NCBI GenBank assembly: GCA_008012315.1
Contig: SSEL01000003.1
Location: forward strand, 62,001-126,000
Reading direction: 5' to 3'
Origin: Rhodospirillaceae bacterium
GTDB taxonomy: Bacteria > Pseudomonadota > Alphaproteobacteria > Dongiales > Dongiaceae
DNA length: 64,000 nt
Under the pieces are notes generated by a model that was not told where the DNA came from, did not search any database, and saw only the letters and a list, made by a program, of their open reading frames with translations. Position 1 is the first letter of the stretch. Each line of letters begins with the position of its first letter. The position numbers and the translations under genes are program-made. Shown in pieces: positions 1 to 64,000 of this stretch.

Positions 1-1920
1 GCCACCTTGATCAACGCCTCGCGCTGCTCTGTCGTCGCTGCCGTGAGGGCTGTCGTCTTCTCGCCCACCGCATCGACGGTCGATTGGAAGGCCGCCGATT
101 GCTGCCCCAGGAGCTCCTTGAACTTGTCGGCCGCCGTTTCGGCCAAAGCCGACAATCGGTCGCTTTCGCCATGCAAGGCGGATTGGAGATCGCGGCTGCG
201 CTGTTCCAGTTGCAGGATCCCGGCATCCTGCGCCGCCGATTGCCGGGCGATCTGCTCTTCCAGGCGCTTGGCGGTGGTCTCGCTGACCTGTTCCAGCATC
301 TTCGCCTGCTCGCCCATCTTCTCGGCGAAATGCGTCGATGAGGATGTCAGCGTTTCAGTGAGTTTGCCGGTGGTTTCGCCGGCCAGGCTGTTCAAGCGGC
401 CGCTTTGCGCCTCCAGCAGCGCCTGCAGATCGCGGCTGCGCTGTTCCAGCTCGGCGGTCGCCGTTTCCTGGGCAGCGGCATGGCGGGCGATCTCGGCCCG
501 CAGCCGTTCCGCCGTGGCCGCGCTGAGCTGCTCCAGGGTCGTACCCTGCTCCGAAAGATCCGAAGCGAAACGGGATGTGGTTGCCCGCAGCAGCTGCGTC
601 AGCCTGGTCGTCGCCTCGCCTGCCGTGTCGTTCAGATGCGCGCTTTCCACCTGCAACGCCGCCTGCAGGTCCTTGGCCCGCTCGGCGAGATCGGTAATGG
701 CCTTTTCCTGGGCCGCCCTCTGCTCAGCGATCTCGGCGCGCAGGCGCTCGGCAGCAGCGCTGCTGGTTTCATCCAGGTGATGCCCCTGGCGGGCGACATC
801 CTCGGCAAAGCGGGTGGAAGCCGCCTGCAGCAACTGATCAAGATTTTCGGTGGCGCTGCCGGCCGCAGCTTTCAGGCTTTCACCTTGGGCCTGCAAGGCC
901 GTCTGCATCTCCCGGGCACGCTGGATGAGATCGGCAATCGCCTTTTCCTGGAGGGTGACCTGTGCGGCGATTTCCTCACGCAGCCTGGACGCCGTCGTCG
1001 TGCTGGTTCCGGCGAGACGCTGGCCGTGCCGGGAGATATCCTCGGCGAAGCGGGCAGAGGTTGCCTGCAGCAAGCGATCCAGCTTCTCCGTCGCGCTATC
1101 GGCAGCGGTGTTCAGGCCATCGCTCTGCGCCTGCAGGGTCGCCTGCATCTCCGTCACGCGCTGTGCGAGATCGGCAATGGCCTTTTCCTGCTCGGCAATA
1201 TGGTTGGTGACTTCCGCGCGCAGTTTCGCCGCGGTAGTGGCGCCGGTTTCCTCGAGACGCTGGCCTTCCCGGGACATATCCTCGGCAAAGCGCGCGGAGG
1301 CTGCCAGCAGCAGGTGATCGAGCTTCTCGGTCGCCGCGCCGGCCGAGGCATTGAGGCTCTCGCCCTGTGCCTGGACGGCGGAACGCATCTCGGCCGCCTG
1401 TCGTTCGAGCTCGGCAAAGACCTGCTTCTGCGTGACGAGCTGCTGGGCGATCTCCGCCTGCAAGCGGGCGATGGCGGCGCTGCCGCTTTCTTCGATGCTC
1501 TTTCCCTGCTCGACGACTTTCCCGGCAAAGCGGGTCGAGGCCGCCTGCAGGGACTGATCGAGCTTGAGTGCCGCCTCGTTTGCCGCTGTCCCGAGCCGGT
1601 CTCCCTGGCTCTGCAAGGCAGCCTGCATTTCGCGCAGGCGCTGCTCCAATTCGCCGATGGTCTTTTCCTGGGCGGCAATCTGCTGGACGATCTCCGACCG
1701 CAGTCGGATCGAGGCCGAAGTGCTGGCCGCATCCAAAGCCTCGCCGTGGCGGGTGACATCGCCGCTGATGCGCGCCGCCGAGGATTGCAGGAGCTGTTCC
1801 AGCCGCGCCGCTTCAGCATCGACCGTCGATGCGAGATCGCGTTGCCGGCGATCGGCGAGATCGCCGATTTCCGCCAGGCGCTGCTCATGCGCTTTCAAAT
1901 GATCGAGGAAGCGCTGGCCG
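1..1920 (-). repeat. Tandem 240-bp (80-residue) coding repeats, about eight copies
   Basis: The sequence aligns with itself at an offset of exactly 240 bases from the left edge to about 1900. For example, the segments at 687, 927, 1167, 1407 and 1647 all read close to 'gagatcggcaatggcctttt' on the plus strand. I translated 720-959 on the minus strand: it contains the pieces QEKAIADLIQRAREMQ, ALQAQGESLKAAA, DQLLQAASTRFAED and HLDETSSAAAERLRAEIAEQ. Neighbouring units keep the same order with substitutions. Beyond about 2100 the 240-base register fades, although the composition stays the same. Confidence 0.85.
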
Positions 1921-4235
1921 GCCTGATCGGCCGCATCATCCAGACGCTGCCCCTGCTGGTCGATCAGCGCGGTAAGCTCGCCATTGCGGGCTTCCGTCTC
2001 GGCAATCACCTCGGCGAGGTGCTGGCGCTGTTCCGCCAGCAGGGCCGAGAACCGGCCGGCACCACGATTGGCGGCAGCCTCCAGGATCATCGCCTGCTTG
2101 TCGAGCAACTGAACGAGTTCGTTGTTCTTGCGCTCGGCCAAGGCGACGAGGCCGTCGAGATGCGCCTGATGCGCCTCGGCCTGGACCTTGAAACGCTGAG
2201 CCGAGGCATCGGCGGCGAGACCGAGGCGAACACCCTGCTGATCCACCAGATCGGCCAGTTTCTCCGATTGCTGGCCGACAGCGGTGCCGACGTCATCCAT
2301 GCGGCGGCCGAGATCGCCGACCCGCACGGCGAGCTGGTCGACCGTCTCGCGGGCGGCTTCGGCGATCGATTGGCGATGCCGCTCCAGCTCGCTGTTCAGG
2401 GCGCGGCCATGCCCGCCGATGCGATCGGCCGTGGTCGCAGCAACAGCGGCGATTTCGCCGCCAAGGCGGTCGAGGGCATCGCGGAACTGTTCGCCGGCAA
2501 GCTGGGCTGCCTGATTGAGCCGTTGCGCCTGGGTCCGGCTGAGCTGTTCGAGGGCGGCGTTGTCGGCCGCCGTCTGTTCGCCGGTACGCAGGATTTGATC
2601 GCTCAACTGCGTCAGGCTGACGATAAGGTAGTCAGCGATGCCGCGCGTCGTATCGATGATCGCATCGCCCTGTTCGCGCAGGCTGCGCTGAATTTCGCTG
2701 GTCTTGCGCGTCATTTCGGCGACCGTGGCTGAAGAGCTGGCGAAAGCGACTTCCTGATGGCGCTTCAAGGCCGAAGCCAGACGCGTGGCCGCCTCATCGG
2801 CCGCCTGATCGAGCTCGACACGATGGTGATCCAGGGCGGTGGTCAGCCGCTGTTCCTGCCGTTGCAGATCGTCGAACAGCAAAGTGAGGCGCCGTGCCTC
2901 CTCGCCGGTCGTTTCCGCGAGCTTGCTGTTATGGCCGTCGATCGCCTGGCTGAGACCCGCCAGGTAATCGGCCATGGCCTGTTCAAGCTCGCGGTGGCGT
3001 TGCGCCGCAGCGGCCGTTGTCTGGTCAAGCGCTTCGCGTTCGGTTGTGACCACCGCTTCCAGCCGTTTGCCGGCCGCGGTGATGCCCTCCTGCAGCAGGT
3101 CGGCCTGGCGTCCGACAGCGGCAACGAGTTCGCCTTGCGCCGCTTCGCTGTGACGGGTGGCGCCGAGAATCGCCTGGATCTGCCCTTCCAGCTTGTCGGC
3201 GACGATCTTGACCTGATCCGCCGCACGGTCGCGGTTCTGCTGCAGGACGGTGGTGAGGCGCGCCGCCATCTCTTCCGCCAGGCGGCCGGCCGCATCGCCG
3301 GACCGGGCCAGGCCGCTCATCAGATCGGCGATGGTCGTGTTGAGCTTGTCGCCAACCGCATTGCCCGCCGTTTCCAGCGCCGCCGCCTGGGCGGCCACCT
3401 GATCGCGCAAAGCGGATTCCTGCCGCGCCGCCTGTTCCGCCGCATCGCTGAGATGGCGTGACAATTGATCGATTTCGGTACCCAGCCGGCCGGCCGCCCG
3501 GTCGGCGACATCGCCGAGGCGCAAGGCTTCGGTCTCGATGGCATCGCGCACCGTCGAGCCGTGCTCCATCAACCCGTCGACGATGCGTTCGATGACGACG
3601 CGCTTCTCGTCCATGGCATCGGCCACCCGCGCCATCCCTTCCGCCGTCAGGCGTTCCAGGGCCGCCGTCTGATCGGCGATCACCGCGTCGATCCGCTGCC
3701 GCTGGGTATCGGCCGCCGCTGTCATCTCGGCCAGCATCCGGCGCTGTGCCGCCAGGGTCGTCTCGATTTCCGCCTGCTTGTCGCTGCTGCTGCGCGCCGC
3801 CGCTTCCAGGTCGCTCGCCTGATCGCGGAAGACGTCGCGCATTTTCGCCAGGGTCCTATCGGCATAATCGGTCGCCTGGGTCAGGTCGATCGACTGCTGC
3901 CGCAAGGCCGAGGCGATACTGGCAATCCGCGACTCGCTTGCTTCATCGGCATAGGTCAGAAGCTGCAACTGTGCTTCCAGGCTGGCCGTGTGCCGGGCGA
4001 AATCCTGGCGCCGCAGCAAGGCGAAATAAATCAGCCAGAGCACCAGCAGGGGCAAGGCCGCCGCCGTGACGATGGCCCCCAATTCGTTGGGCATCAGCTC
4101 ATTGATGATATCGAGACCGATAACGGTATCGAGATAGATCAGACAGGCGATGAGCCAGGCCAGTGACAGCAGGCAGACGATAGTCGTGGACCAAGGATAA
4201 CCGCGCCGGTCCTGGACGGGTTTATTATCGGCCAT
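1..4235 (-). CDS. Giant membrane-anchored coiled-coil repeat protein (partial, C-terminus beyond the window)
   Basis: No known function. The frame opens at an ATG at 4233-4235 and runs, apparently without a stop, to the left edge, giving at least 1411 residues. The N-terminus (MADNKPVQDRRGYPW) is followed by two hydrophobic segments at roughly residues 18-36 and 55-75, so it is probably anchored in the inner membrane. The rest that I translated is Ala/Gln/Glu/Arg-rich and almost free of Pro and Gly, as expected for a very long coiled coil. The distal part is built from 80-residue repeats (see the repeat entry). The gene starts 16 bp after the methylmalonyl-CoA mutase stop on the same strand, so the two may be cotranscribed. 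The layout recalls apolipoprotein-like or SMC-like filament proteins, but I recognise no named family. The opposite strand carries long open frames here that are shadows of the biased repeat codons. Confidence 0.85.
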   Translation of the reverse strand, partial: MADNKPVQDRRGYPWSTTIVCLLSLAWLIACLIYLDTVIGLDIINELMPNELGAIVTAAALPLLVLWLIYFALLRRQDFARHTASLEAQLQLLTYADEASESRIASIASALRQQSIDLTQATDYADRTLAKMRDVFRDQASDLEAAARSSSDKQAEIETTLAAQRRMLAEMTAAADTQRQRIDAVIADQTAALERLTAEGMARVADAMDEKRVVIERIVDGLMEHGSTVRDAIETEALRLGDVADRAAGRLGTEIDQLSRHLSDAAEQAARQESALRDQVAAQAAALETAGNAVGDKLNTTIADLMSGLARSGDAAGRLAEEMAARLTTVLQQNRDRAADQVKIVADKLEGQIQAILGATRHSEAAQGELVAAVGRQADLLQEGITAAGKRLEAVVTTEREALDQTTAAAAQRHRELEQAMADYLAGLSQAIDGHNSKLAETTGEEARRLTLLFDDLQRQEQRLTTALDHHRVELDQAADEAATRLASALKRHQEVAFASSSATVAEMTRKTSEIQRSLREQGDAIIDTTRGIADYLIVSLTQLSDQILRTGEQTAADNAALEQLSRTQAQRLNQAAQLAGEQFRDALDRLGGEIAAVAATTADRIGGHGRALNSELERHRQSIAEAARETVDQLAVRVGDLGRRMDDVGTAVGQQSEKLADLVDQQGVRLGLAADASAQRFKVQAEAHQAHLDGLVALAERKNNELVQLLDKQAMILEAAANRGAGRFSALLAEQRQHLAEVIAETEARNGELTALIDQQGQRLDDAADQAGQRFLDHLKAHEQRLAEIGDLADRRQRDLASTVDAEAARLEQLLQSSAARISGDVTRHGEALDAASTSASIRLRSEIVQQIAAQEKTIGELEQRLREMQAALQSQGDRLGTAANEAALKLDQSLQAASTRFAGKVVEQGKSIEESGSAAIARLQAEIAQQLVTQKQVFAELERQAAEMRSAVQAQGESLNASAGAATEKLDHLLLAASARFAEDMSREGQRLEETGATTAAKLRAEVTNHIAEQEKAIADLAQRVTEMQATLQAQSDGLNTAADSATEKLDRLLQATSARFAEDISRHGQRLAGTSTTTASRLREEIAAQVTLQEKAIADLIQRAREMQTALQAQGESLKAAAGSATENLDQLLQAASTRFAEDVARQGHHLDETSSAAAERLRAEIAEQRAAQEKAITDLAERAKDLQAALQVESAHLNDTAGEATTRLTQLLRATTSRFASDLSEQGTTLEQLSAATAERLRAEIARHAAAQETATAELEQRSRDLQALLEAQSGRLNSLAGETTGKLTETLTSSSTHFAEKMGEQAKMLEQVSETTAKRLEEQIARQSAAQDAGILQLEQRSRDLQSALHGESDRLSALAETAADKFKELLGQQSAAFQSTVDAVGEKTTALTAATTEQREALIKV

Positions 4236-4251
4236 GATGGGATCGCCTCGT

Positions 4252-6435
4252 TCAGGCTGCTTTGCGGGTGCGATGTACCAGCGAGAGAATCTCGGCAGCG
4301 GCGCGTGGGATATTGGTACCGGGCCCAAAGATCGCCGCCACCCCCGCCTGTTTCAGGTAATCGTAGTCCTGCGCCGGGATGACGCCGCCGCAGATCACCA
4401 GGATATCCTCGGCGCCCTGCGCCTTCAGCGATTGAATGAGCTGCGGCACCAGGGTTTTGTGACCGGCAACCTGGCTGCTGACACCGATGACATGCACGTC
4501 ATTCTCGATTGCCTGCCGCGCCGCTTCATCCGGCGTCTGGAAAAGCGGGCCGACATCGACATCGAAGCCGATATCGGCAAAGGCCGTGGCGATGATCTTG
4601 GCGCCTCGATCATGGCCATCCTGGCCGAGCTTGACCACCAGCAGACGCGGCCGGCGGCCTTCGATCTCGGCGAATTCCTTGATCGCTTCCTGGATCCGGC
4701 GGAATTCCGGATCGTCCTGATAGGCCGCGCCATAGACGCCGGCGATCGAGCGGATCTCCGCCTTATGACGAGAGAAGACCTTTTCCAAGGCGCCGGAGAC
4801 CTCGCCGACCGTGGCGCGGGCCCGCATCGCTTCGACGCTGAGCGCCAGCAGATTGCCGCTGTTGTTCTGCGCCGCTTCGGTCAAGGCATTGAGCGCGGCT
4901 TCGACCTTGGCGGCGTCGCGGCTGGCCTTGATCTTCTCAAGCCGGGCGATCTGCTGCTGGCGGACCTTGCTGTTGTCGATGTCGAGCACATCGATCTCCG
5001 CCTGCTGGCCGGATTGGTATTTGTTCACGCCGACGATCACATCCTCGCCGCGATCGACCCGCGCCTGGCGCCGTGCTGCCGCGTCCTCGATCTTCAGCTT
5101 CGGCATGCCGCTTTCGACCGCCCTGGTCATGCCGCCAAGCGCCTCGACTTCGGCGATCAGCTTCTCAGCTTCCTTGACCATGCTGTCGGTCAGGCTCTCG
5201 ACATAATAGCTGCCGCCCAGCGGATCGATCACATGGGGGATGCCGCTTTCCTCCTGGATGATAAGCTGGGTGTTGCGGGCGATGCCGGCCGAGAACGGCG
5301 TCGGCAGTGCGATGGCTTCATCGAGCGCATTGGTGTGCAGCGACTGGGTGCCGCCCAGCACCGCCGCCATGGCTTCGATCGTGGTGCGGACGACGTTGTT
5401 ATAGGGGTCCTGCTCGGTCAGGCTGACGCCCGAGGTCTGGCAATGGGTGCGCAAGGCCAGAGATTGCGCATCCTTGGGATCGAATTGCCGCATCATTTTC
5501 GCCCAGAGATAGCGGGCGGCGCGCAGTTTGGCGATCTCCATGAAGAAGTTCATGCCGATCGCGAAAAAGAAGCTGAGGCGCGGCGCGAATTCGTCGACCT
5601 TCAGGCCCTTCGACAAGGCGGCGCGGACATATTCGAGACCGTCGGCGATGGTGAAGGCCAGTTCCTGCACCGCCGTCGCACCGGCCTCCTGCATGTGATA
5701 GCCGGAGATCGAGATCGAATTGAATTTCGGCATGTTCTGCGCCGTGTATTCGATGATATCGGCGACGATGCGCATGCTGGGTGCGGGCGGGTAGATATAG
5801 GTGTTCCGCACCATGAATTCCTTGAGGATGTCGTTCTGGATGGTGCCCGAAAGCTGGTCCAGGCGAACGCCCTGCTCCTCACCCGCGACGATGAAGCCGG
5901 CGAGCACCGGCAGGACCGCGCCGTTCATGGTCATGCTGACCGACATCTTGTCGAGTGGAATGCCATCGAACAGGGTCTTCATGTCCTCGACCGAATCGAT
6001 GGCGACACCGGCCTTGCCGACATCGCCTTCCACCCGGGGATGATCGGAATCGTAGCCGCGATGAGTCGCGAGATCGAAGGCGACGCTCAACCCCATCTGG
6101 CCGCGGCGCAGGTTCTCGCGATAGAAGGCGTTCGATTCTTCCGCCGTCGAGAAGCCGGCATATTGGCGGATGGTCCAGGGCCGGTTGGCATACATGGTGG
6201 CGCGCGGCCCGCGCACATAAGGCGGCAGCCCGGGCAAGGTGCCGAGCACTTCCAGCTTTTCCAGATCCTCGGCGGTATAAAGCGGTTTCACCGCAATGCC
6301 TTCCGGTGTCTGCCAGGTCAGGCTATCGGGATCGGCTGCTTTCAGTTCCTTGGCCGCCAGCTTACGCCAATCGCTCAGCGGACCCTTCGGGAAATCGACC
6401 ACGCTATCCTCCCCCCAATCAATCTTGCCGGCCAT
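4252..6435 (-). CDS. scpA: Methylmalonyl-CoA mutase, large subunit
   Basis: B12-dependent isomerisation of (R)-methylmalonyl-CoA and succinyl-CoA, used in propionyl-CoA breakdown or in pathways passing through methylmalonyl-CoA. At 727 residues it has the full catalytic length. The substrate-binding TIM barrel is N-terminal ([20 protein letters not shown], then the [12 protein letters not shown] segment). The C-terminal cobalamin-binding domain carries DGHDRG at residues 606-611, whose His is the cobalt ligand, plus the SSQVAGH and GGVIP segments. No small subunit and no meaB chaperone gene lies next to it, so it probably acts as a homodimer as in other alphaproteobacteria. The ATG at 6435 gives a normal N-terminus, though I see no strong ribosome binding site. 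The giant coiled-coil gene follows after 16 bp. Confidence 0.96.
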
Positions 6436-6660
6436 CGGTCCGGCTCGTCATGCCGGTTTTCAGCCGGCATGCGTCAAAGGCCGCATTTCGCGGCGCAACA
6501 TGGCAGGAATATAGCCAAAATTCCGCGCCTTCGTCCAGAAATCGTCCGAATTTGTGACAAGCCCCGTCAGGCCGGGATCATGGCTCGATAGCGGCATTCG
6601 ATAACGATGAAACGTCGCAGCCTCAGCCAGCAGCTTTCGGAAACAGCCCGGGAATGGGCC

Positions 6661-7188
6661 TCAGCCGAGTTCCATCAGCGCGTCGATCTTGTCCTGGCCG
6701 ATGATTTCGGTATGGCCGTGAATGACGGCGCTGGCCTGGCCGATCAGATCCTGAAGATTCTGCGACGCGCGCGAAGCCACCAGGCGGAGGACGTCGTCAT
6801 TGCCCTCGGTCAGCAATTGCTCCAGCCTTTCGACGGACAGCGTCACCAGCCGGTTCATTTCGCTCACCAGCAGGTCGAAGGGTTGGCGGATTTCTGCGGG
6901 GACATAATCGTAAGCTTCGATCGCCAGGTCGCGATCGGCGATGCCGCTTTGCGCGAAATGCTCCCGATAGCTGAGCGGCCGCCATGCTTTGCAATCTTCC
7001 AGGCAGTCCGGAAGATCGGGGATGAGCTCCAAGAGCATGACGATTTCGTTGATGTGATTCAGATAATCGGTCGCGAGCAGGGTTTCTTCGTGGACATTCG
7101 AGCCACGCGCCTGCAAGCATAATTCCAGATAGCGGCGTTGATGCTCGTCGCCATCCGGTCCTTCCCCGCTCGTGTTCTCGGGTTTCAC
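6661..7188 (-). CDS. Hypothetical acidic helical protein (175 aa)
   Basis: I do not recognise this family. The 175-residue product is acidic and predicted to be mostly helical, without signal peptide, membrane segment or obvious catalytic motif. It is chosen over the opposite-strand frame because its composition is balanced and soluble (for example HINEIVMLLELIPDLPDCLE), whereas the plus-strand frame looks like a shadow. It stands alone between the mutase and the cyclase genes, both also on the minus strand, with a gap of about 220 bases to the mutase start. Nothing in the context tells its role. Confidence 0.7.
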   Translation of the reverse strand: MKPENTSGEGPDGDEHQRRYLELCLQARGSNVHEETLLATDYLNHINEIVMLLELIPDLPDCLEDCKAWRPLSYREHFAQSGIADRDLAIEAYDYVPAEIRQPFDLLVSEMNRLVTLSVERLEQLLTEGNDDVLRLVASRASQNLQDLIGQASAVIHGHTEIIGQDKIDALMELG

Positions 7189-7288
7189 GTCTCGTCATCC
7201 CTTCTGGCCGGTCCATTGTCCCGCCATCGCCCCAAGACTGGCCCCGCCACCTTTATAATTCGTTACTACGACTCGGGAGGGTTGCAAC

Positions 7289-9100
7289 TTACGGTCGAAC
7301 ACGCCGGAAGGGTTGCGGCGTATCGAAGCCTTTCAGCACCGCCTGGTCGGCGATGACCGTCAGATCGTTGAGCAAGGGCGCCAGGGACGCGCCCGCCGCC
7401 ACGTCCTCCGACAGGATCAGGTCGCCGCCCACGGATTGCCCCTGAAGCCGGGCCGCCATGTTGACGGTGGAACCGAAATAATCGAGCCGGTCATTCAACG
7501 TCACGGCAATCACCGGGCCGGCATGGATGCCGAGCTTGATCACCAATCCGTCGGTCAATCCATTCTCGTGATTGAAATCGGCGATCCGCGCCTGGATCGC
7601 GAGCGCCGCCGCAACCGCCTGATTGTTGTCGATGAAAGCCGCCATGACGGCATCGCCGATGGTCTTGACCACGGTCCCTTCATGGGCGCGGATCACCGAG
7701 GTCAGAAAGGCGAAATGATTGCGCACCAGACGATAGGCCGCCGCATCGCCGACCCGGCGATAAAGCGCCGTCGATCCTTTGAGATCGGTGAAAAGCAGCG
7801 CCACATGACCGACCGTGACGTCATCCCCAGGCCGCAGGACATCGTCGGAGAAGAGATCGCGGAAGGCTTGCAGCGCCGTTACCCGATCGGCGGTCAAGGC
7901 ATCGGCGACCCAGCGCCGATCCTCAATGACAAAGGTTCGCCTTTGGTCACTCCGGTTTTCCAGGCGGATCATTTCGATCGACTTTTCACTCGCGGCAGGC
8001 AAGCCGTCTTCGCGAATGACATCGCCATGATGAACCAGCGCCAGCCGACGGTCGTCTTCCCACTCGATGTCGTAAGCCGGCCCTGGCTCGAATGTCCGCA
8101 ACCGGTACGGACCCGGCGGCAAGGTCAGGGAAAATTCACGTTTCTCACCCGGTGCCATTGCAGCTTGCAGCTTTACATGCGGCACCGTCATCGGCCCCCA
8201 TATGCAGTATTCGCCGGACTGCACCTCACGGATCGCCGCCATCGGCCGGAAACTGGCCTCGACATTGCGGGAAAATTCGCGGTCGTAATCGATATTGCAG
8301 GATGGGCAATGCGCCTTCTGCGGTAATTGATCCAACGTGCCCGACCAGGCTTTCGCACCCCGGCAACCCGGACAGAGCAGATCCCAACGCAATTCCAGAA
8401 GGCCGCTCCGCACCGCCTGAAGGCAAAGCTCGATCACCGGCAGGGCCGGTCTATTCCAGCGGCGTGCGAGGGCAAGCGGGCGAATATGCCAAAGATCGAC
8501 CTCCTGGGCGGTGACCACAAAATCAGCCAGGCGGCGTGCAAGGCCATAGCCATGCGGCGTCGTCTCGATCTCGGCGATGATCCGGTCGAGACGATTGCGC
8601 AAGTCGGGTGAAACAGGCGGCGGCGTATAGGGAAAGATCTGTTCCGCTTCGCCTTTGGCATAGGTATTGGCGGAGGCGGCCATGCGCCTGAAGTTGCGTT
8701 CCGCCGAGCGAAAGAAACCGGTGGCCAGGACCAACCGGCCGAGCCAGTTGGCGGGACTTGCCGTCACGCGGTAGGTCATGCGGCAGCCGCGATCGCTCGG
8801 CTCGAGATTGATCTCGGCTCCAAGAGAACGCAAGGGACCACGGGTAAACAGGCGATCGTGTTCCAGCCATTGCCCAGTGATCCAGTTGGCCGGGATCTCG
8901 CGCCATTCGAGATTGACCGGGCCGACCTTCGCCCTGGCGATGGCCAGGACAGTGCCATCCGGTTGCGGCGTTTCGCTGACGATATGAATCGGCAAGCCGC
9001 TCGCTTCGTTCAATCTGGCCGTATCGGCCATCAGCGACCAGATCACCTCCGGCGAGTGGTCGAATTCGGCTATCCAGGTCCTGCTTTGCTGTTCAGACAT
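7289..9100 (-). CDS. SRPBCC / zinc-ribbon / class III adenylate cyclase fusion
   Basis: Probable soluble nucleotide cyclase making cAMP. The N-terminal 150 residues resemble an SRPBCC/START-type ligand-binding fold (WIAEFDHSPEVIWSLMAD). The middle resembles DUF5939 and has a four-cysteine zinc ribbon at C243, C246, C265 and C268. The last 175 residues are a class III cyclase domain: FTDLKGST and GDAVMAAF supply the two metal-binding aspartates, KTIGD has a lysine typical of adenine recognition, and DYFGSTVNMAARLQ carries the transition-state Asn and Arg. The key residues look complete, so activity is expected. It has no membrane segment. Fusing a lipid- or small-molecule-binding fold to a cyclase suggests direct ligand control, which is inference. 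The start ATG at 9100 is the natural one. Confidence 0.9.
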   Translation of the reverse strand: MSEQQSRTWIAEFDHSPEVIWSLMADTARLNEASGLPIHIVSETPQPDGTVLAIARAKVGPVNLEWREIPANWITGQWLEHDRLFTRGPLRSLGAEINLEPSDRGCRMTYRVTASPANWLGRLVLATGFFRSAERNFRRMAASANTYAKGEAEQIFPYTPPPVSPDLRNRLDRIIAEIETTPHGYGLARRLADFVVTAQEVDLWHIRPLALARRWNRPALPVIELCLQAVRSGLLELRWDLLCPGCRGAKAWSGTLDQLPQKAHCPSCNIDYDREFSRNVEASFRPMAAIREVQSGEYCIWGPMTVPHVKLQAAMAPGEKREFSLTLPPGPYRLRTFEPGPAYDIEWEDDRRLALVHHGDVIREDGLPAASEKSIEMIRLENRSDQRRTFVIEDRRWVADALTADRVTALQAFRDLFSDDVLRPGDDVTVGHVALLFTDLKGSTALYRRVGDAAAYRLVRNHFAFLTSVIRAHEGTVVKTIGDAVMAAFIDNNQAVAAALAIQARIADFNHENGLTDGLVIKLGIHAGPVIAVTLNDRLDYFGSTVNMAARLQGQSVGGDLILSEDVAAGASLAPLLNDLTVIADQAVLKGFDTPQPFRRVRP

Positions 9101-9174
9101 CGAGACAATCTCAATTGCGCCGCTTTGTCGGCGGCAGGATCGCCCACCCGGGTATTATTAGGCAAGAGCCGGCA

Positions 9175-10047
9175 TCACCAGGCAAGTGCAGGCATGGCGT
9201 AATCCGCCATTACCTCATATTTTTGCAACAGCGCGATGGTGAGCGCCTGATCGATCACGCCGCCCCTCAACACCTCGGCATGATGGATGCCGCCGCCGAG
9301 GAAAAGCGATTTCGCCCCCGCCGCCATCGCCCCCGCCACATCGGTACGGCAGGAATCGCCAATCGCCAGCACCCGCGCCGGATCATCGATCTTCATTTCA
9401 GCAAAGCAACGCTGATAGATGCCGCGATGGGGCTTGCCGTTATAGATGACCTTCCCGCCCAGTTGCTGGAACCGGGCGGCGATCGCCCCGGCGCAGATTT
9501 CCGCCACGCCGCCGCGATGCACCAGGAGATCGGGATTGGCGCAGATCAACGGCAACCCGTCCCAGACGGCTTGGCGCAGGACGTCCTCGAACTGCTCGAC
9601 CGTATCCTGCGGGCCATCGACCCCGATCGCCAGCAGGAAGCCGGCGCGACTGACATCCCGGACCACATCCAGGTTAAGGCCGCTCAACAGGCTCTGGTCC
9701 TTTGCCGACATGAAGGGATAGACCTTGCGGCCGATATGGCGGAATTCCGGCGTCGGCCGGTCATGCAGTTGATGCCAGGTTTCCTCGCCCGAGGAGTAAA
9801 CCCCGTCATAGAGATCCGGCGTGATGCCCATTTCGGCGATCCGCGTCGCCACCTCGCTGATCCGGCGCGGCGCATTGGAAATGATCGCGACTTTCTTGCC
9901 GGCCTGCCGCAGGCGGTGCAGGCAATCCATCGCCGCCGGATAACAGGCGACACCGTCATGCATACAGCCCCAAAGATCGAGGATGACGCAATCGATCTGG
10001 TCGATCAGCTCGCGGACGCCGTTCGGGAAAATGGGCTGATCAGGCAT
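9175..10047 (-). CDS. HAD-superfamily class IIA hydrolase (NagD-like, TIGR01459-type)
   Basis: Predicted phosphatase of the NagD-like HAD class IIA group, 290 residues from the ATG at 10047. Motif I is VILDLWGCMHDG, motif II lies in AIISNAPRR, the lysine motif in YNGKPHRGIY and motif III is VLAIGDSCRTDVAGA. The DLWG form of motif I, rather than DxDG, is typical of the TIGR01459 family of alphaproteobacteria. The substrate is unknown. A longer reading upstream of 10047 is possible, but it adds a low-complexity tail out of keeping with the family and overlaps the neighbouring gene's 3' end. It lies directly downstream of the TipF-like gene on the same strand, about 100 bases away. Confidence 0.9.
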   Translation of the reverse strand: MPDQPIFPNGVRELIDQIDCVILDLWGCMHDGVACYPAAMDCLHRLRQAGKKVAIISNAPRRISEVATRIAEMGITPDLYDGVYSSGEETWHQLHDRPTPEFRHIGRKVYPFMSAKDQSLLSGLNLDVVRDVSRAGFLLAIGVDGPQDTVEQFEDVLRQAVWDGLPLICANPDLLVHRGGVAEICAGAIAARFQQLGGKVIYNGKPHRGIYQRCFAEMKIDDPARVLAIGDSCRTDVAGAMAAGAKSLFLGGGIHHAEVLRGGVIDQALTIALLQKYEVMADYAMPALAW

Positions 10048-10147
10048 AAAGGCACTCGGTCCAGAATAGATAACGCTAAAGGAAAGACGGCTTTGCCCGG
10101 CAATCGCGCCCGAGTCAATGGGCAGGGCCGTGACAGGTTGGTGTGGC

Positions 10148-11548
10148 TTAGGTGAGGGGGCTGGCCATTTCGCTGCGCACGAGGCGTGGCTCGCCGAACA
10201 GATAGCCCTGGCCGAAATCGATATGCAGATCCAGCAGCTCGCGCAGCATGGTTTCGCTCTCGATCCCCTCGACGATGAGGTCAATGGCATAGGAATCGAG
10301 AATACGCTTCAGCGCGCTGGGATCATCGCCGATCTGCCCGGCAGACACCGCCTCCAGCAAATTCGTTGCGTCAAGCTTCAGGAAGCGGAAGTGCCGGCTG
10401 GAGAGATCCGCGACATCGATATCCAGGCTGTAGATCTGGTCGATGGAAAAGCGGAAGCCCATCTGCGCCAGCCGGCCGAGATCGGTCCACAACGCCGGAT
10501 CGGCATTTTCGATCGCCCGCTGGGAAAATTCGAAGATCAGGTTGGGCGCCAGTTCGACATGCTGCGACATCAGGTTGATGAACTGGCGGAAGAAGTCGCG
10601 GTCGGCCAATGTGTAATGCGAGATGTTCAGGAAGAAGCCGGTCGTGGCATTCGAGCGGCGCAACCGGCGCAACATCTGGATGCAGCGGAACAGCATCAGA
10701 TTGTCGATCGCGGTGATCAGCCCATGCCGTTCGGCGATGTCGATATACTGCTCCGGCACCAGCACGCGGTCCTGGCCGACGCGGATCGGCGAGGAACATT
10801 CGAAATAGCGCCGCTTACGCTGCGGCAGGCTGACGATCGGCTGGACGGCCAGCTCGACGCCGTTTTCGCGCAAGCCGTCGCGCACGAGATCGAGGATAGT
10901 GCTTTCATCCAGCCCTTCGGCGATGGGCGGCATCGGCAGGCTGGCACCATTGGCTTCGACCGATGCCCCGTTTTTCCCCGCCTCGGCAGCGGCGGCGGAT
11001 GCAGATTTTGGGGGAGCTGGCCGGCGCACCGGATTGGGCTTTCTTTCTGCTTGAGCGGCAACGGCCTGTCCCAATGCCATCGCCGCGGTTCCCGTCGGCG
11101 CGACAGCCATCGGGGCAGAGGTCATCGGGGCGGCCTTTTCAGCTTGCTGAGAGGCCGCGTCATTGGCGCGGGCGGAATAAAGCCGTTCCACCAGCGACTG
11201 CAGCACCTTCACCTCGGCCACCACATTGCCGACATCGGGCGCTGCCTGATTTTCCAGGGCGCTCAGCGATTCATCGATCCGCTCCACCGTGACGGTGAGG
11301 CGCTGCTGATCGCCATAGAGCCGGGTCATCGCCTGATCGACCTCGGCCATCTGGCCCCGCAAGGCTTTGTTCTGCGTCGCCAAAGCCAGCACGACATGCA
11401 ACAGCGCCGCGAGCAGGAAGACGAAGCCGCCGGCGATGACCGCCATCTCCAGATTGATCATCGGCAGATGACGCGGCAGGCCATACGCCAGGGCCGCGGC
11501 GGCCAGCGCATAAAGACAGAAGATCAGGACGTGAGATCCGCGTCGCAT
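10148..11548 (-). CDS. TipF-like membrane protein with degenerate EAL domain
   Basis: The 466 residues have two N-terminal membrane helices (roughly residues 7-24 and 36-57), a coiled-coil stretch (about 60-130), a Pro/Ala-rich linker and a C-terminal EAL domain. This is the layout of Caulobacter TipF, a c-di-GMP receptor that helps place the flagellum. The EAL domain is not a normal phosphodiesterase: the signature reads ECSSPI instead of EAL/EVL, and the usual DDFG loop reads DQIY. The QGYLFGEP end is kept. It may therefore bind c-di-GMP without cutting it, which is inference. No flagellar gene is visible nearby, so the TipF assignment rests on architecture alone. Confidence 0.8.
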   Translation of the reverse strand: MRRGSHVLIFCLYALAAAALAYGLPRHLPMINLEMAVIAGGFVFLLAALLHVVLALATQNKALRGQMAEVDQAMTRLYGDQQRLTVTVERIDESLSALENQAAPDVGNVVAEVKVLQSLVERLYSARANDAASQQAEKAAPMTSAPMAVAPTGTAAMALGQAVAAQAERKPNPVRRPAPPKSASAAAAEAGKNGASVEANGASLPMPPIAEGLDESTILDLVRDGLRENGVELAVQPIVSLPQRKRRYFECSSPIRVGQDRVLVPEQYIDIAERHGLITAIDNLMLFRCIQMLRRLRRSNATTGFFLNISHYTLADRDFFRQFINLMSQHVELAPNLIFEFSQRAIENADPALWTDLGRLAQMGFRFSIDQIYSLDIDVADLSSRHFRFLKLDATNLLEAVSAGQIGDDPSALKRILDSYAIDLIVEGIESETMLRELLDLHIDFGQGYLFGEPRLVRSEMASPLT

Positions 11549-11600
11549 CGTCCGTCCTGCTTAACGGTTTACGGTTAAGACTGCATTAAGGACATGACCT

Positions 11601-12692
11601 TCATGCCCGATGGTCGGCACCGACGGCCGCTGAGACATTGTCAAAACCATCCTTCGCCAGGAGATGCACGAGGTCCCGGTTGATCCGGCCGACCAGCGCC
11701 GGGCCCTGATAGACCAGCGCGCTGTAGAGCTGCACCAGCGAGGCGCCAGCGCGGATCTTGGCATAGGCCTCCGCCGCATTGGAAATCCCGCCGACGCCGA
11801 TGATCGGCAGGCGCCCTTCGGTCAGCCGGTAGACCTGGCGCAGGATCTCCGTCGATAACGGGAAAAGCGGGCGGCCGCTCAGCCCGCCACTTTCCTTGGC
11901 CAGCGCCTGATCGATCCCGGCCGGACGGGTGATGGTGGTGTTGCTGACGATCAGGCCGTCCAATCCATCCTCCAACGCGACGGCAGCGATGTCCGCCAAG
12001 TCCTCGGAGGTCAAATCGGGGGCGATCTTCAGCAGCAGCGGCGGCGCCTTGTCCGGCAGGGTCACCGTCAGTGCCCGGCGGCTACGACGGATCAGTTCCT
12101 GCAGCGGCGCCCGGCCTTGCAGCGCCCGCAAGCCGGGTGTGTTGGGTGAGGAAACGTTGATGACGAGATAATCGGCGAAGGGCGCCAGGCGGCGAATGCC
12201 AATCTCGTAATCGGCGGCAGCGTCCTCGGTCGTCTTGTTCTTGCCGAGATTGATGCCGAGGATGCCCCGGCGGTTGGCATTTCCGTTCCGCCCGGCCAGG
12301 AGCCGGGCCATGGCCTCGGCGCCGGCGTTGTTGAATCCCATCCGGTTGATCACCGCTTCGGCCTGGGGCAGGCGAAACAGCCGGGGGAGCGGATTACCGG
12401 GCTGCGGCTGCGGCGTCACGCTGCCGATCTCGACAAAGCCGAAACCGAGGGACAAGGCCTGGCGCCAGACCTCGCCGTTCTTGTCGAACCCGGCCGCCAG
12501 GCCCACCGGATTGGGGAAATCCAGCCCCCAGAGCCGCTGCCTCAGGCGAGCCGCCGCAATGTCATTGGTCCCGGCACGGCCGAGGCCGGCAGGCATTCCC
12601 AGGCTGAGGGCCCGGATCGCCAGTCGATGGGCCGTTTCCGCCGGGAGGCGGCGCAGCAGCGGCCCCGCATATCTGTAAAAATCGACGGCCAT
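11601..12692 (-). CDS. pyrD: Dihydroorotate dehydrogenase (quinone), class 2
   Basis: Oxidises dihydroorotate to orotate with electrons passed to quinone, the fourth step of pyrimidine synthesis, at the inner membrane. The 363-residue product has the N-terminal helical quinone-site extension typical of class 2 enzymes (FYRYAGPLLRRLPAETAHRLAI). FMN-site segments are NPVGLAAGFDKNGE, INVSSPNTPGLRALQ with the catalytic serine, and GVGGISNAAEAYAKIRAGA. The ATG at 12692 is preferred over an earlier in-frame start because it begins the conserved helix. It is monocistronic as far as visible. The phased repeats upstream (12813-12928) sit between this gene and the S24 regulator and could act on either. 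Confidence 0.96.
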   Translation of the reverse strand: MAVDFYRYAGPLLRRLPAETAHRLAIRALSLGMPAGLGRAGTNDIAAARLRQRLWGLDFPNPVGLAAGFDKNGEVWRQALSLGFGFVEIGSVTPQPQPGNPLPRLFRLPQAEAVINRMGFNNAGAEAMARLLAGRNGNANRRGILGINLGKNKTTEDAAADYEIGIRRLAPFADYLVINVSSPNTPGLRALQGRAPLQELIRRSRRALTVTLPDKAPPLLLKIAPDLTSEDLADIAAVALEDGLDGLIVSNTTITRPAGIDQALAKESGGLSGRPLFPLSTEILRQVYRLTEGRLPIIGVGGISNAAEAYAKIRAGASLVQLYSALVYQGPALVGRINRDLVHLLAKDGFDNVSAAVGADHRA

Positions 12693-12812
12693 GAGCTTCG
12701 CCGGTCCCGTTGTAATTTTATTATCGTTTCCGGCACCATGTGCCGCCATATCGGCAGCCTATAGCAGGCGACTCCTAGAACACCAACCGCCAAGGCCCGG
12801 GATCTGATATAT

Positions 12813-12928
12813 TTGCAATACGCTAATTGAGAATTGCAAAATGCAAAGGCAATGTTTGCAAAATGCAAAAATTTTTTCGGTTAAAATCACTAAAATTTCA
12901 AGAAAAGTGGCAAATCATTGCAAATATG
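12813..12928. promoter_or_regulatory. Phased TTGCAA operator-like repeats between pyrD and the S24 regulator
   Basis: In an AT-rich island of an otherwise GC-rich sequence, TTGCAA-type sites start at 12813, 12834, 12856 and 12918. Two of them are identical 14-mers, TTGCAAAATGCAAA at 12834-12847 and 12856-12869. Spacings are 21, 22 and 62 bases, close to two, two and six helical turns, so all sites would face the same side of the DNA. This fits a cooperative repressor operator or a nucleoid-protein site. The divergent S24-type regulator at 13068 is the obvious candidate protein, by inference. Confidence 0.6.
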
Positions 12929-13067
12929 AGCTTTTCCGATAGTCCTAGGATGGGATCAAGATTGGCATAGGATTTGATGCGTTAAAGATACGCCGGACCA
13001 TCGCGCAATCGCGCCAAGAGCCAGCGTAACGGTGATGACGACAAACCGACAAGAAGGAGGCCCGATT

Positions 13068-13766
13068 ATGTTGCAACACGTGGATGTGTGGCGCGGCATC
13101 GACCGGCTGGCGGCGAAATACGGCCTGTCACCCTCCGGCCTCGCCCGCCGCGCCGGACTCGATCCCACGGCATTCAACCCCAGCAAACGGATCACCCGGG
13201 AGGGTCGTCCCCGCTGGCCCAGCACCGAATCCCTGTCGAAGGTTCTCGCGGTGACCGGTGAGAGCTTCTCCGGCTTCGTGACCCTGACCGGCGCGCCGGG
13301 CAGCGGTTTTGAAGCGACACCCGGTGGGAACCGGATCATCGCCAAGACGGGCCAGCCCGTTCCCGGCGCCCGCGCCTTGCCGGTGGTGGCTTTCAGCCGG
13401 GTGGCGGAAGGCGATTGCTTCGATGCCAATGGCCGACCGCAAGGCACCGCCTGGGGCCGCATTTCATCGACCCTGGCGACCGACCCCGATGCCTATGCCA
13501 TCGAAATCAATGGGCATGATTTCGATCCGATCTACCGCGACGGCGATGTTGTGGTGGTCTCGCCGGGCGCGGAAATCCGCCGTGGCGACCGCGTGCTGAT
13601 CGGCACCGCCGGGGCTGGCGTGCAGATCCGCCGGCTCGGCCGGCGCGATACCGACGGACTTTATCTCGAACCGCTGGCAAAGAACGGCGCGGCGACGAAT
13701 GCGGGGCAGTTCCTCGCCGCCGACCAGGTCCAGTGGCTGGCCCGCATCATCTGGGCTTCGCAGTAA
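13068..13766 (+). CDS. HTH / S24-like transcriptional regulator lacking the protease dyad
   Basis: Transcription factor of the LexA/CI-like S24 family, 232 residues. The ATG at 13068 is chosen because GAAGGAGG lies 7-8 bases upstream. The N-terminus is a helix-turn-helix (YGLSPSGLARRAGLDPTAFN). The C-terminus is an S24 fold, with EINGHDFDPIYRDGDVVVVS where protease-type members have GDSMEP. The serine position reads Asp, and the later lysine segment reads VQIRRL with no lysine. It should therefore not cut itself, and probably senses something else or acts constitutively. It has no prophage neighbours and looks like a chromosomal alphaproteobacterial regulator. The TTGCAA array upstream may be its own operator. 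Confidence 0.88.
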   Translation: MLQHVDVWRGIDRLAAKYGLSPSGLARRAGLDPTAFNPSKRITREGRPRWPSTESLSKVLAVTGESFSGFVTLTGAPGSGFEATPGGNRIIAKTGQPVPGARALPVVAFSRVAEGDCFDANGRPQGTAWGRISSTLATDPDAYAIEINGHDFDPIYRDGDVVVVSPGAEIRRGDRVLIGTAGAGVQIRRLGRRDTDGLYLEPLAKNGAATNAGQFLAADQVQWLARIIWASQ

Positions 13767-13785
13767 CGGCAAATGTAATTGGCAG

Positions 13786-13874
13786 CCGTCAGTGGCTTAA
13801 GAGCATAACGCCATCACTGACGGCCTGACAGTCTGGGACGACGACGGACATGGGCTGCGGCAACGCAGCCCATG
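13786..13874 (+). terminator. Two consecutive perfect hairpins after the S24 regulator
   Basis: First stem: CCGTCAGTG at 13786-13794 pairs with CACTGACGG at 13815-13823, with a 20-base loop. Second stem: CATGGGCTGCG at 13849-13859 pairs with CGCAGCCCATG at 13864-13874 around a GCAA tetraloop, 11 perfect base pairs. Only a short T stretch (GTTTTG) follows, so it is either a weak intrinsic terminator or a small structured RNA. Confidence 0.5.
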
Positions 13875-13960
13875 AACGTTTTGGGGTGAATTATGAAAGA
13901 TGCCTTAGAGCCGGAACGTCTTTGATGGAAGCAAAATGCTGCCATCAAGACGATCGCACT

Positions 13961-14368
13961 CTAGAGGGCGACGTGGCGCGCCCGCGCCGCCCGCTCGATC
14001 GCTGCGGCCGGCAATTTGCCGACATCCAGGGTATCGCGGATCATTTCCAGCAAGCGCGCCTCTTCCTGCGTCACCTTGCCATCGGCGGCGGCGACATCGC
14101 AGGCCAGCGCATAAGCCGTCTCGCGCAGCTTCACCGGCAGCGCCTTCTTGATGTCCTGCAGGATATTCATCAGACCGTTATCGCCCTGAAGCCGATCGAC
14201 GCAGGCGCCTGAGGTCTTGGCGATATCGTTGCGGTCATAATCCCGAAACACCGGCAGGTGGCCGATGATATCGCCGATCGAGGTCATTTCCGCATCCGAC
14301 ATGTCGCGATCGGCGGCGGCCATCAGCACCATCGTATAGATCAGCGCGGCATGGTGGTTGATCATCAT
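13961..14368 (-). CDS. TerB-family protein
   Basis: A 135-residue helical protein of the tellurite-resistance TerB superfamily, a fold often found in metal-stress and membrane-surveillance systems; its own role is unknown. Recognisable pieces are AADRDMSDAEMTSIGDII and ACDVAAADGKVTQEEARLLE, the paired acidic loops of the fold. The start ATG at 14368 has GGAG just upstream (CCGGAGTAG); a second ATG follows immediately. No other ter genes are nearby, so this is a lone TerB rather than a tellurite operon. A hairpin, TTGATGG...CCATCAA at 13922-13948, follows the stop and may end transcription. Confidence 0.85.
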   Translation of the reverse strand: MMINHHAALIYTMVLMAAADRDMSDAEMTSIGDIIGHLPVFRDYDRNDIAKTSGACVDRLQGDNGLMNILQDIKKALPVKLRETAYALACDVAAADGKVTQEEARLLEMIRDTLDVGKLPAAAIERAARARHVAL

Positions 14369-14465
14369 CTACTCCGGTCGGTTAGGGGGTCAGGCGAAAA
14401 CGGCGGTCAATCTAGCGGGATCGGACGGAAACACAAGGCCCCCGCTCGATACGGCACCTGCCGCC

Positions 14466-17282
14466 TCAAGAAAGGTTGATGGCGCCCCGCGCTGCCTGCA
14501 ATGCGGCGGGCGGGTTGAGGAATTCGGCGGTCCGCCGCACCACCTCGGCAAGACCGAGTCGTTCGACCGTGACACCCTCCGGAAAAGCCGTCAGCAGCCG
14601 CGACGGCATCGCCTTGTCGAGCAGCACGAAGACGCCGTGATCGTCGGCCCGCCGCACCAGCCGGCCGAAGGCCTGTTTCAGCTTCAGGCGGGTCAGCTGA
14701 TCATCATAGGCGGTGCCGCCGAAATGCGCCTTGCGGGCCTTGTGCAGCAGATCCGGGCGTGGCCAGGGCACGCGGTCGAAGACGATCAGGCGCAGCGCCC
14801 GGCCGGGCACATCGACGCCGTCGCGCACCGCATCGGTGCCGAGCAGGCAGGCATCGATCTCGCCGCGGAAGATATCGATCAGCGTCGCCGTCTCCACCGC
14901 ATCGACATGCTGGGCAAGGAGATCGATACCGGCCTGTTCCAAGGCCGGCGCGATCCGGCGATGCACCTCGCGCAGCCGGGCGATCGCGGTGAAGAGGCCG
15001 AGCGCACCGCCGCCCGCCGCCAGAAACAGGCTGTGATAGGCGGCGGCGATCTGGTCCATCTCGTTGCGGCCGATATCTGTGACGATGAAGACCCGGGTCT
15101 GGGCCGCATAATTGAAAGGCGAGGCCACGCGGGCGCGGATCGCCGGGAGCGGCAGATGCGCCGCACCGGTCCGCATTTCGGCCGCCGCCCAGGCCTCCGC
15201 CGTGCCGCTGCCATCGGTCAGGGTGGCAGAGGTGACGACGATGCCATGGGCCGGCTTGGCCACCACCTCGGCGAAGGGTTTGGTGGGATCGAGCCAATGG
15301 CGGTAATGGCCGACGTCCATTTCTCGCCCGTCATTGCGATCGAGTGCAAACCAGTCAACGTAATCGGGTGAAACGGCGTCGAGTGCCCGGCCCTCGCGCA
15401 GGGATTTCAGCATCGAGCGCCAGGCACCGATCTCCATATCGGCGCGGCGGGCGAGACCGCGCGACAGTGCCTCGATGCGCAGGCGCATCGGCGTATCCAG
15501 CGTATCGGCATCCTCATCCAGCCGCTTGGCGAGCCGCCCGGCGAGATCGCGCAACGGCCGCTGCAGCGCCGCCAGCGCCTCATCGAGATTGAGGGCCGCC
15601 TCGGTGACGCGCTCATCCAGCGGCAGGGTGGCGGTTTCCAGCGTATAGCCGGCGCCGTCGCTGGGCGCGCGGGCCAGGACCTGCCGGCGCACCGCCGCCA
15701 GATAAGCCTCGGTCGGTCCCATCGGGTGGCCGTCGATCAGCCGCTGGTGCCAGCCCTCGCTGGCGAGAATACGGGCCGCATCGAGGATCTGCTGCAGAAG
15801 CTCGATCGCGCCGGCATCGTCCAGCACGAGATCCTCGATCCGGCGCTTGAGGCCACGGGCGCGACTGGAGCGGCCGCCTTCCGCGCCCAGCAGCCAGCGC
15901 CGCAGATCCAGCGTCTCCTGCCCCGTCAGATGGGCCGCGAAGGCGCCGTCGATGGCGGCGAAGAGATGATGGCCCTCGTCGAAGACATAGCGGGTCGGCA
16001 ATTGCTTTTCATCCGGGCCGAGCGCCGCCTGGATCATCACCAGGGCATGATTGGCGATCACGATCTCCGCCTTGCGGGCCCGGCGCACCGAGCGTTCGAT
16101 GAAACAGCGGCTGTAATGCGGGCAGGCGGCATAGATGCATTCGCCGCGCCGGTCGGCAAAGCCCTGGCTGCGATTGATGCCGATCAAGTCGGGCAGCCAG
16201 CCGGGGAGATCGCCGCCCACCATATCGCCGTCCCGCGTCGCCATCACCCAGCGCGCCATCAGCCCGGCGGCGATTGCCAGGGATGGCTGGGCGGCATTGC
16301 CGGCGATCTCCGCCAGATTGAGCAGGCAGAGATAATTCTCCCGCCCCTTGCGGATGACCACCTTGCCGGCCTTCAGCGCCGGATTGGCGTAAAGCCGGTC
16401 CAGTTCCTGGTCGATCTGGTGCTGCAGGTGCCGGGTATATGTGCTGATCCAGACCGGCCCCTGGTTCTTGCGCGCCCAGAGCCCGGCCGGCGCCAGATAG
16501 CCCAGTGTCTTGCCGACACCGGTACCGGCTTCGGCAAGCACGAGGTTGGGGCTGTCCGGTTCCAGGCGCGGGGTGAAGGCCGGCACTAAAGCAGTGGCGT
16601 AATCCGCCTGCTGCGGTCGCTGCTCGGCGCCCTCGGCCAGCAATTCTGCGAGATATTGCCGGGTTTCCTCGATCTCGATCGGCAGCGAGGCCGGCGCCGG
16701 TTCAGGCGCCGTCTCGCTCCATTCCGGCAGGTCTTCCCAGACCGTAATACCGGGCGTGGCGCGTCCGTCGAAATCGCTTGCCTGCAATGCCCGCAGGACA
16801 TCCGGCGCCCAGATCCAGCCGGCCTTTTCGAGATAGCGTGCGAGCCCGATCAGCCGCCGGCGCCGGCGATCGGTCGCCGCAAGCTCCCGCAGCAAGGCCC
16901 GTGCCGCCTGGCGCAGCAGTGGCGCCTGCAAAGCGAGGCTGTCCGACGGCGATGCGGCCGTCGGCAGCGGCAGGCCCAGCGCCGCCGCCAGGCCGCGCGG
17001 TGTCGGCAGGCAGAAACTGGCGGGACGGACGAAAGCGAGGAGTTCCAGCAGGTCGTAAGCGGGAAAGCGTTCGCCCCGCAAGCGCCGCGCCGTATTGGGG
17101 AGATGACAGAGCAAGGGCGGCGTTGCCCGCGCCCGCTGCAAGGCCGCCTGCGGCGCCAGCCGCTCGACCGCATCGCTCAGCAAGCTGTCGCCCGGCAGCC
17201 AGATGACCTCCCTGAAGCCGGCCACCAGCACCGGCCGCCGGTCGATCGGCACGGCTTTGGACGTGGTGCCTGGTTCAAGCAT
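14466..17282 (-). CDS. ATP-dependent DNA helicase, DinG/XPD-like (Fe-S superfamily 2)
   Basis: Predicted 5'-3' helicase of the Rad3/XPD/DinG group, about 938 residues. Walker A is AEAGTGVGKTLGYL at roughly residues 250-262, and the DEAH-type box is VFDEGHHLF. Between them are the clustered cysteines of an Fe-S domain: one in ENYLCLLN, two in GECIYAACPHY and one in YSRCFIERS. Motif VI is QAFGRLVRRADDHG. A TTG at 17396 would add 38 residues; the ATG at 17282 is preferred because the homology-like segment (PVLVAGFREVIWLPGD) begins shortly after it. Neither start has a strong ribosome binding site. The role is likely repair or resolution of DNA structures. It lies about 160 bases (45 from the TTG) downstream of the PAS-GGDEF-EAL gene. 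Confidence 0.9.
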   Translation of the reverse strand: MLEPGTTSKAVPIDRRPVLVAGFREVIWLPGDSLLSDAVERLAPQAALQRARATPPLLCHLPNTARRLRGERFPAYDLLELLAFVRPASFCLPTPRGLAAALGLPLPTAASPSDSLALQAPLLRQAARALLRELAATDRRRRRLIGLARYLEKAGWIWAPDVLRALQASDFDGRATPGITVWEDLPEWSETAPEPAPASLPIEIEETRQYLAELLAEGAEQRPQQADYATALVPAFTPRLEPDSPNLVLAEAGTGVGKTLGYLAPAGLWARKNQGPVWISTYTRHLQHQIDQELDRLYANPALKAGKVVIRKGRENYLCLLNLAEIAGNAAQPSLAIAAGLMARWVMATRDGDMVGGDLPGWLPDLIGINRSQGFADRRGECIYAACPHYSRCFIERSVRRARKAEIVIANHALVMIQAALGPDEKQLPTRYVFDEGHHLFAAIDGAFAAHLTGQETLDLRRWLLGAEGGRSSRARGLKRRIEDLVLDDAGAIELLQQILDAARILASEGWHQRLIDGHPMGPTEAYLAAVRRQVLARAPSDGAGYTLETATLPLDERVTEAALNLDEALAALQRPLRDLAGRLAKRLDEDADTLDTPMRLRIEALSRGLARRADMEIGAWRSMLKSLREGRALDAVSPDYVDWFALDRNDGREMDVGHYRHWLDPTKPFAEVVAKPAHGIVVTSATLTDGSGTAEAWAAAEMRTGAAHLPLPAIRARVASPFNYAAQTRVFIVTDIGRNEMDQIAAAYHSLFLAAGGGALGLFTAIARLREVHRRIAPALEQAGIDLLAQHVDAVETATLIDIFRGEIDACLLGTDAVRDGVDVPGRALRLIVFDRVPWPRPDLLHKARKAHFGGTAYDDQLTRLKLKQAFGRLVRRADDHGVFVLLDKAMPSRLLTAFPEGVTVERLGLAEVVRRTAEFLNPPAALQAARGAINLS

Positions 17283-17441
17283 CGGCAACAGGCCGGCAGG
17301 AAGGGCAGCGGAGGGAACAGATACGAAACATCGCCCTGTTATGGCGAAGCCGGCGCGCCCTGGCAATCCCGCTCTGGCTATGTCGTCTTCCGACAACCCG
17401 TCGCACGTCAGATCGATGGCGGAACGGGTGGTGATTTCGGG

Positions 17442-19244
17442 CTAGATACCTGCCGGCAGCGGCCGGATGACCTCGGGATTGATCTTTTCGCCGATCTGCC
17501 AGGGGCGGCGCGGATCCGGGCGGCCGAAATAATAGCCCTGGAGATAATGCACGCCGGCCCGCGTCAACACCTCGGCATCCTCGGCATTCTCGACGAATTC
17601 CGCTACGGTCTGCAGGCCGAACGTATCGGCCAGGGCCAGCAGGTTGCGGATGAAGAGCTGATTGTCCTGGCTGCGGCTCAGATTGCGCACGAAGGAGCCG
17701 TCGATCTTCACGAGATCGACGGTCAGCGCTTTCAGATGGCGGAACGAGGTAAAGCCAGCGCCGAAGTCGTCAATCGCGACACGGCAGCCGAGATCGCGCA
17801 CCGCGTTGACGAAGCGCGCCGATTCCTCGATGTCGTGCAAGGCGGCGGTTTCGGTGATCTCGACCACCAGGCGCGGGCCGATATCCGGCGTCGCCTTGAC
17901 CGCCGACATGAGTGCCCGCCGCCAGGTCTGGTCAGTCGCCGTCAGGCCGGAAATATTCACCGCGAGATCGATGTCGTGATGGGCGCGCAATTCCTCGACC
18001 GCGAGATCGAGGACATAGCGATCCATCACCTTGGTCATGCCGAGTTGCTCCACCACCGGCACGAAGGCGCCGGCGGAAATGATCTCGCCACGTTCGCCGC
18101 GCATCCGCAGCAGGCATTCATAGCTGGCCACTTCCAGCGTGTCGGAACGCACGATCGGCTGATAGACGAAAGAGAGCCGGCGCTCGCGCATGGCCGCCTG
18201 GACCTGGGCGGCGATATCGAGATTGCGGCGGAACAGCAGGGATTGCTGTTCCGAGGCCCGGTAGACGCTGAAACAACTGCGTCCCGCCTGCTTCGCCTGA
18301 TTGAGCGCAGTCTCGGCCTTGGCGATCAGGTCATAGGCGGTATTGACGAAACCGGGGAAGAACACGCAGCCGATCGATACCGTCGCCGGGATGGCCTCGC
18401 CTTTGATCTCGATCACCGTGTCGCGCACCACCTCGATGATGCGTTCCATGGCATGAAGCACCATCTCTTCCGGGCATTGGGTGAGAATGACTCCGAAACG
18501 ATCGCCGCCCAGGCGGCCGATCACATCGCTGGCACGCAGGAAGCGATCGAGGCGCTGGCCGATCGTCACCAGCAGCGCATCGCCGATTTCATAACCATAG
18601 GCATTGTTGATCAGCGCCACCTTATCGACGCCGATGACGATGAAGGCGCCCGGAATCGAGAAGCGGCGGGCATAGCTGAGCGCGTGTTCCAGCTCTTCGC
18701 GCAGCCGGCGCTTATTATAATGGCCGGTAAGATCGTCGTAATTGGCGATCCGTTCCAGCCGCGCCTCGCTCTGCTTGCGATCGGTGATGATGCGCAAGGT
18801 GCCGGCCATGCTGACCGGCACGCCGTTCTCGCCCATCACCGCCTGGCCGCGATCATGCACCCAGACCACCGACCCATGGCCGTTGCGCAGGCGATATTCG
18901 CAATCGAAGATCCGGTTTTGGGCGAAGTGATCGGACAGCGCCTTCAGGCGGATCGGCAGATCTTCGGGGTGAACCCGGTTATTATAGCTATGGCCGGTGA
19001 GGATGGCGGAATTGGCCGGCACCAAAGCCGGAAGCGTGGCTGGAGAGGCGTTGCGATCCACCGTGCCGGCTTCGCCAAACATTTCCCGTGTATTGCCAAC
19101 CCAATGGACATTATCGCTGGCAACGTCCCAGAAATAGGCCACATCACCCGAACCTTCGACCGCCTGGCGGAGCCAGTCGAGCGAATTGGGTTCGGCTTCG
19201 GGCGTCATACTGCTGACTGTCGTCTCGCCCAACGGAATTCCCAC
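17442..19244 (-). CDS. PAS-GGDEF-EAL c-di-GMP signalling protein with degenerate GGDEF
   Basis: About 600 residues without membrane segments: an N-terminal PAS domain (about residues 20-160), a GGDEF domain (about 165-325) and an EAL domain (about 345-590). The GGDEF signature reads GGDRF, so cyclase activity is doubtful and the domain may instead bind GTP as a regulator. The EAL domain keeps most catalytic positions: ECLLR, NISG, EITE, IDDFGAG and KIDGSF, although the usual EGVE reads EFVE. It is therefore likely a c-di-GMP phosphodiesterase tuned by the PAS sensor. The start at 19244 is a GTG with AAAGG about 10 bases upstream; an in-frame ATG at 19208 is the alternative. Confidence 0.9.
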   Translation of the reverse strand: MGIPLGETTVSSMTPEAEPNSLDWLRQAVEGSGDVAYFWDVASDNVHWVGNTREMFGEAGTVDRNASPATLPALVPANSAILTGHSYNNRVHPEDLPIRLKALSDHFAQNRIFDCEYRLRNGHGSVVWVHDRGQAVMGENGVPVSMAGTLRIITDRKQSEARLERIANYDDLTGHYNKRRLREELEHALSYARRFSIPGAFIVIGVDKVALINNAYGYEIGDALLVTIGQRLDRFLRASDVIGRLGGDRFGVILTQCPEEMVLHAMERIIEVVRDTVIEIKGEAIPATVSIGCVFFPGFVNTAYDLIAKAETALNQAKQAGRSCFSVYRASEQQSLLFRRNLDIAAQVQAAMRERRLSFVYQPIVRSDTLEVASYECLLRMRGERGEIISAGAFVPVVEQLGMTKVMDRYVLDLAVEELRAHHDIDLAVNISGLTATDQTWRRALMSAVKATPDIGPRLVVEITETAALHDIEESARFVNAVRDLGCRVAIDDFGAGFTSFRHLKALTVDLVKIDGSFVRNLSRSQDNQLFIRNLLALADTFGLQTVAEFVENAEDAEVLTRAGVHYLQGYYFGRPDPRRPWQIGEKINPEVIRPLPAGI

Positions 19245-19488
19245 ACCAGGTGCCTTTATTGCCTTTTTGTTACCAGCGAGCGGCCAACGCTCCTGAACCA
19301 GTTACGGTATGTGGAGAGCGTTAAGAACCTCTAAAGGATTCGCCCACATCGTGAACCAACATATTATAGTTAACAGGTTTTTGCCGATAAGTTTATCGAA
19401 GACATGCATACAGGAGGGTGGTTTCACCCTTGTTCCGCACCTAAATATGCCTCAGTCTATGCACGTTGTCGGCGAGAAGGACGACAAC

Positions 19489-19510
19489 CAGCCGGCAGAG
19501 CTGCCGGCTG
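19489..19510. promoter_or_regulatory. 22-base palindrome just upstream of a small gene
   Basis: CAGCCGGCAG at 19489-19498 and CTGCCGGCTG at 19501-19510 form a 10-bp stem with only AG between them. It ends ten bases before the ATG at 19521, where a ribosome binding site would be. It could be an operator or an RNA hairpin limiting translation. Confidence 0.5.
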
Positions 19511-19520
19511 CTGAACCAAT

Positions 19521-20084
19521 ATGGTCGATGTGATCATGGTCGATGTGATCAAACCTGTTGCGACGTATCGCGACCTGTCGGTAACCGCCGCTGCCGAAGC
19601 ACAGTCACGGCGCAGCCGTCAGCGCGCCTTGCTGCAGGAGGATGGCCCTGCCCGCTTGCCGGCGCCGGTCGAGCAGCCGGCCGCAAGCGATCAGGAAAAG
19701 CCGAGCTATCAAGCCGTCCAGGATGCGATCGACAAGGCGCGGGAGCGGGCCGCCCAGCAGGCGCCGCAATTTCTCGACACCGAGGATAGCAGCCATCAGG
19801 CCGGCAAATCCGCCATGGCGCAACGTACCGCCAAGCAGGTCGATGCGCGGGACAATGATGCGGCCGAGAACGAAGGCGAGGAGCCGCCGGAGGGTTTCGG
19901 TCTGGCCGAAGACGAGAGCCTGCGCGCGCCCTATGCCGCCCAGGTCCTCGCCCAGGAATATCTCAGCGCGGGCCTGCATATTCCGCCGCTGCAGCCGGCC
20001 GATGAAGCCTATCGCCGGGCTGGCGCCGAGCCGCCGCTCGTCACCGAAGATGCTTCCGCCAGCGTGATGAGCCTGGCGATCTGA
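19521..20084 (+). CDS. Hypothetical protein (187 aa)
   Basis: Family not recognised. The protein is hydrophilic, Ala/Glu/Gln-rich, with no signal peptide or membrane segment. The C-terminal part (APYAAQVLAQEYLSAGLHIP) looks like the most ordered piece. The first fifteen bases, ATGGTCGATGTGATC, are exactly duplicated, so ATGs at 19521 and 19536 both begin the same five codons; either could start translation. No clear ribosome binding site is seen, because the upstream palindrome occupies that place. The opposite strand is open too, but reads as a shadow. It stands alone between two minus-strand genes. Confidence 0.6.
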   Translation: MVDVIMVDVIKPVATYRDLSVTAAAEAQSRRSRQRALLQEDGPARLPAPVEQPAASDQEKPSYQAVQDAIDKARERAAQQAPQFLDTEDSSHQAGKSAMAQRTAKQVDARDNDAAENEGEEPPEGFGLAEDESLRAPYAAQVLAQEYLSAGLHIPPLQPADEAYRRAGAEPPLVTEDASASVMSLAI

Positions 20085-20154
20085 TCGCCACATATCTCAT
20101 GAACCGGTCCGGCCGGCAGCGATACGGCACGTCCTCAGCAATGATCGAAATGCG

Positions 20155-22200
20155 CTAGCGGCTGCCACTGGGTGCCGTGGTATCCGGCCGGAAGCCGAGG
20201 GGCGCATCTGCATCAGATGCCGGCATGCCGATATGAGCGATTCCGTCATCGATGGCCGGTGCGGCGGGACGATCCTGATCGGAATCGACGGATCCGCCGG
20301 CGATGGCGCCGCCGCCCAGCAAGTTGAGCGCATAACGGCTGCCCACCAGTATGTCGCGCGAGATTGTCATGACATCGTCCAGCCAGGCGGTGAGGCGCGC
20401 GCAATCCGGCGCCGGATTATCCTCGCCTTCGCGGCAGAGATGATTGTCGCTGTCGTCGCCATATGCCAGCATGACGCCCGGCAACGGCCGTATTTGGGCA
20501 TCCGCCGGCGGGACGGCCAGGTCGAACATGGTGGGACCGTTCTCGCCGATCAGATCCATCACCAGACGTGGCAGGCGATACATCGGCAAGTGGCCGAGGC
20601 GCAGCGGCCCGTTATGGCCATCGATCACGATCAGCGGCGGCGTCGAGGAGAAGGCGTAATCCGCCGCGGTGAACTCGCCGAAAGTCGGCTTCAACCGGCC
20701 CGATTCCACATAACCGCCGAAACGCGGCCCCAAGGACGGCAAATGGTCGCCGAACACGACGATGACGGAATCCGGATCGGTACGCCGGAGGCGCTCGATC
20801 TCGTCATAGATGTCGCGCGATTTGTAATAAACGGCATTGGCATAGTTCACGACATCCGGCCAGGCGCTGTCCGAGGTGATGACGGGCGGGCGCTGGGCGC
20901 TGGGCGGATAAGGCCAATGGCCGAAGATCGAGACGATGTAGTCGAAGACCGGACGCTGGTCGCCGGCCGAGATCGCCGTTTCCGTCAGCTTGGCCGCGAC
21001 CTGGGCATGCAAGGACCGGTCCGACAGGAACTCGTTGCCGGCGAGATCGTCCATCGCGAAATCCTTGCCGGCCCAGAAGGTTTCAAAGCCGAGCAGCTTG
21101 AAGGCGACCTGACGGTTCCAGAAAGCGGGGATATTCGGATGTGAGGCAACGGTGCGATAGCCGGCCCGGTCCAACAGGTTGGGCAGGCAGGGCATCGAAT
21201 TCTTCAGGCCGTATTCGAATTTGACCGAGCCTTCGTTCAGCGGCAAACCGCACAGAACCTCAAATTCGGCATTGGCGGTCTGCCCGCCGAAAGCCGGGCT
21301 GAGGCTGCGGGAGAATCCGGTCTGGCGCCAGAGTTCGACAAAGCGCGGATCGAGCGGCGGCTGGTTGAAATGCGCCCCGGCCAGCGGGCTGGGGTCCCAG
21401 AAACTTTCTTCGAGAATGATGTGGATATTGCGCTTCCGGCGATAGGAGGTATCGACCGAGCCGTCCGCACCCAAAGGCGCCGGCGAATAAATATCGGCGA
21501 GATTGACCCGTGCACCGATCGCCGATTGACGCCGCGCCACCGCCTCGCGGACATCGGCCTCGCTCGGCGCCGGCCGGCGTTCCGCCACGGCGCGGACGCC
21601 CTCCTGCACGAAATTCAGCGTGCCGCCGCGATGGATGTAATTTTCCCGCTGGTCCCAGGGGAAATTGTTGAAGGCCTGGTCCAGGCCATGTTCCAGCCAT
21701 TGGGTCGCCGGATGGGCCGCGGAAACCGATGCACCGGCCGGCACCACCAGGAGTAAACCCCAGGCCGCCTTGGTCATCCGTCCCTTCAGCCGCAGATTGA
21801 ACAGGAACAGGCTGGCGATCAGCGCCAGCGGCAAAGCCACGGCCAGCCAGCCCAGCGGTCCCAGGATGCGCACCAGCGCATTCACATTATGGATATCCTC
21901 CGGCATGATCGGCCGGCCCAGCATCGATGTCTTGACTGCGCTGCCGATATAGAGCACCCCGACCAGAAGGGTCTGCAGCAGGAGAAAGGCCCAGACGCGG
22001 CGGGAGACGGCGAAGACCAGCAGGGCCAGCGCCAGATGCAGGGCGAAATCGGCGGGAACGCGGCTTGGCTTGATATAGATGCCGAAGCACAGGGCCGGAA
22101 TCCAGTAGCCCAGCGAATACAGCACGATGGTCGAAACAACGGGGACAAGCCAGCGGTGGCGGGTCGCCCGAATCCCGCGCAGGCGGGAGAAGAAGGTCAT
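20155..22200 (-). CDS. LTA synthase-like sulfatase (membrane phosphoglycerol transferase family)
   Basis: Membrane enzyme of the alkaline-phosphatase fold, 681 residues. Four or five N-terminal helices span about residues 15-165 (VVSTIVLYSLGYWIPALCFG and so on). A periplasmic sulfatase domain follows, with the ILEESFWD metal site, the PAFGGQTANAEFEVL nucleophile loop (catalytic Thr), SHPNIPAFWNR, SIFGHWPY and VVFGDHLPSLG. Relatives transfer glycerol phosphate or phosphoethanolamine to lipids or glycans, so envelope or periplasmic glucan decoration is likely; the actual donor and acceptor are not shown. The C-terminal 60 residues are probably disordered. It is monocistronic, with AT-rich sequence upstream. 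Confidence 0.88.
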   Translation of the reverse strand: MTFFSRLRGIRATRHRWLVPVVSTIVLYSLGYWIPALCFGIYIKPSRVPADFALHLALALLVFAVSRRVWAFLLLQTLLVGVLYIGSAVKTSMLGRPIMPEDIHNVNALVRILGPLGWLAVALPLALIASLFLFNLRLKGRMTKAAWGLLLVVPAGASVSAAHPATQWLEHGLDQAFNNFPWDQRENYIHRGGTLNFVQEGVRAVAERRPAPSEADVREAVARRQSAIGARVNLADIYSPAPLGADGSVDTSYRRKRNIHIILEESFWDPSPLAGAHFNQPPLDPRFVELWRQTGFSRSLSPAFGGQTANAEFEVLCGLPLNEGSVKFEYGLKNSMPCLPNLLDRAGYRTVASHPNIPAFWNRQVAFKLLGFETFWAGKDFAMDDLAGNEFLSDRSLHAQVAAKLTETAISAGDQRPVFDYIVSIFGHWPYPPSAQRPPVITSDSAWPDVVNYANAVYYKSRDIYDEIERLRRTDPDSVIVVFGDHLPSLGPRFGGYVESGRLKPTFGEFTAADYAFSSTPPLIVIDGHNGPLRLGHLPMYRLPRLVMDLIGENGPTMFDLAVPPADAQIRPLPGVMLAYGDDSDNHLCREGEDNPAPDCARLTAWLDDVMTISRDILVGSRYALNLLGGGAIAGGSVDSDQDRPAAPAIDDGIAHIGMPASDADAPLGFRPDTTAPSGSR

Positions 22201-22372
22201 CGTAACGGCCCGTTCCAGCTAACGGCGGCAAGTGCCAGATTGCATCAAAATGTCCTCAAATTATGATTGAGTTGTCATTCTGCTGCAATATCTGATGCAT
22301 TCAAAAAGGCGCGAGCGGAATGCATCCGCTGCATGAGCGGCGGCATGAATACGCGAAATAAGGGTATTCGGA

Positions 22373-23365
22373 TCAGTCGAGACTGGCGAGATCGGCGTTT
22401 CCGCCGCAGATGACGACGCCGATCCGTTCACCGATCCGGGGCTGGTAGGCGCCGGAAATCAACGCCGCCAACGCCGTGGCGCCGCCGGCCTCGACCGCCA
22501 ATCGCAGGTCCCGCCATAAGAGCCGCTGGGTGGCGCGGATCGCCTCATCCTCGACCAGGACGGAACGGTCAATCGACCGTTGGGCGATCTCGAACATCAG
22601 ATTGCCGACCCGCTTGGCGCCTAGCGAATCGGCGGCGATACCGCCAACCTGGACATCGACCGGTGCGCCGGCCGAGAGGGCGGCGTGCAAGGTAGGGCAG
22701 GCCACGGGTTCGACGCCGACAATCCGCGTCCGGCCCGAAGCCCGGATGCCTTGCCCGGCATCTGCATACCAAGCGGCGATGCCACCGATCAGGCCACCGC
22801 CACCGACGGCAACCAGCACAGTATCGAGATCGGCGATCTGGGCTTCGAATTCCCGCGCCAGCGTGCCCTGCCCGGCCAGCACCGCAATCTCGTCATAGGC
22901 ATGCACCGAGAGGGCGCCGGTTTCACTTTGCCGTGCCTGGGCGGCCGCCAGGGCCTCGGCATAGGTCGCGCCGGTTTGGCTGATTTCCGCGCCGAAATCC
23001 CGCAGGCGCTGAACCTTGGCCGGGCTGGCGATCTCGGGCACGAAAATTTCCGCATGAACCCCCAAAGACTGGGCGGCATAGGCAACGGCAGCGCCATGAT
23101 TGCCGCCCGAGGCGGCGATCACGCCGGCGGCGGGAATCCCGCCCGGTCTTTCGCCTGCGCTGAGCAGCGCATTGAAAGCGCCGCGCGACTTGAAGGAACC
23201 GGCATGCTGCAGCGATTCAAGCTTGAGGACCAGGGCGACCGGCAGGCCGAAGGCGCCGGCCTCCAAGGGCATGACGGGCGTGCGTCGCACATAGCCGCCG
23301 ATACGATGGGCCGCCGCCTCGATATCGGCGCGAGCGATCGCGGCAGTTCGGGGATGGGCGGTCAT
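22373..23365 (-). CDS. Threonine/serine dehydratase-like PLP enzyme
   Basis: Fold-type II PLP enzyme, 330 residues, expected to deaminate L-threonine or L-serine to a 2-oxo acid. The PLP lysine is in HAGSFKSRGAF, the substrate loop is ASGGNHGAAVAYAA and the phosphate-binding loop is VGGGGLIGG; the end reads VICGGNADL. There is no C-terminal ACT domain, so it resembles the catabolic, unregulated enzymes rather than IlvA. Racemase activity on the same scaffold is possible. The ATG at 23365 is used because earlier in-frame codons add a Pro-rich tail overlapping the upstream gene. It lies 19 bases behind the Lrp gene on the same strand, making a two-gene operon. Confidence 0.9.
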   Translation of the reverse strand: MTAHPRTAAIARADIEAAAHRIGGYVRRTPVMPLEAGAFGLPVALVLKLESLQHAGSFKSRGAFNALLSAGERPGGIPAAGVIAASGGNHGAAVAYAAQSLGVHAEIFVPEIASPAKVQRLRDFGAEISQTGATYAEALAAAQARQSETGALSVHAYDEIAVLAGQGTLAREFEAQIADLDTVLVAVGGGGLIGGIAAWYADAGQGIRASGRTRIVGVEPVACPTLHAALSAGAPVDVQVGGIAADSLGAKRVGNLMFEIAQRSIDRSVLVEDEAIRATQRLLWRDLRLAVEAGGATALAALISGAYQPRIGERIGVVICGGNADLASLD

Positions 23366-23384
23366 GCGGGGCCGTGGCTGCGGA

Positions 23385-23828
23385 TCATTTCCGCTCGAAC
23401 ATGGTGGAAAGAAGGATGGCGGAGGTGGTGCGGGCAATACCGGGCAATTTACCGATTTTGGTCAGGACCTCGTCGAGATGTGCCGAGGTGCTGGCGGTAA
23501 TCATCGCAATGGCATCATAGATGCCGCTGGCGGTGTAGCAAGCCGCAACTTCCGGCACGCCTTTCAAGGCGGCCATGGCGCGGTCCTGGAATTTCGGATC
23601 GAGGGTCAGGAGCACATGGGCGGTGACGCCCGGGCGCTCGGTTTCGCTGCCGATGATGACGGTATAGCCGCTGATGACGCCGTCCCGTTCCAGGCGCTTC
23701 AAGCGTTCCTGAACCGCGCTGCGTGACAGGCCGAGCTGCCGCCCCAGAGCCGCGGTCGGCAGGCGCGCATTGGCCCGCAGGAGCGCCAGGAGCCGCTGAT
23801 CGGTGTCATCCAAGCTGCGTTTCGCCAT
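23385..23828 (-). CDS. Lrp/AsnC family transcriptional regulator
   Basis: Leucine-responsive-type regulator of 147 residues. The winged helix-turn-helix is N-terminal (LDDTDQRLLALLRANARLPT, then LGLSRSAVQERLKRLERDGV) and the RAM/ACT ligand-binding domain is C-terminal (VPEVAACYTASGIYDAIAMI). The start is the ATG at 23828; a longer frame exists but adds no conserved sequence. It is immediately upstream of the dehydratase gene and divergent from the saccharopine dehydrogenase-like gene, so an amino acid used by these enzymes is the likely effector (inference). Confidence 0.93.
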   Translation of the reverse strand: MAKRSLDDTDQRLLALLRANARLPTAALGRQLGLSRSAVQERLKRLERDGVISGYTVIIGSETERPGVTAHVLLTLDPKFQDRAMAALKGVPEVAACYTASGIYDAIAMITASTSAHLDEVLTKIGKLPGIARTTSAILLSTMFERK

Positions 23829-24002
23829 CTGCCCTCGACCCCGCAATTCCGTTTCGTCATCCAATGCGCCCGCCGACACCGATCCATTGCGAGCGATCAG
23901 TCCAAGCGTCAGGCACAGACCGGCGATTCGTCGGCCTCGGCCCGGTTTTCCACCTTTCGCCGGGTTTAGGCAAGCCCGACCCCCAACTTATGATCGAGTC
24001 GT

Positions 24003-24018
24003 CACGTATAAACACGTA
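24003..24018. promoter_or_regulatory. CACGTA direct repeat in the Lrp/saccharopine dehydrogenase divergent region
   Basis: CACGTA occurs at 24003-24008 and 24013-24018, ten bases apart, in the AT-richer part of the 222-base divergent region. One-turn spacing suits a regulator half-site pair, for which the adjacent Lrp-type protein is a candidate. The evidence is only the repeat and its position. Confidence 0.25.
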
Positions 24019-24050
24019 GCGGAAAACAAAAAACAGGGGAAAACGAAAAA

Positions 24051-25124
24051 ATGAGTCGTAAAGTCCTGATTCTGGGTGCCGGGAAGATCGGCGGCGCCAT
24101 CGTCGACCTTCTACATGCGAGCGGCGATTACGAGATCACCCTGGCCGACACCGATGCCGGATTCCTGAAACAAGCCGGTGGCAAGAAAGCGAGAACCGAG
24201 AAGGTTGATGTCGCCAATGCCAAGGCCCTGGCAAGGCTGGCCAAGGGCCAGTCGGCGGTTTTGTCCGCCTTGCCCTTCTTCCTCAATCCCGGTGTCGCCG
24301 GCGTCTGCGCCGAGGTCGGGGCGCATTATTTCGACCTGACCGAGGATGTGGCGACCACCCGCGCGGTCCGCAGCGTCGCCAAGAAGGCATCGACCGCCTT
24401 CGCACCGCAATGCGGCCTGGCACCCGGCTTCATCTCCATCGTCGCCAATCATCTCGCCAAGGGTTTCGACACCTTGCGCGAAGTGCATATGCGGGTGGGG
24501 GCGCTGCCGGAATTTCCCGCCAACGGTCTTAAATACAATCTGACCTGGTCGACCGACGGGCTGATCAACGAATATTGCAATCCCTGCGAAGCGATCTATG
24601 AGGGCAAGCTGCTCGACGTGATGCCGTTGGAGGGCTTGGAGCATTTCTCCCTCGACGGCATCGATTACGAATGCTTCAACACCTCGGGCGGCCTCGGCAC
24701 GCTCTGCGAATCGCTGAACGGCAAGGTGCAGAGCCTCAATTACAAGACCGTCCGCTATCCCGGCCACCGCGACATCATGAAATTGCTGCTGGAGGATCTG
24801 CGGCTGCGCGACCGGCGCGACCTGCTGAAGGACATCATGGAAAAATCGGTGCCGATCACCCATCAGGATGTGGTGCTGATCTTCGTCACCGTCACCGGCA
24901 CCAAAGATGGCCGCCTGACGCAAGAGACCTATGCCAAGAAGATCTATGCCCGGGAGATCGACGGCAAATTGATGAGCGCGATCCAGATCACCACCGCCGC
25001 CGGCATCTGCGCCATGCTGGACCTGCAAAGTGACGGCAAATTGCCGAAGAAGGGCTTCATCCGCCAGGAAATGTGCGATCTCGACGCGTTCCTCGCCAAT
25101 CGCTTCGGCAAATATTACGCCTGA
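24051..25124 (+). CDS. Saccharopine dehydrogenase family protein
   Basis: NAD(P)-dependent oxidoreductase, 357 residues, of the saccharopine dehydrogenase C-terminal-type family, which acts in lysine metabolism (lysine 6-dehydrogenase or saccharopine to glutamate plus aminoadipate semialdehyde). The Rossmann fold starts at once (VLILGAGKIGGAIVDLL). QCGLAPGFISIVANHL and NTSGGLGTLCESLNG are typical family segments. An AGGGGAAAAC ribosome site precedes the ATG at 24051. It is divergent from the Lrp gene. With a class I LysRS and a LysE-type exporter within 6 kb, a lysine-linked role is attractive, but substrate choice cannot be read from sequence. Confidence 0.88.
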   Translation: MSRKVLILGAGKIGGAIVDLLHASGDYEITLADTDAGFLKQAGGKKARTEKVDVANAKALARLAKGQSAVLSALPFFLNPGVAGVCAEVGAHYFDLTEDVATTRAVRSVAKKASTAFAPQCGLAPGFISIVANHLAKGFDTLREVHMRVGALPEFPANGLKYNLTWSTDGLINEYCNPCEAIYEGKLLDVMPLEGLEHFSLDGIDYECFNTSGGLGTLCESLNGKVQSLNYKTVRYPGHRDIMKLLLEDLRLRDRRDLLKDIMEKSVPITHQDVVLIFVTVTGTKDGRLTQETYAKKIYAREIDGKLMSAIQITTAAGICAMLDLQSDGKLPKKGFIRQEMCDLDAFLANRFGKYYA

Positions 25125-25168
25125 CCGGCAAGAATCGGACAGCATGACGCGCCGCCGGGTGATGCGAC

Positions 25169-26275
25169 TCATTCCGGCGGCGCCTGGACATTCTGCGTCG
25201 AAGCCTCGTCATAGATGTCGCTCAACATTTCATAGCAGAGCCGCAGATTGCCGCCGGCAGCATCGACCACGGCCGGCGCGTCATCCACGGATGTGCTTGT
25301 TATCGGACCGCAGGATTCCAGCGCGACGCCGAGCGGATCCGGCAGCTTGACGGTTTCGCTTACATGCCGGACCAAGCCATCGAAGAAACCGGCGCTGCGA
25401 ATCCAATCGGCGATTTCCCGCATCGTCGGATCGGTGCTGGCGCGATATTGCAGCGTGACCGGATAAACTTCCGCCGCCGTCGATATGTCCGCAGATTGCA
25501 GCGATGCCAGCGAGGCAATGGCAATATGTGCTTTGGCGAGCGCGCGAGCCCAGCGTTGACGCAGATCCGCATAGCCTGCCGCGCAATCGGCGGCCTGCGC
25601 CGCTGGTAGCAGGCCTTCATCCACCACGCGCCGCCATGTTGTCGGATCGCTGCCATAGATCACGCAGGCGATGGTCGCCATCTGGGCCGGATTGAGGCTG
25701 CCGGTTGCCCAGGCCGTGCCCGTATCGGCTTCCGCATTCGCATCCGCGTCGTCTGCATCGGCATCCTTGCCGTCCGATGCCGCCTGCTGCGCCGCCGCCT
25801 GGTCTTCCTGCATGGCCAGGTGCCATGAATTGAACCAACCCAGAACCGAGTCCATCAGGGCGATGCCGTTATATTGATCGCCTTGCGCACCGACCAGCAG
25901 CAGCGCCGCCAATTGATCGCGTGCCGTCGCCGCCTCGCCGCGATAGGGTAGATCGAAATGCTGTATCAACAAATCGGCGATATCGCGGTAGAAAACGAAG
26001 CCGGCCTTGCCGAGAAAATAAGCCCAGACAGGATCGTCATTCGGTCCGGCTTCCGGATCGTCATCGGCATCGCCGGCATCTCCCGCCGGTGGTGGCTGCA
26101 AGCTCGGTGTCAGCAAGTCGGGCGAGGCATCGTTCTGCGGGACCTGATCCTGCGCAATCTGTACCGGCACTGTCGCATCCTGATCTTGCGCCAGGCCAGG
26201 CTCCGCCACGGCAAAAAAGGCTGGTGCGAGAAAAAACCGCATGGCGAGCTTCGCCATCCGTGGACGCCACCGCAT
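25169..26275 (-). CDS. Secreted DUF4344 metallopeptidase homologue with lost zinc motif
   Basis: The protein carries an N-terminal signal peptide (AMRFFLAPAFFAVAEPGLAQ) and a Pro/Asp-rich linker, then a domain that resembles DUF4344 putative metallopeptidases: FVFYRDIADLLIQHFDLP, ARDQLAALLL, and MATIACVIYGSDP. In active relatives, as I recall them, the first segment reads like FVLYHELGHALIDELDLP; here the HExxH is RDIAD, so zinc binding and proteolysis should be lost. The insert AASDGKDADADDADANAEAD is acidic and low-complexity. It is probably a periplasmic binding or regulatory pseudo-enzyme. The start could be 26275, 26257 or 26311; none has a good ribosome site. The gene converges with the saccharopine dehydrogenase-like gene. 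Confidence 0.75.
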   Translation of the reverse strand: MRWRPRMAKLAMRFFLAPAFFAVAEPGLAQDQDATVPVQIAQDQVPQNDASPDLLTPSLQPPPAGDAGDADDDPEAGPNDDPVWAYFLGKAGFVFYRDIADLLIQHFDLPYRGEAATARDQLAALLLVGAQGDQYNGIALMDSVLGWFNSWHLAMQEDQAAAQQAASDGKDADADDADANAEADTGTAWATGSLNPAQMATIACVIYGSDPTTWRRVVDEGLLPAAQAADCAAGYADLRQRWARALAKAHIAIASLASLQSADISTAAEVYPVTLQYRASTDPTMREIADWIRSAGFFDGLVRHVSETVKLPDPLGVALESCGPITSTSVDDAPAVVDAAGGNLRLCYEMLSDIYDEASTQNVQAPPE

Positions 26276-26418
26276 CAGAACATCGCGTATCAAGCCGGGC
26301 CCCCGCCTCACAATAGGATTTGCTGCAGATTAACCGCTGGCCGGCAAATGTGCTACATCAGGTGCGGCAAGAATGAGATCGCAAGAGATAAGACAGGACC
26401 TTCGCGGATAACGGCTTC

Positions 26419-27486
26419 ATGATGACCTCCGGCTTACAGGAACAACCCAGGATCGGGACCGGACGCCTGCGCCAAACGGCATGCGTGTCATGGCGGATCG
26501 TCCTTTGCCTTGCCTGGTTCGCGGCCCTCGCCGGATGGATCGACCAGCAGCAGGGCAAGACGATGGACCTGCCCATGATCCCCCGGGCCGTCATCGCCAT
26601 CTTCCCCCATCTCGCCTTGCAGCTTTGCCTGATCGGCGTTGTCCTCACCGCGCTGGCGCTGTTGCAACGATCATGGCGCGGCTTCCTCATCGCCGGCCTG
26701 CTGGCCCTGTGGCAGGGCTGGATCGTCTGGCCGCCGGCCTCGACCGCCGGCAGCGCGATCGCCGCCGAAGCGCCGCTCACCAGCGCATCGACATTGAAAG
26801 TCGTGTCGCTGAATACCTGGTACCGCAATGACCGATACGACAATCTTGTCCAGTATCTGCGCGGCAGCGGAGCCGATGTGATCGGCCTGGTCGAGGTGAC
26901 ACCCGGCCTGAAGGCGGCGCTGGCCTCGTTGCGCGATCTCTATCCCTATCAGGCCGATTGCGTGGGCAGCGTGCGGAAATGCGAGGAGATGCTGCTCTCG
27001 CGCCTGCCCTTGCGTGATGTGGCCGCGCAGCGCGTCGAAGATATGCGCCCCATCGTGGTCAGCGCCCGTCTCGACCTGCCGGGCGGGCCGGTCACCGTCG
27101 CCGTAACCCACTTAAGTTCCTCGCTGAACGGCCTGATGGAAATCAGGTATGCCGAGGGCGATATCGCCCAGGAGGGCCAGGTAGCGCGGCTGGACAAATA
27201 TGTCGCCGGCCTGCCCGCCGATGCGATCCTGATGGGCGATTTCAATGCGGCACCCTGGAGCCGTATCCTGACCGAGATGCGGACGGCCGGCGGCTGGCGA
27301 TCCAATGCCGGGCTGGTGCCGAGCTGGCCGCGCTGGCTGCCGATGCCGCTCCGTATTCCGATCGACCACATCTTCGGCCGCGGCCGGGTCACCGTCACCC
27401 GGATGGAGGCCGGCCCGGCCTTGACCTCGGATCACCTGCCGGTTGTGGCGCAGATCGCCATTCGCCCGGAAAAAACGCTGCCTTGA
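26419..27486 (+). CDS. Membrane-anchored endonuclease/exonuclease/phosphatase (EEP) family protein
   Basis: 355 residues. About three hydrophobic segments lie in the first 110 residues (VSWRIVLCLAWFAALAGWI, LALQLCLIGVVLTALALL, GFLIAGLLALWQGWIVW). An EEP domain follows with every signature: VVSLNTWYRN, IGLVEV, VTHLSSS, LMGDFNAAPWS, IDHIF and TSDHLPVVA. The Asn, Glu, Asp, Asn and His catalytic positions are all present, so a metal-dependent phosphodiesterase with its active domain outside the inner membrane is likely. Relatives act on DNA, phospholipid head groups or inositol phosphates; the substrate here is unknown. ATGATG at 26419 gives two equivalent starts. It is divergent from the DUF4344 gene. 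Confidence 0.9.
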   Translation: MMTSGLQEQPRIGTGRLRQTACVSWRIVLCLAWFAALAGWIDQQQGKTMDLPMIPRAVIAIFPHLALQLCLIGVVLTALALLQRSWRGFLIAGLLALWQGWIVWPPASTAGSAIAAEAPLTSASTLKVVSLNTWYRNDRYDNLVQYLRGSGADVIGLVEVTPGLKAALASLRDLYPYQADCVGSVRKCEEMLLSRLPLRDVAAQRVEDMRPIVVSARLDLPGGPVTVAVTHLSSSLNGLMEIRYAEGDIAQEGQVARLDKYVAGLPADAILMGDFNAAPWSRILTEMRTAGGWRSNAGLVPSWPRWLPMPLRIPIDHIFGRGRVTVTRMEAGPALTSDHLPVVAQIAIRPEKTLP

Positions 27487-27569
27487 GGCCTTTTGGCCGG
27501 CTCCGCGGCGACTGCGCCCTTGCCCGCAACCATCGCGCTCAACTTTATGAATAGAGGCGGATTCAGGTC

Positions 27570-27610
27570 ACAAGCGTCATCGCTTCAGCGATTGCACTTG
27601 TGGCCATCCG
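27570..27610 (+). promoter_or_regulatory. Nested hairpin in the leader region upstream of lysK
   Basis: Around 27567-27606 the sequence CACAAG...CTTGTG encloses a second stem, ATCGCT-TC-AGCGAT. It lies about 60 bases before the lysK start codon. It could be a structured 5' leader or the terminator remnant of the EEP gene. No T-box features are recognised. Confidence 0.3.
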
Positions 27611-27666
27611 GCTCTAGTCTCCGCCGGTTCTTTACCCTTTAAACGCTTACCCGAAACCGGAGATCG

Positions 27667-29256
27667 ATGGAGATGACGAGCGAACGCACTTATGCCGAAG
27701 CGGCGAAGGCCTGGCCCTTTGAGGAGGCGCGCAAACTCGTCGCGCGCTATGCCGGGAAAACGTCGAAAAAAGGCTATGTGCTGTTCGAGACCGGCTACGG
27801 TCCCTCGGGCCTGCCGCATATCGGCACCTTCGGCGAGGTAGTCCGCACCACCATGGTGCGCCAGGCCTTCCAGCGCCTGTCGGACATCCCGACCCGCCTG
27901 TTCGCCTTTTCCGATGACATGGACGGGCTCCGCAAGGTGCCGACCAATGTGCCGAACCAGGACATGCTGGCGCAGCATCTCGGCAAGCCGCTGACCAAGG
28001 TACCGGATCCGTTCGGCAAATTCGAAAGCTTCGGGCATCATAACAATGCCATGCTGCGCGGCTTCCTGGACAGTTTCGGCTTCGAATACGAATTCCAGTC
28101 CTCAACCGATTACTATATGTCCGGGCGGTTCGATCAGGGCCTGCTGGATGTGCTGAAGCATTACGAGCAGGTGATGGAAATCATGCTCCCCAGCCTGCGC
28201 GAGGAGCGGGCCGCCAGCTATTCGCCCTTCCTGCCGATCTGCCAGAAGACCGGCAGGGTGCTGCAGGTGCCGGTGCTGGAACACAATGCCGCCGCCGGCA
28301 CCATCGTCTACCAGGACGAGGACGGTTCCAAGGTGGAGACGCCGGTCACCGGCGGGCGCTGCAAGCTGCAATGGAAGCCCGATTGGGCGATGCGCTGGCA
28401 TGTGCTGGGCGTCGATTACGAAATGTCCGGCAAGGACCTGATCCCTTCGGTGCAGCTCGCCAACAAGATCTGCAAGGAGCTGGGTTCGCCGCCGCCGGAC
28501 GGTTTCAATTATGAATTGTTCCTCGACGACAAGGGCCAGAAGATTTCCAAGTCGAAGGGCAATGGCCTCAGCGTCGAGGAATGGCTGACCTATGCGCCGC
28601 CCGAGAGCCTTGCTTTGTTCATGTACCAGAAGCCGCGCGCGGCCAAACGCCTCTATTTCGACGTCATCCCCCGCGCGGTCGACGATTACATCACCTTCGT
28701 CGAGAAATTCGACGGCGAGACCGAGGCACAGCGGCTGGAAAATCCCGCCTGGCACATCCATAACGGCAAGCCGCCGAAGGACAAGGCGCAGCTCAGCTAC
28801 GGCATCCTGCTGAACCTCGCCAGCGTCTGCAACGCCGAGGCCAAGGAAACGCTCTGGGGCTTCATCACCCGCTACAAACCCGATGCGACGCCGGCCACGG
28901 CGCCTTTCCTCGACAAGCTGGTCGGCTATGCGATCAACTATTATCGCGACCACGTGAAGCCGACGAAGAAATATCGCGCGCCGGATGCGACCGAAAAGGC
29001 CGCCCTCGCCGACCTGCTGGCCTATCTCGACAAGGCGCCGGACAATGCCAGCGCCGAAGATCTGCAGAACGAGGTTTACGAGATCGGCAAGCGCCATGGC
29101 TTCGCGGAGTTGCGGGCCTGGTTCAAAGCGCTTTACGAAGTGCTGCTGGGCCAGGACCAGGGGCCGCGTTTCGGTTCCTTCATCGCGCTTTACGGACGCA
29201 AGGAAACCGCCGATCTGATCCGCCGCGCACTGGCGGGCGAGAATCTCGCCGCCTGA
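27667..29256 (+). CDS. lysK: Lysyl-tRNA synthetase, class I
   Basis: Charges tRNA-Lys with lysine. At 529 residues it is the class I (Rossmann-fold) enzyme found in archaea and many alphaproteobacteria, not the class II LysS. The HIGH-type signature is in [13 protein letters not shown] and the KMSKS-type signature in [13 protein letters not shown]; the tail is the helical anticodon-binding region. GGAG lies 5-8 bases before the ATG at 27667. The gene is monocistronic: a structured leader precedes it and a strong terminator follows directly. No class II lysyl-tRNA synthetase is present in the window, so this is presumably the housekeeping enzyme. Confidence 0.97.
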
Positions 29257-29277
29257 TCGCACCATCGATCGGTTCAA

Positions 29278-29316
29278 AAAAAACGGCAGCCCGGAAAAAA
29301 CGAGCTGCCGTTTTTT
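29278..29316. terminator. Bidirectional intrinsic terminator after lysK
   Basis: AAAAAACGGCAGC at 29278-29290 pairs with GCTGCCGTTTTTT at 29304-29316, a 13-bp stem with A/T runs on both sides. It lies between convergent lysK and the zinc-ribbon gene and should stop transcription from both. Confidence 0.93.
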
Positions 29317-29324
29317 ATGTCAGC

Positions 29325-29588
29325 TCAGTCGAACAGATCGCTGAGCCAGGATTTACGCCGGTGCTGCTTGTGCCGGTAATCGTCGTCATCATCGCGGCGA
29401 TATTGCTGCGGCCTTGCGGATTCGCGCATCGCCGGTGCTGCCTGCGGCATCTCCCGCACGCTCCGCTCGATGATCTTATCGAGCTCGCCGCGATCCAGCC
29501 AGACGCCCCGGCATTGGCGGCAATAATCGATTTCAATTCCCTGTCGGTCGCTCATCACGAGATCTTCCTGGCAGGCAGGGCATTTCAT
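29325..29588 (-). CDS. TFIIB-type zinc-ribbon protein
   Basis: Small 87-residue protein of the zf-TFIIB family. The zinc ribbon is MKCPACQEDL...DYCRQCRGVWLDRGELD, with two CxxC pairs, followed by a charged His/Asp/Arg-rich tail (RRDDDDDYRHKQHRRK) ending WLSDLFD. An AGGAGG ribosome site sits seven to eight bases before the ATG at 29588. The function of this widespread bacterial family is not established; nucleic-acid or protein binding is the usual guess. It converges on lysK across the shared terminator. Confidence 0.92.
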   Translation of the reverse strand: MKCPACQEDLVMSDRQGIEIDYCRQCRGVWLDRGELDKIIERSVREMPQAAPAMRESARPQQYRRDDDDDYRHKQHRRKSWLSDLFD

Positions 29589-29763
29589 CAGCGGGACCTC
29601 CTGTTACGATGTTGCGTGCTTGGCATCTGACTGCCCGTCGTTAACGGCATGCGTTAACTGTCCCGGCCTCTTCTCTTGGTGCCGTTCTGACAAGAACCTG
29701 ACATGGCCCTCCCGATGCCGCCCCGCAAGGGGTGCGACAACAGGAACCGACTGAGGGAAGCCG

Positions 29764-30378
29764 TTAACGATGCCGCGCCAGCGCGAGACCGATGGCAGCC
29801 GTGATCAACAATCCGCCGGTCATGCGCTGACGCAGCCGGCCGCGTCGCAGCAGCAACTGCCGGCTGCGCCCGGCCAGCAAGGCCCAACTGCTATCGATCC
29901 CCAGAGCGAGAAGAAGGAAAGTGGCCGACAGCAAAGCGAACTGCGGACCGAGCGGTCGATCCAGGGCGATGAACTGCGGCAGAAAGGCGCCGTAGAACAG
30001 CAGCGTCTTCGGATTGGCGAATGAGACCAGGAAGCCGCGCAACAGAAGCCGTTTCGGGTGCGGCGTCTCCAGGCTCAAACGGTCCGGGGCGGCACGCCAG
30101 CATCGCAGGCCGAGATAAAGCAGATAGCCAACACCGAGCCAGCGCAGGATGTCGAAAAGCTGGGCCATCAGGCCGAGCAGCGCGGTCATGCCGAGTGCCG
30201 TCAAGGCAAGCTGCGGGATCATGGCGCAACTGGTGCCGAGCACCGTCAGCAGACCGGCGCGGGTACCATGGGCCATGCTGGCCGAGGTGATCAGCGCCAC
30301 ATTGGGGCCGGGAATGAGCATCAGCATCGCCGCCGCAGCGATGAAGGCAAGATAAAGCGTCAAATCGATGATGGGCAT
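29764..30378 (-). CDS. LysE-family amino-acid exporter
   Basis: Inner-membrane exporter of the LysE/RhtB family, 204 residues with about six hydrophobic helices. Family marks are IPGPNVALITSASMAHGTRAGL near the start and GFLVSFANPKTLLFYGAFLPQF in the middle. Relatives export lysine, arginine, threonine or homoserine; the substrate here is not predictable. GGAG lies eight bases before the ATG at 30378. A hairpin terminator and a small open frame lie in its leader, so attenuation of export is possible (see those entries). Confidence 0.93.
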   Translation of the reverse strand: MPIIDLTLYLAFIAAAAMLMLIPGPNVALITSASMAHGTRAGLLTVLGTSCAMIPQLALTALGMTALLGLMAQLFDILRWLGVGYLLYLGLRCWRAAPDRLSLETPHPKRLLLRGFLVSFANPKTLLFYGAFLPQFIALDRPLGPQFALLSATFLLLALGIDSSWALLAGRSRQLLLRRGRLRQRMTGGLLITAAIGLALARHR

Positions 30379-30429
30379 GGCTGTCTCCGTTTCGCGTTGC
30401 CGATCGGCGGACGGAGACCGCGCAAGGAA

Positions 30430-30458
30430 AAGGCCCCGTCCGTTGCCGGCGGGGCCTT
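30430..30458 (-). terminator. Intrinsic terminator-like hairpin in the lysE leader
   Basis: On the minus strand AAGGCCCC (30458-30451) pairs with GGGGCCTT (30437-30430) around a 13-base loop and is followed by TTCC. It starts 23 bases after the stop of a small ORF and ends about 50 bases before the lysE ATG. Confidence 0.75.
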
Positions 30459-30481
30459 CGATGGTTCAACGACGCCTTGTT

Positions 30482-30586
30482 TCAGCGCGAACGACCACCC
30501 GACGACCCGCCGGAAAGCGCGGTCGCTTGTTGGTTTGTGGCCGAGAGGATCACGGGCATCGGTTTCATGGGCGGCGTCGTTTTCAT
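30482..30586 (-). CDS. Small ORF in the lysE leader (34 aa)
   Basis: A 34-codon frame beginning MKTTPPMKPMPVILSATNQQ and ending in a Gly/Ser/Arg-rich tail (GGSSGGRSR). GGAGG sits about ten bases before its ATG. It starts about 50 bases after the stop of the PepSY gene on the same strand and is followed by a terminator hairpin and then lysE. It may be a leader peptide for attenuation or a small independent product. There is no run of a single codon, so the sensed amino acid, if any, is unclear. Confidence 0.45.
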   Translation of the reverse strand: MKTTPPMKPMPVILSATNQQATALSGGSSGGRSR

Positions 30587-30637
30587 GGGCCGGTTATCCT
30601 CCGCTGGGGGCGCCAAGTCAATCGGTGGGGATTGCCA

Positions 30638-30934
30638 TCAGTCATCCAGTTTCTGGCGCACCAGCGCACCGGTTGCCGGATGGAGGCGCAACTCGACCTT
30701 GGTGCCGTTCTTGTCGGTCGCATCGACCTCATAGCAACCATCATCGATGTCGACCTTCCGCACGGTGAAGCCGAGGGCGGTCGCCTTGTCCTTGATCGCG
30801 CCAGGCGAGAGCCACTGTTCCAGGGGGATGTTGCCGCAGATCCGGTCGCCATCGGCCATCGCAATGGTCGGCGCGGCCAGGGTGGAAGCCGCCAGAATCA
30901 GCGGTGCGGCAATCATCGCCAGGGCTTTAATCAT
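30638..30934 (-). CDS. Periplasmic PepSY-domain protein
   Basis: 98 residues: a signal peptide (LAMIAAPLILAASTLAAPTIA) followed by a single PepSY domain (GFTVRKVDIDDGCYEVDATD, then VELRLHPATGALVRQKLDD). PepSY domains are thought to bind or inhibit peptidases, and small secreted ones are often targets of neighbouring two-component systems. It is divergent from the second PepSY gene and the response-regulator/kinase pair, with about 140 bases between, so control by that system is likely (inference). Confidence 0.9.
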   Translation of the reverse strand: MIKALAMIAAPLILAASTLAAPTIAMADGDRICGNIPLEQWLSPGAIKDKATALGFTVRKVDIDDGCYEVDATDKNGTKVELRLHPATGALVRQKLDD

Positions 30935-31072
30935 CTCATTTCTCCTTGCAAAATCGTCTCTTGGCTCGCCCCGTCACAGCGGGCGGCGCGGAAAACCTAG
31001 CAAGGGGCACCTGAACGGCAGATGACGCGCTTTGTTATCGATTCGTCAGCCGGGTTTTGCGAGGATCGCGCG

Positions 31073-31423
31073 ATGAAAATACCGATCTCTCTCAATGCCC
31101 TGCGCAGCCGCCGAATTTGGCGGCTGGCCGCTGCGCTGCTTTGCTCGCTCGTTGTCTTTGCCGGATTTGCCGGTGCCGATGACGACGAGCACGATCATGA
31201 CAAGGCCTTGCGCGCCGTCGAACGGGGCGAGATCCAATCGCTCGACCAGGTTCTGGCTGCCGTCCGGGCGCGCATGCCGGGCGATGTCGTCGGCGTCGAA
31301 CTGGAGCAGGAGCACGGTAGCTGGATCTACGAATTCAAGATCATCGATCCCGCCGGCCAGTTGAAAGAGGTCGAGGTCGATGCCAAGACGACGGCGATCC
31401 TGAAAGTGGAGGATGACGACTGA
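31073..31423 (+). CDS. Secreted PepSY-domain protein upstream of the two-component system
   Basis: 116 residues with a signal peptide (RLAAALLCSLVVFAGFAGA) and a PepSY domain (DVVGVELEQEHGSWIYEFKI, AKTTAILKVEDDD). The ATG at 31073 has GAGG eight bases upstream and removes a non-conserved extension to 31022. The stop overlaps the response-regulator start by one base (TGATG), so the three genes PepSY, regulator and kinase are translationally coupled. It may be the sensor accessory of this system, as seen for other PepSY/PhoPQ-like loci. Confidence 0.9.
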   Translation: MKIPISLNALRSRRIWRLAAALLCSLVVFAGFAGADDDEHDHDKALRAVERGEIQSLDQVLAAVRARMPGDVVGVELEQEHGSWIYEFKIIDPAGQLKEVEVDAKTTAILKVEDDD

Positions 31424-32088
31424 TGCGCCTCCTGCTGGTGGAAGACGATCAGCGGATCGCCCGCGAGGTATCGGCAGCGTTGCAGGAGCAGGGCTTCACG
31501 GTCGATCACGAGACCGATGGCGAGCAGGCCTGGTTCAAGGGCGATACCGAGGATTATGCCGCCGCCATTCTCGATCTCGGCCTGCCCGGGTTGGACGGCC
31601 TGACCGTCCTGAAGCGCTGGCGTGCCAATGACCGCACCATGCCGGTGCTGATCCTGACCGCGCGTGGCAGTTGGAGCGAACGCGTGGACGGCATCGATGC
31701 CGGGGCTGATGACTATCTGCCGAAGCCGTTCCAGATGGAGGAGTTGCTGGCCCGGCTGCGCGCCATCATTCGCCGCTCGACCGGCCGCGCCTCACCGGCG
31801 ATCGAGATCGGCAGCGTCATCCTCGACCCGCGCCAGATGCGGGTGATCGTTGCCGGCAAGACGCTCAACTTGACACCGCAGGAATACCGGCTGCTCGCTT
31901 ATCTGATGCATCATGCCGGCCGGGTCATTTCGCAGCAGGAACTGACGGAACATCTCTACTTGCAGGATTTCGAACGCGACAGCAACGCGATCGAGGTGCT
32001 GGTCGGCCGGGTTCGCCGCAAGCTCGGCACCGACCTGATCGAGACCCGGCGCGGCTTCGGCTATATCATCAACGAGCCGGACGCATGA
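31423..32088 (+). CDS. OmpR/PhoP-family response regulator
   Basis: 221 residues. The receiver domain has the acidic pair VEDD, the phosphoacceptor Asp in ILDLGLPGLDG, Thr in LILTARG and Lys in YLPKPF. The C-terminal winged helix (LTPQEYRLLAYLMHHAGRVI, RVRRKLG, IETRRGFGY) is of the OmpR type. It starts within the stop of the PepSY gene and overlaps the kinase start by four bases (ATGA). It likely controls the divergent PepSY gene and its own operon. Confidence 0.96.
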   Translation: MRLLLVEDDQRIAREVSAALQEQGFTVDHETDGEQAWFKGDTEDYAAAILDLGLPGLDGLTVLKRWRANDRTMPVLILTARGSWSERVDGIDAGADDYLPKPFQMEELLARLRAIIRRSTGRASPAIEIGSVILDPRQMRVIVAGKTLNLTPQEYRLLAYLMHHAGRVISQQELTEHLYLQDFERDSNAIEVLVGRVRRKLGTDLIETRRGFGYIINEPDA

Positions 32089-33503
32089 CCCGGCATTCCC
32101 TGCGGCTGCGGCTGCTGGTGGTCGCCGCACTGGCAACCGGCCTTGCCGTCGGCATTGCCGCTGTCGGGTTGATCGCTTTGTTCGATCGCCATGTCGAGCG
32201 GCGCATCGATGCCGAGCTGGGAAATTACCTGCGGCAATTGGCAGGCGATGTCGTCATCAATGCCGATGGCACGGCCGCGATCCACCGGCGCCTGGCGGAG
32301 CCGCGTTTCGATGAGCCCTATAGCGGCCTCTATTGGCAGGTGCAAAGCACCGACCGCAAGATCTTGCTGCGGTCGCGATCGCTTTGGGACACCGAACTCG
32401 CTCTGCCCGCCAATGATACCGCAAAGGGGTTGCGGCGCCGGATCCTGGCCGGGCCGGAACATGAGCAGCTGATCGCCCTCGATCGCCAGGTGACCTATGG
32501 GGCACCGTCAGGACCGCGGTCGCTGCAATTGACGGTGGCGATCGACCGCCACGACCTTGACCGTGCACGCCGGGATTTCGCCGTCGATATGCTGCCGTTC
32601 CTTGCCGTGCTGACGGCGGCCTTCCTGGTCGCCGTCTGGTTCCAGGTGGGGATCGGCCTGCGCCCGCTGCGGCATTTGCGCGAAGGCTTGCAACGGGTGC
32701 GCAGCGGCGAGACGCGGCGGCTCGACGGTCGGTTCCCCGATGAGGTCGACCCCCTGGTGCGCGAGGTGAACGATCTGCTGCTGGCCCAGGAGACGGCGAT
32801 CGAGCGCGCCCGCAGCCGCGCCGCCGACCTTGCTCATGGACTGAAGACGCCGCTGACCGTGCTGACCGCCGATGCCGCGCGGCTGCAGGCGAAGGGCGAG
32901 ACGGAGATTTCCACGGAACTGCTGGATCTGGCCGGCGCCATGCGGCGGCAGGTCGATCAGGAACTGGTCCGGGCGCGGATCGACGCGACACAGCGCGCCA
33001 CCCATCCGCCGCTCCCCGTCGCTCCGGTGGCCGAACGCCTGATGCGTGCCTTACAGCGCATGCCGAAAGGCGAAACCATCACCTGGGACAGCGGCATCCC
33101 GCCGGAGATCACGCTTGCCGTCGACCCGGACGACCTTGCCGAGATGCTCGGCAATCTGCTTGAGAATGCGGTGAAATGGGCGCGCCACGAAATTCGCCTG
33201 ACCGGGACACGCAGCGCCGCTGGCACTGATCTGTCGGTCGAGGATGACGGGCCCGGCGTGCCGACCGACCAGATCGCCGCTTTGGGCCGCCGCGGCGTGC
33301 GGCTGGACCGCACGGTCCAGGGCAGCGGCCGCGGGCTGGCCATCGTCGGTGACATCATCGCCGCCTATGGGGGTGAGATCCGCTTCGATGCCATGCGGCC
33401 GGAAACGGCGCCCGCGCCGCTCGGCGGATTGCGGGTCACCTTGCATTTCCCGCAGCGCCCCGCCGACCGGGAGCGCGGCCGCCAATCCGTCACCAGCGAA
33501 TAG
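32085..33503 (+). CDS. Sensor histidine kinase, PhoQ-like
   Basis: Inner-membrane kinase of 472 residues: a helix near residues 9-32, a periplasmic sensor region (about 33-165), a second helix (about 166-185), then HAMP, a dimerisation domain with the phosphoacceptor His in ADLAHGLKTPLTVL, and an ATPase domain with N box LLENAVKWA, G1 DDGPGV and G2 GSGRGLAIV. The pairing with the overlapping regulator gene is clear. PhoQ-type kinases sense cations, antimicrobial peptides or envelope stress; the stimulus here is unknown. Confidence 0.95.
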   Translation: MTRHSLRLRLLVVAALATGLAVGIAAVGLIALFDRHVERRIDAELGNYLRQLAGDVVINADGTAAIHRRLAEPRFDEPYSGLYWQVQSTDRKILLRSRSLWDTELALPANDTAKGLRRRILAGPEHEQLIALDRQVTYGAPSGPRSLQLTVAIDRHDLDRARRDFAVDMLPFLAVLTAAFLVAVWFQVGIGLRPLRHLREGLQRVRSGETRRLDGRFPDEVDPLVREVNDLLLAQETAIERARSRAADLAHGLKTPLTVLTADAARLQAKGETEISTELLDLAGAMRRQVDQELVRARIDATQRATHPPLPVAPVAERLMRALQRMPKGETITWDSGIPPEITLAVDPDDLAEMLGNLLENAVKWARHEIRLTGTRSAAGTDLSVEDDGPGVPTDQIAALGRRGVRLDRTVQGSGRGLAIVGDIIAAYGGEIRFDAMRPETAPAPLGGLRVTLHFPQRPADRERGRQSVTSE

Positions 33504-33580
33504 GAGCCATGTGCGAATGATGCCCGGCATGGCCCGTCCAGCCCTTGCCAGGATTTCATCGCTTGGCTAGAGTAGCCCCT

Positions 33581-33658
33581 ATGAGCAAGATGCAGATGAC
33601 ATCCGGTGCCGTGCGCACCTCGCGATTTTGGTACCGCTGGTACAGCCCGGCGGCCTAG
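33581..33658 (+). CDS. Aromatic-rich leader peptide of a transcription attenuator (25 aa)
   Basis: A 25-codon frame, ATG at 33581 and TAG at 33656-33658. Its second half reads TSRFWYRWYSPAA: Phe-Trp-Tyr-Arg-Trp-Tyr, five aromatic residues in six, far above chance. A terminator hairpin follows 25 bases after the stop. GGCGGC at 33649-33654 can pair with the 5' arm of that hairpin (GCCGCC, 33687-33692) as an antiterminator. Together these are the parts of a classical ribosome-mediated attenuator sensing Trp/Tyr/Phe supply. No aromatic biosynthesis gene follows. Confidence 0.75.
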   Translation: MSKMQMTSGAVRTSRFWYRWYSPAA

Positions 33659-33683
33659 GATCGTGCGCATCTGACACAACCCC

Positions 33684-33710
33684 GAAGCCGCCCCCTGTAA
33701 GGCGGCTTTC
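33684..33710 (+). terminator. Attenuator terminator after the aromatic leader peptide
   Basis: GAAGCCGCC at 33684-33692 pairs with GGCGGCTTTC at 33701-33710 around an eight-base loop, followed by a T-rich stretch (GTATTTCC). Its 5' arm overlaps the alternative antiterminator pairing described for the leader peptide. Confidence 0.8.
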
Positions 33711-33782
33711 GTATTTCCGGTTCCCGGTCGATCGAATCCCCGCCTGACATGGAGCGGTTTCCCTAACCAGGAGACCGAGACC

Positions 33783-33998
33783 ATGAAACGCAGCCATTCC
33801 ACCGATTTCGACGTCATCACCGGCCCCTCGATGGCCAGCGCTTGCCCGGTCGTGGAGACCGTGCCGGTAGAGTCACAGCCGCTTGCCGAAAGCCGCCTGT
33901 CCGAAAATCGGCTGTCCGAGAGCCACTTGGCCGGGAAGCCCGATGACGGCGCTACGGTGCCGGCGCCGCATCAGCCGGCACCAGCATCACCAGTTTGA
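33783..33998 (+). CDS. Small ORF downstream of the attenuator (71 aa), possible remnant
   Basis: Not recognised. AGGAGA lies eight bases before the ATG at 33783. The product is hydrophilic and Ser/Pro-rich with a short internal repeat (SRLSENRLSESHL). It occupies the position where the gene controlled by the attenuator should be, but resembles no aromatic-pathway enzyme. Its last 47 bases overlap the 3' end of the convergent MmyB-type regulator gene. It may be a real small protein, or the stump of a gene replaced by rearrangement. Confidence 0.4.
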   Translation: MKRSHSTDFDVITGPSMASACPVVETVPVESQPLAESRLSENRLSESHLAGKPDDGATVPAPHQPAPASPV

Positions 33999-34767
33999 TA
34001 TCCGGCTGATTGGCGAGGGTGAAGGCGATCTGCCGGTAGAGCAGCAGGCCGCGCTGCGGATGCTGGAACTGCCGGTCACCGCCTTCCCGCCCCAGCACCG
34101 ATTGTTCTTCCCACAGGCGGCTGAAGGCCGGGCTGTGGCGGCGCAGGTCGGCGATCAGCCCGCGCAGCTGCGGATCGTCCAGCGCATGGCTGTGATCGGC
34201 GCGGAACTCGGCCACCACGCGCCGCGCCCGCTCTTCCCAATCGACGATCATCTGGCGCGCCAGGGGCTCGAGGAAGATATAGCGCAGCAGATTGCGCTGT
34301 GGATCGACGGCACTGTCATCCAGCCAGCCGATAAAAAGCGTGGCCGCCGCCGCGTTCCAATGGCGCGCCTGCCAATGCCGGTCCAGCAGATAGGCCGGCA
34401 CCGCCACGGCGGCAATGGCAGCAGCAGCCGCTTCCGGCAAATCGCCATCCTCGCCGGCCTGGTGAATATCGGGATCGCGCTTGTCGGCCAGGTCGAACAG
34501 ATAGGCCCGCTCCGCCCGGGTGAGGCGGAAGGCCCTGGCCAGGCGCGCCAGCGCCGCCGGCGACATCGATACGTCCCGCCCCTGCTCGATCCAGGTATAC
34601 CAGGTGGCGCTCATGCCGCCGAGCTGGGCCGCTTCCTCCCGCGTCAAGCCGGGGGTGCGGCGCCGCGATCCCGTGGGCAAACCGAAGGAGGCCGGCGACA
34701 GACGTGCCCGCTGGGCTCGCAAGAAGGCCGCCAAAGCATGGCGCTGGGAGGAGGGAGGTGTCTTCAT
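33952..34767 (-). CDS. MmyB-type helix-turn-helix transcriptional regulator
   Basis: 271 residues. N-terminal XRE-like HTH (GLTREEAAQLGGMSATWYTW, then EQGRDVSMSPAALARLARAF), followed by the MmyB ligand-binding domain (YLLDRHWQARHWNAAAATLF), a PAS-like fold reported to bind fatty acids in one structure. Such regulators usually control a divergent oxidoreductase or methyltransferase. The ATG at 34767 leaves out a non-conserved extension. It is divergent from the SAM methyltransferase gene over a 152-base region with a clear inverted repeat (34779-34803). Confidence 0.92.
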   Translation of the reverse strand: MKTPPSSQRHALAAFLRAQRARLSPASFGLPTGSRRRTPGLTREEAAQLGGMSATWYTWIEQGRDVSMSPAALARLARAFRLTRAERAYLFDLADKRDPDIHQAGEDGDLPEAAAAAIAAVAVPAYLLDRHWQARHWNAAAATLFIGWLDDSAVDPQRNLLRYIFLEPLARQMIVDWEERARRVVAEFRADHSHALDDPQLRGLIADLRRHSPAFSRLWEEQSVLGREGGDRQFQHPQRGLLLYRQIAFTLANQPDIKLVMLVPADAAPAP

Positions 34768-34778
34768 GGCAGTTTTTA

Positions 34779-34803
34779 TACCAGGATAACTACTAGGCTG
34801 GTA
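34779..34803. promoter_or_regulatory. TACCAG...CTGGTA operator-like inverted repeat
   Basis: TACCAG at 34779-34784 and CTGGTA at 34798-34803 form an inverted repeat with a 13-base spacer, centres about two helical turns apart, just upstream of the MmyB-type regulator start. A likely operator for that regulator, controlling itself and the divergent methyltransferase. Confidence 0.5.
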
Positions 34804-34834
34804 CCGGTATGAATTTGGCCACATCCTGGTCCCT

Positions 34835-34879
34835 GTCGCAATTATTCTGATCGCAATTATTCCCGTCGCAACTTTTCCG
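34835..34879 (+). repeat. Three tandem 15-base repeats upstream of the methyltransferase
   Basis: GTCGCAATTATTCTG, ATCGCAATTATTCCC and GTCGCAACTTTTCCG follow each other at 34835, 34850 and 34865. The repeats end 40 bases before the methyltransferase start codon. They may be regulatory or slippage-derived. Confidence 0.7.
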
Positions 34880-34919
34880 CGCTGCCGACGCAGCGCCTCC
34901 AGCAGCAGGCCGAACCGTC

Positions 34920-35705
34920 ATGAAATCCGAGCAGCCCTCTTCCACCCGCATCCATCAAACCGTCGTCGCCGAGCAATTCGGCCCCCGCGCCGCCGCCTAT
35001 GTGACCAGCGCCGTCCATGCCCAGGGCGAGGACCTGCTGCAGATGGCTGGCCTGGTGACGGGGATCGGCCATGCCCGCGTGCTGGATCTCGGCTGCGGCG
35101 GCGGCCATGTCAGTTTCCAGGTGGTGCCGCATGTGCGCGAGGTCGTCGCCTATGATTTGTCGCAGGACATGCTGAGCGCCGTTGCCCGCACTGCCGCCGA
35201 ATGCGGCCTGGACAATATCAGGACCGAGCGCGGCACGGTTGAAAAGCTGCCCTTCGAGGATGCGTCCTTCGGCTTCGTCATGAGCCGCTTCAGCGCCCAT
35301 CATTGGCACGATCTTGATGCCGCCTTGCGGGAAGCGCGCCGCGTGGTGCGGCCTTGCGGCCGTGCGGTCTTCGCCGATGTCTATACGCCCGGCCATCCGC
35401 TGTTGGATACGTTTTTCCAGACGATCGAAATGCTGCGTGACCCGTCGCATGTGCGCAACTACACGATCGGCGAATGGCAGCAGGCCCTGGAGCGTGCCGG
35501 CTTCACCCCGGGCGAGGTGACGCGGCGGCGCCTGCGGCTGGAATTCACCAGCTGGGTCACCCGCATGCAGACATCGGAGATTCATGTCCAGGCGATCCGG
35601 TCGCTGCAGCAGCGCATGGCCGATGACGTGACCCGCCATTTCGAGATCGAGGCCGATGGCAGCTTCACCATCGACACCATGACCGTGATCGCCGATCCGG
35701 CCTAA
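34920..35705 (+). CDS. Class I SAM-dependent methyltransferase
   Basis: 261 residues with a Rossmann methyltransferase core: motif I VLDLGCGGGHVSFQV, the acidic loop VAYDLSQDML, motif II EKLPFEDASFGFVMSRFSAHH and motif III EARRVVRPCGRAVFADVYTP. It is most like the UbiE/YcgJ group acting on small molecules. The substrate is not known. It is divergent from the MmyB-type regulator, which probably represses it. The 15-base tandem repeats lie directly upstream. Confidence 0.92.
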   Translation: MKSEQPSSTRIHQTVVAEQFGPRAAAYVTSAVHAQGEDLLQMAGLVTGIGHARVLDLGCGGGHVSFQVVPHVREVVAYDLSQDMLSAVARTAAECGLDNIRTERGTVEKLPFEDASFGFVMSRFSAHHWHDLDAALREARRVVRPCGRAVFADVYTPGHPLLDTFFQTIEMLRDPSHVRNYTIGEWQQALERAGFTPGEVTRRRLRLEFTSWVTRMQTSEIHVQAIRSLQQRMADDVTRHFEIEADGSFTIDTMTVIADPA

Positions 35706-35714
35706 GCGAATGCG

Positions 35715-36104
35715 TCAGTTTTCCGGCGTCGTTGGTTCCGGCGCCGGTTTGACTGAACGCTGCCGGCAATCGGCGACCATGCGGTCGAGCTTCGTCAGGG
35801 TTTCCGGCGTGGCCGAGCCGTCGCCGATTTTGCCGATTTCCACCTCGTCCAGATTCTGCTCCAACCGGTCGGCGACGCAACCGCAATAGGTGTCGAGCAT
35901 CTCTTCGGTGGCGTCATCCATTGCCAGCGCGCCGCCGCCATTGGCGATGCGGCCCTGCTGCTTGCAGGTCTTCATGAAATTCGCCCGGTCGGCGGCTTGT
36001 TGCGCTGTCCGGCCGTCGTGCAGATAGTAATAAGCGCCGGCACCGACCAGGACGGCCAGGGTAAGGCCAAGGAGAATGAGGGGGATTGCTCTGCGATAAA
36101 ACAT
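35715..36104 (-). CDS. Small membrane-anchored cysteine-containing protein (129 aa)
   Basis: Function unknown. One N-terminal membrane helix (AIPLILLGLTLAVLVGAGAYYY) is followed by a periplasmic helical domain with CKQQGR, TYCGCVADRL and VADCRQRS. The four cysteines could form disulphides. The ATG at 36104 is used because the longer frame upstream runs antisense into the GNAT gene. It converges on the methyltransferase gene with a nine-base gap and is divergent from the GNAT gene. Confidence 0.8.
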   Translation of the reverse strand: MFYRRAIPLILLGLTLAVLVGAGAYYYLHDGRTAQQAADRANFMKTCKQQGRIANGGGALAMDDATEEMLDTYCGCVADRLEQNLDEVEIGKIGDGSATPETLTKLDRMVADCRQRSVKPAPEPTTPEN

Positions 36105-36195
36105 ACGTGTTAAAGTGTCAGCGACGCACAGTGAGCGCAAGAGCGGCGGCCGAGAATGACCATCAGGCGTAACGATCACGGAAGGGTGATGACGC

Positions 36196-36720
36196 ATGAC
36201 GCGATTGACCGTCATTTCCGGCAGCGGCACCGATAACCGCCGATTGCGTCCGGCGCGGCCCGGCGACGCCGCCGCCCTCACCGACCTCGCTTTGCTGTCC
36301 AAGGCCAGTTGGGGCTACGATGCCGCCTTCATGGCGCGTTGCCGCAAGGTGATGACGATCTCGCCGGAAGATATCCGCCGGCATCCCTATTACCTGGCGG
36401 AAGACGGCCAGGGCCGGCTGGCCGGCTTCTATGGCTTCGCGGTCATCGACGGATTGCTCAATCTCGATTGGCTGTTCGTGGCACCCGAGCAGCAGCGGCG
36501 CGGCATCGGGACACACCTTTTCCATCATGCGATTACGTTGGCGCGTGGCCTGGGCTTTGCCTATTTCCAGATCACCAGCGATCCCCATGCCGAGGTTTTC
36601 TACCGCCGGCAGGGAGCGACCGTCGCCGGCGCGGTTCCCTCCGACCTCAGCCCGGCACGCTACCTGCCACTGCTGCGTTTCGACCTGACGGAACTGGCCG
36701 GGCACCCACAAGCGCGTTGA
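36196..36720 (+). CDS. GNAT-family N-acetyltransferase
   Basis: 174 residues, single GNAT domain. The acetyl-CoA loop is VAPEQQRRGIGTHLFHHA and the C-terminal part has ITSDPHAEVFYRRQGA. It probably acetylates a small molecule or protein amine; the acceptor is unknown. It stands alone between the small membrane protein and a dispersed intergenic repeat. Confidence 0.92.
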   Translation: MTRLTVISGSGTDNRRLRPARPGDAAALTDLALLSKASWGYDAAFMARCRKVMTISPEDIRRHPYYLAEDGQGRLAGFYGFAVIDGLLNLDWLFVAPEQQRRGIGTHLFHHAITLARGLGFAYFQITSDPHAEVFYRRQGATVAGAVPSDLSPARYLPLLRFDLTELAGHPQAR

Positions 36721-36803
36721 AGTCGGCCCATTGAATTCGGGCTCGCCGTGGCCGGGCCGTTGAATTGGCGCAAAATAACATCCATCTCCATTGAACGCGC
36801 GAC

Positions 36804-36907
36804 AGAGCATTTCCGCGTTTCCTTGAATCGCGGAAATGCTCTATCTATTTATGATATCGCATTTTCTTCACGCGAACCGGTGCCCACTTCGCTCGAAAAT
36901 GCTTTAG
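36804..36907. repeat. Dispersed intergenic palindromic repeat
   Basis: A perfect 14-bp inverted repeat, AGAGCATTTCCGCG (36804-36817) and CGCGGAAATGCTCT (36829-36842), with an 11-base loop, is followed by CGCGAACCGGTGCCCACTTC and GCTCGAAAATGC at about 36871-36902. This second half closely resembles an intergenic repeat that I recall occurring in many copies in alphaproteobacterial genomes. It lies between the GNAT gene and pmbA. Confidence 0.7.
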
Positions 36908-36936
36908 GCTGCCGGCAGCATTTTCAGAGGAACACC

Positions 36937-38271
36937 ATGGCTGATCAGATTTCCGCGATTCTCGATGTGTTGGACAGCTTGATTGCCCGCGCCCAGCGGG
37001 CCGGCGCCGATGCCGCCGATGCGGGGCTTGCCCGCGACAGCTCGCTGAGCCTCGGCCAGCGGCTCGGCAAGCGGGAAAAGCTGGAACGGTCAGAATCCCA
37101 GGATGTCAGCCTGCGGGTCTTCGTCGGCAAGCGCCAGGCCATGGTCTCCACCAGCGATCTCTCCGATCCCATGCTGGACGAATTGGCCGAGCGCGCCGTC
37201 GCCATGGCGAAAGCCGTGCCGGAAGATCCGTATTGCGGTCCCGCCGAGCCGGAACTCCTGGCGCAGGATTGGCCGCAACTGGAATCGCTCGACCCACGCG
37301 AACCGAGCGAGGAAGAACTGGCCGAGAAAGTCAGGCTGGCGGAGGAAGCCGCGCGGGCCGTGCTCGGCGTCACCAATTCCGAGGGCGCCGAAGCCGGCTG
37401 GGGCCGGGTCGATATGGCGCTGGTCGGCAGCAATGGCTTTCGCGGCAGTTTCAGCGGCAGCCGCTTCGGCCTCAGCGTCTCGGTCATTGCCGGCGAAGGC
37501 ACAGCGATGGAACGCGATTACGATTATTCCTCCACCGTCTTCGGCAGCGATCTCACCGACCCTGTGGCCTTGGGCAAGGCGGCCGGCGAGCGCGCGGTGA
37601 AACGCCTCAATCCGCGCAAGGCGCAGACCGCGAAACTGCCGGTCATTTACGATCCGCGCATTTCCAACGGATTGATCGGTCATTTCGCCGGCGCCATCAA
37701 TGGCGGCTCGATCGCCCGCGGCACCAGCTTCCTGAAGGACCATATGGGCAAGCAGGTTTTCGCCGCCGGCATCAATATCATCGATGATCCGCATCGCCGG
37801 CGCGGTCTTCGTTCGCGGCCTTTCGACGGCGAAGGCGTCGCCAATCATCGCATGTCCTTCATCGAGGACGGCGTGTTGAAGAGCTGGGTGCTCGGCTGCC
37901 GGGAAGCGCGGCAGCTCAATCTGCGCACCACCGGTCATGGCAGCCGCGGCGGTTCGCCCTCCACCTCCAATCTCTATATGGAAGCAGGCAAGGTCTCGCC
38001 GAAGGAATTGATCGGTGCGGTGGATCGCGGCTTCTACGTGACCGAGCTGATCGGCCATGGCGTCAATGGCGTGACCGGCGATTACAGCCGCGGCGCCGCC
38101 GGCTTCTGGATCGAGAAGGGCGAACTGGCCTATCCGGTCTCGGAAGTCACCATCGCCGGCAATCTGAAGGAGATGTTCCTCAACATCACCCCGGCCAATG
38201 ATCTGGTGTTCCGCTACGGAATCGATGCACCGACCCTGCGCATCGACGGCATGACCATCGCCGGCGCATGA
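36937..38271 (+). CDS. pmbA: TldD/PmbA-family metalloprotease component
   Basis: 444 residues of the TldE/PmbA half of the TldD-TldE protease, which in other bacteria matures peptides such as microcin and degrades unfolded small proteins. Recognisable segments are DVSLRVFVGKRQAMVSTSDL near the N-terminus and HFAGAINGGSIARGTSFL, ELIGHGVNGVTGDYSRGAAG, and FRYGIDAPTLRIDGM at the end. It lacks the HExxxH found in TldD, as expected for PmbA. The ATG at 36937 has AGAGG eight to nine bases upstream; the frame upstream of it is the intergenic repeat. No tldD lies in the window. Confidence 0.94.
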   Translation: MADQISAILDVLDSLIARAQRAGADAADAGLARDSSLSLGQRLGKREKLERSESQDVSLRVFVGKRQAMVSTSDLSDPMLDELAERAVAMAKAVPEDPYCGPAEPELLAQDWPQLESLDPREPSEEELAEKVRLAEEAARAVLGVTNSEGAEAGWGRVDMALVGSNGFRGSFSGSRFGLSVSVIAGEGTAMERDYDYSSTVFGSDLTDPVALGKAAGERAVKRLNPRKAQTAKLPVIYDPRISNGLIGHFAGAINGGSIARGTSFLKDHMGKQVFAAGINIIDDPHRRRGLRSRPFDGEGVANHRMSFIEDGVLKSWVLGCREARQLNLRTTGHGSRGGSPSTSNLYMEAGKVSPKELIGAVDRGFYVTELIGHGVNGVTGDYSRGAAGFWIEKGELAYPVSEVTIAGNLKEMFLNITPANDLVFRYGIDAPTLRIDGMTIAGA

Positions 38272-38301
38272 TATCCCACGTCGCATGACTGCTAGCGTCG
38301 C

Positions 38302-39558
38302 ATGATCAGGCGCCGCCGATCTCTCGGCGGATTATCCCTCCTCGTTGCCGTTGCCCTGCTGCTGCCCGCCTTGCGGATGCAGCCGGCGGCGGCCGATCCG
38401 GCGGCCGACGCGCCTGCCTGTGCCTATCTTGCGACGGCGACGGCAACCCAGCCGGATGGACCCGTGCTTCTTGCGAGCTTCCCGAGTGTCACCACGGGAC
38501 CGCTGCATAACGCCGCCTTTCTCTACGACAATGCGGTCGCCGCGATCGCTTTGGTCGGCTGCGGCGATGACAAGCAGGCGCGCCGGATCGGCGATGCCAT
38601 GCTGCTGGCGCTGGATCACGACCGCTATTGGCATGACGGACGCTTGCGCAACGGCTATGCCGCCGGACCGGTGACGACAGAGCCGGTCAAGCTGGCGGGC
38701 TGGTGGGATGACAAGGAACAACGCTGGCTGGAGGATCGCTATCAGGCCGGCAGCGATAGCGGCAATCTCGCTTGGGCCATGCTCGCCTTGCTGACACTGG
38801 CACGTCATGAGGATGACACGCGCTATCGCGATGGCGCCGAACGGATCGCTCATTGGCTCACCGTGCAGCGTGACACCGTGCAGCGCGACGCGGCACATCA
38901 CATCGGCGGCTTTGCCGGCGGCACCTTCGGCCATGAGCCGACACCCTCGGCCGTCACCTGGAAATCCACCGAGCACAATACCGATCTCGCGGCAGCCTTC
39001 AGCGAATTGGCCGCGATCACCGGCGCTGCATCTTGGCGTGTCGAGGCCCATGCGGCCAGCCGGTTTGTCTCGGCGATGTGGGATGATGCCTGTGCCTGCT
39101 TCGCCACCGGCACCGCCGATGACGGTGTGACGGTCAATCGCTTCGTTGCTTTGGATGCCCAGGTCTGGCCATTGCTGGCCCTGCCGGAACTCAAGAGCCG
39201 TGGCGATGCGGTGATGGCAAGCATCGACACACGATTGGCGGTTGGTGACGGATATGCCTATAGCGAGGTGAAATCCGGCATCTGGACCGAAGGCACCGCG
39301 CAAGTTGCGCTGCTGGCGGCCTTGCGCGGCGACAAGACGAAAGCAGCCGCGCTGCTGAAAGCCATCGCCCGCCAGCGCGCCACCGATGGCAGCTATTATG
39401 CCAGCAACATCGCGGCCTTGCCGACCGGCTTCATGTTGCCGACCGATCCGCGCCAGCCGCGCCTCTATTTCCGCCTGCCCCATCTCGGCGCAACCGCCTG
39501 GGCCGCCTTGGCCGAACGGCGCTTCAATCCCTTCACCGGTACGGCAACACTTCCTTAA
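38302..39558 (+). CDS. Secreted six-hairpin (alpha/alpha toroid) protein
   Basis: 418 residues with an Arg-rich signal peptide (MIRRRRSLGGLSLLVAVALL). The mature part is helical, with repeated pieces typical of (alpha/alpha)6 glycosidase-like toroids: FLYDNAVAAIALVGCGDDKQ, GSDSGNLAWAMLALLTLARH, STEHNTDLAAAFSELAAITG and WTEGTAQVALLAAL. The end, LPHLGATAWAALAERRFNPF, is a family mark. It is probably periplasmic and glycan-related, but no catalytic acids can be assigned with confidence. It follows pmbA by 30 bases and may be cotranscribed. Confidence 0.8.
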   Translation: MIRRRRSLGGLSLLVAVALLLPALRMQPAAADPAADAPACAYLATATATQPDGPVLLASFPSVTTGPLHNAAFLYDNAVAAIALVGCGDDKQARRIGDAMLLALDHDRYWHDGRLRNGYAAGPVTTEPVKLAGWWDDKEQRWLEDRYQAGSDSGNLAWAMLALLTLARHEDDTRYRDGAERIAHWLTVQRDTVQRDAAHHIGGFAGGTFGHEPTPSAVTWKSTEHNTDLAAAFSELAAITGAASWRVEAHAASRFVSAMWDDACACFATGTADDGVTVNRFVALDAQVWPLLALPELKSRGDAVMASIDTRLAVGDGYAYSEVKSGIWTEGTAQVALLAALRGDKTKAAALLKAIARQRATDGSYYASNIAALPTGFMLPTDPRQPRLYFRLPHLGATAWAALAERRFNPFTGTATLP

Positions 39559-39751
39559 GAGGTCGGCCAGTCGCCTGCGCGGAAATGACGGTTCCGCGTC
39601 GATCCGGCGACAGACCAGTGAATTTCGCGGCGGGACTGATGTCCAGCCGAGGCCTGTCATCATCCCGTCACCGGCTTGCCGCATTGTCTGCCGCGTCACG
39701 GTTCCCTCGAACCCGAGTCGTGGATGAAAGCTAGGGAGCGGCTGAACGGCC

Positions 39752-40528
39752 ATGAAAATTGACCCGATACCGACTCATTATCGGACGATTTTCGTTTCCG
39801 ACGTGCATCTCGGCACGCGCGGATGCAAAGCGGAATTCCTGCTGGATTTCCTCAAGCACCATGAATCCGATACGCTTTATCTGATCGGCGACATCATCGA
39901 CTGCTGGCGGCTGAAAAAATCCTGGTTCTGGGCGCAAAGCCATAACGACGTCGTGCAGAAGGTGCTGCGCAAGGCGCGCAAGGGCACGGAGGTGATCCTG
40001 GTGCCGGGCAACCACGACGATCCCCTGCGCGATTATGACGGCATGGCCTTCGGCGGCATCCAGGTATCGAAGGAAGCGATTCACGAGACCGCCGATGGCA
40101 AGCGGCTGCTGATCGTTCATGGCGACGGCTTCGACGGCATCATGCGGCACGCCCCCTGGCTCGCGAAACTTGGTGACACGGCCTATACGATGGCGCTGGG
40201 GCTGAACCATTGGTACAACCGCGCCCGCCTGGCCTTCGGCTATCCCTACTGGTCGCTCTCCGCTTATCTGAAGCACCGGGTCAAGGATGCGGTGAAATTC
40301 ATCAGCGATTTCGAAATCGCCATGGCTGACGAAGCCAAGAGCCGCGGCCTTGACGGCGTCGTTTGCGGCCATATCCACAAAGCCGAGATCCGCGAGATCA
40401 ACGGCATCCTTTATTGCAATGACGGCGACTGGGTAGAGAGCTGCACAGCGCTGGTCGAACATCGTGACGGTCGATTGGAGATCATCGAATGGGCGCGCAT
40501 GCGGCAATTCTCCATGATGCAGGCCTGA
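39752..40528 (+). CDS. LpxH-like metallophosphoesterase
   Basis: 258 residues of the calcineurin-like phosphoesterase fold: FVSDVHLGTRG, IGDIIDCWRL, VPGNHDD, IVHGDGFD and CGHIHKAEI supply the metal ligands. It is closest by eye to UDP-2,3-diacylglucosamine diphosphatase LpxH and its alphaproteobacterial LpxH2-type relatives, so a lipid or nucleotide-diphosphate substrate is likely. It overlaps the glycosyltransferase gene by 40 bases, so the two are coupled and may act in one glycolipid route. Confidence 0.9.
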   Translation: MKIDPIPTHYRTIFVSDVHLGTRGCKAEFLLDFLKHHESDTLYLIGDIIDCWRLKKSWFWAQSHNDVVQKVLRKARKGTEVILVPGNHDDPLRDYDGMAFGGIQVSKEAIHETADGKRLLIVHGDGFDGIMRHAPWLAKLGDTAYTMALGLNHWYNRARLAFGYPYWSLSAYLKHRVKDAVKFISDFEIAMADEAKSRGLDGVVCGHIHKAEIREINGILYCNDGDWVESCTALVEHRDGRLEIIEWARMRQFSMMQA

Positions 40529-41589
40529 CGGATTACCTAACCGGAATCGACGCAACACACCCGCTTCGCATTGCCATCGTCAGCGACGCCTGGACCCCAC
40601 AGGTCAACGGCGTCGTCCGGACCCTCGGTCGCACCATCAAGGAACTGACCGAGCTCGGCCACCATGTCGATGTGATCGCACCCAGCGATTTTCACAGCCT
40701 CCCCTGCCCCACTTATCCGGAAATCCGCCTGGCGCTGATGCCGAAGCGCGGCATGGCGCGGCAGCTCGATCGCCTGAAGCCCGATGCCATTCACATCGCC
40801 ACCGAGGGACCGCTGGGCCATGCCGCCCGGGCCTATTGCCGCGCCCGCAAGCTGCCTTTCAGCACCGCCTATCACACGCGCTTTCCGGAATATGTCGCCG
40901 AACGCTTCGCCTTTCCGACGGCCTTGAGCTACGCCGTGCTGCGGCGCTTTCATGCGCCGGCCCAGAGCATCATGGTGGCGACCCGGTCGATCGCAGAGGA
41001 TCTCGCATCGCGCGGCTTCCGCAACATTCGCGCCTGGTCGCGCGGCGTCGATCTCGACCTCTTCAAGCCGCGCATCAACGAAATTCCCGCCTTGCTGTGC
41101 GACCTGCCGCGCCCGCTGCACCTCTATGTCGGCCGCGTCGCGGTGGAAAAGAATATCGAAGCCTTTCTGGCGCTCGATCTGCCGGGAACCAAGGTCGTGG
41201 TGGGCGACGGACCGCAGCGCGCCGCCTTGCAACGACGCTTTCCAAAGACAATCTTCGCCGGCGCCAAGCATGGCGTCGACCTGGCGCAGCATTATGCCGC
41301 CGCCGATGTCTTCGTCTTTCCCAGCCTGACCGATACCTTTGGCCTGGTGGTTCTGGAAGCCCTGGCGAGCGGCGTGCCCGTCGCCGCTTTTCCGGTCGCG
41401 GGACCGAAGGACGTGCTGGGCGATAGCGGCGCCGGTGCCCTTGACTGGGATCTCGCCCGGGCGGTTCAGCGGGCGATAATGGTGCCGCCGGCCCGCTGCC
41501 GCGCGCATGCCGAGACGTTCTCCTGGCGCGCCGCCACCGACCAGTTTCTCGCCAATCTCGCGCTCATCTCAAAGCCACTCCAGGTTTGA
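40489..41589 (+). CDS. Family 4-type glycosyltransferase (GT-B)
   Basis: 366 residues. N-terminal Rossmann half begins IAIVSDAWTPQVNGVVRTL, typical of glycolipid and sulfolipid glycosyltransferases. The C-terminal half has LYVGRVAVEKNIEAFL, VVVGDGPQRAALQ and the EX7E-type loop FVFPSLTDTFGLVVLEALAS. It probably transfers a hexose from a nucleotide sugar to diacylglycerol or a related lipid. The ATG at 40489 lies inside the LpxH-like gene and no later ATG precedes the conserved region, so the overlap is probably genuine. Confidence 0.92.
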   Translation: MGAHAAILHDAGLTDYLTGIDATHPLRIAIVSDAWTPQVNGVVRTLGRTIKELTELGHHVDVIAPSDFHSLPCPTYPEIRLALMPKRGMARQLDRLKPDAIHIATEGPLGHAARAYCRARKLPFSTAYHTRFPEYVAERFAFPTALSYAVLRRFHAPAQSIMVATRSIAEDLASRGFRNIRAWSRGVDLDLFKPRINEIPALLCDLPRPLHLYVGRVAVEKNIEAFLALDLPGTKVVVGDGPQRAALQRRFPKTIFAGAKHGVDLAQHYAAADVFVFPSLTDTFGLVVLEALASGVPVAAFPVAGPKDVLGDSGAGALDWDLARAVQRAIMVPPARCRAHAETFSWRAATDQFLANLALISKPLQV

Positions 41590-41679
41590 TATCCATATAG
41601 ATAGATCCGGGATCGCAATCGCACGCCTTGCATCCGTCATCGTCTTGTCGCAAGAAGGGCGCAACGGACAGGAGGCGTC

Positions 41680-42507
41680 ATGTCATCCACCCCTTCATCG
41701 ATATCATCATCAACGGCACCATCAGCAGCAACACCGTCTTCGGCCATACTGGGGATCATCGGCGTCGGCGGCCTGGCCGATTTCGTGGTTCAGGGATTGC
41801 GCCGGGCCGGCGACCGGCGAAAGGTCCTGTTGTCGCCGCGCAACGCTGAGCGCGCCGCCAGTCTGGCACAGCAATGCGATGCCGAGGTCATGCCGGACAA
41901 TCAGGCGGTGGTCGATGCCGCGGGCTTGATCCTGGTCGCCGTGCCGCCGGCCGCCGTCTATGATTGTGTCAAAGCACTGCGCTGGCATCCCGGCCAGGTG
42001 CTGATCTGCGTCGCCATCGACGTCACCGAAGCCGGATTGCACGCGGCCGCGCCCGGCACCACCGTGGTGCGCGCGATGCCCAGCAGCTGCGCGGCGCTCA
42101 ATGCCGGCGGCACGCCGATCTTTCCCGCCAATGAGATGGCGGCGGATTTATTCGGCAAGCTCGGCGCCGTCTTTGCCGTGGAGAATGAAGCGCAGTTCAA
42201 CACGGCGGCTGCCCTCGCTGCTTATTATCTGTGGAGTTTTGCCGTCATCGATACGGTGGCGGAACGTGCTGTCGCCGAAGGCCTGCCGGCGGAAATCGCC
42301 CGCGGCCTGGCCGCCGCTTTGACCGGCGGCGCCGCCGCCGTCGCCGCCAGCCGACCCGATCTGCCGGCGCGGACACCGCTGGAGACTTTCGGCCTGCCTG
42401 GCACGATGACGCGGCAAGGTTGGGATGTGCTGACGCAGTCAGATGCCCTGAACGCCTGGAGCAAAGCCCTGGACATCGCCATCGCCCGGATGCGCAGCGG
42501 CCAGTAG
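41680..42507 (+). CDS. Pyrroline-5-carboxylate reductase-like protein
   Basis: 275 residues, NAD(P)-binding with a glycine-rich loop (GIIGVGGLADFVVQGL), VRAMPSSCAALNAGGTPIF and a helical dimerisation half with AAALTGGAAAVA. It matches the ProC fold, but with an unusual Ser/Thr-rich N-terminus (SSTPSSISSSTAPSAATPSS). The loop reads GVGGLA rather than GxGxMG. Whether it makes proline is unclear, so it may be a paralogue with another imine substrate. AGGAGG lies five bases before the ATG at 41680. Confidence 0.85.
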   Translation: MSSTPSSISSSTAPSAATPSSAILGIIGVGGLADFVVQGLRRAGDRRKVLLSPRNAERAASLAQQCDAEVMPDNQAVVDAAGLILVAVPPAAVYDCVKALRWHPGQVLICVAIDVTEAGLHAAAPGTTVVRAMPSSCAALNAGGTPIFPANEMAADLFGKLGAVFAVENEAQFNTAAALAAYYLWSFAVIDTVAERAVAEGLPAEIARGLAAALTGGAAAVAASRPDLPARTPLETFGLPGTMTRQGWDVLTQSDALNAWSKALDIAIARMRSGQ

Positions 42508-42514
42508 CCTTTAA

Positions 42515-43114
42515 TCAATCCGGCCGTTTCATTTCGAAGATATTGTCGACGACGGTGAAATCCATATAGCCGAGCCGGGCGATCGGGCGGATCTTGCCGA
42601 GATCGACGCGGCCATCGGTGATCACCGCATCGTCGATATGAACCTGCACGACCTCGCCGATGATGATGGCGTTCTCCGAGGTCTCGCCATTGCCGTTCGT
42701 CAAGTTGACGGTCTGCCGGTAGCGGCATTCGAGCGCGACCGGACTGCGTTTGACATGCGGCGGCGCCACCAGGATGGAAGGTTCCATCTCCAGCCCGATC
42801 AATTCCGGCTCACTGACATCGGCCGGCATATGTGCCGAAGTGGCGTTCATCTCGGCACGCAGATCATAGGTCGCGAGATTGAAGACGAATTCGCCTGTTT
42901 CCTCGGCATTGCGCTGCGAATCCTTGCGCGGGCCGCTGGAGAACATCACGAAAGGCGGGGTGGCGGAAACGGCATTGAAAAAACTATAGGGCGCCAGATT
43001 GACGATGCCCTCCCGCGTCACGGTGGTGATCCAGCCGATCGGCCGGGGCACCACCAGGGCATAAAAGGGATTATGCGGCAGGCCGTGATGTTCGCTGCGT
43101 GGATCGTAATGCAT
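42515..43114 (-). CDS. Flavin reductase-like FMN-binding split-barrel protein
   Basis: 199 residues of the flavin reductase-like family: PFYALVVPRPIGWITTVTRE binds FMN, followed by NLAPYSFFNAVS and PPFVMFSSGPRKDSQRNAEE. It probably reduces or binds FMN for a partner oxygenase. It follows the glutamine synthetase-like gene on the same strand with 17 bases between, so the two probably form an operon. Confidence 0.92.
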   Translation of the reverse strand: MHYDPRSEHHGLPHNPFYALVVPRPIGWITTVTREGIVNLAPYSFFNAVSATPPFVMFSSGPRKDSQRNAEETGEFVFNLATYDLRAEMNATSAHMPADVSEPELIGLEMEPSILVAPPHVKRSPVALECRYRQTVNLTNGNGETSENAIIIGEVVQVHIDDAVITDGRVDLGKIRPIARLGYMDFTVVDNIFEMKRPD

Positions 43115-43131
43115 CGTCCCTCACTTCAATT

Positions 43132-44541
43132 TCACAGATACCAGTCATATTCCTGCGGCGAAATCCGGCGCTGGAATTTTTCCAGCTCCGCTCGCTTGGC
43201 ATCAACATAGAGCGCCAGGTAACCCGCACCGAGATAATCCGGCAGGACCTTCGCCTTGGCCAGACGATCCAAGGCCGCCATCCAGTCGAAAGGCAGTTTC
43301 GCATCGCGCTGCTGGCTGACATCGCCAACCGAAATGGCCGGCGGCGTCAATTTGCCCTCGATGCCATGCAGCATGCCGGCGAGAATGCCGGCTACCACCA
43401 GATGCGGATTGGCATCGGCGCCGGCGATGCGGTGTTCGATGCGCCGGGCCTTGCCGTTGCTGAGCGGGATGCGGAAGGCGACCGAGCGGTTATTGGCACC
43501 CCAGGTCGGCGCCATCGGCACCAGGCTGCCCGGCTGGTAACGGCGATAGGAATTGAGGTTGGGCGCGAAGAGCGCCATCGCCTCGCCCATGGTGGCGGCC
43601 AGACCCGCTACCGCTTGGCGCAGCACCGGACCGCCTTCATCACTGCCGTCATCGAAGACATTGCGGCCCTTGTCGTCGAGCAAGCTGCAATGAATATGCA
43701 TGCCGCTGCCCGCCTGTTGCAGGAAAGGCTTTGCCATGAACGTGGCTTCATGGCCGTGGCGCTTGGCGATCTCGCGGATGACGCGCTTCAGGAGCACCGC
43801 GTGATCGGCGGCCAGCAACGCATCCGGAGAATGATATAGATTGATCTCGAACTGGCCCGGCGAGTTTTCCGTGATGGCGGTCGAGGCCGGGATCGCCTGG
43901 GCCGTCGCCGCCGCCGCGACGTCGCGGATGAAAGCGCCGTACACATCGAGATTGCTGATGCTGTAGAGCTGCCGCGAGGTATCGGGCAGGCCGGTCGCCG
44001 GCGAGATCGGCGGCAGCGGCTCGCGCAGGCCACCCCGCTTGCGGTCAGTCAGATAGAATTCCATCTCCACCGCCACCATCGGCGTCAGGCCGCGCTGCTT
44101 GAACCGCGCGACGAGATCGCCGAGCACCTGGCGCGGATCGACCCGGCAGGGCTGGTTGACCTGGTCCGGCATGGTGAGCAGGACCTGTGCCGTCGGCACC
44201 TCGGCCCAGGGCACGGGTTGCAGCGTGCCGGCGACCGGCCAGGCCGAGCCGTCCGGATCGCCGCGCGCTTCCGAGCGCTGGCCGGGATCGAGATCCTCGC
44301 CGGTCACATCGAGGAAATAGAGGCAGAAGGGCATCTGCACGCCGCTTTGCCAGATCTTCGCCGCCTCATGAACCGGCAGGCGCTTGCCGCGGATCGTGCT
44401 GCAGAGATCGCTGATGAAAGCGTCGACGAATTGCGTCTTGGGATGGCGTTTCAGGAACTGCTCGAATTCGGCCAGATCGTTCCCCCCAGCAGTGTCTTTC
44501 GGCAGCCTCGCCCTGCCGGTCGTCTTCGCGCGTTGCGCCAT
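43132..44541 (-). CDS. Glutamine synthetase family protein, PuuA-like
   Basis: 469 residues of the glutamine synthetase fold: VEMEFYLTDRKRGG, ENSPGQFEINLYH, ATFMAKPFLQQAGSGMHIHC, and the RRYQPGSLVPMAPTWGANNR active loop. The HRIAGADANPHLVVAGILAG segment is typical of gamma-glutamylpolyamine or gamma-glutamylamide synthetases rather than nitrogen-assimilating GlnA; there is no adenylylation-site tyrosine loop that I can identify. The ATG at 44541 has GAGGGGAAC directly upstream. It may ligate glutamate to an amine, opening a polyamine or amine-degradation route with the flavin reductase. The amine is unknown. Confidence 0.88.
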   Translation of the reverse strand: MAQRAKTTGRARLPKDTAGGNDLAEFEQFLKRHPKTQFVDAFISDLCSTIRGKRLPVHEAAKIWQSGVQMPFCLYFLDVTGEDLDPGQRSEARGDPDGSAWPVAGTLQPVPWAEVPTAQVLLTMPDQVNQPCRVDPRQVLGDLVARFKQRGLTPMVAVEMEFYLTDRKRGGLREPLPPISPATGLPDTSRQLYSISNLDVYGAFIRDVAAAATAQAIPASTAITENSPGQFEINLYHSPDALLAADHAVLLKRVIREIAKRHGHEATFMAKPFLQQAGSGMHIHCSLLDDKGRNVFDDGSDEGGPVLRQAVAGLAATMGEAMALFAPNLNSYRRYQPGSLVPMAPTWGANNRSVAFRIPLSNGKARRIEHRIAGADANPHLVVAGILAGMLHGIEGKLTPPAISVGDVSQQRDAKLPFDWMAALDRLAKAKVLPDYLGAGYLALYVDAKRAELEKFQRRISPQEYDWYL

Positions 44542-44792
44542 GTTCCCCTCGTTCCTGATCGCCAAGCCTGCCGTCATGTTGTTTCCGCCGGGCAGGCTTT
44601 GACATGCAGCCAGGACACTAGGCAAGACAGTCGCGGACGGCAAGATCGCTCTCAATCGCGCGTGATCGTTAGCGAAAGCTGAACAATCCATTCAAATCGT
44701 CCGCTCTCGCAAATAGCGCGATGATCCACTATTTAGCGGGTGACTGATAAGTTGACGGTGCGGCCGATGCCGGCCACCGGAAAGGAGTGCAC

Positions 44793-45686
44793 ATGACTGC
44801 ATCCGCAAGACAGACCGGCGCCACCGGGCAAGCAACCACGCGCCGCGTCACCCGGCTGATTGCCGCGAAACCGGCAACCGACGGTGCCGGCGTGCGCATG
44901 AAGCGGCTGCAGGGTGTGCCGGACCTGCGCAGCTTCGATCCGTTCCTGATGCTGGATGAATTCAAATCGGACGATCCCACTGCCTATATCGGCGGCTTCC
45001 CCGATCATCCCCATCGCGGCTTCGAGACCGTGACCTATCTGCTGGCCGGACGCATGCGCCACAGCGACAATCACGGCCATCGTGGATCATTGGGTCCGGG
45101 CGGCGTGCAATGGATGACGGCCGGGCGCGGCATCGTCCATTCGGAAATGCCGGAGCAGGAAAACGGCCTGCTCTGGGGCTTCCAGCTCTGGCTCAACCTG
45201 CCGGCCACGGAAAAGATGGTGGAAGCCGGCTACCGCGACATCAGCGCCGAGGAGATTCCGGATATCGAGCTGGCGCCGGGCGTCACCGGCAAACTGATCG
45301 CCGGCCACGTTGCGGAGACCGAGGGGCCGGGCCGGGCTGCCGGCGCGGCCAAGACGGCACCGGTCTATCTCGATCTGCGTCTGGCACCGGGCGCTGCCGT
45401 CTCATTGCCGCTGCCGGAGAGCCATGCCGGTTTCGTCTATGTCTATGACGGCGAAGCCGCGATCGGCGGAGCTGGCGAAACGGAAGCCGTTGGCGCCGGC
45501 CGGCTGGCGGCCTTGAGTGACGGCGCAAGCCTCGCCATCGCCAATCCGGCGGCAAGCGAGACCCGGCTTCTGTTGCTGGCGGGACAGCGGCTCGGCGAGC
45601 CGATCGTGCAATACGGTCCCTTCGTCATGAACAGCGAAGCCGAAATCCACGCCGCCATCGACGATTACCGCGCCGGACGATTCTAG
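44793..45686 (+). CDS. Pirin-family protein
   Basis: 298-residue bicupin of the pirin family. The metal-binding histidines are in GGFPDHPHRGFETVTYLL and MRHSDNHGHRG, with the metal-ligand Glu in IVHSEMPEQE. Bacterial pirins may be quercetin dioxygenases or redox-linked regulators. AAAGGAG lies six to nine bases before the ATG at 44793. It is divergent from the glutamine synthetase-like gene. Confidence 0.94.
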   Translation: MTASARQTGATGQATTRRVTRLIAAKPATDGAGVRMKRLQGVPDLRSFDPFLMLDEFKSDDPTAYIGGFPDHPHRGFETVTYLLAGRMRHSDNHGHRGSLGPGGVQWMTAGRGIVHSEMPEQENGLLWGFQLWLNLPATEKMVEAGYRDISAEEIPDIELAPGVTGKLIAGHVAETEGPGRAAGAAKTAPVYLDLRLAPGAAVSLPLPESHAGFVYVYDGEAAIGGAGETEAVGAGRLAALSDGASLAIANPAASETRLLLLAGQRLGEPIVQYGPFVMNSEAEIHAAIDDYRAGRF

Positions 45687-45837
45687 AAGCGGGGCAGTTC
45701 CGGCATTCGGTCTCACCACCTGCGACATCGATGCCCGCAATGATCCTTTCGGGAGACTTGCGGGCGCGATAGTCTCCGAGCTGGAAGGCCGCGCCGGTTG
45801 CCTGCCGTCGCGGCCAGGATTGTTCGGGTGGAAGACC

Positions 45838-47451
45838 ATGACCGTCACGCTCAGTTTCTTCGGTGCCGCCGGCACCGTCACCGGCTCCGCTTATCTCCTG
45901 GAAACGGGAAAGACGCGCTTGCTGATCGACTGCGGCATGTTCCAGGGCCCGCATGCCCTGAAGGAACTGAATTACCAGCCCTTCCCCTTTTTGCCCGGCA
46001 GCCTCGATACGGTGCTGCTCACCCACGCCCATACGGATCATTCCGGCTTGCTGCCGAAACTGACCCGGCACGGCTATCGCGGTCCGATCCACACCACCGC
46101 GGCCACCACCGACCTGCTGACCTGGATGCTGCCGGATTCAGCCCATATCCAGGAATTCGAGGTCGAGCAGCTCAATCGCCGCCAGCGCCGCCGCAGCCGC
46201 GTCGAGGTCGAGCCGATCTACACCGCCGAGGACGCCGCGCAATGCCTGCGGCAACTCAAGCCGACGCCCTACGATACCTGGCAGCAGGTCGCGCCGGATG
46301 TGAAAGCCCGCTGGTGGAATGCCGGCCATATCCTCGGCTCCGCCTCGATCGAGGTGGAGATCGCCACCGGCGATGCCGCGCGGCCGGTCATCTCCATCCT
46401 GTTTTCCGGCGATCTCGGCCCGGATGTCAGCGCCCTGCAGGACGCAGCGCAAGCGCCGGCGGGGATCGATTACCTGTTGCTGGAATCGACCTATGGCGAT
46501 CGCGCACGGCCGCGCGTGAGCGACCAGAGACGGCGCGACATCCTGCAGAAGGAAGTGACCGATGCATGGGCGCGCGGCGGCAACCTGGTGATTCCCGCCT
46601 TCGCCATCGAACGCAGCCAGGAACTGCTCTCGGATCTCAGCTGGCTGATGCTGCGCAACCGCTTGCCGAAGGCGCCGATCTTCCTCGATTCGCCCCTGGC
46701 GGTGCGGGCGACGGAGGTCTTCGAACGCCATCTTGGCGACCTCGACGGCGATTTCGAAGCCGGGCTCAGCCCGTTCCGCGCCGGCAATATCCATTATGTC
46801 AGCTCGGTGGAGGAGAGCCAGCGGCTGAACCACATCGCCAGCGGCGCGATCATCATTTCCGCCAGCGGGATGTGCGATGCGGGCCGCATCCGGCATCACC
46901 TGAGGCATAATCTCTGGCGGCCGAATGCCACCGTGCTGCTGGTGGGCTATCAAGCGCCCGGCACGCTGGGGCGACTGCTGGAAGACGGTGCCAGCCAGGT
47001 GAGCATCCGCGGCGAGCATATCAGCGTCAAAGCCGCGATCCGCCGCATCGATGTCTATTCCGGTCACGCCGATCGCGACGATCTGCGGCGCTGGGCCAAG
47101 GCAAGGTTGCCGGTCTGGCAGAACGTCTTCCTGGTACACGGCGAGGAATCGGCCCTGGCCGCCCAGCGCGAGACCCTGCTCTCGCTCGGCCTGGCGCCGG
47201 ACCGGGTCATCATTCCCGCGCTGGACCAGCGATATCGGTTGACGGCCGGCGCCGGCGCCCAGGTCCTGGCGCCCGCTGCCTCACGGCTGAATGAAGAGAA
47301 GGCCGAGGCGGCCCGCAAGGGCTGGGACTGGACCAATGATTACGCCGCGCTCAGCCTGGACCTGAAAGCCTTCCTGCAGGACCTACCGAACGACCGTACC
47401 CGCCAGCAAGTGCTGCGCGAATTCCGGCGCCTGATGCAGAAGCGGGCTTAG
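45838..47451 (+). CDS. MBL-fold beta-CASP ribonuclease-like protein
   Basis: 537 residues: metallo-beta-lactamase domain (FFGAAGTVTGSAYLLE, LLTHAHTDHSGLLPKL), inserted beta-CASP domain, and the RNA-specificity motif at the end (SGHADRDDLRRWAK, VFLVHGEESA). The GHILGSASIEVE and ISASGMCDAGRIRHHL segments are typical. This is the CPSF-73/YsH1-like group found in bacteria, probably an RNA- or nucleotide-cleaving hydrolase with two zincs. The first ATG in the conserved frame is 45838. It converges on the GNAT gene at 47474. Confidence 0.93.
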   Translation: MTVTLSFFGAAGTVTGSAYLLETGKTRLLIDCGMFQGPHALKELNYQPFPFLPGSLDTVLLTHAHTDHSGLLPKLTRHGYRGPIHTTAATTDLLTWMLPDSAHIQEFEVEQLNRRQRRRSRVEVEPIYTAEDAAQCLRQLKPTPYDTWQQVAPDVKARWWNAGHILGSASIEVEIATGDAARPVISILFSGDLGPDVSALQDAAQAPAGIDYLLLESTYGDRARPRVSDQRRRDILQKEVTDAWARGGNLVIPAFAIERSQELLSDLSWLMLRNRLPKAPIFLDSPLAVRATEVFERHLGDLDGDFEAGLSPFRAGNIHYVSSVEESQRLNHIASGAIIISASGMCDAGRIRHHLRHNLWRPNATVLLVGYQAPGTLGRLLEDGASQVSIRGEHISVKAAIRRIDVYSGHADRDDLRRWAKARLPVWQNVFLVHGEESALAAQRETLLSLGLAPDRVIIPALDQRYRLTAGAGAQVLAPAASRLNEEKAEAARKGWDWTNDYAALSLDLKAFLQDLPNDRTRQQVLREFRRLMQKRA

Positions 47452-47473
47452 CGACACTATCGGCCGGTCGGTA

Positions 47474-48010
47474 TCAGCCTTCCGGCGCCAGTACCTTGTA
47501 GAAGAAGCTCGCGGGATCGGTGGTGCTGCCATCGGCCCGCATGGCGTAGCCCGGAATCTCGCCGATCTTCGTCCAGCCCAGCCGCGCATAGAGCCGCTCG
47601 CCGGCGCTGCCTGTTTCTGTATCAAGGGTCAGGAGAGTCCGGTCGATACGGCAAGCTTCTTCCTCGGCGGCCCGCATCAGCGCAGCGCCAAGGCCTTGTC
47701 GCTGGGCGCGCGGATGGACCAGCATCTTGGCAAGATCTGCGCGATGGCGCTGGTTTTCCTGCGGCGCCGGCACCAGATGCACCGTGCCGTCCAGGCGCTC
47801 GTCGGTTTCGGCGACGAAAATCAGCCGTGCGCCGCGCGCGTGGGCGGCGAAGGCCTCTGCCCACCAGGCCTCGGCTTTCGCCCGCGTCATCGGCTGCACG
47901 AAATTGACCGAGGCACCCGCCTCGACCACGGCGATCAGCAAATCGACCAGCGCCGCACGTCTTGCCATCACCTGTTCCGGCGTCAGTAGAAAGATGCGGT
48001 GGCTGGTCAT
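47474..48010 (-). CDS. GNAT-family N-acetyltransferase
   Basis: 178 residues with one GNAT domain: FVAETDERLDGTVHLVPAPQ, LVHPRAQRQGLGAALMRAAE for acetyl-CoA binding, and LYARLGWTKIGEIPGYAM. It has the look of small-molecule acetyltransferases related to antibiotic-resistance enzymes, but no substrate is evident. It is followed on the other side by the GntR gene, also on the minus strand, about 100 bases upstream. Confidence 0.92.
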   Translation of the reverse strand: MTSHRIFLLTPEQVMARRAALVDLLIAVVEAGASVNFVQPMTRAKAEAWWAEAFAAHARGARLIFVAETDERLDGTVHLVPAPQENQRHRADLAKMLVHPRAQRQGLGAALMRAAEEEACRIDRTLLTLDTETGSAGERLYARLGWTKIGEIPGYAMRADGSTTDPASFFYKVLAPEG

Positions 48011-48074
48011 GCGGCCGCCTGTTCAGTGGAATACTGCAGGACTTGATAGCGAAGGCCGCCGCAATCGGCCAGGT

Positions 48075-48106
48075 TCAATAGACCAGCGGCTCAATAGACC
48101 AGCGGC
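48075..48106. repeat. 16-base tandem duplication abutting the GntR stop codon
   Basis: TCAATAGACCAGCGGC occurs at 48075-48090 and again at 48091-48106, and its first bases (TCAAT) continue into the stop codon complement at 48107. It is a recent slippage-type duplication at the 3' end of the regulator gene. Confidence 0.8.
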
Positions 48107-48781
48107 TCAATCGGCGGCAACGGCGGTTTCTCGGGCGCGCAGATGATCGATCAGGCTGTTGGCGGTCTGCTGGATATGCCGCTCCAGGAGATCAAGCGCC
48201 ACCGCGACATCGCCCTTGCGGCAATGGGCAAGCAAGTCCTCATGTTCGCGATAGGCCCGGTTGCGGCCGGCGCTGAGCGAGATTTCCAGCCGCAGATAGC
48301 GATCGATATTGTCATGGATGCGCTTCAGCATCTTCAAGGTCAGCGGCCGGTCGGCCGGACGATACATGACTTCATGGAAGCGCCAGTTGAGCTCGCCCCA
48401 GCGCGGCAGGCTGTCCGGCGCGCGCTGCTCGGCGATCAACTGATCGAGCGCAGCGAAATCCGCCTCGGCCAGCCGCGGCAGCGCAAGGCCGAGCATCCAG
48501 GTCTCCAGGCGCAGACGTAGCTGGAAAAGCTCCTCGATCTCCGCCACCGAGAGCGGCGCCACGGTGGCGCCTTTATGGGAGGCGATGGTGACGAAGCCTT
48601 CCGCCTCCAGCTGCTTCAGGGCCTCGCGCAACGGGATGCGGCTGATCCCCAATTCCGCCGCCAGAGGCTCCTGGCGGATCGGCGTCCCGGCCGGCAGGGC
48701 GCCCGAAAGGATGCGTTGGCGCAACAGATCGGCCACCTGCTCTGCCATGGTCCGTTTGCTCAGTACCTGGGCATCCATCAT
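48107..48781 (-). CDS. GntR-family (FCD) transcriptional regulator
   Basis: 224 residues. N-terminal winged HTH (LRQRILSGALPAGTPIRQEP, LGISRIPLREALKQLEAEGF) and a C-terminal all-helical FCD domain (RLRLETWMLGLALPRL, FHEVMYRPADRP, HEDLLAHCRKGD) that binds small carboxylates. It is divergent from the DapA-family gene over a short region with a perfect operator-like palindrome, so repression of that enzyme until its substrate appears is the likely logic (inference). Confidence 0.94.
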   Translation of the reverse strand: MMDAQVLSKRTMAEQVADLLRQRILSGALPAGTPIRQEPLAAELGISRIPLREALKQLEAEGFVTIASHKGATVAPLSVAEIEELFQLRLRLETWMLGLALPRLAEADFAALDQLIAEQRAPDSLPRWGELNWRFHEVMYRPADRPLTLKMLKRIHDNIDRYLRLEISLSAGRNRAYREHEDLLAHCRKGDVAVALDLLERHIQQTANSLIDHLRARETAVAAD

Positions 48782-48810
48782 GCCCTCCTTTTCTCGAGTG
48801 GCTTCTCATC

Positions 48811-48839
48811 TTGACAGTTTTGTAGATTGTATACAATAT
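48811..48839 (+). promoter_or_regulatory. Promoter with overlapping GntR operator ahead of the DapA-family gene
   Basis: A consensus -35, TTGACA, lies at 48811-48816, and the -10 region 17 bases on is CAATAT at 48834-48839. The perfect 12-base palindrome ATTGTATACAAT at 48826-48837 covers the spacer and -10, the classic layout for repression. The motif fits FCD-type GntR sites. Confidence 0.75.
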
Positions 48840-48870
48840 TCATTTAACGCAACCCATCCTGGAGCCGCAC

Positions 48871-49794
48871 ATGTCCCGCAAGCCCTTCTGGTCCGGCGTC
48901 TTCCCCGCCGTCACCACCCAGTTCAATGCCGATAACAGCCTCAACCTGCCGGCGACGCAGAAATCGATCGAGCGCCTGCTCCAGGCCGGCGTGCACGGCC
49001 TGGTCATGCTGGGCACCTGCGGCGAGAACTGCTCGCTGCTGCCGGAGGAAAAGCGCGCCGTGCTGGCCGCCGCCAAGGAAGTCGCCGGCGGCAAGGTGCC
49101 GATCATTTCCGGGGTGTCGGAATATACGACCGCCCTTGGAAGCCAATATGCCAAGGATGCGCAGAAGATCGGCATCGACGGGCTGATGGTGCTGCCCGGC
49201 ATGGTCTATAAATCCGACACTCGCGAGACGCTGACCCATTTCCGCACCATCGCCCGGGCCAGCGATCTGCCGATCATGATCTACAACAATCCGCTCGTTT
49301 ACGGCGTCGACATCCAGCCGGAGACCTTCGGCGAACTGGCCGACGAGAAGACTATCGTCGCGATCAAGGAGTCTTCCGACGATCCGCGCCGCATCACCGA
49401 TCTCCACAACCTGCATGGCGACCGTTTCACCTTGTTCTGCGGCGTCGACGATCTGGTGCTGGAAAGTGCAGCACTCGGCATCGACGGCTGGGTCTCCGGC
49501 CTGACCGATGTCTTCCCGGAAGAATCCGTGGTGCTGTGGGATCTGCTGCAGGCCGGCCGTTTCGCCGAAGCGCGCGGCCTCTATCGCTGGTTCACGCCGC
49601 TGCTGCATCTCGATACCAAGATCAAGCTGGTGCAGTACATCAAGATTGGCCAGCAGGTGGTCGGCCTGGGTTCTGAGAAAGTGCGTCCGCCGCGCCTGGA
49701 ACTGGACGGCGCGGAGCGGGCCGAAATCATCGCCATGTATGAGACGGCGCTGAAGAACCGCCCGCAGCTCGGCAAGCTGAACGCCGCGCAGTAA
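48871..49794 (+). CDS. Dihydrodipicolinate synthase/N-acetylneuraminate lyase family protein
   Basis: 307 residues, class I aldolase of the DapA family. The Schiff-base lysine is in TIVAIKESSDD, the upstream tyrosine in MIYNNPLVYGVD, and the oxyanion loop GTCGENCSLLPEE. GNAT and GntR neighbours are not lysine-pathway genes, so it is more likely a sugar-acid or hydroxyproline-type aldolase/dehydratase than the true DapA. The divergent GntR regulator points to catabolic induction. A strong terminator follows. Confidence 0.92.
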   Translation: MSRKPFWSGVFPAVTTQFNADNSLNLPATQKSIERLLQAGVHGLVMLGTCGENCSLLPEEKRAVLAAAKEVAGGKVPIISGVSEYTTALGSQYAKDAQKIGIDGLMVLPGMVYKSDTRETLTHFRTIARASDLPIMIYNNPLVYGVDIQPETFGELADEKTIVAIKESSDDPRRITDLHNLHGDRFTLFCGVDDLVLESAALGIDGWVSGLTDVFPEESVVLWDLLQAGRFAEARGLYRWFTPLLHLDTKIKLVQYIKIGQQVVGLGSEKVRPPRLELDGAERAEIIAMYETALKNRPQLGKLNAAQ

Positions 49795-49818
49795 GCGCTG
49801 ACAGACGACGCACATTTT

Positions 49819-49846
49819 AAAGGCCGCATCGGATGATGCGGCCTTT
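49819..49846. terminator. Bidirectional intrinsic terminator
   Basis: AAAGGCCGCATC at 49819-49830 pairs with GATGCGGCCTTT at 49835-49846 around a GGAT loop, followed by TT on the plus strand and preceded by AA-rich sequence. It separates the convergent DapA-family and epimerase genes. Confidence 0.93.
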
Positions 49847-49865
49847 TTGCCGTCACGCTGCCGGA

Positions 49866-50846
49866 TCAGGCCCGGTAATAGTCCTTGTACCAGGCGACGA
49901 AGCGTTCGATGCCCTGCGGCAAAGCGGTTTTCGGCTGGAAGCCGAGATCGCGGCGGCTGGCCTCGATATCGGCCCAGGTGGCGGCAACCTCGCCCGGCGG
50001 TGGCGGCACTTCATTGCGCTTCGCCTTGAGCCCGGTCGCCGCCTCGATCGCCGCGATCAGATCATTGACGCTGGCGGCGGCATTGTTGCCGAGATTGTAG
50101 AGGCGATGCTGGCCGGCATCGATCGGCCGGTCCAGGGATGCCAGCACGCCGGCGACGATATCGTCGATATAGGTGAAATCGCGCCGCATGCTGCCATCGC
50201 CGAAAATGCGCAACGGCTCGCCGTCGAAGATCGCCTTGGTGAAGCTGAAATAGGCCATATCCGGCCGGCCCCAGGGACCATAGACCGTAAAGAACCGCAA
50301 GCCGGTCTGCACCAGGCCATGGCTATGGGCATAGGAGATGCTGAGTGCTTCATCCGCCCGCTTGGTCGCGGCATAGAGCGACAGCGGATCGTCGACCCGG
50401 TCGTCAATCGAGAAGGGCACCTTGGTATTGCCGCCATAGACCGAACTGGAACTGGCATAGACGAGCTGCCGCAGCTTCGGCAATTGCCGCGCCATTTCCA
50501 GCACATGCATATGGCCGATCAGGTTCGAGGCGATATAGGCATGGGGATTGACCAGCGAATAGCGCACGCCGGCCTGGGCGGCGAGATGCACGATGCCGTC
50601 GATCGCCGCGCCGTCCCGCGCGGCAAGCGCTTCCATCGCCGCGCGATCGGCGAGATCGAGATGATGGAAGCGAAAGCCTTCACCCGTCGCCTGCGTCCGC
50701 AGACAATCCAGACGCGCCTGCTTCAACCGCGGATCATAATAATCGTTGATATTATCGACACCGATCACCTGTTCGCCGCGCGCCATCAACGCCGCGGCAA
50801 CCTGCGAACCGATGAATCCGGCAGCTCCCGTTACGAGAATCGTCAT
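49866..50846 (-). CDS. UDP-glucuronate 4-epimerase-like NAD-dependent epimerase
   Basis: 326 residues of the extended SDR family: TGAAGFIGSQVAAALMARGE for NAD, the DNINDYYDPRLKQARL segment characteristic of UDP-glucuronate epimerases (LpsL/GAE type), SSSSVYG with the catalytic Ser, and YAATKRADE with the Tyr-x3-Lys pair. It would turn UDP-glucuronate into UDP-galacturonate. The substrate is made by the neighbouring UDP-glucose dehydrogenase, on the same strand 113 bases upstream. Products probably feed LPS core or exopolysaccharide. Confidence 0.93.
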   Translation of the reverse strand: MTILVTGAAGFIGSQVAAALMARGEQVIGVDNINDYYDPRLKQARLDCLRTQATGEGFRFHHLDLADRAAMEALAARDGAAIDGIVHLAAQAGVRYSLVNPHAYIASNLIGHMHVLEMARQLPKLRQLVYASSSSVYGGNTKVPFSIDDRVDDPLSLYAATKRADEALSISYAHSHGLVQTGLRFFTVYGPWGRPDMAYFSFTKAIFDGEPLRIFGDGSMRRDFTYIDDIVAGVLASLDRPIDAGQHRLYNLGNNAAASVNDLIAAIEAATGLKAKRNEVPPPPGEVAATWADIEASRRDLGFQPKTALPQGIERFVAWYKDYYRA

Positions 50847-50959
50847 GGGGTCGTCCCTATGCCTCTCTCATCGCTTGACCATTTTGTCCGAGGGCCAATC
50901 CTATCACACGGCGCCGCGGACGCAGACCGCAGCGCCACTACTGGCACCGTCGGCGGGTG

Positions 50960-52264
50960 TTACTTGCGCCCGATGCTGTGATAGGCGAAACCGCGCTCGC
51001 GCATATCGGCCGGGCGGTAGATATTGCGCAGATCCACCACCACCGGGCGGCGCAGGATCTGTTTCATACGTTCGAGATCGAGCGCACGGAAACTGTTCCA
51101 TTCGGTGAGGAACACAACCGCATCGGCATCCTGCATCGCCTCATAGGGATCGCTGGCATAGGTGAGATCCGGCATCAGATCCCGGGCCTCGGTCATGCCG
51201 ACCGGATCGAAGCAGCGCAGTTTCGCGCCCATCTCCTGCAAGCGCGGCAGGATGACCAGCGAAGGGCTTTCCCGCATGTCGTCGGTGTTCGGCTTGAAGG
51301 TGAGACCCAGCACCGCGATGCTCTTGCCCTGGACATTGCCGTCGAGCGCGGCGGCGATGCGATCCACCATGGCGACCTTGCGCTCGTCATTGAGGCGAAC
51401 GACGGTCTCGATGATCTCGATCGGCGCATTATGATCGCGCGCCGTCTGCACCAGCGCCAAGGTATCCTTGGGGAAACAGGAACCGCCGTAGCCGGGTCCC
51501 GGATGCAGGAACTTCGGGCCGATGCGCCGGTCGAGGCCGATGCCTTTGGCGACACTATGCACATCGGCGCCGACCTTTTCGCACAGATCCGCAACCTGGT
51601 TGATAAAGGTGATCTTCATCGCCAGGAAAGCGTTCGAGGTATATTTGATGACCTCCGCCGTTTCGAGATCGGCAAACAGGATCGGCGTTTCGATCAGATG
51701 CAGCGGGCGATAGAGCTGACGCAGCACGTCGCGCGCGCGTCCGCTTTCGACACCGACGATGACGCGGTCCGGCCGCATGAAATCTTCCACCGCCGAACCT
51801 TCACGCAGGAATTCCGGATTGGAAGCGACATCGAATTCGCCATCGGGGCGGCGCTTGCGAATTACCTCGGCAATGCGGCGCGTAGTGCCGACCGGCACCG
51901 TCGATTTGGTGACGATGATCTTATAGCCGTTGAGATGATCGGCGATCTTTTCCGCCGCCGCGACGACGAAGCTGACATCGGCATGGCCATCGCCGCGCCG
52001 CGACGGTGTGCCGACCGTGATGAAAACAACATCGGCGGCTTCGATCGCAGGCCCGGCTTCCGTGGTAAAACGCAAACGGCCTTCCAAGGCGCTGCGCTGT
52101 ACCAATGCTTCCAGCCCCGGTTCGAAGATCGGGATGCGTCCGGCTTGCAGCGCTTCGATCTTGCGCGGATCAGTATCGACACAAGTGATGTCGAAACCGA
52201 ATTCCGAAAAGCAGGCGCCCGTAACCAAACCGACATAACCCGTGCCGATAACTGTGATCTTCAT
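50960..52264 (-). CDS. ugd: UDP-glucose 6-dehydrogenase
   Basis: 434 residues. Oxidises UDP-glucose twice to UDP-glucuronate. NAD site VIGTGYVGLVTGACFSEFG, the KSTVPVGTTRR and NPEFLREGSAVEDF segments, and catalytic Cys in GYGGSCFPKDTLAL. The C-terminal domain has VLGLTFKPNTDDMRESPS. The ATG at 52264 is the natural start. Together with the downstream epimerase it gives UDP-glucuronate and UDP-galacturonate for envelope glycans. Confidence 0.97.
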   Translation of the reverse strand: MKITVIGTGYVGLVTGACFSEFGFDITCVDTDPRKIEALQAGRIPIFEPGLEALVQRSALEGRLRFTTEAGPAIEAADVVFITVGTPSRRGDGHADVSFVVAAAEKIADHLNGYKIIVTKSTVPVGTTRRIAEVIRKRRPDGEFDVASNPEFLREGSAVEDFMRPDRVIVGVESGRARDVLRQLYRPLHLIETPILFADLETAEVIKYTSNAFLAMKITFINQVADLCEKVGADVHSVAKGIGLDRRIGPKFLHPGPGYGGSCFPKDTLALVQTARDHNAPIEIIETVVRLNDERKVAMVDRIAAALDGNVQGKSIAVLGLTFKPNTDDMRESPSLVILPRLQEMGAKLRCFDPVGMTEARDLMPDLTYASDPYEAMQDADAVVFLTEWNSFRALDLERMKQILRRPVVVDLRNIYRPADMRERGFAYHSIGRK

Positions 52265-52792
52265 GTGAAGCCTTTCGGTGGTTGTCTCAGAGATTGACCG
52301 CGTGAGATCTCGGCATGTGATGCAGTCCCGACATGAACGTCGGTGACGGCCGCACCATAACCCGGCCATGACGGCGAGGCGAAGAGCAAAAGCACATGGT
52401 TCACGTGATATCGGCGTGACATGCCTGTGACTTGCGGTGATCGGACGTTGAAGAATGCGTGACGGTTGCTTGCATCATGCGCGGAGACAGGATTGGGATC
52501 GTAGTCGCAATGCCGCATACAGCCTCGTGCCGATAGGCCTCCACTGAAGGACAGGCCACCTACCAAAAGGTGATTCAGGCCGACAGCTTGATGTCGTTCA
52601 TGTCGATCGAGCGCCGCGCCGCGCCGCAGACGATGCACGGACGCGACGAGATGTCTCGCCAGCGTAGCCGTCCGTCAGGGCCATCGCCTAGATTAAAATT
52701 TATGTATAATATGTTTGAATGAGCGACGGCGCCGCTGGGAAGGTGCCGGCTGCTCGCGGGAACAGACGCTGTATCGGTCTGGAAATTGAGTT
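52265..52792. other. 528-base intergenic region without a recognisable gene
   Basis: No credible open frame with a ribosome site on either strand. It should hold the ugd promoter on its left side (minus strand). A short AT-rich block at about 52690-52725 (AATTTATGTATAATATG) stands out from the GC-rich surroundings; its plus-strand TATAAT at 52706 resembles a -10 box. I recognise no riboswitch or known RNA. Confidence 0.5.
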
Positions 52793-52879
52793 TGGTGCCC
52801 CTGGCCGGACTCGAACCAGCACATCTGTGAAGATACCTGATTTTGAGTCAGGCGCGTCTACCAATTCCGCCACAGGGGC
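52793..52879 (-). tRNA. tRNA-Leu (anticodon CAA)
   Basis: On the minus strand an 87-base cloverleaf: acceptor GCCCCTG pairs with CAGGGGC, D arm with AATTGGTAGACGC, anticodon stem CCTGA/TCAGG around loop CTCAAAA with anticodon CAA, a long variable arm as in class II tRNAs, T loop GGTTCGAGTCC and an encoded CCA end. Reads UUG codons. No integrase or attachment-site repeat is visible beside it. Confidence 0.97.
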
Positions 52880-53164
52880 CAACCACTTGGGGGATATGCC
52901 GGTTTCGCCGGGCCGTCAGGCCTGTCGGAGCGGCATCATACGTCGCTGGCATCAGTGGTGCATGCCGGTGACGTGTGGCCGGCATCATAGCCAAGTTTGC
53001 CGTGATGGCAAGAGTGCGCACCACAGATTAACGCAATTCGTTATAATCTTAAGATTGATTGTATATATCTGATTTTAAATGGATTTTTTAGATTCATCTG
53101 CTTGCATGGCGATCCGGTTCTCATTAAGAATTCGGTCGGCCAACAAAGAAGGGACGCGACCGCC

Positions 53165-54301
53165 TTGGCACAATTGACCCAGGCAGATATTGACCGCCTG
53201 ATGCACGACCCGAGCCCGGAAAGCCGGGCCGCGACGATGCTGCGCGTGGGTATGGCTTATGGCGAGGACCAGCTGTCGGAAGCCGAGCGCAGCTTGGCGC
53301 TGGCGATTATGCAGGCGGTGCTCCCCGAGGTCGAAGTATCGATCCGGTGCCGCCTGTCCGCCAGCCTGCAGCATGCGACCCAGCTCGACCACAACCTGGC
53401 GCTGCAATTGGCCAAGGACGTGATCGATGTCGCGGCGCCGATCCTGACCCATTCGCCGGCCTTGTCCGAAGACGATCTGCTGGAGGTGATTCGCACCACC
53501 TCCCCCGCCCATATCCGGGTGATCAGCCAACGCGCCTTCCTGTCGGTCGCCGTCACCAGCGCGGTGATCGATAGCGGCGATGAGGTCGCCGTGCTGCGGG
53601 TTGCCGCCAACAGCAATGCAGCCATCAATGCCAGCGGCTATCACCGTATTCTCGACCAGTTCCCCGACAATGCCCGCATCAACGAAGCGTTGAGCGAAAG
53701 GCCGGCCTTGCCGATCGCCATCGTCGAGCGCCTGACCACGGCGGTGACCGGCAAGTTGCTGGAACGGCTGATCCAGCGTTATGCGCTGCCAGCGCAGCGC
53801 ATCTCTTTCATTCTGCATCACAGCCGCGAACATTTTCTGCTGACCAGCATGGCCGGGCATCCCGCCGAAGAGCTGCGGGATTTCGCGGAGAAACTGGAAG
53901 AGAACGGCCTGCTCAGCGGCAGCCTTATCCTGCGCGCTTTGGCGATCGGCCAATTTGCCTTCCTGCTGCAGGCTTTGTCGGTGAAAAGCGATATCGCCAT
54001 CGGCAATGTGCGCCGCCTGATGGCGGATGACGGCGGCATCGGCCAGGAGCGGCTGTTCGACAAATGCCGGTTGCCGGGAGCCTATCGCCGTCTGTTCGTC
54101 GAACTTGCGACCGTCGGGGGCAATCAACCGGCTCATCGTGACGGCAAGCCGCCGGCCGGCTGGATCCCACAAGCGATCGATATCCTCCACCATTATCTCG
54201 AGCAGCCTGATCCCGATCAGAGCCTGGAACAGGTCATCACCGAGGTGATGTATCGCCTCGATGGCAGCGCCGAGTCGCCAACCACGCGGCGCAGCGCCTG
54301 A
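53165..54301 (+). CDS. DUF2336 domain protein
   Basis: About 378 residues. DUF2336 proteins are alpha-helical, HEAT-like and common in alphaproteobacteria, with no settled function. Marks here: AQLTQADIDRLMHDPSPESR at the start, IRCRLSASLQHATQLDHNLA, and ISQRAFLSVAVTSAVIDSGD. No ATG precedes the conserved start: TTG at 53165 is chosen, and TTG at 53102 is the alternative. AGAAGGGA lies about 15 bases ahead of 53165, not at ideal distance. The end is low-complexity. It precedes the PBP1A gene on the same strand with about 190 bases between. Confidence 0.82.
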   Translation: MAQLTQADIDRLMHDPSPESRAATMLRVGMAYGEDQLSEAERSLALAIMQAVLPEVEVSIRCRLSASLQHATQLDHNLALQLAKDVIDVAAPILTHSPALSEDDLLEVIRTTSPAHIRVISQRAFLSVAVTSAVIDSGDEVAVLRVAANSNAAINASGYHRILDQFPDNARINEALSERPALPIAIVERLTTAVTGKLLERLIQRYALPAQRISFILHHSREHFLLTSMAGHPAEELRDFAEKLEENGLLSGSLILRALAIGQFAFLLQALSVKSDIAIGNVRRLMADDGGIGQERLFDKCRLPGAYRRLFVELATVGGNQPAHRDGKPPAGWIPQAIDILHHYLEQPDPDQSLEQVITEVMYRLDGSAESPTTRRSA

Positions 54302-54495
54302 TCGCACCGCCGATTCGGCAATATTCATCGACTGCGCCACATTTTCGCCATCATCAGACCTGCAAGCTGCCCTTCCGGCACCATGCTCTTGCCATCTCGC
54401 CGTGGCGTCTTGGATTGTGCCCCTATCGACCCGGTGACCGCCTCTGCTAAAAGGCCAGTCTCCGCTCAACAAAGCAGGGCCACGATCAGGCAGAT

Positions 54496-56529
54496 ATGAC
54501 GCGTTCCGATTCGCCCCCCCCATCCCGCCGCAAGCGCGGTCGGCCCGTTCTTTGGTTTCTTTTGAAATGGGGCCTGATCGGCGGCATCTGGGGCAGCTTC
54601 CTGTTGCTGATCCTGGTGGCCTGGTGTGCCTATGACCTGCCGGATGTCAGCCGCCTGAACGAGATCAAGCGCCGTCCCAGCGTGACCCTGCTGGCGACCG
54701 ATGGCGGCATCCTCGCGACCTATGGCGATCTCTACGGCACGCGCGTAACCCTGGCGGATATGCCGCCTTATCTGCCGGAAGCGGTGCTCGCCACCGAGGA
54801 CCGGCGTTTCTACAGCCATTTCGGCGTCGACCCCCTGGGCCTGCTGCGCGCCATCTATGTCAATTTCAAAACGGGTGACGTGGTGCAGGGCGGCAGCACC
54901 ATCACCCAGCAGTTGGCGAAGAACATTTTTCTGACGCCGGAACGCAGCCTGCACCGCAAGGGGCAGGAAGTGCTGCTGGCCTTGTGGCTGGAACACAATT
55001 TCACCAAGCAGCAGATTCTCGAGCTTTATCTCAACCGGGTCTATTTCGGCGCCGGCACCTTCGGTGTCGATGCGGCGGCGCGCAAATATTTCGGCCATCC
55101 GGTCCAACAGGTATCGATCTTCGAAGCGGCGATGCTGGCCGGCATGTTGAAGGCACCGTCGAAATACAATCCCTTCAACGACAAGGAACTCGCCAAGGCA
55201 CGCGGCAGCCAGGTCATCAAGAACATGGTGGCCGCCGGTTACCTGAGCGAGGCGGAAGCCAATGCCGTCGTCACCCAGACAGCACCCGCCGTGGCACCCC
55301 AGGCCAGCGGCCAGATCGGCGAATACTTCGCCGACTGGGTGATCGATCAGGTCTCCTCCTATGTCGGCGCCAGCGACCAGGACCTGGTCGTCCAGACAAC
55401 GCTGGATCCGCGCGCCCAGAACGCGGCCGAAGCCGATCTCAACCGCATCCTCCAGGAGAAGGGCGGCGAGATGAAGGCAAGCGAAGGCGCCCTGGTGGCG
55501 ATGACGCCGGACGGCGCCGTGCGCGCCATGGTGGGCGGGCGCGATTACCATAACACGCAGTTCAACCGCGCCACCCAGGCCCTGCGCCAGCCGGGATCGG
55601 CCTTCAAGGCCTTCGTCTATCTGGCCGCCTTCGAGAACGGCTATACGCCGGAGAATCATTTCTTCGACGGTCCGATCTCGCTCGGCAATTGGTCGCCGGG
55701 CAATTACAACGACAAATTCTACGGCGATGTCAGCCTGCGCGAGGCGTTCGCGCGGTCGCTCAACAGCGTCGCGGTTCAGTTGTCGGAACGCACCGGCCGC
55801 AAGCGGGTGATCGAGACGGCGCAACGTCTCGGCATCACCTCGCCGATGGCGAACAACGCCTCGATCGCGCTTGGCACCAGCGGCGCCTCGCTGCTGGAAA
55901 TGACCGGCGCCTATGCCACCTTCGCCAATCAGGGCAAGGGCGTGTGGCCACGCGGCATCGAACAGATCAGCACCCGCGATGGACTCGTGCTCTATCAACG
56001 CAGCGGCGACGGGCCGGGCCGCGTTGCTTCAGGCACCGCGACCAACGAGATGCTCGACGTCATGCATTCGGTGGTGGAATGGGGAACGGGGCGCAAGGCA
56101 AAGCTCGACCGCCCGGCTTATGGCAAGACCGGCACCAGCCAGAATTATCGCGATGCCTGGTTCATCGGCCTGACCGCCGATCTGGTGACCGGCGTGTGGG
56201 TCGGCAATGACGACAACTCGCCGATGCAGAAAGTCACGGGCGGCGTCCTGCCGGTCACCATCTGGCACGATTTCATGGCCGATGCCCTGGCCGGCACACC
56301 GCCGCGCGATGTGACGCGGCCCGGCGCCGGCGGCTGGATCGCCTCGGCGGCGCCGACCGACATCACCCCGGACACGCCGGAAACCCCGGCCGAGCCGGTC
56401 AGCGCGCCGACCACCATCGAAGGCATGATCCAGAGCATCCTCGGCGATGACAGCGCTCAGGATACCGCGGTGAAAAAAGAGCAGCGCCGCAAGGTGCTGC
56501 AGGAACATATCGGCGGCGCCAAGAACTGA
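54496..56529 (+). CDS. Penicillin-binding protein 1A (bifunctional)
   Basis: 677 residues, inner-membrane peptidoglycan synthase. One N-terminal helix (about 20-45). The GT51 transglycosylase domain has AVLATEDRRFYSHFGVDPLG with the catalytic Glu, and GGSTITQQLAKNIFL. The transpeptidase domain has SxxK in RQPGSAFKAF, SLN in ARSLNSVAVQL, and KTGTSQ. The length is shorter than E. coli PBP1a, in line with the alphaproteobacterial PBP1A-type enzymes lacking the OB insert. The C-terminus is Pro/Thr-rich and probably disordered. Confidence 0.95.
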   Translation: MTRSDSPPPSRRKRGRPVLWFLLKWGLIGGIWGSFLLLILVAWCAYDLPDVSRLNEIKRRPSVTLLATDGGILATYGDLYGTRVTLADMPPYLPEAVLATEDRRFYSHFGVDPLGLLRAIYVNFKTGDVVQGGSTITQQLAKNIFLTPERSLHRKGQEVLLALWLEHNFTKQQILELYLNRVYFGAGTFGVDAAARKYFGHPVQQVSIFEAAMLAGMLKAPSKYNPFNDKELAKARGSQVIKNMVAAGYLSEAEANAVVTQTAPAVAPQASGQIGEYFADWVIDQVSSYVGASDQDLVVQTTLDPRAQNAAEADLNRILQEKGGEMKASEGALVAMTPDGAVRAMVGGRDYHNTQFNRATQALRQPGSAFKAFVYLAAFENGYTPENHFFDGPISLGNWSPGNYNDKFYGDVSLREAFARSLNSVAVQLSERTGRKRVIETAQRLGITSPMANNASIALGTSGASLLEMTGAYATFANQGKGVWPRGIEQISTRDGLVLYQRSGDGPGRVASGTATNEMLDVMHSVVEWGTGRKAKLDRPAYGKTGTSQNYRDAWFIGLTADLVTGVWVGNDDNSPMQKVTGGVLPVTIWHDFMADALAGTPPRDVTRPGAGGWIASAAPTDITPDTPETPAEPVSAPTTIEGMIQSILGDDSAQDTAVKKEQRRKVLQEHIGGAKN

Positions 56530-56550
56530 CGGCGCCCGCCGGTCATGCGA

Positions 56551-57888
56551 TCAATCCGCTGCGCTGCCCGGCCGCACCATGAGCCAGTAGGCGACATTGA
56601 GTCCAATGACGGTCAGCAGGATGGCGATCGTCATCGGCACGGCGGTTTGCGCCTGCAATTGACCCAAAGCGGCGCCGATCAAGGCAGCGACCGACATCTG
56701 CAGGAAACCGAGCAGCGAGCTGGCCGCCCCCGCCGCCTGCGGAAAGGGGCCGATGGCGCCGGCCTGCGAGTTGGGCGAAGCGATACCAATACCGATCATA
56801 TAGACCATGAGAGGCGCCAACAGCCCCGGCACCGATTGATGGACCAAGGCGATCGCGACCAGAACCAGGCTTGCCGCCAGGGCCACGGTGCTGCCCAGGC
56901 GCACCATATTGTCGACGCCGACCCGGTGCGTCAGGCGCGCCGAGAGGATGGTGCCGATCATGTAGCCGATGACGAAAACGGCGAAGCACCAGCCGAAATG
57001 TTTCGGCGAGACGCCGAGAATGTCGATGAAGACGAAAGACGATCCGGAGATGAAACAGAAGATACCGCTATAGCTGAAGGTCTGGCACAGCACGAAACCC
57101 ACATAGCGGCGATGGCTGAGCAACATGCCGAAGGTCTTCAGCATGATAATCGGACCGGCGGCGACACGGTTCGCCGGATGATGGCTTTCCGGCAGCAACG
57201 CGACGGTCGCGATCAGGCCGACGACACCATAGAAGGTGATGACCCAGAAAATCGAGCGCCAGCCGAAGGCATCCTGCAGGAAGCCGCCGAGGATCGGGCC
57301 GACCGCCGGCGCCAGCGCCATGGCCGCGGCCAGATAGGAGAGCACGCGCGACGCGCCCTTGGCGCCGAACACATCGCGCACCATGGCGCGGCAAAGGACC
57401 GGTCCGGCGCCGGCGCCGATCGCCTGCAGGGCGCGCGCGGCGATCAGCTGCTCGATGCTGCCGGCGAGCGAACAGGCGAAACTGGCGAGCCCGAAGACCA
57501 CCAGACCGGCCAGCAGGACCGGCTTGCGGCCGAAGCGGTCGGACAGCGGTCCGTAGATCAGCATGGCGATGGCGAAGCCGCCAAGGAAGGCGCTGAGGGT
57601 CAATTGCGCATCGGCTTCGCCGACCGTGAAATAGCGCGCGATGCTGGGCAAAGACGGCAGATAGAAATCGGTCGAGACCGGCCCCAGCGCGGTCAGCGCC
57701 GTCAGCAGGACGACGGCGACGGGACCGAAACGCGGCACGGTGGCGCGCTGAACCGTGTCGCCCTGGCCGGGGACACCCTGGTCGGAGACACCCTGGCCCG
57801 TGACACCTTGGGCGCCATCCGCCGCATCGCCCGCGCCCGCATTGCCAGCCGGATCATCGTGGCGCTGCGGCGGCGTTTGTTTGCTCAT
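56551..57888 (-). CDS. Bcr/CflA-type MFS multidrug exporter
   Basis: 445 residues with twelve predicted helices. FLPSL-type start STDFYLPSLPSIARYF, motif A YGPLSDRFGRKPVLL, and motif C-like AAAMALAPAVGPILGGFLQ put it in the Bcr/CflA drug-efflux group. The N-terminus before the first helix is unusual: a run of five-residue units (GVTGQ, GVSDQ, GVPGQ) coded by 15-base tandem repeats. The ATG at 57888 overlaps the M16 stop by four bases (ATGA), so it is translationally coupled to the peptidase operon. Confidence 0.93.
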   Translation of the reverse strand: MSKQTPPQRHDDPAGNAGAGDAADGAQGVTGQGVSDQGVPGQGDTVQRATVPRFGPVAVVLLTALTALGPVSTDFYLPSLPSIARYFTVGEADAQLTLSAFLGGFAIAMLIYGPLSDRFGRKPVLLAGLVVFGLASFACSLAGSIEQLIAARALQAIGAGAGPVLCRAMVRDVFGAKGASRVLSYLAAAMALAPAVGPILGGFLQDAFGWRSIFWVITFYGVVGLIATVALLPESHHPANRVAAGPIIMLKTFGMLLSHRRYVGFVLCQTFSYSGIFCFISGSSFVFIDILGVSPKHFGWCFAVFVIGYMIGTILSARLTHRVGVDNMVRLGSTVALAASLVLVAIALVHQSVPGLLAPLMVYMIGIGIASPNSQAGAIGPFPQAAGAASSLLGFLQMSVAALIGAALGQLQAQTAVPMTIAILLTVIGLNVAYWLMVRPGSAAD

Positions 57889-59351
57889 TGCTGGATATGG
57901 GTCGGCTTCGGTTCCGGGCCCGACGCCCCCTGTTGTGCCGGCACCTGATCGCCCGCCACGGATGCCGGCGTCGACAAGGTCGCCGTGACCCCGACCGGCT
58001 GGCCGACCACGGCGAAAACCAGCCGGTCCGGTTGCAGGAGACGTTTGGCCACCCGCGCCACACTGGCCGGCGTCACCTTGGCGATCTCCGCCTGGCGGCG
58101 ATCGATATAATCGATGCCGAGGCCTTCGAGCTGGATGCCGAGCAGCGCACCCGCCGTGCCGCCGCCCGAGGTGAAAAGCCGCGGATAGGAGCCGAGCAGA
58201 TAGGTCTTCGCCGTGTCGACCTCGGCCGCGGTCGGGCCGCGATCGCGCATTTTCGCCCATTCGGCGCGGATGATCTCGATGGTCTTGGCAACCCGTTCAT
58301 TGACCGTCTGCACCTGGCCCCAAATGAGGCCGGCATGATCGAAGGTGACGAGGCTGGTGCTGATGCCGTAAGCGAGGCCACGCTTTTCGCGCACCTCATG
58401 CATCAGGCGCGAGGAGAAACCACCGCCGCCGAGAATGTAATTGGCGACATAGGCGGCGAAGAAATCCGGATCGTCGCGCTTGATGCCGGGCTGGGCGAAA
58501 TTGATGATGCTTTGGGGGATGCCCCGGTCCACCACCATGACGCCGCCTGGCTGGTCGAGCCTGGCTTCCGGCACGGCGGGAAGATCGCTGCTGGCCGGCA
58601 GGTCGCCGAAGGTGGAATCGAGCAGCGGCTGTAATTGCGCCGCCGTGATATCGCCCACGGCGACCAGATGCAGCCGGTCGCGGGTGAAATGCCGGGCGAC
58701 GAAGCGATGCAGGTCATCGGCCGTGATCGCCTGCATGCTCTCGGCCGTACCGATCCCGGGACGGCCATAAGGATGGCCGCCGAACAAGGTCTGGCTGACC
58801 GCGCGCGCGCCGATCACATCGGGATCCGAGAGGCGATCGTCGATCATCGCCAGCAATTGCCGCCGGATGCGTTCCACCGGCTCGGCATCGAAATGCGGCG
58901 TGGTCAGGGAGCGGTGCAGCAGGCCGAAAGCGAGATCGCGCTGTTCGGTCAGCATGTTCATCTGGCCGGTGAAGGAATCGCGCGAGGCGTCAAAACCGTA
59001 ATCGATGCCGTTATCGTTCAACTGTTTCTGGAAGCTCGCCGAATCGAACTCGCCGGCGCCTTCATCCAGCAGGCCAGATGTCAGCTCGGCGAGGCCTTCC
59101 TTGCCGGCCGGATCGTCGGCTGAGCCGCCCATGAAGCCGAGCGCGACGGCGATCAGCGGATTGCTGTGATCTTCGACCAGCCAGGCGGTGACACCGCTAT
59201 CGCCGGTCACCTGCTGGATCTCGATCGCCCGGGCCGCCGGCGCAAAGATGAGACAGCAGACCGAGAGCAGGCAGAACAGGACCAACTGTCTGGCGATACG
59301 GCGCGGCACAACCGAGCTCCTTCGATCCAACATCACGTCACCGGGCTGCAT
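57885..59351 (-). CDS. M16-family peptidase-like protein, non-catalytic partner
   Basis: 488 residues with a signal peptide (LVLFCLLSVCCLIFAPAARA). It has the two-lobe M16 fold (GGSADDPAGKEGLAELTSGL, FGGHPYGRPGIG, LGGGGFSSRLMHEVREKRGL) but the zinc motif HxxEH is replaced by LAELTSGLLDEG, so it cannot be a peptidase by itself. The family often works as pairs, one active and one inactive, like processing-peptidase subunits. Its start overlaps the stop of the active M16 gene by one base, which fits equal synthesis of the partners. Confidence 0.92.
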   Translation of the reverse strand: MQPGDVMLDRRSSVVPRRIARQLVLFCLLSVCCLIFAPAARAIEIQQVTGDSGVTAWLVEDHSNPLIAVALGFMGGSADDPAGKEGLAELTSGLLDEGAGEFDSASFQKQLNDNGIDYGFDASRDSFTGQMNMLTEQRDLAFGLLHRSLTTPHFDAEPVERIRRQLLAMIDDRLSDPDVIGARAVSQTLFGGHPYGRPGIGTAESMQAITADDLHRFVARHFTRDRLHLVAVGDITAAQLQPLLDSTFGDLPASSDLPAVPEARLDQPGGVMVVDRGIPQSIINFAQPGIKRDDPDFFAAYVANYILGGGGFSSRLMHEVREKRGLAYGISTSLVTFDHAGLIWGQVQTVNERVAKTIEIIRAEWAKMRDRGPTAAEVDTAKTYLLGSYPRLFTSGGGTAGALLGIQLEGLGIDYIDRRQAEIAKVTPASVARVAKRLLQPDRLVFAVVGQPVGVTATLSTPASVAGDQVPAQQGASGPEPKPTHIQQ

Positions 59352-60832
59352 CAGTTCACCGTCCCGCTCGGCATCGCGCCGGTTTCCGGACTTTGCGGCA
59401 AGGGCGGCGCGGCTTGGGGCGCAAGCTTGGCGGCGGCGACCGGATTGGCCACCAGCAACCGGCCCGTCACCGACTGGCGGTCATCGAAGACGCGCCGCGC
59501 GGCACGCTGGATATCGATCGCGGTCACCGCATCGATGCGCTCCGGCCAGGCCTGGACATCCGCCAGGCTGCGGCCATTGGCCAGGGCCGCGGCGATCATC
59601 CCCACCGGTCCCGACAGGCTGTCGCGCGCCTTGACCGTGGCGATGCGCAGCCGCTTCTTCGCCAAAGCGATTTCCTCTTCCGTGACGCCGTCTTTCAGCA
59701 CCAGAGTGATTTCGTCATTGATCGCCGCTTCGACCTTCGAGAGATCGCCGCCCGGCACCGGGCTACCATAGAAACTGAAAGTGCCGAGGTCATAGGCGCC
59801 GGGATCGTAGCTGCAATCCGCGCTGGTGGCCGACTTGTCAGTAATGACGAGCCGGCGATAGAGACGGCTGCCGGTGCCGTCGCCGAGAATCTCCGACAAC
59901 AGCAGCAAGGCATAGGCGTCGTCATCCTGGGCCGGCCGGTTGTCGAGGCTGAGGCGATAGGAGGGTGCCAGATAGGTCTTCACCACATAAGGCTGGCGCA
60001 CCAGATCGCTGGTAAGCTCGACCTGGCGCGGTGCCCGCTGCTGCGGTTCCTGCAGGCGCTGGCGCGGCGGCAAATCGTGGCGGGGAATGGGGCCGAAATA
60101 TTTCTCCGCCAGGCGCTTGACCTCCGGCACGGTGACATCGCCGCCGATCACCAGCACCGCGTTATTGGGTGCGTAATAGCGATGATAGAAGGCAACGGCA
60201 TCGGCCGTGCTGTAATGTTCCATTTCGTGGCGCCAGCCGATCACCGGCAGCCGGTAGGGATGATTGAGGAACAAGGCGGCGTTCATCATTTCCGTGAGCT
60301 GCGCGCCGGGTTCGTTGTCGATCCGCTCGCGCCGTTCCTCGATGATGACGTCGCGTTCCGGCATCACCACCGCATCGGTCAGCCGTAGCTTGGTCATCCG
60401 GTTGGCTTCCATGGACATCACCAGGGGCAGATGCTCCTTGGCGATTTCCTGGTGATAGGCCGTCATATCCTGATTGGTGAAGGCGTTATCGCCGCCACCG
60501 CGATGGTCGATTTCCTGAGTGAACTGGCCGGCCTTCAATTTGTCGGTGGCCTTGAACATCAGATGTTCCAGGAAATGGGCGATGCCGTTCTTGCCCGGCG
60601 GGCCATCGGCCGCGCCGACCCGGTAGGCGATCATCTGGAACACGACCGGCGCCCGGTGATTGGGCACCACGACGACCTGCAGCCCGTTCTTCAGGGTGAA
60701 GGTCTCGGCATCGAAAATCTGCGCCCAGCTCGCCCTTGGCGCCAGAACGGCGCCCAAAAGCATGATGCCGGCGATCAGGATCGCCGGCATCCGCAGCAGG
60801 CCAGACCTGCCGTTCTTAGAATATGCCTTCAA
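59351..60832 (-). CDS. M16-family zinc metallopeptidase, active subunit
   Basis: 493 residues. Signal peptide about residues 15-37, then the inverted zinc motif HFLEH in GIAHFLEHLMFKATDK, with the distant Glu in IIEERRERIDNEPG. The second lobe has EILGDGTGSRLYRRLV. It probably cuts peptides in the periplasm. A TTG at 60832 with GAGG six bases upstream is used as the start because it keeps the basic n-region; an ATG at 60790 is possible. It overlaps the lipoprotein gene by 17 bases. Together with the following M16 gene it likely forms a heterodimer. Confidence 0.94.
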   Translation of the reverse strand: MKAYSKNGRSGLLRMPAILIAGIMLLGAVLAPRASWAQIFDAETFTLKNGLQVVVVPNHRAPVVFQMIAYRVGAADGPPGKNGIAHFLEHLMFKATDKLKAGQFTQEIDHRGGGDNAFTNQDMTAYHQEIAKEHLPLVMSMEANRMTKLRLTDAVVMPERDVIIEERRERIDNEPGAQLTEMMNAALFLNHPYRLPVIGWRHEMEHYSTADAVAFYHRYYAPNNAVLVIGGDVTVPEVKRLAEKYFGPIPRHDLPPRQRLQEPQQRAPRQVELTSDLVRQPYVVKTYLAPSYRLSLDNRPAQDDDAYALLLLSEILGDGTGSRLYRRLVITDKSATSADCSYDPGAYDLGTFSFYGSPVPGGDLSKVEAAINDEITLVLKDGVTEEEIALAKKRLRIATVKARDSLSGPVGMIAAALANGRSLADVQAWPERIDAVTAIDIQRAARRVFDDRQSVTGRLLVANPVAAAKLAPQAAPPLPQSPETGAMPSGTVN

Positions 60833-61412
60833 GCATGCCTCGTTGCTTGCGTTCGATCACCGGTGTATCGCCTTCGGTCACCGGCTTGCCCAAAGCGGCA
60901 TTTTCCTGCAACCGCTTCTGCTCGGCCGCCGGATCGATCACCGTGCCGTAAGGCTGTGGCGAACGCCAGAAGGTCAGGGTATCGGCCAAGGTGGTCGAAT
61001 TGGCTTCGTCCTGCGCTGTCTCGGAATCCACTTCCTGGCGGATATTCGGGTCGACACCGGCCAGGCCGGCGCTTTGCAGCAGGGCCGCTTCCCCAGCCGA
61101 TTGCGCGGTGCCGGCAGCACCTTCGCCGATCGGCGGTGGCACCTGGTCATTGCCGATCCCGGCGCCGGGATGCCCGAAGACGGCATTCTCCGCCTGGTCC
61201 CGCGCGGTCCCTTCCTGGGGCCGGGGCGCGCCGGGTGTCGGCGGCCGCAGGCTGTAATTCGGCGGCATGCTCAGTGGCGCCCGCGACACGACCCGGAATT
61301 CATCCGGGGAGCGCTTGGTTAATCCGAGTGTTTCCTTGGTCGCTTCGCACCCCGTCAGCAGGGCGGCAGCCGCAACCGTCGAGATATAAAGCGCTATGGT
61401 CTTCCGACGCAT
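60816..61412 (-). CDS. DUF3035 lipoprotein
   Basis: 198 residues with a lipobox LLTGC after a hydrophobic stretch (ALYISTVAAAALLTGC). DUF3035 proteins are a small alphaproteobacterial family of outer-membrane-type lipoproteins of unknown role, usually next to lspA. The rest is Pro/Gly/Ala-rich (SMPPNYSLRPPTPGAPRPQE), typical of the family. GGAGG lies eight bases before the ATG at 61412. It starts 22 bases after lspA, whose product would process it. Confidence 0.92.
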   Translation of the reverse strand: MRRKTIALYISTVAAAALLTGCEATKETLGLTKRSPDEFRVVSRAPLSMPPNYSLRPPTPGAPRPQEGTARDQAENAVFGHPGAGIGNDQVPPPIGEGAAGTAQSAGEAALLQSAGLAGVDPNIRQEVDSETAQDEANSTTLADTLTFWRSPQPYGTVIDPAAEQKRLQENAALGKPVTEGDTPVIERKQRGMLEGIF

Positions 61413-61434
61413 GATCGGCACCTCCGTCATGGGG

Positions 61435-61929
61435 TCAGTTTTTACCTTGTTCCGAGCCGTGAAACAACCCATCCAGCAGCAGCAGGACGACGCCTGTCAC
61501 AATGGCTGAATCCGCCAGGTTGAAAGCCGGCCAGTGATAGTTTCCCCAGTAGACGTCAAGAAAGTCGAAAACCGCGCCGAATCGAAGCCGGTCGATGACA
61601 TTGCCCAGCGCCCCGCCGATCACCAGCCCGATTGCGACCGCCGTCAGCGGCTTGCTGACGCGCAGCAGCCAGACCGCCAGGACGATGGAGATCACCACCG
61701 AGACCGCCGACAGGATGAAGGGGCCGCTGGCGCTGTCGGTATGCAGCAGGCTGAAGCTGACCCCCCGGTTCCAGGCCGTCACCAGGTTGAAGAAGGAAGT
61801 GAGCTCGATCACCCGGGGCTGCTGCATCAGGCCGTTCAGGAGCCACCATTTGCTGGCTTGGTCGGCCAGGATGATGACCCCTGCCAGGACGCCCCCCAAC
61901 AGGACCAGACGCGGTGCTGCAAGTCGCAT
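61435..61929 (-). CDS. lspA: Lipoprotein signal peptidase
   Basis: 164 residues with four membrane helices. Cuts signal peptides from prolipoproteins. The two catalytic aspartates are in GNVIDRLRFGAVFDF and FNLADSAI, and DQASKWWL is the conserved N-terminal segment. The ATG at 61929 overlaps the ileS stop by one base (TGATG), so translation is coupled to ileS, an arrangement seen in many bacteria. Confidence 0.97.
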   Translation of the reverse strand: MRLAAPRLVLLGGVLAGVIILADQASKWWLLNGLMQQPRVIELTSFFNLVTAWNRGVSFSLLHTDSASGPFILSAVSVVISIVLAVWLLRVSKPLTAVAIGLVIGGALGNVIDRLRFGAVFDFLDVYWGNYHWPAFNLADSAIVTGVVLLLLDGLFHGSEQGKN

Positions 61930-64000
61930 CAAGCCACCCCGGCCTTATCCGCCTGCGCCCCGATCTCATCGACGGCATCGCCGCAGCGATGGCAAAGCGT
62001 CGGATGGTCATGATCCTGGCCGACTTCCGGCAGCACCCGCCAGCAGCGCTCGCATTTATCGCCATCGGCCAAGGCGACCACCACGGCAAGACCCGGCACA
62101 TCCGGCAAGGTGAAGGCATCGGCCGGCGCCGGCTCGGCGCTCAGCGTGATGCCGGAGGTGATGGCGATCTCGGCAAGGTCGAGGCCGTCCAGCAGATTGC
62201 GATGTTCCTCGGTCAGATGGACGACCGGCATCGCCTGCAGGCTGGAGCCGATCTTCTTGTCCGCCCGGGCCAGTTCCAGGGCGCCGGTGACGACGCGTCG
62301 CAGATCGCGCAGCTTCGCCCAGCGGGCCGCCAGGGCTTCGTCGCGCCAGGCAGCTTGCGCTTCCGGGAACAGGCGCAGATGGACGCTTTCGGCATCATCC
62401 GCGTCTTTGCCTTGTCCGTCCTTCCACGGCCGATGGCGCCAGGCTTCCTCGGCCGTGAAACACAAGACGGGGGCAAGCCAGGCCGTCAGGGCATTGAACA
62501 ACTCGAACAGCACCGTGCGCACGGCACGGCGGCTGATGGAGCTGGGCGCATCGCAATAGAGCGCGTCCTTGCGGATGTCGAAATAGAAGGCGCTGAGATC
62601 GACGGCGCAGAAATTATGCAGTTCGGTGAACCAGGGATGGAAATCGAAGCTGTCGGCAGTCTGCCGCGTCTTTGCCGCCAGCTCGGCGATTCGGTGCAGC
62701 ACCCAGCGATCCAGTTCCGGCATCTCAGCCGGCGGCAGGTATTCACTGTCTTGCCAGCCGGCGAGCGCGCCCAGCAGATAGCGCAGGGTATTGCGCAGGC
62801 GGCGATAGGCCTCCGCCTGGTGCTTGATGATTTCCGGGCCGATGCGCTGATCGTCGGAATAATCGGTCGAGACCACCCAGAGGCGCAGGATATCGGCGCC
62901 GTATTGCTTCATCACATCCTGGGGCGCCACCGTGTTGCCGAGGGATTTCGACATCTTGCGGCCCTGCTCGTCAAGCGTGAAGCCATGGGTCAGCACCGCT
63001 TTATAGGGCGCATGGCCGCGCGTGCCGCAGCTTTCCAGCAGCGAGGAATGGAACCAGCCGCGATGCTGGTCCGAGCCTTCGAGATAAAGATCTGCCGGCG
63101 AATGCAGGTCCCAGGCGGGATCGGCGCGGGTTTCGTGTTCCAGCACGAAGGCATGGGTCGATCCGGAATCGAACCAGACATCGACGATATCGGTGATCTG
63201 CTCGAAATCTTCCGCCTTATACTGGTTGCCAAGGAAGCGCGACGGCTCGCTGGCAAACCAGGCATCGGCGCCTTCCTTGGCGAAGGCATCGACGATGCGG
63301 TCGATCACCGCCTGGTCGCGCAGCAACTCGCCGGTCTTCCTGTTGACGAAGACGGCGATCGGCACGCCCCAGGCGCGCTGGCGCGAGATACACCAATCGG
63401 GCCGGTTGGCGATCATCGATTGCAGGCGGTTCTTGCCCTGCGGCGGCACGAAACGGGTTTCATCGATCGCCCGCAACGCCACCTGCCGCAGATCGTTCTT
63501 CTCCATCGAGATGAACCATTGCGGCGTGTTGCGGAAGATGAGCGGCGCCTTGGAACGCCAGGAATGCGGATAAGAGTGGGTGATGCGGCCGGATTTCAGC
63601 AAGTGGCCGGCCTGGTCGAGCGCCGCCATGACCGCGCCATTGGCATCGCCTTTCTTGCCCTGCGGCGTCAGCACGCGCTTGCCGGCAAAGAGGCCGACAT
63701 GTTCGTAGTAAGCACCGTCCGGTCCCACCGTCTGCGGCACTTCGATGCCGTTGGCGAGGCCGAGTTCATAGTCGTCGGCGCCATGGCCCGGCGCGATATG
63801 CACGAAACCGGTACCGGCATCGGTGGTGACGAAGCCGCCGGCATGGGCCGGCACCTCGAAACGGGCATAGAAGGGATCAAGCTCGGCCAAAGGATGGCGG
63901 CAGACCAGGCCGGACAGATCCTTGCCGGCGAAAGTCGCAAGATCGCGCGCCGCGACAATCCCGAGATCCTTGGCGAAATTCTCCTTGAGCGCGCCGGCGA
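61929..64000 (-). CDS. ileS: Isoleucyl-tRNA synthetase (partial, N-terminus beyond the window)
   Basis: The C-terminal 690 residues of IleRS; the frame stays open to the right edge. Visible: part of the editing domain, GTGFVHIAPGHGADDYELGL, the KMSKS loop in GRKMSKSLGNTVAPQDV, the WFDSGSTHAFVL and GSDQHRGWFHSSLL segments, the anticodon-binding helices, and a C-terminal zinc finger (CERCWRVLPEV, CHRCGDAVDEI). The upstream direction contains further coding sequence in frame (KDLGIVAARDLATFAGKDLS), so the gene continues past 64000. It heads the operon ileS-lspA-DUF3035-M16-M16-MFS. Confidence 0.97.
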   Translation of the reverse strand, partial: AGALKENFAKDLGIVAARDLATFAGKDLSGLVCRHPLAELDPFYARFEVPAHAGGFVTTDAGTGFVHIAPGHGADDYELGLANGIEVPQTVGPDGAYYEHVGLFAGKRVLTPQGKKGDANGAVMAALDQAGHLLKSGRITHSYPHSWRSKAPLIFRNTPQWFISMEKNDLRQVALRAIDETRFVPPQGKNRLQSMIANRPDWCISRQRAWGVPIAVFVNRKTGELLRDQAVIDRIVDAFAKEGADAWFASEPSRFLGNQYKAEDFEQITDIVDVWFDSGSTHAFVLEHETRADPAWDLHSPADLYLEGSDQHRGWFHSSLLESCGTRGHAPYKAVLTHGFTLDEQGRKMSKSLGNTVAPQDVMKQYGADILRLWVVSTDYSDDQRIGPEIIKHQAEAYRRLRNTLRYLLGALAGWQDSEYLPPAEMPELDRWVLHRIAELAAKTRQTADSFDFHPWFTELHNFCAVDLSAFYFDIRKDALYCDAPSSISRRAVRTVLFELFNALTAWLAPVLCFTAEEAWRHRPWKDGQGKDADDAESVHLRLFPEAQAAWRDEALAARWAKLRDLRRVVTGALELARADKKIGSSLQAMPVVHLTEEHRNLLDGLDLAEIAITSGITLSAEPAPADAFTLPDVPGLAVVVALADGDKCERCWRVLPEVGQDHDHPTLCHRCGDAVDEIGAQADKAGVA

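Follow-up and report, generated by a model that had tools for sequence, protein, structure and literature searches.

Ribosome-mediated attenuators normally precede genes for enzymes of the amino acid that they read. In the standard mechanism, a ribosome stalled in the leader ORF frees region 2 of the RNA, and a ribosome at the leader stop codon covers it. The enterobacterial trp and phe leaders (Rfam Trp_leader and Phe_leader) combine a coding leader with this logic of 1:2, 2:3 and 3:4 pairing. In Bacillus subtilis, a tryptophan-reading leader peptide controls the synthesis of anti-TRAP (rtpA), a zinc protein that is folded and whose target is known. In Sinorhizobium meliloti, trpL (rnTrpL) has a leaderless leader ORF at the first base of the transcript, followed by an antiterminator/terminator and located upstream of trpE(G) (PMC7298713). 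In Corynebacterium glutamicum, the Phe-Tyr-Phe leader peptide aroR controls the DAHP synthase (aroF) operon by ribosome stalling, as summarized in PMC11802643, citing Neshat et al. 2014.

Here we describe a leader that is predicted to read Phe, Trp and Tyr in a Rhodospirillaceae bacterium. It lies in a contiguous stretch of 64,000 nucleotides (the window) and is followed by a small ORF with the motif DFDV. Like S. meliloti trpL, the locus is alphaproteobacterial, and its leader ORF is predicted to be leaderless, lacks a Shine-Dalgarno site and precedes an alternative antiterminator and terminator. In contrast to trpL, which reads Trp only, is located before trpE(G) and has no DFDV ORF, the leader described here contains F, W and Y codons and no trpE follows. 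With aroR, as far as the summary cited above describes it, the locus shares an aromatic-codon leader that some relatives carry upstream of a class II DAHP synthase gene. Unlike aroR, its leaders combine Phe, Tyr and Trp, its transcript probably starts at the leader ORF itself, and what usually accompanies the leader is a microprotein instead of an enzyme. The 1:2, 2:3, 3:4 logic is that of the enterobacterial leaders, but the leader peptide, structure and target are different and no Rfam threshold was reached in this region. As with anti-TRAP, a small non-enzyme protein appears to be under leader-peptide control; unlike anti-TRAP, the DFDV protein is predicted to be disordered, and the leader would work by transcription termination.

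Results

A leader ORF with a probable leaderless start

The first-pass annotation had proposed a classical attenuator with a 25-residue leader containing Phe-Trp-Tyr-Arg-Trp-Tyr, a terminator hairpin and an alternative GGCGGC/GCCGCC pairing. Each of these elements was recovered (Table 1), in support of this proposal, and the coding leader was found to be kept together with three mutually exclusive helices across 56 sequences.

Table 1. Features of the attenuator locus, in positions of the window
Feature	Position	Strand	Remarks
Promoter TTGCCA-17-TAGAGT, sigma70-type	33545..33573	+	predicted start point at or within ~1 nt of the leader ATG
Leader ORF, 25 aa, MSKMQMTSGAVRTSRFWYRWYSPAA-stop	33581-33658	+	ends RFWYRWYSPAA-stop; probably translated from leaderless mRNA
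Region 1, CCGCTGG	33634..33640	+	5' arm of the 1:2 hairpin, inside the Tyr-Arg-Trp codons
Region 2, CCGGCGGC	33647..33654	+	partner of region 1 (CCGGCGG) or, via GGCGGC, of region 3
Region 3, GAAGCCGCC	33684..33692	+	terminator 5' arm; 3' partner of the antiterminator
Region 4, GGCGGCTTTC (33701-33710) and interrupted T-run (TTTCGTATTT)	33701..33716	+	terminator 3' arm and tail
Possible hairpin CGGTTTCC / GGAGACCG	33755..33777	+	perfect 8-bp stem in the window; if formed, it would mask the Shine-Dalgarno site ahead of the small ORF
DFDV microprotein, 71 aa (MKRSHSTDFDVITGPS...)	33783..33998	+	the attenuated gene, as judged from motif, Shine-Dalgarno site and dN/dS

The promoter in Table 1, the only sigma70-like one found in the region, ends 7 nt 5' of the leader ATG. 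Of 78 relatives, 50 had a TTGnnn-16..18-TAnnnT box within 70 nt, which without exception ended 6 to 8 nt before the leader ATG; from shuffled sequences, 0.04 such boxes were expected at 5 to 8 nt. Furthermore, the leader ORF was without a Shine-Dalgarno site in 77 of the 78 relatives. Because of this promoter spacing and the absent Shine-Dalgarno site, we conclude that the leader ORF is probably leaderless, as is S. meliloti trpL, with its transcript start at the predicted position.

The heptapeptide core of the leader occurred as RFWYRWY, RYFGRWF, RFYGRWF, RFYDRWY and RYFTRWY; the order of residues was reshuffled and the F, Y and W codons were kept. Leaders of other sequence that were retrieved with a covariance model always contained Phe, Tyr and Trp codons and always ended in PAA. 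A short ORF with a conserved cluster of F, W and Y codons is the form expected of an attenuator leader. As a separate observation, synonymous sites in CGATTTTGGTACCGCTGGTAY (window positions 33623-33643, and the leaders of relatives) were almost invariant across families, more so than can be ascribed to the 1:2 hairpin by itself; in genomes rich in GC, TTT and CGA would not be expected.

Competing helices are conserved with the leader

The GGCGGC at 33649-33654 is able to pair with the GCCGCC of the terminator. In the 56 sequences, the 1:2 helix (CCGCTGG with CCRGCGG) was paired in 100% of cells, and the six pairs of the terminator core GCCGCC/GGCGGC were present in all 56, one G-C being G-U in two of them. 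Jointly, the 1:2 helix and the terminator were paired in 98.9% of cells. The corresponding value for the 2:3 helix was 86.6%, even though it draws on bases that 3:4 also needs; in comparison with shuffles, the 2:3 helix showed no gain. Since the core pairs of all three helices are nearly invariant, covariation adds little. It was seen at terminator pair 72-99, where A-U was replaced by G-C, on both sides, in 8 of the 56 sequences. The RNA argument is thus that three mutually exclusive helices are kept with the coding leader, while the spacer between them varies freely.

The geometry of the window and of the 56 sequences makes antiterminator and terminator mutually exclusive and region 2 reachable only with a stalled ribosome. 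According to the coordinates, a ribosome at Phe16, Trp17 or Tyr18 occupies region 1 while GGCGGC stays free, and a ribosome at the leader stop codon covers GGCGGC.

The T-run of the terminator is poor. A generic terminator scan missed the window terminator because this run is interrupted. In an Rfam scan of the whole window, there was no match at the leader, Trp_leader and Phe_leader staying below the gathering threshold. The only Rfam match of the window was a tRNA gene (52796-52879, minus strand).

The likeness to trpL raises the question of whether the terminated leader RNA or the leader peptide is itself a product acting in trans, like rnTrpL or peTrpL, with the DFDV ORF being secondary. 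The leaderless architecture would fit such a role, as would the near invariance of CGATTTTGGTACCGCTGGTA, in which 19 of the first 20 nt were identical in the 56 sequences. The leader codons TTT and CGC never varied in this set, although the search pattern permitted TTC and other Arg codons and left the leading CGA unspecified. However, the invariance is partly due to the 1:2 hairpin, the terminated RNA is otherwise highly variable between the helices, and the DFDV ORF is itself under selection (see below). We therefore regard a trans-acting leader product as the main function of the locus as quite unlikely.

The cassette recurs in several alphaproteobacterial groups

Leader and terminator, which the first-pass annotation had suggested seeking in related genomes, are present there. 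A codon-degenerate pattern for FWYRWY was run on 17 genomes of the Dongiaceae, the family of the window, and detected the leader in 12; a separate DNA search gave the same loci. In a public scan with one genome per species, 91 loci carried the leader. Among the matches listed (80 of the 91 with titles) were Dongia, Azospirillum and Acetobacteraceae, e.g., Roseomonas, Neoroseomonas, Belnapia and Rhodopila. Since the 91 loci were selected by FWYRWYxPA, peptide conservation among them is by construction, whereas terminator, promoter and downstream ORF are outside the pattern. Wherever the available stretch reached far enough, the terminator was present; the downstream ORF motif was seen in 89 loci and the promoter in most.

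A covariance model built from the 56 sequences and applied class-wide separated true cases (at least 49 bits) from noise by a clear gap. The element was detected in 45 of 82 genomes of the order containing Azospirillum, never in more than one copy, and 42 of these 45 come from the same genus as the Azospirillum record L064. Six named genomes that were searched whole had one strong cassette each, and no cassette was found in the plasmid collection searched. A class-wide search for the DFDV codons added new true cases in two genomes only; its remaining matches were unrelated proteins or antisense frames.

Of the weaker covariance-model matches looked at, only L221 (genome G293, from a different alphaproteobacterial family) resembled another aromatic leader. 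It has a leaderless-looking aromatic leader, MLKTLSHNAWYFTPLT-stop, at ~1475-1525, with a terminator, behind which an ORF from position 1633 reads like a putative GNAT acetyltransferase.

Hairpins are plentiful in GC-rich genomes, and the generic scan does not call the one in the window, as might be expected if a Trp/Tyr-rich small ORF lay beside a GC-rich hairpin by chance. Such a coincidence is extremely improbable, given that the unit is conserved across several bacterial families and orders and that its leaders are reshuffled with constant composition.

A small ORF under purifying selection follows the terminator

As first annotated, the next frame codes for 71 residues and overlaps the end of a convergent gene, which is MmyB-like (33952-34824, minus strand); the overlap is 47 bases. 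It looks incidental, because the genes beside the cassette differ between relatives. The same annotation saw no recognisable target gene behind the attenuator. The 71-aa ORF is not debris but the conserved and selected companion of the leader. In line with this, the annotation's alternative suggestion of a small protein controlled by aromatic amino acid supply gained support.

The motif (F/Y)DFDV[I/V][T/S/G]GP recurs with leader and terminator as a unit in Dongiaceae, in Azospirillum and in many Acetobacteraceae. A small ORF with a [DE][FY][DE]V-type motif was present 3' of the terminator in 89 loci and read DFDV in all 89, a count biased by the use of the motif to find the ORFs; three loci lacking the motif were recorded. 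DFDV was followed by I or V in 81 of the 89, then by T, S, G or A, with GP in most; in Dongiaceae, D and T or A mostly follow. Synonymous codons vary inside the motif. Complete small ORFs comprised 17 to 71 aa, save four of 255-266 aa, and a Shine-Dalgarno site preceded 71 of 87. The hairpin that would hide this site (Table 1) has comparable stems, with altered letters in both arms, in many relatives, before DFDV or aroG, and is statistically weak (mean z -0.7).

Among 44 close pairs of the small ORF, dN was lower than dS in 43 (median dN 0.09 versus dS 0.35), and many of these pairs were stand-alone cases from Azospirillum and Neoroseomonas. These substitution patterns indicate that the DFDV ORF is under purifying selection, also where it stands alone.

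No Pfam family was found for the 71-aa microprotein or the relatives submitted, and no NCBIfam family for it and three relatives (four small proteins). An AlphaFold model of the microprotein based on 52 sequences had no secondary structure (pTM 0.15), and the composition is Pro/Ala/Glu-rich. According to this prediction, the microprotein is probably disordered, with (F/Y)DFDV[IV]xGP as its conserved part.

In four cases, a DFDV N terminus runs in frame into an SBP_bac_11-like domain (L080:860-1636, L095:6445-7242, L122:107-871 and L149:51-815). No signal peptide is evident in these fusions, and PF13531 matched in all three that were scanned. AlphaFold modeling of a fusion (four sequences) placed residues 1-13 under pLDDT 50 and gave no lead.

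Enzyme genes of aromatic metabolism follow in some relatives

The gene that follows in relatives, which the first-pass annotation had suggested looking up, was the DFDV ORF in 89 loci and aroG directly in three. Eleven Acetobacteraceae-type loci have a class II DAHP synthase gene (aroG; PF01474, E<1e-200) behind the DFDV ORF, usually overlapping it by a few bases, and about as many have trpG and trpD there. The remaining loci, the window included, have unrelated genes behind the DFDV ORF, on either strand; it stands alone in the family of the window and in most others sampled. The loci with aroG directly behind the leader, without DFDV, were three with an RFWYRWY leader and three with an RFYDRWY or RYFTRWY leader. 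The attenuator is followed by genes of aromatic metabolism (aroG, trpG-trpD) in some relatives and, in the window, by the DFDV ORF alone. Gene order in these relatives points to aromatic biosynthesis as the setting of the sensor. In our sample, DFDV-linked aroG or trpG was restricted to Acetobacteraceae-type loci, and this linkage might have arisen by the chance joining of genes into one operon.

In an AroG tree, the attenuator-linked enzymes, except that of L112, formed one supported group apart from ordinary copies. The L066 genome (G400) has two class II DAHP synthase genes (L251 and L254), one behind the attenuator and one without it. In the genome of the window, there was no aromatic-run leader ORF within 1.5 kb on each side of aroG and of two trpE-like genes; likewise, no aromatic leaders were found near aroG and trpE in Dongiaceae. 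The attenuator described here is therefore the only aromatic one found in this genome.

These arrangements bear on the idea that the attenuator once drove an enzyme gene, e.g., for class II DAHP synthase, that was lost here, leaving the small ORF as a bystander or a leftover translational coupling peptide. Some Acetobacteraceae indeed have the order leader, DFDV ORF (17-50 aa) and aroG, with ORFs overlapping or nearly touching, and others have leader and aroG without DFDV. Moreover, a linked paralogue could have been lost elsewhere, as the attenuator-linked AroG proteins, all but one, form their own clade and one genome has both copies. Nevertheless, 12 genomes of Dongiaceae, and Azospirillum as a whole, retain stand-alone DFDV ORFs amid varying neighbour genes, with the motif kept and dN well below dS, and a coupling peptide is needless where no gene follows. 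We consider a mere remnant rather unlikely. The loss of the attenuated gene, as first proposed, is thus not a sufficient account, since the following ORF has been retained and, where it is alone, evolves under purifying selection. As history, loss retains a place: because class II DAHP synthase or trpG-trpD would also be under the control of this leader in some relatives, an enzyme gene may formerly have lain behind the small ORF in the lineage of the window. DFDV may have been the original target, with enzymes joining behind it, or an enzyme paralogue may have been lost in the stand-alone lineages.

Discussion

Taken as a whole, the locus is likely an aromatic attenuator that switches on a DFDV microprotein upon starvation. 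The leader, the promoter position, the three helices, the terminator and the conserved and selected small ORF are supported by sequence comparison; stalling, antitermination and the direction of the response we infer from established attenuator logic. The leaderless mRNA would start at the ATG of the 25-codon leader. A shortage of Phe-, Trp- or Tyr-tRNA would stall the ribosome in Phe16-Trp17-Tyr18, over region 1, so that GGCGGC of region 2 pairs with GCCGCC of region 3 and blocks the 3:4 terminator. Transcription would then continue into the 71-aa microprotein. With plentiful aromatics, a ribosome at the stop codon would cover region 2 and the terminator would form. As judged from the sequences compared, the most likely outcome is that aromatic starvation turns on a disordered microprotein, which would report this starvation in trans.

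What the microprotein does can be addressed tentatively. Because aroG or trpG-trpD comes directly after its ORF in some relatives, often with overlapping stop and start codons, the best guess is that it binds and tunes a chorismate-node enzyme, either DAHP synthase or anthranilate synthase, although we consider this less likely than not. More broadly, and as doubtful, DFDV could be a lineage-wide starvation signal, a microprotein whose short linear motif binds a chorismate-node enzyme or a regulator in trans. If so, one attenuator would adjust a pathway in which the enzyme genes themselves lack attenuators.

The kind of mechanism is familiar. Within the libraries and papers searched, no attenuator that targets a stand-alone DFDV microprotein appears to have been described. 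No paper with FWYRWY and none on an alphaproteobacterial DAHP synthase leader was found, which is weak evidence for novelty because subscription papers lay outside the search.

The most constant companion of this attenuator for all three aromatic amino acids is a protein of 17-71 residues with a fixed DFDV core, in single copy in Dongiaceae, Azospirillum and Acetobacteraceae. Since DFDV is kept across these three alphaproteobacterial groups behind an RNA switch that is predicted to read Phe, Tyr and Trp, our comparison suggests that hunger for aromatic amino acids is signalled via a microprotein and not only via biosynthetic enzymes. The cassette offers a testable entry to aromatic-starvation signalling in these bacteria, some of them plant-associated, and to a small-protein family outside the Pfam and NCBIfam profiles.
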